Positions 1 to 22,584 of a stretch of DNA of 22,584 nt are shown here, one piece after another. The stretch is from a virus. Each line of letters starts with the position of its first letter. The first letter of the stretch is position 1. The translations under genes and the position numbers were made by a program. The notes under the pieces are model-generated. The model worked only from the letters and a program-made list of their open reading frames with translations. It was not told the origin of the DNA and ran no database searches. Where the stretch lies: the IMG/VR virus record IMGVR_UViG_3300030419_000119, positions 1 to 22,584 of that record; one strand, written 5' to 3'.

Positions 1-483
1 CTGGATTGTTTGTACAGTTACTTCTTCTGTAGGAACTGTCTCAGTAGTAGTCTCTGTTTGTGTTCCAGTATCTTGTCTAGGATCAATATACGGATCGTCA
101 AATCCGTAAAGAAATTCTGCTGCACCTTCTGTGGTAGGGAACATTCCATAAATCCCTTGCTCTGGTCTAATCGCAAGGTCTTCTCGTTGTCTTGCTAATT
201 GAGCAGGGGTAAGACTAAGAAGGTTTTCATTCACAGTAACAGGGGTTGATGCATCAAATTGAGAAACAAGCTCGTCCACCGTAGCGGGGGCTGTTTCTTC
301 TTCAGCGGCATCTTCTACACGGTTTTGAGAAGCATACCCAATAAGTTCTTGTAAATTTTCAGGAAGTTCAAAACCACCGACACCTCCTCTAAACATCTTG
401 CGAGGTTTAACACTGCCACCGTCTTGCATTTCTTCAGCTTGATTAAAATCAGGTAATGGGGCTTCGAAAATTTCTATTCTCAT
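1..483 (-). CDS. Partial virion-associated protein with Gly-Gly motif (cut by left edge)
   Basis: An open frame of 161 codons starts at ATG 481-483 and runs off the left edge, so the C-terminus is missing. An AGGTGAG ribosome-binding sequence lies just upstream of the ATG, partly inside the stop region of the preceding gene. Residues 17-34 carry a Gly-rich stretch (QDGGSV, then PRKMFRGG) that closely resembles residues 296-310 of the 366-residue protein at 7937-9037 (EDGGTV...RKMFLGG). The rest is acidic and Thr/Glu-rich towards the edge, with no membrane segment. It follows the row of large ejection-type proteins with only an 11-base gap, which suggests another virion or ejection component. 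I do not recognise a family, so the role is inferred from position and the shared motif only. Confidence 0.8.
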   Translation of the reverse strand, partial: MRIEIFEAPLPDFNQAEEMQDGGSVKPRKMFRGGVGGFELPENLQELIGYASQNRVEDAAEEETAPATVDELVSQFDASTPVTVNENLLSLTPAQLARQREDLAIRPEQGIYGMFPTTEGAAEFLYGFDDPYIDPRQDTGTQTETTTETVPTEEVTVQTIQ

Positions 484-494
484 TTATAACTCAC

Positions 495-3400
495 CTATAT
501 CGACATGACTCTCGAATACAGGTCCATGATTCCTGTAGTCGGGCCTTCAATAGCTTTTAATGCTCTTTGTTCAGCAGTTTCTCTTTCTTCAGAACCTATG
601 TTGACTCCTCGAGAAATAGCCAAAGCACCAATAAACTTGAAAAACTCCCGACGACTCATTGAACGATCTCGAGCCTCTAAGAGTTTATTTAATTTAGTTG
701 GATCAGCTAGTATTTGTAACAGATCACTTCTAGCTTTGTCACGATAACCCATCAGGAAAGCTGTTATTCTTCTACCTTTTTGAGTTAAAGGAGGAACAAA
801 CATTCGAATCGCGAAACTTGTTTCTTCGAGAAAATCTTCAATAGTACCTGTTGCGGCAGCTCCCTGAGGAATTGGGCTTTTCGGGCCGCGACGAGTACCT
901 CGGTCAAGCAGTTTTCCAAAAGCTCTTAAATCTTTAGCGTATTGATTGCCAACATCTTTACCTAGTAATTGGCTGAACAATGACCCTAAACGAGCTGTTC
1001 CTTGTGGTCCTGCTCTCAAACCCTGGTTTATAAAGCTAATAAAACCACTAACATCGAAGTTATCTGTTTGGAAAAGTCCTCCCTCGTCAAGCTGTTGTTT
1101 TTCAAAGTTATCGCGCATAAAGTCTCTTACGAGCGCAGTCACATAAGGTTGAAGCTCAGGTGTTTCTTGTAAGACTTTATTGAACTCAGCAAGACTCATA
1201 TCTGCTTTTCCGGCAAGTCTTGCACTTTTACCAGCAAGTAGAAAATCTTTAACGAAATCAGCTGGAGGCTTACCTAGTTCTTTCTCTAGTTGTGTCAAAG
1301 ATTCGGTAACTTGAGCAATTTCAGCTAATGCTTGTTCTTGTACATTTTTAAATTCTTTTAATTTTAAAAAGTCAGCTTCAGGAAACAGAGCTTGTAGCTG
1401 CTCTTCATTTTTATCTAAAAACTTACTCCATGCTTTATTTTGCTCAGCTAAAGGTAATCCTCCCATAGACTTACGAATATTTTCAACGACCAGTTGTCTA
1501 AGGTTTCCTAGTCGTACAATAGAGTCAGGAGATTTATAAATCTGACCTAATAAATCTTCTATTTGTTTAGGCGAAGCTGACAGTACAAAATCAGCTATTT
1601 GAGAGGGTTCTTTATCTACTAGCTCTCGAATAAATCTACGCTCAATAGACGTGTTTAATTTATAGAGATCCTCTTGAGCTTTCATTAGAGGCCCAGCTAT
1701 TTCTTGAATTTTTTCTCTTAATGCATCTGGGGTCGGAGAATCTATACCCCCAGCAGATAGTTCTTTTCGCGCTTGAAATGTAATCAAATCATCCATTTGC
1801 GCTTCGACAGCATCTCTAAGACCTGTAGCGATTTGTCTAACTTCTCGGTCAGAACTAGTCATAAACAGGTTGTTTAAAGCGTGATACATACCGTTCAATT
1901 GCCCGAAGGTAAGATCAGCTTGTTTTAAGAATTGACCTTTTTCGTCTACTCCAACTCCCATAAGCTGTTTAAGAATACTTACTCCGTCTCTCATGGGAAT
2001 CATGCTTTTTATAACATCAGAAGCTTCAACTTCTCCTAATGTACGCATTATTTTATCTTTGCTCTCACCACCGCCCAGAGCTTCTGTAAATTCATCACGA
2101 ATCAAAGCGGTAGAGTCTAGTTTTCTGTCGTATTTTAAATCTGCTAAATTACTGACCTCAGCGTTTACTGCATCTTTAGCTGCTTGATACTGTTCATCAT
2201 ATTGATATAAAAACTCAGGACTGTTTCTTTTATAGACCAGTCCACCTGACTCTACGTCTCTTGTAAAAGTTGACCCTAGTTCATCGACAGTAAGCATCGC
2301 TTCAGGATCTTGGTCAGGCAATACTGTTTCTAAGTCGGTTTGTTCCTCTATTTCTCGTTGACGGAGCTTAGATGCCTGAGCAGCTCTTTCAGCATATTCT
2401 TCTTGTTGTCTAACAAGGTAATCTCTAAAATCATTATAAGAAATACCCTCAAGCTCAGGAGCGTTTTCTGTTAATTCTTGCCAGAAATTTTCTGCGGCCT
2501 TTTCATTGTTATCAAGTATTGATTGGTATACTTCTCGACCTTTAGCAGTAGGAGACAGTTGAGCAAAAAGTTCTAGTTCTAATGCTTTAAAGAAATCATC
2601 TTGAGTAAGTTCTCCTGCAGGAGGTCTATAAAATGTTCCTGCTTCGTCAGCCACTGCTTTTGCAGCTTTTTTAGTTCTTTCAGCTAACTCTCCTGAAGAA
2701 AACTCAGGGGTTTTGCCTTTCGTTGAGATTTTAGCTTGTAGTCTTGCTAGTATTTCATTAGGAATATTTGAACCTGTAACTGCTTTCCAACCTGTAGAAA
2801 GCGCACCTAAAACTCCTCCTATCACAAGAGTGCCTGCCCCAGCCAGTGCCGCAGCTAATCCAGCATCTTCAAAAGCTCGTTCTATTGAAATATTGTTTAA
2901 ACTCAGAAGTTCTTTTTGTTTCTCACTTACTGCAGCTTCTCGTTCAGCTTCTTCTAAAGAAGTATCAGCTTCTATTTTTTCAATTTGAGCAAGAATCGCA
3001 TTTGCTTGTTCTTCATCTCTGAACAAGGTATTACCGTAAGCAAGCTGAAGGAACCGTCCCATTCCTGCAGATACCCCAGCAATGGTTGCGGTAGCTGCGC
3101 CTTTCTTTATCTTGCCCCCAACAGTAGACTCTTTTCTTAGCAGCTCACCGGCTTCTTTAACACTATCTTTTACAAGTTTTCTATAGCCTCCGTACAACCC
3201 CATCTCAACAAGAATAGGTGTTATCTCTTGACCCAGCATGGTCAGTGTTTCTTCGGTAAGCATTTCGTAACCGAACTGAGGTCTCAGAGCTACCCATTCT
3301 CCCTGTTCTCCTTCAGCTCCATCTTTTCTAGGAACACGAATCGCGAGACCCATACTTTTGTCGTTAGGGTTAATGTATCTTAATTCTGCATCCGGATACT

Positions 3401-4019
3401 CGTTTCGTAAGAGTTTTTCAGCTTCGAAAGGGGTCATATTAACAGGAAAGAAAGACGCTTTTACTCTCCAAGGAGAATCTGCATCAATAGGGTCTGAACC
3501 TCTTAACCACTTTTGATAGAAAGAACTGTCTCCTTCGAAAATACGATCAGGATTAACCTGTGCGTCAATTAATTCTTGACGATCTTCTTGATTCATCAAA
3601 GACTCTGTAAGTCCGGAGTACTCTGTTACATCTTCTACAACAGGAATTGCAGGTAAACTCGAACGTCCAGGAATCGGAATTATTGGTCGTCGCGGTTGTG
3701 GGTCAACAGGGTCAATAGAGGGAGGAACATTGACCTCACTAGGAGCGTACATCATTAGATATTGATTCATCGCGTTAGCGATTTCTTTATCTCTATCGTC
3801 TACTAGTTCTAAAGCTCTTTGATCTCCTGCTTCAGCCCGTTCTAATAAGTACTCGGATTGTAAATAACTATTAAGACGCAAAGAATCATTACTTAGAATC
3901 TCGCCAATAGTGTAGTCTGAATCCCCTGCTAGAGAACCAGTAACCTCTTCACTCCATTTATAAAAATCAGGGGTTTGTAGGTACTCATCTAACAGTTCTA
4001 TATTAGATTGGGTTGCCAT
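495..4019 (-). CDS. Large internal virion / DNA-ejection-type protein (1174 aa)
   Basis: This is the largest gene in the window. The product is mostly polar and helical, rich in Glu, Lys, Gln and Ala. Two hydrophobic Gly/Ala-rich stretches (about residues 306-329 and 386-408) could enter a membrane. A Pro-rich linker lies near residues 93-127. Long predicted coiled-coil stretches follow in the second half. Its position after 581- and 730-residue ORFs matches the T7 order gp14, gp15, gp16, where gp16 is 1318 residues and forms part of the ejected core that crosses the cell envelope. Unlike T7 gp16, I see no lytic transglycosylase motif at its N-terminus. Near the C-terminus (residues 1122-1128) there is SRREFFK followed by a short hydrophobic run, which resembles a twin-arginine signal in an unusual place. 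The start ATG lies 2 bases after the previous stop. That it is coding is near certain. The ejection role is inferred from context and size. Confidence 0.85.
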   Translation of the reverse strand: MATQSNIELLDEYLQTPDFYKWSEEVTGSLAGDSDYTIGEILSNDSLRLNSYLQSEYLLERAEAGDQRALELVDDRDKEIANAMNQYLMMYAPSEVNVPPSIDPVDPQPRRPIIPIPGRSSLPAIPVVEDVTEYSGLTESLMNQEDRQELIDAQVNPDRIFEGDSSFYQKWLRGSDPIDADSPWRVKASFFPVNMTPFEAEKLLRNEYPDAELRYINPNDKSMGLAIRVPRKDGAEGEQGEWVALRPQFGYEMLTEETLTMLGQEITPILVEMGLYGGYRKLVKDSVKEAGELLRKESTVGGKIKKGAATATIAGVSAGMGRFLQLAYGNTLFRDEEQANAILAQIEKIEADTSLEEAEREAAVSEKQKELLSLNNISIERAFEDAGLAAALAGAGTLVIGGVLGALSTGWKAVTGSNIPNEILARLQAKISTKGKTPEFSSGELAERTKKAAKAVADEAGTFYRPPAGELTQDDFFKALELELFAQLSPTAKGREVYQSILDNNEKAAENFWQELTENAPELEGISYNDFRDYLVRQQEEYAERAAQASKLRQREIEEQTDLETVLPDQDPEAMLTVDELGSTFTRDVESGGLVYKRNSPEFLYQYDEQYQAAKDAVNAEVSNLADLKYDRKLDSTALIRDEFTEALGGGESKDKIMRTLGEVEASDVIKSMIPMRDGVSILKQLMGVGVDEKGQFLKQADLTFGQLNGMYHALNNLFMTSSDREVRQIATGLRDAVEAQMDDLITFQARKELSAGGIDSPTPDALREKIQEIAGPLMKAQEDLYKLNTSIERRFIRELVDKEPSQIADFVLSASPKQIEDLLGQIYKSPDSIVRLGNLRQLVVENIRKSMGGLPLAEQNKAWSKFLDKNEEQLQALFPEADFLKLKEFKNVQEQALAEIAQVTESLTQLEKELGKPPADFVKDFLLAGKSARLAGKADMSLAEFNKVLQETPELQPYVTALVRDFMRDNFEKQQLDEGGLFQTDNFDVSGFISFINQGLRAGPQGTARLGSLFSQLLGKDVGNQYAKDLRAFGKLLDRGTRRGPKSPIPQGAAATGTIEDFLEETSFAIRMFVPPLTQKGRRITAFLMGYRDKARSDLLQILADPTKLNKLLEARDRSMSRREFFKFIGALAISRGVNIGSEERETAEQRALKAIEGPTTGIMDLYSRVMSI

Positions 4020-4021
4020 AA

Positions 4022-6214
4022 TTAGTTTCTAATTCTCAATGTTCTGCGAGTGGTAGGACGAGTTAACCTTCCTCTGCCTGTAGGAATTTCTCCTGGTCCT
4101 TCAAAATTTATATCGTCTTCACTGATACCGTAATATTCGAAAAAGCCATTGTATTTCTTGCCTTTCGGCCCAGTTATTTCAGTTCGCAAGTATTTATTGT
4201 ACAACTGCTGATATTCCCCTAGTCGTTCTAATACAGGAACATAGCGATATCGTTGATTTTCTTTATCGTAAGTAAAATCAGCATAGGCCGTGCCTCGACT
4301 TACCATAGAAATTCTTTGTTGTATTCTATTTGCTGCTGCTTGTTTTTCTTCTTCAGTTTTTTGAGGATCTTTCAATGCGTCTAGATCTGATTGATTAACG
4401 CCGAAAGTCCCCATTAGCTCGTTATTCGTCTCTGTAACACCTATTTCATCATGAACTCGAGCATTGTTAGAAAGTTTTCTAAACTCTCCTGAATCGAATG
4501 TTTGCAAGCGTCCTTTTACAAAGCTGGCGATTTTCTTTCCTACTGCTCTAGCATTTTGTTGACCAAAACCTACTTGCTCTAGGAAGTTTGCAACGTCCTT
4601 ATCTGAAAGAGCTGTACCTGTTTGGCCATCTGCAGCAGCAGCGGCATACGCTAGTCGTAATTGTCCTGCCGCTAACATTCCTCGTTTTTCAAGAATATCT
4701 TGAAACTCATCGCTTTCCAAGTCTAAAGAAGTGAAATCGTTACTGTATCCTTCATCTATTGAATTCGCCTGTACTTGTTTTAACGCTGTAGTAAGCGCAG
4801 CTCTAGCAGCTACTTTATCCTGTGCGCTTGCTGAAGAATCAGTCATTACTGCGTTGTAGTCGTTACTAGCGATCAATAACTTATTCATACTTACTGCTGC
4901 TTGTGCGCTTCGTGATTGGTCATAAAGAATATCCCCTACTGACCTGCCGCTTCGTTCAAATAGGTGGAATAACGCATTAATATTTTTACCAACCGTGTCC
5001 AGTGTTCCTGCAATTGCACCAGCGTCTGCTAATAACTCTGGATTTGTCTCACCCTCTATAGTAATAGGTAGAAGATCAGCCGCAATATTTGCCACTTCTA
5101 AAATCGATATTTCTCGATCTCTACGGCCCTCGTATCTGCCTACGATTTGTGGATCGCCTTTTTCACGTGCATCTAGGTCAGCTAGTTCTTGATCATAGGG
5201 AACCCAGTTATCGTTATAGTCACTAGCCAAAGAAGCTGCAGATCGTTTTTGTCTTTTACCATCACGGTTACGAGGGTCTAATAACATTACTCGTGAATCA
5301 CGGCCTTGAGGAGTTTGCATAAACTGTACAGTTCCGTAAGCAATATCTCCATTAGTTGTGTTGTAAAGTTTTACATCTTTTGGTTTTCCAGGATCGTTAT
5401 CGTCTAAGGTTAACGACTCACGAACAAAGTATTGACCTTTAGGAACAGGTGTTCGTTTACCGTTAGAATCTAATATGAAATCAACTTGCGGGTTGCCCGC
5501 ACTAAGAACATAGCGAGTAGTTTTATCAGGAGAGATCAAAACAGTTCGTTTTACAGGGGAAAACGATCCATCTTTCATAAGCTCTGCGCTATAACTAACT
5601 TTACGGTCAAAATCACCTACATCGGCAAGTTTTTTACCACGTTCAGTTTGACGGTCAAGATAGGCTTCTAATCGAGCTTCGTCTAAAGCTCCTCTAACTT
5701 TTCTACCCGCACCCGCTGTAGAAATAAATTCAGCAACTCCACCTTCTCCTTCATCGTCTAAAAATGCAGCAGGAGCATAAGTAAGAGCTTCGGTCAAAGC
5801 TTTACCTAACAGAGTTTTTTGTCTGGGAACATCTCCTGCTGGAAGTGCTGCATCAACCAAGTCTCTTCGTCTTTTGGCTTCCTCTAAAAAAGGATCTATT
5901 CCTACTTTAGACTTTTCTAGTCCTAGTGTAGGCTTTTTAACTCCTAACTCTTCAAGAGTTTTTTGATCTTTTTGATACAGAATATTTTCTAATCCAGGAA
6001 GACTTCCTAATCCTTTTACTGCAGCTTCCCCGAGTAACGGAGAAATAGCACCTAATAAGGCTCCCTGTAACGCTTTCTTAGGCTCTTTTTGCGGGGTAGT
6101 GCGGAGTGCTGGGGTAGGAGCGAATTGCATCCCTCTTACGGGCGTTACTTTAGGCGTCTGAACAAGATCCGCGAGTCCTCCCCCGCCGATATTAAAACCG
6201 AAATTCGTAGCCAC
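4022..6214 (-). CDS. Internal virion / ejection-type protein (730 aa)
   Basis: The product is a soluble-looking protein of 730 residues, close in length to T7 gp15 (747), with the next larger gene following as gp16 follows gp15. The N-terminus is Gly-rich with a short Ala/Leu/Gly hydrophobic patch (about residues 48-70). The middle has a beta-rich part with many Asp/Gly/Lys turns (about 200-330). The C-terminal half is helical and includes an Ala-rich segment (LRLAYAAAAADGQTG) followed by SDKDVANFLEQVGFG, a pattern I recall from large proteins of other marine phages. The C-terminus is Arg/Thr-rich and basic. The start is a GTG that overlaps the preceding stop (TAGTG), indicating translational coupling. 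No enzyme motif is visible. Assignment as an ejection protein rests on order and size, not on a recognised domain. Confidence 0.85.
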   Translation of the reverse strand: MATNFGFNIGGGGLADLVQTPKVTPVRGMQFAPTPALRTTPQKEPKKALQGALLGAISPLLGEAAVKGLGSLPGLENILYQKDQKTLEELGVKKPTLGLEKSKVGIDPFLEEAKRRRDLVDAALPAGDVPRQKTLLGKALTEALTYAPAAFLDDEGEGGVAEFISTAGAGRKVRGALDEARLEAYLDRQTERGKKLADVGDFDRKVSYSAELMKDGSFSPVKRTVLISPDKTTRYVLSAGNPQVDFILDSNGKRTPVPKGQYFVRESLTLDDNDPGKPKDVKLYNTTNGDIAYGTVQFMQTPQGRDSRVMLLDPRNRDGKRQKRSAASLASDYNDNWVPYDQELADLDAREKGDPQIVGRYEGRRDREISILEVANIAADLLPITIEGETNPELLADAGAIAGTLDTVGKNINALFHLFERSGRSVGDILYDQSRSAQAAVSMNKLLIASNDYNAVMTDSSASAQDKVAARAALTTALKQVQANSIDEGYSNDFTSLDLESDEFQDILEKRGMLAAGQLRLAYAAAAADGQTGTALSDKDVANFLEQVGFGQQNARAVGKKIASFVKGRLQTFDSGEFRKLSNNARVHDEIGVTETNNELMGTFGVNQSDLDALKDPQKTEEEKQAAANRIQQRISMVSRGTAYADFTYDKENQRYRYVPVLERLGEYQQLYNKYLRTEITGPKGKKYNGFFEYYGISEDDINFEGPGEIPTGRGRLTRPTTRRTLRIRN

Positions 6215-7944
6215 TAGCCAGTCCTCATTTTACGAGAAGTCATTGGAAAACGAGACGCGATTCCTCCATGCATTGCTTTGGCGGGGCTAAATCCCATCTT
6301 TCGTACTACATCAGGGGCTTTCTTAGAAAGAGCCGCGAGTCCTTTATTTCCCTCAGGAATCGGCTTACCGCCTTTCTCTACTGAACCGCCTTCGTTGTAG
6401 TATCCTCCTATGTTAGCGTAAGGATTAAACGCTCCTGCTGTACCTCCAGTCATAGAGTACGGACTTTGTTGTGTAGTTCCTGAGTATCCTGTTCCACCAG
6501 CCAGCGGCCCTGCACCAGTTAAGAAGTTTGCGTAACCAGACATAAGTTGTTGTGGTAAATTGTACTGACCTACGAAATTCTGGTAATTTAGATCCATTAG
6601 AGCTTGGTTTCTAGCTCGGTTCATTGCGCCTACGTTCATCATATTAGACACATCACCTTGCATTAGTCCAGGAAGCATTCCAGCATAACCAGACATTGCT
6701 CCTGCTCCTCTTTCTTGTCCTCCTGCTAGTGTTCCTGCAAGTCCACTTAACGCAGAAGAAGCCCCAGTCCCCATGCCGTAGAGCTGTTGCCCTCCTGACG
6801 TAAGTGCACCCGAAGTGCCCATTCCCGCTCCGTAACCTTGTGATCCAAAATTAGCAACGGTCGAAGCTAGTCGTTCTAGTCCTGCTCCTCTTTGTGAGCC
6901 TAGTCCGGCAATTTCACCAGCAGCTCCACGTCTAGCAGCTCCACGTTGGCCTGCTACACCAGAAAGTAAAGAAGCTAATCCTGTTCTTGCGCTTCCTGCT
7001 TGAGCACCTAATCCTGCAGTAGTTCCAGCAGCAGCTGCTTCAGCTCCACGCTGTCTTCCAAATTCACCCATAGCCGCTGATCGTGCGCCTTCATAGCCAC
7101 GACTCCTGATTCCTGCTACAGCGTCCATCAATCCACGACCTGTTACACGGTCAGACTCTTCTTGTGTAAGACGAGATCTTGCACCTCCGAATGCTCCTTG
7201 TCCTACTTCTCCCGCTCGTCGTCCAATATCGCTTTTAGCTTGTGATTCACGAATATCTTTCATCGCTTGTTGTACAACAGCATCCTCGTAAGGATCCATA
7301 TACTGACTTACTGAGGAGGGGTCGAATCCTGCCGTGCTGGCCCGTGTTTGTTGTAACGCTTCTTGTATATACGGGTCTTGAGCAGTAACTGCGCCTCGTC
7401 CTATTTGAGCTGCTTCAGTTAATCCTGCTAATTCATCAGCTCGACCTGATCTAATTCCTGCAATACCTTCTGTTAAATACGGGTCAGACATGGTCTGGCC
7501 TTCTCTAGCTAGACGTTCAGCTTCTGATAACTGACCACGAAACTCGCCTTCTGCACCTACGGCTCTATCTAACCCTGTACGAGTGTAGTCTTCTCCTTGT
7601 TGTAGAGAACGCAAAAGCTGTGCTTTTGCCTCAGAAGTTCCTCCTGCTAACGTAGCGAGAGCTTCTTCGCTTAGTCCTGCAGCACGATTGAAATACGGTT
7701 GAAATGCACCAATACCTGTGTCAGCCATTTGCATTGCAAGTTTTTCTCTAGGAGAGAAATCTGCAATACGTTCACCTGTATAAGTAAACGGACTACTATC
7801 GGCAGCTCCTAGGTTTTGGAACTGACTTGCGTAATACTGTTCTACTCCTGGAAGTAGACCAAAACGACCCCCGCCCCCTGTTAAAAGGTTGTATATATAC
7901 TGGTCAGGAGCCTGATAACTATATGCAGTTTGATTCTCAGCCAT
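6214..7944 (-). CDS. Gly/Ala-rich virion protein, probable ejection or tail-interior protein (about 576 aa)
   Basis: I recognise a pattern common in phage virion proteins: TGERIADFSP near the N-terminus, a conserved centre SVSQYMDPYEDAVVQQAMKD, then GAFGGARSRL and RSRGYEGARS. The rest is extremely Gly/Ala/Ser-rich with recurrent GAG, GLA and GSQ turns, as in flexible or core-forming proteins. Near the C-terminus comes NEGGSVEKGGK, one of the Gly-Gly motifs shared with neighbouring genes, then a basic tail. The frame can be extended to a TTG at 7959, but the ATG at 7944 (MAENQ) overlaps the preceding stop by only 8 bases and is the more natural start. ATG 7953 is also possible. It sits first in a row of three large proteins that parallels T7 gp14-gp16, although it is much longer than gp14 (196). 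Its exact role is unproven. Confidence 0.85.
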   Translation of the reverse strand: MAENQTAYSYQAPDQYIYNLLTGGGGRFGLLPGVEQYYASQFQNLGAADSSPFTYTGERIADFSPREKLAMQMADTGIGAFQPYFNRAAGLSEEALATLAGGTSEAKAQLLRSLQQGEDYTRTGLDRAVGAEGEFRGQLSEAERLAREGQTMSDPYLTEGIAGIRSGRADELAGLTEAAQIGRGAVTAQDPYIQEALQQTRASTAGFDPSSVSQYMDPYEDAVVQQAMKDIRESQAKSDIGRRAGEVGQGAFGGARSRLTQEESDRVTGRGLMDAVAGIRSRGYEGARSAAMGEFGRQRGAEAAAAGTTAGLGAQAGSARTGLASLLSGVAGQRGAARRGAAGEIAGLGSQRGAGLERLASTVANFGSQGYGAGMGTSGALTSGGQQLYGMGTGASSALSGLAGTLAGGQERGAGAMSGYAGMLPGLMQGDVSNMMNVGAMNRARNQALMDLNYQNFVGQYNLPQQLMSGYANFLTGAGPLAGGTGYSGTTQQSPYSMTGGTAGAFNPYANIGGYYNEGGSVEKGGKPIPEGNKGLAALSKKAPDVVRKMGFSPAKAMHGGIASRFPMTSRKMRTG

Positions 7945-9037
7945 ATCGTTCATCACCAAAATTTATTCTATCAAGAGCCGCGATTCCTTGTTGAAGGTCG
8001 CCGCCACCCATTCGTCTCACGCCTTTAGCGGAAACAACGTATTCGTTAGGACTAGCCCAAATTGGAACTAAATCTTCTTTCTCACCCCCAGGACCATCAA
8101 CCTCACCGCCTCCTAGAAACATTTTGCGGTTAAGGACTGTACCGCCATCTTCTTTTTTCTTTGCTCGTGGTTCTTCTAATATTCCAGCGTCTCTTAATTT
8201 TTGTCCAATATAAATAGAAGCGTCCACTACGCTTTCAGGAATGTCTCCCGTAGTTTTAATAAATTTATCTATAGCTTCGTCACTTAACCCTAAAAGAGAT
8301 AATGTTTGATAAACTGGATCATTTTGATAAATGTTTTCACTTTCTACAGAACCCCCTTCTTCCATACCTATTCGCTGAGTACGAACTTTTCCTGGTTGAA
8401 ATCTAGGACGTGGAGCGCGAATTGAAGCAGGGGTATCATCTTCCCCTATAGCAGCTTTAGCTAAAATCCCTGCTATAGTACCTCCCGTACCAATTAGTTC
8501 CCTAGCAAGTATAGGATTATCTTCCATGTAATCTTTAAATCGTTGCATTCGGGTTTTTTCATCAGTCGAAACAGGTGTGTCTGTGGCTGTATCTGCTGTT
8601 TGAACAGCTGCGTCTACTGCATCTCCTTCGACACCAACAGGACTATTAATTGCGTCTGGTGCTTCTTTTACTAACTCACCTGTAGCTTCCCCGCCTTGGG
8701 TAAACACATCTTTTAGATACGTTCCTACATTAGCCCCAGCGTTTCTAATTCCTTCTAAAAGACCGCCTATAAACATTTCAGGAGGATCTTGTTGCAGAGG
8801 AGCATCTACCTGATTACGGTAATGTTCATTTAGAGCATCAACAAGTTTACCACCGCCAAGATTTCCAATACCAGTATTGGCTCCGTAAGTAGCGTATTTA
8901 TTAAGTATTTCAGTAGTTACGTCAGGAGAGATGCCTATCTCGGCATTTTGCTTAATCATCTTACGAGCGTTAGATTCAGGATTAGTCATCGAATCCATTA
9001 AAGATGCTCGTTGTTCGTCGCTAAATATACTCGTCAT
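7937..9037 (-). CDS. Virion-associated protein with repeated Gly-Gly motifs (366 aa)
   Basis: The N-terminal two thirds are acidic and helical with no recognised domain, apart from a mildly hydrophobic stretch at about residues 179-197. The C-terminal part carries EEGGSV (226-231), EDGGTV followed by RKMFLGG (296-310), then GPGG (315-318), EDLVPIWASPNEYVVSAKG (321-339) and a Gly-rich end. This last block is one I recall from the C-terminal regions of many marine phage structural proteins, where it typically reads GPG...D.VP..LS.GE+V. The gene starts at ATG 9037, 3 bases after the previous stop, and its end overlaps the next gene. The context between tail and ejection-type genes suggests a virion or assembly role. 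No catalytic motif is visible. Confidence 0.82.
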   Translation of the reverse strand: MTSIFSDEQRASLMDSMTNPESNARKMIKQNAEIGISPDVTTEILNKYATYGANTGIGNLGGGKLVDALNEHYRNQVDAPLQQDPPEMFIGGLLEGIRNAGANVGTYLKDVFTQGGEATGELVKEAPDAINSPVGVEGDAVDAAVQTADTATDTPVSTDEKTRMQRFKDYMEDNPILARELIGTGGTIAGILAKAAIGEDDTPASIRAPRPRFQPGKVRTQRIGMEEGGSVESENIYQNDPVYQTLSLLGLSDEAIDKFIKTTGDIPESVVDASIYIGQKLRDAGILEEPRAKKKEDGGTVLNRKMFLGGGEVDGPGGEKEDLVPIWASPNEYVVSAKGVRRMGGGDLQQGIAALDRINFGDERYG

Positions 9038-9040
9038 AAA

Positions 9041-9370
9041 TTACCCAACCTCTACAACTATTGATCCGCTTGCAATCACCTGTATTTCCCCTAAACCGGC
9101 TGTAGCACTGAGTCCAGAGGTGGTGGGCGTGGAAATATTCTGCCACGAATCTCCTAAATATACCTGAAGAACACTTTCAGTTGTATTCCAAATAATACTC
9201 CCAGCTTCGAATTTTAGCTCATCTCTTTCGTCACTTGTAAAGACAGGAGTTCTATCTGGGTCAACCCTATCTAGGCTTAATTCTAAGACTCTAACAGCTC
9301 TATTGAACGTATCACCACGAACCGTGGGTTCTAATTCAATAGGTAATCTTCCCTGTAAAAGTTTAGTCAT
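9041..9370 (-). CDS. Small conserved tail-region protein (109 aa)
   Basis: The product is a 109-residue protein without signal peptide or membrane segment. The N-terminal half is charged (RGDTFNRAVRVLELSL...RTPVFTSDERDEL). The middle contains FEAGSIIWNTTESVLQVYLG with a following Trp, the type of short beta hairpin found in phage structural proteins that describe a visible surface patch. The C-terminus is a Val/Gly/Ser-rich beta segment. Its ATG overlaps the stop of the gp10-like gene as ATGA, so it is translationally coupled to that tail gene and is probably a tail or connector accessory. I do not recognise a named family. Confidence 0.78.
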   Translation of the reverse strand: MTKLLQGRLPIELEPTVRGDTFNRAVRVLELSLDRVDPDRTPVFTSDERDELKFEAGSIIWNTTESVLQVYLGDSWQNISTPTTSGLSATAGLGEIQVIASGSIVVEVG

Positions 9371-11250
9371 CTTCTTCCGTTAGGACGAATATCTAAACGA
9401 GTACCACCGATTCTAAAACCAACACCTAGTTGTATGCCTTCATCAGCATCGTCATCAGATTCAAAACGGACTACGGCTTGTCTTGCACGTGCTCGCATAT
9501 CTATTTTAGTAGTGGTCGCTGTAAACGCTGTTGTACTATCCGTAGCTAAGGAATCACCAGGATAATTACGGGTTTTTAACACAGTGTTAATTTGTTGTCC
9601 AGACCCTCCTGTACCCGTAAAACTTACATCTGGAATCATGCGACGAACAAACTGGAAGTTTTCGCCTTCTCCAATATCGAAATCAGCAGACTCTATATAA
9701 ACGTCAGTCATAGGAGAACCGTCTGCATCGTTCCCAGATTCATGATCATAAATATAATAGCTACTGCTTGCTTCTCCTGCTGCTCTAGGATTATTCTCAA
9801 CTCCTTCATCAAGCCACGCGGTACGAGCTAATTTACCAATAGCCCACACTTTATCAACGTAGTTATACGTTACATATCTATCAGGTAAGTCAGAGTCGCT
9901 AGAATTATAAAACCAGCCTACTTCATTAAATTGACGATTAAGAAGTGCAAAAAACTGGAAGTTCTGAGATTCATTAATATCGTCAAATACATAACTATGT
10001 ACACTACACTCTACAGGTTGAACAGATCCGTTATAAACGTAGAACCCTTTACGATCCATCCAGAAAACACCTGCAGGTGAATTAACTGCTGCATTCGGGC
10101 CAATTAATCCCACGCCCTCGTTAACTAGATTAACGCCAAAAGTGAGCGGTGCGCCTATAAACTGTAAACTATATAGCGCGGTGTCTGTCCAGATCAGAGT
10201 TTCTTGTCTAGCTCGTAACCCGCCTATGATTTGTGACCCTGAAGAAAGCCGTAAGTTTCCTGCAGTATTCGTACTTTTCGGCTCCCACTCTAAAATATTT
10301 TCTTGATCACACCAGCTGATTAACAACGGATCAAGAACATTGGAACGAGTTGGGCCTGAGATTGGGTCAGAGCCAAGTACTAACACATGACGATCTACCG
10401 CAGAAACTAAAATCTGAAGACCTAGTGTAGGGGGAAGGTTAGCGTCTGTTACATCTTCTAAGGCTTTTGCCCTAACTGAAACGGTATCTGAATTATCCCA
10501 GAGAAAAATACCTCCCGCTCTTACGCAAGAAACCATATCCTCGCCAAAATTATCAATAGACCATAACCGTAACTGGCTAGACGCACTTAATGCACTAACT
10601 GATCCAAACGTGCCGCTACCCCATGTACCAGAACCCCAACCAGAACCAGACACGAACGTATCGAGTCCAATATTAATCTGATACGCGCCGACAACACTAC
10701 TTCCTCCATTACCACTGTCGCTAGCATTTGCTGTGACTGTAGCTCCATCTGTGTCTTTAGCGGTAAACGTATATGCGTTAGCTGAAGTAACCGCAAGAAC
10801 TTCATATTCTTGATTAAGAACAGCAGCGGTTACATTACCACCTAAACTCGCAGCTCCGCTGAACGTAACAAAATCCCCTGCTACTGCTCCGTGGTTCGTA
10901 TCTGTTGCTGTAATAGTAGAAGAACCATTACTGGCTGAAAAAGTAACATCTCCCGCGCTCGTAGTTAAACGAAGAGGAGTCACGTCATAAAAAGCATCAC
11001 CCTCTTGAATATACAGCTTTAGACGAGTTCCAATACCTAAGAATCTTGTGCCTTGAAGATTAACCCAAGCATGAAGTTTACGTCCTGTTCCCTTATACGC
11101 ATTAAGAGAGTTTTTAGCCCAGCCCCCTATCTTTTCTGGAAATCCTTTTCTAAATCGAACTAAATTACCGTCAAACCACCCGTTTTCAGCAGTGTATGCT
11201 GTACCTTCCTTATTTATTCCAGGATTAAAAATAAATTTCTGAAGAGGCAT
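9367..11250 (-). CDS. P22 gp10-like tail hub / packaged-DNA stabilisation protein (627 aa)
   Basis: The N-terminus reads FNPGINKEGTAYTAENGW, then VRFRKGFPEKIGGW, a signature I associate with phage stabilisation proteins of the P22 gp10 type. These sit below the portal and close the filled head in short-tailed phages. The rest is beta-rich with many Trp/Tyr/Gly strands, consistent with a beta-propeller-like fold. At 627 residues it is longer than P22 gp10 (472). Part of the excess is an inserted domain at about residues 100-200 with GDFVTFSGAASLGG, YEVLAVTSANAYTFTA and then GSGWGSGTWGSGTFGS at 202-217. That Gly/Trp motif recurs in the repeat protein at 18416-19117. The gene starts at ATG 11250, overlapping the lysozyme stop as TAATG, and ends ATGA-coupled to the next gene. 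Family assignment is from remembered sequence pattern. Confidence 0.75.
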   Translation of the reverse strand: MPLQKFIFNPGINKEGTAYTAENGWFDGNLVRFRKGFPEKIGGWAKNSLNAYKGTGRKLHAWVNLQGTRFLGIGTRLKLYIQEGDAFYDVTPLRLTTSAGDVTFSASNGSSTITATDTNHGAVAGDFVTFSGAASLGGNVTAAVLNQEYEVLAVTSANAYTFTAKDTDGATVTANASDSGNGGSSVVGAYQINIGLDTFVSGSGWGSGTWGSGTFGSVSALSASSQLRLWSIDNFGEDMVSCVRAGGIFLWDNSDTVSVRAKALEDVTDANLPPTLGLQILVSAVDRHVLVLGSDPISGPTRSNVLDPLLISWCDQENILEWEPKSTNTAGNLRLSSGSQIIGGLRARQETLIWTDTALYSLQFIGAPLTFGVNLVNEGVGLIGPNAAVNSPAGVFWMDRKGFYVYNGSVQPVECSVHSYVFDDINESQNFQFFALLNRQFNEVGWFYNSSDSDLPDRYVTYNYVDKVWAIGKLARTAWLDEGVENNPRAAGEASSSYYIYDHESGNDADGSPMTDVYIESADFDIGEGENFQFVRRMIPDVSFTGTGGSGQQINTVLKTRNYPGDSLATDSTTAFTATTTKIDMRARARQAVVRFESDDDADEGIQLGVGFRIGGTRLDIRPNGRR

Positions 11251-11669
11251 TACTGGTACTCTCCTGTTCGTATAATCTCTGTAACTTCTACAGCACGATC
11301 TCCAACTTGTTCACTCCATCTGCTGTCCATAAATTCATCAGCAGCGTTTTCAAATTCTTCGCGAGACATCGCCTCTAAAGCCTTTACAAAACCTCTTAGC
11401 CTTGTTTGACCAAGATTGAAACTAAGGTCTATCATGGCGTCTTGTCTAGCGTCATTTAAACCTGCAAACCAGTAGTATTCTTCTGTAAGCTCTTCTCGAA
11501 CTCTTTTAATATCGTTATTTAGAAGATAGTCAATCTCATCTTCAGAAAGCCCTAGTCCATCTTCACTTATATTGCGACCAACACCTATCGTTTCGTAGCC
11601 TGCGCTACACAAATAAACTTTATCTCGAACGCCTTCATGTCTTCTTAGCATCTCAATCAATTCGTTCAC
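11250..11669 (-). CDS. Endolysin, T4-type lysozyme (GH24 muramidase), 139 aa
   Basis: The enzyme hydrolyses the beta-1,4 bond between N-acetylmuramic acid and N-acetylglucosamine in peptidoglycan at the end of infection. The catalytic arrangement of the family, Glu-8 residues-Asp/Cys-5 residues-Thr, is intact: E12, C21 and T27 within HEGVRDKVYLCSAGYETIGVG. Cys replaces the Asp, as in some phage lysozymes. Downstream, DLSFNLG, an Arg/Phe patch and SRWSEQVGDRA match the usual GH24 C-terminal lobe. The frame can be extended to ATG 11708, but the GTG at 11669 is preceded by a perfect AGGAGG six bases away and gives a compact protein beginning just before the catalytic helix. The 17-base overlap with the o-spanin gene fits lysis-cassette organisation. 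No signal peptide is present, so export needs a holin. Confidence 0.92.
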   Translation of the reverse strand: MNELIEMLRRHEGVRDKVYLCSAGYETIGVGRNISEDGLGLSEDEIDYLLNNDIKRVREELTEEYYWFAGLNDARQDAMIDLSFNLGQTRLRGFVKALEAMSREEFENAADEFMDSRWSEQVGDRAVEVTEIIRTGEYQ

Positions 11670-12039
11670 TGACTTCCTCCTTGTTATCGGATTCTTTATA
11701 ATAGTCAATTATAGATAAAACTTGTCTAATGTATCGCTTAATTTCAGCCATATTGTGCGACAAGTTTTCATATCCTTTTGTAGAAAGCCCATAAAATGCG
11801 TTAGTGGGCGCATTGCCTTCCTGTAAGTCAATTAAGTATTCTTCCATCGTTGAAGGAGTTAGAACAGTCCATTCAACAGGAAGAGTGTTAACTTTATTCG
11901 GAAGAGGAGGATGATATTGTGGAGCAGGCTCTACAACAGTAACCACCTCTACTTGTTTGGTTTCTGGCAAAGACGGTTTACGGTCAAGTACTGAACAACC
12001 GTTAAGAATTAGACACAGTAGTAATACTTTCCAATTCAT
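11653..12039 (-). CDS. Outer-membrane spanin (Rz1-like lipoprotein), 128 aa
   Basis: The N-terminus is a short lipoprotein signal: MNWK, a run of Leu/Ile, then the lipobox LNGC with the lipidated Cys at residue 15. A Pro-rich stretch follows (about residues 39-60), typical of o-spanins. The C-terminal part contains LTPSTMEEYL, YGLSTKGYENLSHNMAEIKRY and a short helix, a pattern I recall from spanin-region proteins of marine podoviruses. Together with the upstream inner-membrane spanin it would bridge the periplasm and fuse inner and outer membranes in the last step of lysis, implying a Gram-negative host. Its start lies inside the i-spanin gene (38-base overlap, different frame), with AAGGA about eight bases upstream. 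Its end overlaps the lysozyme gene. Confidence 0.85.
   Translation of the reverse strand: MNWKVLLLCLILNGCSVLDRKPSLPETKQVEVVTVVEPAPQYHPPLPNKVNTLPVEWTVLTPSTMEEYLIDLQEGNAPTNAFYGLSTKGYENLSHNMAEIKRYIRQVLSIIDYYKESDNKEEVSERID
11676..11681 (-). promoter_or_regulatory. Strong ribosome-binding site fixing the endolysin GTG start
   Basis: The minus strand reads AGGAGG, then a six-base spacer (AAGTCA), then GTG at 11669. It lies inside the end of the o-spanin gene. The upstream ATG at 11708 has no comparable site, so this decides the start of the lysozyme. Confidence 0.85.
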
Positions 12040-12406
12040 TCAATACATCCTTAGTTCCTTTATTGATGATTTTTTCAATCAACTTAGGTTTTTTGAGCGA
12101 TAGAACAGTGAGGTCGTGTTTAGCAAATTTCTCTCTAATGTTTTTAACCTCTTCCTGTGCCTTTTGATTCTCTTCAGTTAGTGTTTCTACTTTTGCTAAC
12201 ATCAGTGTGTGTTTTTCGACAGTCTGTTTTAAGTTTTCATTTTGTTGCTGGATTGTTCCTTCCAGGATTTTTTCGTTCTGCAACGCACGTTCTAGCTGTA
12301 TGTGAAAAGATTCAAGTTCCGCTTGTGATTTATCATAGTACAGCTTAAATGCTGCTGCTGTAACAGCCAGTGCTAACCCTAGCCCTATGCTGAGTTTAAA
12401 TCCCAT
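12002..12406 (-). CDS. Inner-membrane spanin (Rz-like), 134 aa
   Basis: The protein has one N-terminal membrane anchor (about residues 4-22) followed by a long periplasmic coiled coil rich in Glu, Lys, Gln and Leu. It ends with KKPKLIEKIINKGTKDVLNEL, a C-terminal pattern I associate with phage i-spanins. It should pair with the overlapping lipoprotein gene downstream. The frame could begin at ATG 12451, but the ATG at 12406 puts the start one base after the stop of the preceding gene and places the membrane helix directly at the N-terminus, so I use that start. The Rz/Rz1 arrangement next to a GH24 lysozyme makes the assignment secure. Confidence 0.87.
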   Translation of the reverse strand: MGFKLSIGLGLALAVTAAAFKLYYDKSQAELESFHIQLERALQNEKILEGTIQQQNENLKQTVEKHTLMLAKVETLTEENQKAQEEVKNIREKFAKHDLTVLSLKKPKLIEKIINKGTKDVLNELESITTVSNS

Positions 12407-12407
12407 T

Positions 12408-12728
12408 TTATTTCCTTGCCATATAAGCAGTAGCTCCGAAATACAGCCCAACTACACTAGCTTGAGAAAGAAACAACATATCACTTAGAGAAGCTAATGT
12501 AGACAAGCGATCGGCAGGAACGAAAGGAGCAAGAGGAAGCAAGGCAAAGACACACATACTGACCATGGCCACCCATGCCATTTTTCTTTGGCTATCAGCT
12601 TTTTCTTCTTGTAATTCCAATTGCAACATTTCTTGATGTCTTGCGAGTTCTTCATCGCTTACTATCCCGTCTCCGTCTGTGTCGTACTCTGCATAACGAG
12701 ACCTTGGTTCAAGTTTTTTTGCGTTCAT
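12408..12728 (-). CDS. EF-hand-bearing two-helix membrane protein, holin candidate (106 aa)
   Basis: Residues 16-27 (DTDGDGIVSDEE) form a canonical EF-hand calcium-binding loop: Asp at positions 1, 3 and 5, a hydrophobic residue at 7, Ser at 9 and Glu at 12. An amphipathic charged helix follows (28-48), then two hydrophobic helices at about 50-70 and 83-103 separated by a short polar turn (PADRLS), and a basic C-terminus (ARK). Two helices and small size fit a class II-like holin, and it sits directly upstream of the spanin pair and lysozyme. I recall similar proteins in other marine phages, but no functional proof. A holin whose cytoplasmic part binds calcium would be unusual. It could instead be an antiholin or another membrane regulator. 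Confidence 0.82.
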   Translation of the reverse strand: MNAKKLEPRSRYAEYDTDGDGIVSDEELARHQEMLQLELQEEKADSQRKMAWVAMVSMCVFALLPLAPFVPADRLSTLASLSDMLFLSQASVVGLYFGATAYMARK

Positions 12729-12731
12729 AAT

Positions 12732-12986
12732 CTATCCATCGTCTTTTTTAACTTTCGGGTCTCTAAATATATATTTAACTCCCGCCTCACTCGTTAAGAT
12801 CTCTCTAACTTCACAATATCCATCAAAATGTTTAGTTTTACTATGTATCCAATTATGAGTTCCAACACTCTGATGAATTAAAGCATCACGGTACTCTAAG
12901 CAACTTGTTAATTCAGTAAAATACAATTCAAGGTTAGGTTCTCCCTGCTTCAGGATAATTAACACAAAAATCATCATTGTTCTCAC
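12732..12986 (-). CDS. Small protein with hydrophobic N-terminus, lysis region (about 84 aa)
   Basis: The frame begins with GTG at 12986, which overlaps the TGA of the preceding open frame as GTGA. In-frame ATGs at 12977 and 12974 are alternative starts. The N-terminus (MMIFVLIIL) is a short hydrophobic run that could be a signal peptide or anchor. The remainder is polar with two Cys residues (CLEYRDAL and YCEVREI) that might form a disulphide in the periplasm. The C-terminus is Lys/Asp-rich. No family is recognised. Position between membrane proteins and the lysis genes suggests an envelope-directed accessory. The start choice is uncertain. Confidence 0.65.
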   Translation of the reverse strand: MRTMMIFVLIILKQGEPNLELYFTELTSCLEYRDALIHQSVGTHNWIHSKTKHFDGYCEVREILTSEAGVKYIFRDPKVKKDDG

Positions 12987-13261
12987 AATCTTCTCTTTTT
13001 TAAAATTGCTTGTGTTACTTCTGCTTCAGGTCTTACCAACTCCCATGTCAACATTTCTACCCTAACACTATGCGCTGTCCCTAAGACACGAGGCATTGTA
13101 TTCCGAATATATATCTGCCCTCCGTATTCACATTTTTGTTTGTTCCACCTTAACCAGTCAATAGCAACCTCATGACGTTTAGATGGCGGTTGAATCGTTT
13201 CTAAGAGCCTCCATTCTCGTAAATCACAATCTAAGTTCGGATTTTTTGGATCGTAATTTAC
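12983..13261 (-). CDS. Coding-like open frame with no usable start codon (about 92 codons)
   Basis: The minus-strand frame is open from 13411 to the TGA at 12985-12983. No ATG, GTG or TTG occurs in the first roughly 85 codons. The segment from about 13261 downward looks like real protein: YDPKNPNLDCDLREWRLLET, then KRHEVAIDWLRWNKQKCEYG, IYIRNTMPRVLG and MLTWELVRPEAEV, with Trp-rich and charged composition. The part above 13261 overlaps the 96-residue gene and looks like an out-of-frame shadow. The TGA overlaps the GTG of the next gene, the coupling seen between real genes here. Options are a non-standard start (GGAGG occurs at about 13206-13210, upstream of ACG 13198 and ATT 13195), a -1 frameshift fusion to the 96-residue protein, or a frameshift mutation or assembly error. 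No family is recognised. Confidence 0.5.
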   Translation of the reverse strand, partial: VNYDPKNPNLDCDLREWRLLETIQPPSKRHEVAIDWLRWNKQKCEYGGQIYIRNTMPRVLGTAHSVRVEMLTWELVRPEAEVTQAILKKRRL

Positions 13262-13551
13262 TAATTCGCGGCTTGTTTGATCATCAACTCTATTAACGTC
13301 TGAAGTTTCGCATCCGAGTCTCGAGCTGTCTCGTTCATCTGTGCAAGCGACTGAGTTATCTGTTCTATCGCTTGTGCGTTTAACTTTCCCGTTGTATCGG
13401 CTTCTTCCACCTTAACCTTTATCTCGGCTACTTCGTCTGCAGTAGCCTGCGCCTGCGCTTGCATAGATCCCCACGCTATTGCACCAGATAAAAGAGCAGC
13501 ACCGATAGGTAACGCCCACGTTGGGATTTTTATACTGTTTCCTTCGCTCAT
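13261..13551 (-). CDS. Small membrane-anchored coiled-coil protein (96 aa)
   Basis: One hydrophobic segment lies near the N-terminus (about residues 12-28, WALPIGAALLSGAIAW), followed by a long Ala/Glu/Gln-rich region (about 36-93) with coiled-coil character. The start at ATG 13551 is well supported by AGGAG six bases upstream. The layout, a short cytoplasmic N-terminus, one helix and an extended coil, resembles an i-spanin or a phage membrane scaffold, but a better spanin pair is present downstream. Its stop lies where the start-less frame described at 12983-13261 begins to look coding, so this product may be longer if a -1 frameshift occurs. The exact role is unknown. Confidence 0.75.
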   Translation of the reverse strand: MSEGNSIKIPTWALPIGAALLSGAIAWGSMQAQAQATADEVAEIKVKVEEADTTGKLNAQAIEQITQSLAQMNETARDSDAKLQTLIELMIKQAAN

Positions 13552-13552
13552 G

Positions 13553-13798
13553 TTATGCTCCTAAAAACTGTGGAATTAGAATACTTCCCACAATTAATAT
13601 ATATACGCCCCAGATCATTCTTTCTAATTTTTGAAATTTATTAGACCCTTCAGCTAATCGCTCTTCGATACGTTCATACCTTAAAGCACATTCTCTTTCA
13701 TGAGTTCTTATTTCGTTCAGAGCTGCTTGTGCGTCTGAAGCAGGAATTGGTTTTTTCCTGGGTGTTTTAGACTTACTTGTCGTCTTTTTTGCCGGCAT
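13553..13798 (-). CDS. Small basic protein with C-terminal membrane helix (81 aa)
   Basis: The N-terminus is highly basic (KKTTSKSKTPRKKP). A charged helical middle follows (NEIRTHERECALRYERIEERL), and a single membrane helix lies at the C-terminus (about residues 62-79, IWGVYILIVGSILIP). I recall proteins with the HE..CALRYERIE pattern and a C-terminal helix from phage lysis regions, where they are often called holin-like. The start overlaps the preceding stop as TAATG. A tail-anchored topology with a cytoplasmic basic head is inferred. Whether it is a holin, antiholin or membrane tether cannot be told from sequence. Confidence 0.75.
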   Translation of the reverse strand: MPAKKTTSKSKTPRKKPIPASDAQAALNEIRTHERECALRYERIEERLAEGSNKFQKLERMIWGVYILIVGSILIPQFLGA

Positions 13799-14001
13799 TA
13801 ATCAGACCTTTTGACAAATTTAATTGGATTGGCTGTAGCTCCTTCTTTTGCCTTACCAATGTTTAACGCTGCGATCTCAACAATTTTATATAGACGTCCA
13901 ATCAACGCATCATCTTTAGGTGTAGGAGTAAGGCTGCATATAATCGATGCTGCACACACAATACCCGTTACTACAGATATTATATTAAGAACAAAATCCA
14001 T
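13798..14001 (-). CDS. Small membrane protein, holin-region (67 aa)
   Basis: One strongly hydrophobic helix spans about residues 3-25 (VLNIISVVTGIVCAASIIC), followed by a conserved-looking cytoplasmic or periplasmic tail (TPTPKDDALIGRLYKIVEIA, ALNIGKAKE). I recall the KDDALIG.LYK..E..ALN.GKAK pattern from small proteins of many phages next to lysis genes. The single N-terminal helix and short soluble tail fit a class III-like holin or a membrane accessory. Start and stop both overlap neighbours as TAATG, so it is coupled in the cassette. Function is inferred. Confidence 0.77.
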   Translation of the reverse strand: MDFVLNIISVVTGIVCAASIICSLTPTPKDDALIGRLYKIVEIAALNIGKAKEGATANPIKFVKRSD

Positions 14002-14234
14002 TATTCTTGCTCCGGAGTAACCGCTTCTAGTTGTTGCGCATACCAGTTAAACGCTGCCATATGTGTGTCGAGTTGTTTTTGATTAGAGTTAATAACCTGC
14101 GTTATTTGAGCAATCTGTTCTCTAAGCTCGTCCATCCTGGTATTTAACATCTCAGGATTAGGAGGTAGTTGAGCAACTTCAGCTTCTTCTACAACTTCTT
14201 CATCTACAACTTCTTTAGTGTCTTGTTCCGTCAT
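14001..14234 (-). CDS. Small acidic coiled-coil protein (77 aa)
   Basis: The N-terminal third is very acidic (repeated Glu/Val, EVVDEEVVEEAEVA), followed by PPNPEMLNTRMDELREQIAQ and a predicted coiled coil to about residue 60. There is no membrane segment. Two consecutive ATGs occur at 14237 and 14234. AAGG lies three bases before the first and six before the second, so the second is preferred. The gene overlaps the end of the oxygenase-like gene by about 20 bases. It may act with the membrane proteins after it, but no family is recognised. Confidence 0.72.
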   Translation of the reverse strand: MTEQDTKEVVDEEVVEEAEVAQLPPNPEMLNTRMDELREQIAQITQVINSNQKQLDTHMAAFNWYAQQLEAVTPEQE

Positions 14235-14919
14235 CATCTACCTTCCATACGTTTAAATTTGCAGCGACAGTACGCCGTTCTCCTTCACCCTCGAAAGGGT
14301 AAACCATATGCGTCAACCAGCTAGGAAACATCAAGAACTTTCCGACTTCTGGCTTGATTACAAAACTTTGTGGGGGAGCTAATCGCTCCGTATCTAATAA
14401 ACTGTTTCGGCCATAGCTAAACGCAAGGCAACCGTCTGCATTGCCAGAGGAGTTATATAAGCTGTACTCTGCACTCCCCGCCGTAGGCTGGTCTAGGATT
14501 TGTTGTGGTACTTTTGTCCATGTTGTGCAGGAGACTCCCATAATAGTTTTAGTACCATGATCATGTATGGGATTGTAATCGCCAGCGTAAGAATGAACAG
14601 ACCAAAGCTCATCAGTTAATACTTCTCTTTTGCCTTTCAATGGGTTGCCAGACTGAGCGCAGAACTGCTTGACGTAATCCATTGCCAAGCCCTGAATCGT
14701 CCAGTTAAAATCTTTCAGCTCTTCACAATGATGATCCATTGTAAGCTGCTGTCCATGGGCTATCTGACCCACTAGCGTACCCGCATGACTTTTACGTTCC
14801 TGATCTACCATTAGCTTATCTAGGTAGTCGTTAAGAGTCCCTACCATGTTTTCAGATAGTTGTGCCTCCAGCATAAATACTGCTGGTAGCGTATGAAATG
14901 TAAAGTGTTGCGGCTCCAT
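14215..14919 (-). CDS. 2OG-Fe(II) oxygenase-like protein (234 aa)
   Basis: Enzymes of this type use 2-oxoglutarate, O2 and Fe(II) to hydroxylate a substrate. The double-stranded beta-helix signature is visible: NPIHDHG at residues 116-122 (candidate ligands H119 and H121 or D120), MGVSCTTW shortly after, GKFLMFPSWLTHMVYPF (193-209) giving the distal His H204, and ERRTVAANLNVW (214-225) giving the Arg (R215 or R216) that would bind 2OG. This matches the phage-type family often annotated as putative 2OG-Fe(II) oxygenase (PF13759-like). It lies directly after two fibre-accessory genes (TAATG start overlap) and before the membrane cassette. Its substrate is unknown. A virion or fibre protein, a host protein or a nucleotide are all possible. 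Family confidence is good, function low. Confidence 0.82.
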   Translation of the reverse strand: MEPQHFTFHTLPAVFMLEAQLSENMVGTLNDYLDKLMVDQERKSHAGTLVGQIAHGQQLTMDHHCEELKDFNWTIQGLAMDYVKQFCAQSGNPLKGKREVLTDELWSVHSYAGDYNPIHDHGTKTIMGVSCTTWTKVPQQILDQPTAGSAEYSLYNSSGNADGCLAFSYGRNSLLDTERLAPPQSFVIKPEVGKFLMFPSWLTHMVYPFEGEGERRTVAANLNVWKVDDDGTRH

Positions 14920-15260
14920 TAGCTAGGTATCACAAACTCGTTATTAGCTACAGGTTCTTTAGGTGGGTTAGTAATTACCGAATCGTATTGACTTGCAAAC
15001 ACTGCATCCCACTTTGCTGTTGGGCAAAGGTCTTCCAGTTCTTTTTTAGTCCAATCACCTTCAGCTTTGGCTGTAAAGTTAGTAGTGGTTGAACCGTCTG
15101 GGTTTACTTCACTAGCCTCAACTGTTTCGTTTTTATCATTCGTGTAATAATCCGCTTCGCCTTCAGTACCTTGCTCGTACTTCATTGTAAGACTCCAACG
15201 AACTACTTTTCCGTCCAAAACAAAAGGTACTGCATCAGTTAATGTTTTCTTAATAGCCAT
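14919..15260 (-). CDS. Fibre-region accessory protein, second of two paralogues (113 aa)
   Basis: The product is a soluble protein clearly related to the neighbour at 15270-15608. Both share KTL..A.P, GKVV.W, KYE.GTEGEADY, NFT.KAE.DW, CP...WD.VF..QYD.VITNP and a C-terminal VIP. The start is supported by AGGAG six bases before ATG 15260. I recall similar small proteins downstream of fibres in marine phages. Possible roles are a tail-fibre assembly factor or a minor adhesin. No enzyme motif or membrane segment is present. Tandem duplication with about half of positions identical by eye suggests divergence after duplication. Confidence 0.8.
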   Translation of the reverse strand: MAIKKTLTDAVPFVLDGKVVRWSLTMKYEQGTEGEADYYTNDKNETVEASEVNPDGSTTTNFTAKAEGDWTKKELEDLCPTAKWDAVFASQYDSVITNPPKEPVANNEFVIPS

Positions 15261-15269
15261 TTAAGTCTC

Positions 15270-15608
15270 CTAATCTGGAATAACGTAACTAGTATTTTCA
15301 GTTCGTTCTTTCTCTGGGTTTGTAATAACCTGATCGTATTGAGCGTCAAAAACCTGATCCCAAAGTTCGATTGGGCAAATTGCGATTATGTCTGCTTTAG
15401 ACCAATCAGCCTCTGCCTTCGGAGTAAAGTTGTTGATAGTTTTGCTAGGTTTTTGTCTAACCGCAGGGATGTTTTTATGAAAAACATTAGAGTGGTAGTC
15501 AGCTTCGCCTTCAGTGCCTTTTTCATACTTAAAGTCTATGTACCAGCTAACCACCTTTCCTTCTTCATTAGTAGGAATTGCTTTGATTAGTGTTTTAGTA
15601 ACCGACAT
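15270..15608 (-). CDS. Fibre-region accessory protein, first of two paralogues (112 aa)
   Basis: This gene follows the tail fibre within 3 bases and starts after a perfect AGGAGG at six-base spacing. It shares its overall motif plan with the next gene (KYEKGTEGEADY, NFTPKAEADW, QYDQVITNP, VIPD) but differs strongly in the middle, about residues 41-58, where its partner has a more acidic loop. The conserved ends and variable centre would fit a binding loop on a common scaffold. It has no signal peptide or membrane helix. A fibre-tip or chaperone role is an inference from position. Confidence 0.8.
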   Translation of the reverse strand: MSVTKTLIKAIPTNEEGKVVSWYIDFKYEKGTEGEADYHSNVFHKNIPAVRQKPSKTINNFTPKAEADWSKADIIAICPIELWDQVFDAQYDQVITNPEKERTENTSYVIPD

Positions 15609-15610
15609 TT

Positions 15611-18415
15611 CTAGCCTCCTTTGAGTGCAGCTATTTCCGACTTCAATGTATTAACTTCAGCAGAAAGTTCTTGCACCGCTTTAATTAAAGGATGAATAAA
15701 CATCTCTTGCGATACGCCTTGAACTTTGTCAGTTGGAGTTTCATGCCATCCTCCAAAATCTGTAATGTTATGTTTATCCAAAGCAGCTTTAACTTCTTGA
15801 GCAATCAGCCCATACATCTTTGATGTGTAACTATGTTCAGTTTTATCAGGATCATAAGTTGGCATATCCGAATCAACTTCTGAGGGAGCTTTCCACTTAA
15901 AAGTTACTGGACGCAAATCGTTAATAAAGTCTAGTCCACAATCTGTGTTATCAGCTATTTCTTTTTTAAGCCTGACATCAGAAGCCCTAGTCCAAGAAGC
16001 ATTAGCAGAATATTGGTTATAAACTTGACCTTCAGGATTGCGCCCTAAAGTAAAATAATTATTACCTATTCCATCTAAATCTGCGCCAACAACAATTTGA
16101 CCATAACCGTCAGCCGCACTTGGATTACAATTTATTCCAAGCGTGGTATTAAGATAACCAGTAGTTACGATGTCTCCTGCATCGTTTCCAAGAAACGTGT
16201 TGTTATACCCTGTAGAATTTAATTCTCCCGCCTCTGATCCAATAAACGTGTTGCCACTGTTCGTATTAACTGCACCAGCCTCGAAACCAATTGCAGTTAC
16301 ACCCCCGCCAGTTGCGTGAGAGCTTCCAGCAAGTGCGCCAACAATTGTACAAGAACTTGATGTGGTTATTGCGTCACCCGCAGATTTTCCTATGACCACT
16401 GTTTGAGTAGCCGTGGTTATAGCTGAAGATGCCCCTACCCCAATCGCAACGTGTTCGCCGCCTGTCGTGGATGCTCCAGTAAACGCTTCATATCCGATAG
16501 CGACTGAGTTATTTCCAGCCGTAGCTCCATCACCTGCGTAATTTCCGATGAAAATGTTCTGTGTGCCAGTTGCCATCGAAATACCCGCTTGGAGTCCAAT
16601 TCCCATGTTGTGATTAAAATTATTCGCGCTTCCTAGAGCATTGTTTCCGATGGCTATATTAGAACCACCTGTACTGTTTCCATCCAACGCCCTGAATCCG
16701 ATGGCTAGATTCGTACTCCCTGTAGTTATATCGTGACCGGCCTCGTATCCGAAGGCCAAGTTGCCTTCGCCCGTAGTATTTGCCTTTAATGCTTCAAAGC
16801 CGAAAGCCGTTGGATAAAGGCCAGAAGTATTCGCGGCCAAAGCTGCGTGTCCAACAGCTGTTGCTCCCGCCGCTGTACTGTTTTCTAAAGCACTTGCTCC
16901 GACTGCAACGCTAAAAGAGCTTGTTGTTACAGAATCTAGTGCTCTTCGGCCCATAGCTATATTGTAGGTTCCAGTAGTGACAGAATCTGCCGCTCTATAG
17001 CCAACAGCCGTGTTGTAATTTCCTGTAGTGTTTTCTTCTAATGCTTCTCTACCTACTGCGGTATTCTCACTACCAGTAGAAGTTAATTCTAGTGCTTCAT
17101 GTCCAACAGCCGTGTTGTTGTTTCCATTGTTGGTATATAAAGCATTTTTGCCCACTGCTGTGTTTCCATAGCCAGTGGTGTTTGTAAATAACGCGGTTGT
17201 ACCAAAAGCCGAATTAACTTCACCTGTAGTATTGTTTTGTAATGCACTAAGCCCTACTGCAACATTATTAGACCCAGTGGTATTAGCGTACAAAGAGTCT
17301 TTACCCACGGCAACATTATTACTTCCGGTGCTGTTAGCAGTTAATGCCCTCATTCCAACAGCGGTTGATCCCGCGCCTGTAGTGTTGGCCCCTAAAGCAC
17401 TATGCCCAACTGCTGTGTTGTTATCTGCGGTGGTGTTGGCATCTAATGCACTATGCCCAACTGAAGTATTTTTAGTGCCTGAAGTGTTAGCACCTAAAGC
17501 ACCATGTCCAATAGCTATGTTAGCATCTGCGGTAGTAGCTGCATCTAAAGCAGCAGTGCCGATGGCTATATTTTCGCTCCCAGTTGTAAGAACGCCTAAC
17601 GTATTAATTCCGATACCAACATTGTTCGATCCTGTTGTTATAACGTCTCCAGAAACTCCACCGATCAAAGTATTTGACGTACCCGTAGTCATTGATGCGC
17701 CAGCTTGGTAACCAATAGCTACGTTATAACCATCCGTACCAGCATTTAATACTTTAAGTGCTTCAAAACCTACTGCAACATTGTTGCCATTTCCATCTTC
17801 AGTAAGAAGCGCACTAGAGCCGACAGCTACGTTACTTCCCCCAGTTGTCAATGCGCCACCCGCATTGTCTCCAATCAAAGTATTATCAGACCCAGTGGTT
17901 AGGGCATCGCCAGCATTCTCGCCTATAGCTACATTATCTGTGCCTGTGGTAAGCCCTGTACCAAACGCACCGCTACCCAAACCTACGTTGCCTGTGCCGC
18001 CTAGTACGTCGAGTACATCTGTAACCGCTGCACCTGAACCAGCACCATCAGTGGCAACCATTCGGATACCGCCGTTTGGTATGACCACATTTGCGCCTGT
18101 TCCTTGGCTTAGTGTAACCGTGTCACCAGCGGAGTTCTGAACTACCCATACGTTAGAAAGAGTATTTGGAGCTAACGTGACTGTACAAGCCTGGGAAAGA
18201 GAGCCTGTGAGAGTAAGGGCTAAAGAGCGAAATGCATCACTAGCACCGTCAGCCATCGTAATGGTTGCTGTACTAGCGTCTGAAAGAGCTTCCGATCCTG
18301 TTCCAAATTTTTCTGCGATCAGCTCTAAATTCGTATTTGTACTCGTACCCCAAGTTCCCGATTCATCGCCAGTGGCGATCTCTTTTAATCTTAGGTCATT
18401 AACGTAAGTTGCCAT
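15611..18415 (-). CDS. Tail fibre with 17-residue repeats and S74 self-cleaving chaperone (934 aa)
   Basis: The N-terminus (ATYVNDLRLKEIATGDESGT, WGTSTNTNLELIAEKFG) matches the virion-attachment end I recall from marine phage tail fibres, followed by a beta-rich part to about residue 140. Residues 143-772 are about 37 repeats of 17 residues on the theme N.A.G..AL..NTTGS., expected to form a trimeric beta-solenoid shaft. The C-terminus (about 806-934) is a peptidase S74 intramolecular chaperone domain: SDVRLKKEI with the catalytic Ser812 and Lys817 spaced as in endosialidase, then DFINDLRPVTFKWK, YGLIAQEV and a terminal coiled coil. The chaperone would trimerise the fibre and cut itself off before Ser812, removing about 123 residues. 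The ATG follows the previous stop directly. This is the likely receptor-binding protein. Confidence 0.93.
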   Translation of the reverse strand: MATYVNDLRLKEIATGDESGTWGTSTNTNLELIAEKFGTGSEALSDASTATITMADGASDAFRSLALTLTGSLSQACTVTLAPNTLSNVWVVQNSAGDTVTLSQGTGANVVIPNGGIRMVATDGAGSGAAVTDVLDVLGGTGNVGLGSGAFGTGLTTGTDNVAIGENAGDALTTGSDNTLIGDNAGGALTTGGSNVAVGSSALLTEDGNGNNVAVGFEALKVLNAGTDGYNVAIGYQAGASMTTGTSNTLIGGVSGDVITTGSNNVGIGINTLGVLTTGSENIAIGTAALDAATTADANIAIGHGALGANTSGTKNTSVGHSALDANTTADNNTAVGHSALGANTTGAGSTAVGMRALTANSTGSNNVAVGKDSLYANTTGSNNVAVGLSALQNNTTGEVNSAFGTTALFTNTTGYGNTAVGKNALYTNNGNNNTAVGHEALELTSTGSENTAVGREALEENTTGNYNTAVGYRAADSVTTGTYNIAMGRRALDSVTTSSFSVAVGASALENSTAAGATAVGHAALAANTSGLYPTAFGFEALKANTTGEGNLAFGYEAGHDITTGSTNLAIGFRALDGNSTGGSNIAIGNNALGSANNFNHNMGIGLQAGISMATGTQNIFIGNYAGDGATAGNNSVAIGYEAFTGASTTGGEHVAIGVGASSAITTATQTVVIGKSAGDAITTSSSCTIVGALAGSSHATGGGVTAIGFEAGAVNTNSGNTFIGSEAGELNSTGYNNTFLGNDAGDIVTTGYLNTTLGINCNPSAADGYGQIVVGADLDGIGNNYFTLGRNPEGQVYNQYSANASWTRASDVRLKKEIADNTDCGLDFINDLRPVTFKWKAPSEVDSDMPTYDPDKTEHSYTSKMYGLIAQEVKAALDKHNITDFGGWHETPTDKVQGVSQEMFIHPLIKAVQELSAEVNTLKSEIAALKGG
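16100..17989 (-). repeat. About 37 tandem 51-bp units coding 17-residue fibre repeats
   Basis: The translated pattern N-[VTI]-A-[VI]-G-x-x-A-[LG]-x-x-x-T-T-G-x-x recurs without a break from about residue 143 to 772 of the fibre. Units are diverged at the DNA level, and a few lack or gain a residue or two. Closest neighbours include units with GHSAL.ANTT twice in a row, a sign of fairly recent unit duplication. The repeat is in-frame coding sequence, not a CRISPR or intergenic array. Confidence 0.92.
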
Positions 18416-19117
18416 TTATGCTACCTCTTTCCAATTAGGTGTCTGGCTATCGTCAATAGCCGTCCAATTTGGTGTTTGACTTGTACTAACCCCCGACCAG
18501 CTTGGCGTTTGGCTGTCGTCAACCAAGCTCCAAATAAGTGGTGTAGTTGTTGATACTGTAACCGAATTACCCGATACCCCAACAATTGCATCACCATTGA
18601 TGCTAACGCTTGCCGTAGACGCGACAAGCTCTGTGCTAGTGACAGGAACCGTATTGCTTGTAATCGTCGTAACGCTGCCAACAGATGCTGTCGCAGAGTT
18701 TCCTGTCGGGGATACCGTTGCTGTACCAGTAACCGTAACCGATCCCAGACTGACTGTAGACGAGTTTCCACTTGGCGATACGTTTGCATCGGCAGAGACC
18801 GATACCGATCCAACCGATGCGGTAGCTGCGTTACCTGATGGCGATACATTTGCCGTACCTGTGACACTAACCGAACCAACGCTTGCAGTAGCAGCATTGC
18901 CAGATACAGACACACTCGCACTAGCGGATACAGATACCGATCCGACAGAGACTGTTGCCGAATTTCCTGTTGCTGTAACATTCGCATCCGCGCTAACTGA
19001 AACAGATCCGACAGACGCTGTACTCGCTGGGAAAGCAGACCCATTACCCCACGTTCCCTCACCCCATCCATGAGATGAGGAATTCCATCCATCAAATGCA
19101 ACTTTGACATCTGCCAC
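18416..19117 (-). CDS. Repeat-built tail/virion surface protein (233 aa)
   Basis: The N-terminus contains SHGWGEGTWGNG (residues 15-26). Six repeats of 22 residues follow (SVGS at 35, 57, 79, 101, 123 and 145), of the type ATASVGSVSV.GTANVSPSGN. Each can be split into two 11-residue beta strands. The C-terminal end has three 11-residue repeats of DDSQTPNW type (SQTP.W at 202, 213 and 224). The composition is almost only Ser, Thr, Val, Ala, Gly and Asn with no Cys or Lys in the repeats, as in secreted or virion beta-solenoids. The start is GTG at 19117 with AAGG six bases upstream. A second open frame on the same strand covers the same DNA but has no such structure. The position between a structural gene and the fibre suggests a tail appendage or fibre-connector. 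Confidence 0.83.
   Translation of the reverse strand: MADVKVAFDGWNSSSHGWGEGTWGNGSAFPASTASVGSVSVSADANVTATGNSATVSVGSVSVSASASVSVSGNAATASVGSVSVTGTANVSPSGNAATASVGSVSVSADANVSPSGNSSTVSLGSVTVTGTATVSPTGNSATASVGSVTTITSNTVPVTSTELVASTASVSINGDAIVGVSGNSVTVSTTTPLIWSLVDDSQTPSWSGVSTSQTPNWTAIDDSQTPNWKEVA
18431..18532 (-). repeat. Three 33-bp units coding 11-residue Trp repeats
   Basis: These encode W..VDDSQTPSW-type units with SQTP.W at residues 202, 213 and 224, at the C-terminal end of the 233-residue protein. The 11-residue spacing is half of the 22-residue repeat preceding it. Confidence 0.88.
18674..19024 (-). repeat. Six 66-bp units coding 22-residue beta repeats
   Basis: The period is exact across six units in the protein sequence. 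At the DNA level the units are recognisably alike (for example repeated gataccgatcc-type blocks on the plus strand) but clearly diverged. They are coding repeats. Confidence 0.9.
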
Positions 19118-19125
19118 ATCAGACC

Positions 19126-19602
19126 TTATGCAATCCTGATAATCGCGTTACTCGCATCTGCTGTTGGGAAAGCAACAGTAAAGTCACCGCTTGTAGATGT
19201 CTTATCTGCGCCAAAATCTAGCACAACAACTGCTCTGTTAGCTGTTCCTGCGGTAGTAGAGGAATTGTAAATTAACGCTCCTCTCGCAGTAATTGAACTG
19301 CTAGACCAAGTGGTATCAGCAAAGTCTGTCAGTGCTGTGGTTCCTGATGTGGTCGGATCTACATTAGTTAACGTATTACCGCCAGCCGTATAACCTGTGC
19401 CTGTTGCAGATACTTCGTTAGTTGTTGCGTAAGCAGTAGTAGATGCTGACATAGTTGCATCACTGGTAAACAAAGCAATTTTAAATGTATTGCCTGTACC
19501 TGTAGTGGTTGTAGTACCACCACCAGATCCATTGTGAAAGTTATGAATTCCTTGTAACAACTCGGATTTAAACGAGGTCGTCACAGCTTGGGTAATCGCC
19601 AT
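19126..19602 (-). CDS. Conserved beta-rich phage structural protein (158 aa)
   Basis: The sequence has the pattern ...FKIALFTSDATMSASTTAY, TNEVSATGTGYTAGG, LTNVDP, FADTTWSSSSITARGALIYN, AVVVLDFGADKTSTSGDFTV and a terminal AIIRIA. I recall it as a very widespread protein in the structural regions of marine and other phages. It is a small all-beta, Thr/Ser/Gly-rich protein with no signal or membrane segment, probably a tail or decoration component. The start is strongly supported: AAGGAG six bases before ATG 19602, which overlaps the preceding stop as TAATG. A poly-Gly/Thr loop near residues 26-36 probably is a flexible turn. The precise location in the virion is unknown. Confidence 0.85.
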   Translation of the reverse strand: MAITQAVTTSFKSELLQGIHNFHNGSGGGTTTTTGTGNTFKIALFTSDATMSASTTAYATTNEVSATGTGYTAGGNTLTNVDPTTSGTTALTDFADTTWSSSSITARGALIYNSSTTAGTANRAVVVLDFGADKTSTSGDFTVAFPTADASNAIIRIA

Positions 19603-19889
19603 TATAGTCTCCTTAAAATATCAGCCATGTCTTTATGACCGTTTAACTCAAGTTGAGCAATTAAAGTTGTTCTATCGCTTTTTACAGCTTCATCCATGTA
19701 GTACTTAACTGCATGAAATACTTGATCCTTAAAAGCCTCCGCCTGCTCTTGTATTATCGGGTGACTATTGCCCCCAACAGAAACAATTGTGTTTGTCGCT
19801 CTTTGCGCCCAATGCTCAACAGGCAAGCCTGCATTGTTAGTAGTAACCACATCAACGCTTCCAACACCGCTAGTACCAACTTCAATCAT
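19602..19889 (-). CDS. Conserved small phage protein (95 aa)
   Basis: The N-terminal part (GVGSVDVVTTNNAGLPVEHW, AQRATNTIVSVGGNSHP) and the helical C-terminal part (AEAFKDQVFHAVKYYMDEA, RTTLIAQLELNGHKDMADIL) form a layout I recall from many phages: a small helical protein encoded among virion genes. It contains no membrane segment or enzyme motif. It is coupled on both sides by TAATG overlaps, to the adaptor gene before it and the structural gene after it. Its tight linkage suggests a connector or packaging accessory, but I know of no assigned role. Confidence 0.8.
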   Translation of the reverse strand: MIEVGTSGVGSVDVVTTNNAGLPVEHWAQRATNTIVSVGGNSHPIIQEQAEAFKDQVFHAVKYYMDEAVKSDRTTLIAQLELNGHKDMADILRRL

Positions 19890-20530
19890 TATTGCCTTGC
19901 CTGTCTAATAGATCCTGATCTGTAGCTATCAGTAGTGTCATAGCCTTCACCAATATTTTTAAGATCAGATAAAGCTTCGCTATACCTTGTCATATAAGTA
20001 TTTAACATATCAGCATCGCCCTTAAGGAATGTGTATGCCTCAACTAATGAGCCATAAAGCAATGCACTTTCAGCATTTGTGCCAAGCCAACTTGTCCCAT
20101 CGCTTGATGCTGTAATAGATTCTGGCTTGTAAAAATAATGAAGCTCTGCGGTTAGGTTAGAGCTGGGTGTTGGCCCAAGTATAAACGTGTTTTCGTCAAA
20201 CACTGCGTAGTACTTAGGAACTCCTTCCGTTGTTGCTGCCGGATAAGCTTCTCTAATAAAATTTACATCCTTAAAAAGTAAATATTCATATCCACTATTA
20301 TCAACAGCAAGAGAATATGGAGCCAAAAAATCAGAAGGCATGGTTAAGTATGGAGTGCCGTCTGTAGTTGTTCCAGTAACATTTTTTCTAAAATCAGGAA
20401 GCTGAACTGAATTTAATATTCTGTCTTCAGCTTGAGTAATAATTACAGATAAATTATTAACAAATGTTGTTTCTGTTGTTTCGAGATAATCTTGAATCGC
20501 ATTCTTTAATGTAGTAAATGTCCACGCCAT
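19889..20530 (-). CDS. Head-tail adaptor, SU10-type phage adaptor protein (213 aa)
   Basis: The start MAWTFTTLKNAIQDYLE, followed by FVNNLSVIITQAEDRILNSV, FRKNVTGTTTDGTPYL and PSDFLAPYSLAVD, is a pattern I associate with the phage adaptor family typified by phage SU10. These proteins form a ring between portal and tail. The rest has beta strands ending with YFYKPESIT, then a helical part (ESALLYGSLVEAYTFLKGDA) that would pack against the portal. Length is normal for the family. The gene overlaps the preceding stop as TAATG. It lies close to a gp4-like connector gene, as expected for a podovirus neck. Confidence 0.8.
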   Translation of the reverse strand: MAWTFTTLKNAIQDYLETTETTFVNNLSVIITQAEDRILNSVQLPDFRKNVTGTTTDGTPYLTMPSDFLAPYSLAVDNSGYEYLLFKDVNFIREAYPAATTEGVPKYYAVFDENTFILGPTPSSNLTAELHYFYKPESITASSDGTSWLGTNAESALLYGSLVEAYTFLKGDADMLNTYMTRYSEALSDLKNIGEGYDTTDSYRSGSIRQARQ

Positions 20531-20874
20531 TAGCTTGTAGTCACCGTAACTTGTCCAACTTCGGCCTCTATATCCAAACCAACCGTTCTGCTTCCAAGGG
20601 AAGTAACGCCTCCTCCAACAGGGTCAAATGCAAAAAACTTTCTGCTTTCAACCAAACCTGCCGTGTCAGGTCTTGGGTTTCTTAAAGCCATAGGATCATT
20701 TAGGCTTAACTTTCCTAGCTGAAGCTGAGGCTGATCTGGGTCAACAACATCTTTTCCAACCCTAAGCCCTGTTGGTCTTTGATTTACTATTTGAGGAACT
20801 AGGTCTTTTATTGGATATCTAAATCCAGTTCTGTCGCAGTACCCAAAAGCATATTTTCCAGCAGCATAACTCAT
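20530..20874 (-). CDS. Conserved small neck-region protein, zinc-knuckle-less form (114 aa)
   Basis: The sequence AAGKYAFGYCDRTGFRYPIK, DLVPQ, RPTGLRVGKDVVDPDQPQLQ recalls a common marine phage protein in which the same positions read CDRCGF...GL.VC.EC...HPQ and form a zinc-binding knuckle. Here only the first Cys remains, and the other three positions are Thr, Gly and Val/Asp, so zinc binding at this site should be lost. The C-terminal half is a beta-rich tail ending TVTTS. The gene starts by an ATGA overlap with the gp4-like gene and lies between two connector proteins, suggesting a neck component. The comparison is from memory. Confidence 0.78.
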   Translation of the reverse strand: MSYAAGKYAFGYCDRTGFRYPIKDLVPQIVNQRPTGLRVGKDVVDPDQPQLQLGKLSLNDPMALRNPRPDTAGLVESRKFFAFDPVGGGVTSLGSRTVGLDIEAEVGQVTVTTS

Positions 20875-21566
20875 ACTTGAGAATAACCTCCCGGCGATAA
20901 TTGCAATGAAGCTTTTTCTCTATCTGCATCAGCAGCTAAATTCCATTGCTCTTCATAATCTGTTTTTAACATAACCGACCTGTCTGCTTGGCCGCCAAGC
21001 TTCATACTTAGCTTATACGCTAATCCAGAAACAAGACATGGAAGAAACCTTGAAGGAATATCCATATTGTTTGACCCTGGCTTTCCTGTATCTTCAACTC
21101 TTTGTAAAAAATAATACCCAAGAGTATAAGTTGCTGCGCTGTCAGGAACAGGCCACAAATTAATAGATATAGCAGCAGGGTCTTTTTCAACCCAATACTG
21201 AAGAGGCTTTGCTTGAGTAAGTTTATTTGAAAGATGAGCGTATTGACTCACAGAAACTCTAGTTAATGCTTGATCAAACTGCTTGCTAGTATCTCCCGAA
21301 TCAGTCCTAATCCAAGCCTCAACTATATCAAGCTCATCCGCATCAAGGGTGTATCTTGAAGTCCCAGCAGTTAATGCTTGGCTTCCTTCCTGAATAGTCC
21401 AAAGATTTAAACCTCTGTTTTGCCATTCAAGCATTAAAAGATCTATACTTCTTCGCGCAGTCCTGTAGTCATAACCACTACGAAGCTCCATACCGGCGCG
21501 TTCAAACGCTTCTTCTATGGCATCTCCAAGGTCTAAATTAAAAGTGTATGTGCCGCTAGTAGCCAC
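20871..21566 (-). CDS. Head-tail connector, P22 gp4-like (231 aa)
   Basis: The N-terminal helices (LGDAIEEAFERAGMELRSGY, RTARRSIDLLMLEWQNRGLN) resemble the start of P22 gp4 and of related tail tubular/adaptor proteins, in which a helix bundle docks to the portal and a beta domain extends below. A beta region (SQALTAGTSRYTL, INLWPVPDSAATYTLGYYF) and C-terminal helices around PSRFLPCLVSGLAYKLSMKL complete the fold. The start is GTG at 21566 in a TAGTG overlap with the preceding stop. The combination with the SU10-type adaptor downstream supports a short-tailed phage neck. Confidence 0.78.
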   Translation of the reverse strand: MATSGTYTFNLDLGDAIEEAFERAGMELRSGYDYRTARRSIDLLMLEWQNRGLNLWTIQEGSQALTAGTSRYTLDADELDIVEAWIRTDSGDTSKQFDQALTRVSVSQYAHLSNKLTQAKPLQYWVEKDPAAISINLWPVPDSAATYTLGYYFLQRVEDTGKPGSNNMDIPSRFLPCLVSGLAYKLSMKLGGQADRSVMLKTDYEEQWNLAADADREKASLQLSPGGYSQV

Positions 21567-21877
21567 TAAATAATTCTTCCTTTAGTCTTTCCTTTTTTGG
21601 CTCGACCATCTATATTTTTTTTAACTCTTCCGCCAGACTTCATTCCAGCCGAATCATAAAGACCAACTCCAGTTGACATTTGGCTTGCCGAAGCTATTTG
21701 ATCTCTTATATTTTTCATCTCTTCTGCTTTGATTTCAGCAGCTTTTTTGTCTTCCCTTTTTCGCCTTTGCTTGTCGTAATGGGCGCGGCCCAAAGATCCG
21801 AGAAGTTTTCTATATGGCCCTGTCCCAGTTGCTATTCCGTAAGCTGGACTTATTGCTGCAAGAAATTTATCTGGCAT
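21566..21877 (-). CDS. Small basic protein with Gly-Gly/Lys C-terminal tail (103 aa)
   Basis: The real start is ATG 21877 (MPDKF), one base after the stop of the DUF6496-like gene and seven bases after AGGAAG. The longer open frame to 21925 overlaps that gene and encodes Lys/Leu noise. The middle is a charged helix (KQRRKREDKKAAEIKAEEM). The C-terminus, MKSGGRVKKNIDGRAKKGK and a few more residues, is a tail I recall at the end of many unrelated phage proteins. Its Gly-Gly-x-Val core resembles the motif in the ejection-region proteins at the other end of the window. Function is unknown, possibly assembly-related or nucleic-acid binding. Confidence 0.75.
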   Translation of the reverse strand: MPDKFLAAISPAYGIATGTGPYRKLLGSLGRAHYDKQRRKREDKKAAEIKAEEMKNIRDQIASASQMSTGVGLYDSAGMKSGGRVKKNIDGRAKKGKTKGRII

Positions 21878-21878
21878 A

Positions 21879-22076
21879 CTATTTCTTCCTTTTCTTTCTT
21901 TTTGCTTCAGACAAAGCAATAGCAATTGCTTGTTTTTTGTTTGTAACTTTTTTGCCTGAACTAGATTTTAATTTTCCAGATTTAAACTCTCCCATCACCT
22001 TAGAAACTTTTGATTTTTTCTTTTTAGAGGGAGAGTTTTTTATCTGCTTACCTGTTTGAGGTCTAGCTATTGCCAT
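21879..22076 (-). CDS. DUF6496-like small basic protein (65 aa)
   Basis: The core KVMGEFKSGKLKSSSGKKVT, followed by NKKQAIAIALSEA, matches the DUF6496 pattern found as short stand-alone proteins in phages and bacteria. About a third of residues are Lys or Arg, with a basic N-terminal patch (SPSKKKKSK) and a basic end (KRKKRKK). The gene overlaps the preceding stop as TAATG. Strong positive charge suggests nucleic-acid contact, but the family has no known role that I can name. Confidence 0.83.
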   Translation of the reverse strand: MAIARPQTGKQIKNSPSKKKKSKVSKVMGEFKSGKLKSSSGKKVTNKKQAIAIALSEAKRKKRKK

Positions 22077-22363
22077 TACTTTGACTTTGTTGGAGCCTTT
22101 CTTTTTCTAGGCGCAGGCTTAGAATTCTCCGAGCTTTTTTTAGCCGTCTTTTTTTCCGCTTCTTTCTTTGCAGGTTTGTCAGCACTCTTTGAAAGCTCCT
22201 TTAGCTTAGCTTCTGCTTCAGGTTTACGCATTGGGTCAAAAACAACAATGTCATAATTACCATCAGCAGTCTGACCGCTGCCATCTTTGTTCTTGGTTCC
22301 AATCTGATAAACCTCTTCGCCATCAGCAAAGTTACCGTTAACAAACATTTCAAGTTTAGCCAT
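22076..22363 (-). CDS. Small protein with histone H1-like Lys/Ala/Pro tail (95 aa)
   Basis: The N-terminal half (MAKLEMFVNGNFADGEEVYQ and on to NYDIVVFDPMRKPEAEAKL) looks like a small folded domain. From about residue 58 to the end the protein is a disordered tail of Lys, Ala, Pro and Ser (KPAKKEAEKKTAKK, then APRKRKAPTKSK), like histone H1 C-termini. AGGAAG precedes the ATG, which overlaps the preceding stop (TATGGCTAA). Followed directly by another very basic protein, it may bind nucleic acid or an acidic virion surface. No family is recognised. Confidence 0.75.
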   Translation of the reverse strand: MAKLEMFVNGNFADGEEVYQIGTKNKDGSGQTADGNYDIVVFDPMRKPEAEAKLKELSKSADKPAKKEAEKKTAKKSSENSKPAPRKRKAPTKSK

Positions 22364-22565
22364 ATCGCTTCCTCACTTGCATAACGATTACATATACATC
22401 ACCGCTAGAATGCCCAACAGTTGTGAATTGAATATCACCTGTTGTTCCAGAGGCTTCTGTATCTGGAATGCCAAAGTCTGAAAAGTCTAACGTGTCCGAC
22501 CAATCCGCAGCCAACTGCCATGCCAAAACATCCGTTGTTGCATCAAAAAATATCTTTACCCCCAT
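22356..22565 (-). CDS. Conserved phage small protein, probably only the C-terminal part (at least 69 aa)
   Basis: The visible part has VKIFFDATTDVLAWQLAADW, then GDIQFTTVGHSSGDVYVIVM and a basic end (VRKRYG), a beta-rich pattern I recall from marine phage proteins. The ATG at 22565 has no ribosome-binding sequence, and the same frame stays open to the window edge (YYQTIG before the Met), so the real start may lie outside and this may be an internal Met. Role unknown. It precedes the basic and connector genes. Confidence 0.62.
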   Translation of the reverse strand: MGVKIFFDATTDVLAWQLAADWSDTLDFSDFGIPDTEASGTTGDIQFTTVGHSSGDVYVIVMQVRKRYG

Positions 22566-22584
22566 CCCAATGGTTTGGTAATAA

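Follow-up and report, generated by a model that had tools for sequence, protein, structure and literature searches.

In phage lambda, the G/GT gene expresses its longer product by a -1 slip at the heptamer G_GGA_AAG. Genes for tail assembly chaperones of the lambda type are located before the tape measure gene, and their products work in tail assembly. In bacterial -1 frameshift genes, a 3' structure or an upstream SD motif that stimulates slippage is common but not universal. Two known types of lysis protein are also of interest for comparison: the antiholin RI of phage T4, a small periplasmic protein that binds and blocks the holin, and the Rz-like i-spanins, which consist of an N-terminal TM segment and a periplasmic coiled coil and have an Rz1 lipoprotein as partner.

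Frameshifting by -1 is well known in phages, the well-documented cases being for the most part tail chaperones and extensions of virion proteins (PMC5009743; PMC10885494), and tail chaperones made up 2,397 of the 2,476 annotated frameshift genes of phages in one survey (PMC10885494). G_GGA_AAG has been named as highly shift-prone in -1 frameshifting of the lambda type (PMC5009743), and a systematic test in E. coli found GGGAAAG, AAAAAAG and CCCAAAG to be the most efficient -1 motifs and A_AAG to be the best tetramer (PMC4066793). PRFect names "lysins" among the genes reported to frameshift; no report of a frameshift in a membrane protein of the lysis region of a dsDNA phage was found in the literature searched, which included few subscription journals.

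The locus described here belongs to the window, a stretch of 22,584 nucleotides from the IMG/VR virus record IMGVR_UViG_3300030419_000119, in which an open frame of 142 codons on the minus strand (12983-13411) had been noted as coding-like and as start-less for about 85 codons. The starts are indeed absent, and the stretch without them is longer than had been stated, the first in-frame ATG, GTG or TTG being ATG 13096 at codon 106. The frame is the -1 frame relative to a 96-aa ORF with a single TM segment, which is strongly conserved in the 0 frame and has homologues at 78 loci. The initial annotation had found no classical slippery heptamer in the right frame, but G_GGA_AAG is present in the 0 frame, inside both frames and about 20 nt downstream of the point where the -1 frame opens. 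A slip at this site would yield a fusion of 189 aa, with 56 residues from the membrane protein and 133 from the -1 frame. The features of the pair, all on the minus strand, are:

13261-13551, minus strand: 0-frame ORF of 96 aa with an N-terminal TM segment followed by a coiled-coil-like region; the predicted short product, ending at the stop TAG 13263-13261
13390-13384, minus strand: slippery heptamer G_GGA_AAG in the 0 frame (ACA ACG GGA AAG TTA), seen in the sequence, with strong heptamers in relatives
13344-13374, minus strand: possible hairpin CAAGCGAU/GUCGCUUG, 9 nt 3' of the heptamer
12983-13384, minus strand: -1 part of the predicted fusion, 3' of the slip, 133 codons and TGA
13264-13384, minus strand: overlap read in both frames; its -1 reading is a stop-free linker whose amino acid sequence is not conserved
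12986-13264, minus strand: C-terminal domain of 92 residues (93 counting the first linker residue) with two invariant Cys and a predicted five-helix fold

This arrangement is like that of lambda G/GT, also a gene of a dsDNA phage, in which a -1 shift adds a C-terminal domain to a minority of the products (PMC5009743). A tail chaperone of this type is ruled out by the TM/coiled-coil product and by the position of the gene beside lysis genes, and the distance from the slip to the 0-frame stop is at least 120 nt, compared with about 26-36 nt for tail chaperones (PMC10885494). In the Ig-like extensions of virion proteins of T3 and other phages, frameshifting likewise adds a domain to part of the population (PMC5009743), whereas the domain found here is predicted to be all-helical and is attached to a membrane protein that is, as far as known, not structural in the virion.

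To find relatives, IMG/VR was searched with both halves of the pair, and two contigs of one bacterial MAG and one GenBank phage were included. The C-terminal domain is encoded at 277 loci, of which 137 are unique, and 113 unique sequences carry the complete pair, a count made after leaving out a family of stand-alone proteins. Without exception, these 113 pairs carry the domain in the -1 frame relative to the membrane protein encoded upstream, and none has a usable start near the domain; the two loci L023 and L261 do have a start codon, but it lies far away, some 225-280 nt upstream of the conserved Cys. The domain is kept in six close IMG/VR relatives, and the extension in the -1 frame is under purifying selection, with pN/pS values of 0.13-0.31 in five groups. 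Judged by this conservation across the 137 unique loci, the start-less frame is real and coding, as the initial annotation had suspected, and the comparison with related genomes that it had suggested finds the frame preserved. Its question whether homologues have an ATG of their own or are fused to the membrane protein has a twofold answer: the full pairs are in the -1 frame, and the stand-alone relatives have their own start. Because the relatives share ancestry, the counts are not independent, and a set of 52 representatives with less than 90% nucleotide identity was used as a partial remedy. The pair is present twice among contigs binned as a Sphingobacteriales MAG (L164 and L165; JAAXIF010000089.1 and JAAXIF010000071.1), which may be phage contigs within the bin or may give a clue to the host.

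Programmed -1 ribosomal frameshifting very probably expresses the frame as the 3' part of one gene, as had been proposed among other readings, and the comparative sequence evidence strongly supports the slip mechanism. What the comparison of relatives demonstrates is the conservation of the slip site, the lack of a start in the -1 frame and a selection for openness of the -1 frame that begins at the slip. The last point follows from a count of synonymous T's, because a codon ending in T creates a -1 stop when it precedes AA, AG or GA. From the slip site to the 0-frame stop, such a stop-creating T was used at none of 1067 chances in the 113 pairs, compared with 514 of 2017 at harmless codons in the same overlap and 275 of 613 at equivalent codons upstream of the slip. 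The 52 representatives gave 0/486 in the overlap, 118/280 upstream and 232/941 at harmless codons (Fisher p 1.6e-47 within the overlap); the count was also run on 79 sequences. Altogether, there is no -1 stop in 5,263 overlap codons versus 405 in 5,889 upstream codons, and the +1 frame of the overlap contains 556 stops. When codons are redrawn synonymously, a single overlap remains free of -1 stops with a probability of about 1%. Where the domain is missing, as in the membrane-protein homologues L039-L042 and L056-L058, there are 7-10 stops in the -1 frame and no strong heptamer. Conservation within the overlap is strong for the 0 frame but does not extend to the -1 amino acids, which rules out dual coding there; thus, the -1 stretch acts as a linker that needs only to be open.

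These observations bear on an alternative raised in part by the initial annotation, namely that the 92 residues are made as a protein of their own from a non-canonical start (ACG 13198, ATT 13195 or a near-cognate codon by the 0-frame stop), perhaps via termination-reinitiation. The absence of ATG, GTG and TTG, the GGAGG upstream of ACG 13198 and the beginning of the conserved part close to the 0-frame stop would all agree with such a start, but the conserved motif YDP.NPN..CDLREW, which contains an invariant Cys, lies upstream of 13198, and neither ACG 13198 nor ATT 13195 is a conserved codon (the GGAGG of the window is GGAGA in L003-L005). Moreover, at any given -1 position a near-cognate codon is present in at most 55% of the relatives, and the -1 frame is open all the way to the slip site; neither this stop avoidance nor the conserved heptamers would be explained by a separate start or by reinitiation. 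Since not one stop-creating T occurs in the overlap, both a non-AUG start near 13198 and an assembly error are ruled out, and separate translation as a whole is very improbable.

Among the 113 full pairs the slip motifs are GGGAAAA (28), GGGAAAG (27), AAAAAAG (23), AAAAAAA (5), A_AAG (29) and A_AAA (1), so that strong heptamers (GGGAAAR or AAAAAAR) are present in 83 of 113 relatives, versus 9.9% expected when synonymous codons are redrawn; the remaining 30 have only the tetramer A_AAR, mostly as A_AAG and in one case as the weak A_AAA. The tripeptide TGK at the slip site is coded with GGGAAAR in 55 of 55 proteins; elsewhere in the same genes, ACG accounts for 158 of 613 Thr codons and GGA for 141 of 432 Gly codons. 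In a second large lineage TGK is replaced by NGQ, an AAAAAAG or A_AAG site is located about 11 codons upstream, and the open -1 frame reaches further 5', with -1 stops starting just upstream of the relocated site. GGGAAAG as such is common in DNA, with four copies within the window, and therefore the case for frameshifting rests on the comparative evidence.

Stimulatory signals were also searched for. RNAalifold together with synonymous-recoding controls gave no convincing excess of stability for a 3' structure in any lineage, the hairpin of the window included, and an upstream SD motif is not consistent across the relatives and shows no excess in the GGGAAAR group, with a strong upstream GGAGG at odd spacing in some A_AAG and AAAAAAR lineages. 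The IS3-family signals use the same slip motifs, A_AAA_AAG and the A_AAG tetramer (PMC4066793), but they serve to express a transposase and have known stimulators, of which none was detected in the family of the window.

Sequence conservation alone cannot tell ribosomal slippage from other slippage, and the frame might instead be changed by RNA polymerase slipping at an A-rich site, in keeping with the AAAAAAG or AAAAAAA of some relatives. This is very unlikely, even more so than a separate start, because the run in GGGAAAR is too short: GGGAAAG contains only three A's, GGGAAAR is the motif in 55 of 113 relatives and A_AAG in 29, and runs as short as those in GGGAAAG or A_AAG are not known to make RNA polymerase slip. 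A mutation or assembly error had also been considered, and an assembly error, a sequencing indel or a recent frameshift mutation in this genome, which the missing start codon by itself might suggest, is ruled out because the 113 unique full-length sequences from many assemblies, as well as the two bacterial-MAG contigs, share the same offset and because the extension is under purifying selection.

Under programmed ribosomal frameshifting, most ribosomes would terminate the 96-aa membrane/coiled-coil protein at TAG 13263-13261, and a fraction would slip back by one base at G_GGA_AAG, read the overlap in the -1 frame, as a linker free to vary in sequence, and append the 92-residue helical domain; the resulting 189-aa fusion would keep the membrane anchor of the short form. 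The slipping would be done by ribosomes and not by RNA polymerase, and both products would be made. The anchor would place the extra domain in the periplasm, where the two invariant Cys might form a disulfide, and the short and the long form could assemble into one oligomer via the shared TM segment and coiled coil. The rate of slipping would then set the ratio of short to long form and might thereby tune a step in the breakdown of the host envelope or its timing.

The domain can be followed beyond the frameshifted pairs. It is homologous to stand-alone phage proteins (MW202825.1, here L085, and L166-L167; hhalign 97%, E 1e-10) in which both Cys are kept, and which are uncharacterised; these proteins (MW202825.1 and L166-L168) differ from the window in having, without any frameshift, their own start, a GTG, and a signal-like N-terminus, MRWWWISIILLCVMLARSAENRC. 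Their genes are located directly upstream of genes for a 3-TM holin (PF11351) and a GH108 endolysin, as shown for L167. In the deposited MW202825.1 (L085, 3935-4207), the CDS begins at 3974 and most of the signal is cut off; the in-frame GTG 3935, which overlaps the previous stop and adds the signal-like N-terminus, is conserved in L166-L168. When the stand-alone relatives were added to the alignment, AlphaFold2 predicted five helices with a pLDDT of 83.6 and a pTM of 0.73; with the frameshift members only, the pLDDT was 53. Three proteins of uncultured phages in BFVD (A0A6J5QTX3, A0A6J5Q980 and A0A6J5PMF2) share the fold, with a Foldseek probability of 1.00 and TM 0.65-0.69; they, too, are uncharacterised. 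Searches of the PDB with the domain gave no significant match by sequence and only generic helical matches by fold, none of them significant (best Z 5.9). T4 RI, which did not come up as a match in these searches, is at most a candidate for a protein that works alike. Since the stand-alone relatives bear signals and lie beside holin and endolysin genes, the frameshifted domain is probably periplasmic. Taken together with the single N-terminal TM segment and the Cys pair, these relatives suggest an N-in, C-out protein whose frameshifted form would display the domain in the periplasm.

The genes that surround the pair, again all on the minus strand, are:

13553-13798, minus strand: upstream small protein with a C-terminal TM segment; its position beside the pair is kept in relatives, and family matches are only weak
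12732-12977, minus strand: downstream small protein with a signal-like N-terminus and a likely start at ATG 12977; homologues lie downstream of the pair in L054, L152 and L165
12408-12728, minus strand: EF-hand-like protein with TM segments (phrog_27150, E 2e-10; weak EF-hand match)
12002-12451, minus strand: Rz-like spanin (phrog_739, E 4e-8)
11653-12039, minus strand: Rz1-like spanin with a lipoprotein-like N-terminus (phrog_812, E 2e-16)
11250-11708, minus strand: endolysin of the phage lysozyme family (PF00959, E 2e-14)

The overlap of the TGA of the frame with the GTG of the next gene had been taken as a sign of gene coupling, but it is weak evidence, because ATG 12977 is a more likely start of that gene than GTG 12986: it gives a signal-peptide-like N-terminus (MMIFVLIIL), and relatives use ATG. 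The product of this gene (12732-12977) contains several Cys, and in L056-L058, where the C-terminal domain is missing, it directly follows the membrane protein.

In the window the pair is thus just upstream of the genes for the EF-hand-like TM protein, the Rz-like and Rz1-like spanins and the lysozyme, the frameshift gene sitting between a tail-spike-like gene and the Rz/Rz1/lysozyme genes, and in relatives it is found near a 3-TM holin and lysozyme or near an M15 endolysin. From two sources, this neighbourhood and remote homology, we infer a role in lysis, which may be antiholin-like, T4 RI-like or spanin-like. The membrane protein has a build similar to that of an Rz-like i-spanin and a weak PHROG similarity (E about 0.007-0.012), but the window already contains an Rz and Rz1 pair with the better match. 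Further upstream, a 2OG-Fe(II) oxygenase (14215-14919, minus strand; phrog_81, E 5e-23) lies just before the lysis-linked small genes, and L054 and L152 have an ORF resembling such an oxygenase next to the pair. The neighbouring ORFs 14919-15260 and 15270-15608 (minus strand; 113 and 112 aa), which have no PHROG match, resemble tandem duplicates, and two long ORFs of 233 and 232 aa (18416-19117 and 18421-19119, minus strand) overlap almost fully in different frames; the two may form a genuine overlapping pair, or only one of them may be a gene.

The second half of such a gene is missed by annotation pipelines because it has no start codon. Within the family the frameshift site shifts in motif and in position but the frame stays the same, so that the evolution of recoding sites becomes testable. 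Tentatively, a widespread marine phage lineage may use -1 frameshifting, and not dual starts or a separate antiholin gene, to control in what proportion a membrane lysis protein is made in its two forms; the rarer long form would show a disulfide-bonded domain in the periplasm by which lysis is regulated or sensed, and the slip site might have re-evolved repeatedly (GGGAAAR, AAAAAAR and A_AAG, with a move of about 11 codons) while the frame was kept. A conserved frameshift in a membrane protein of the lysis region would be a new use of frameshifting, that is, to set the share of a protein that carries an extra periplasmic domain.
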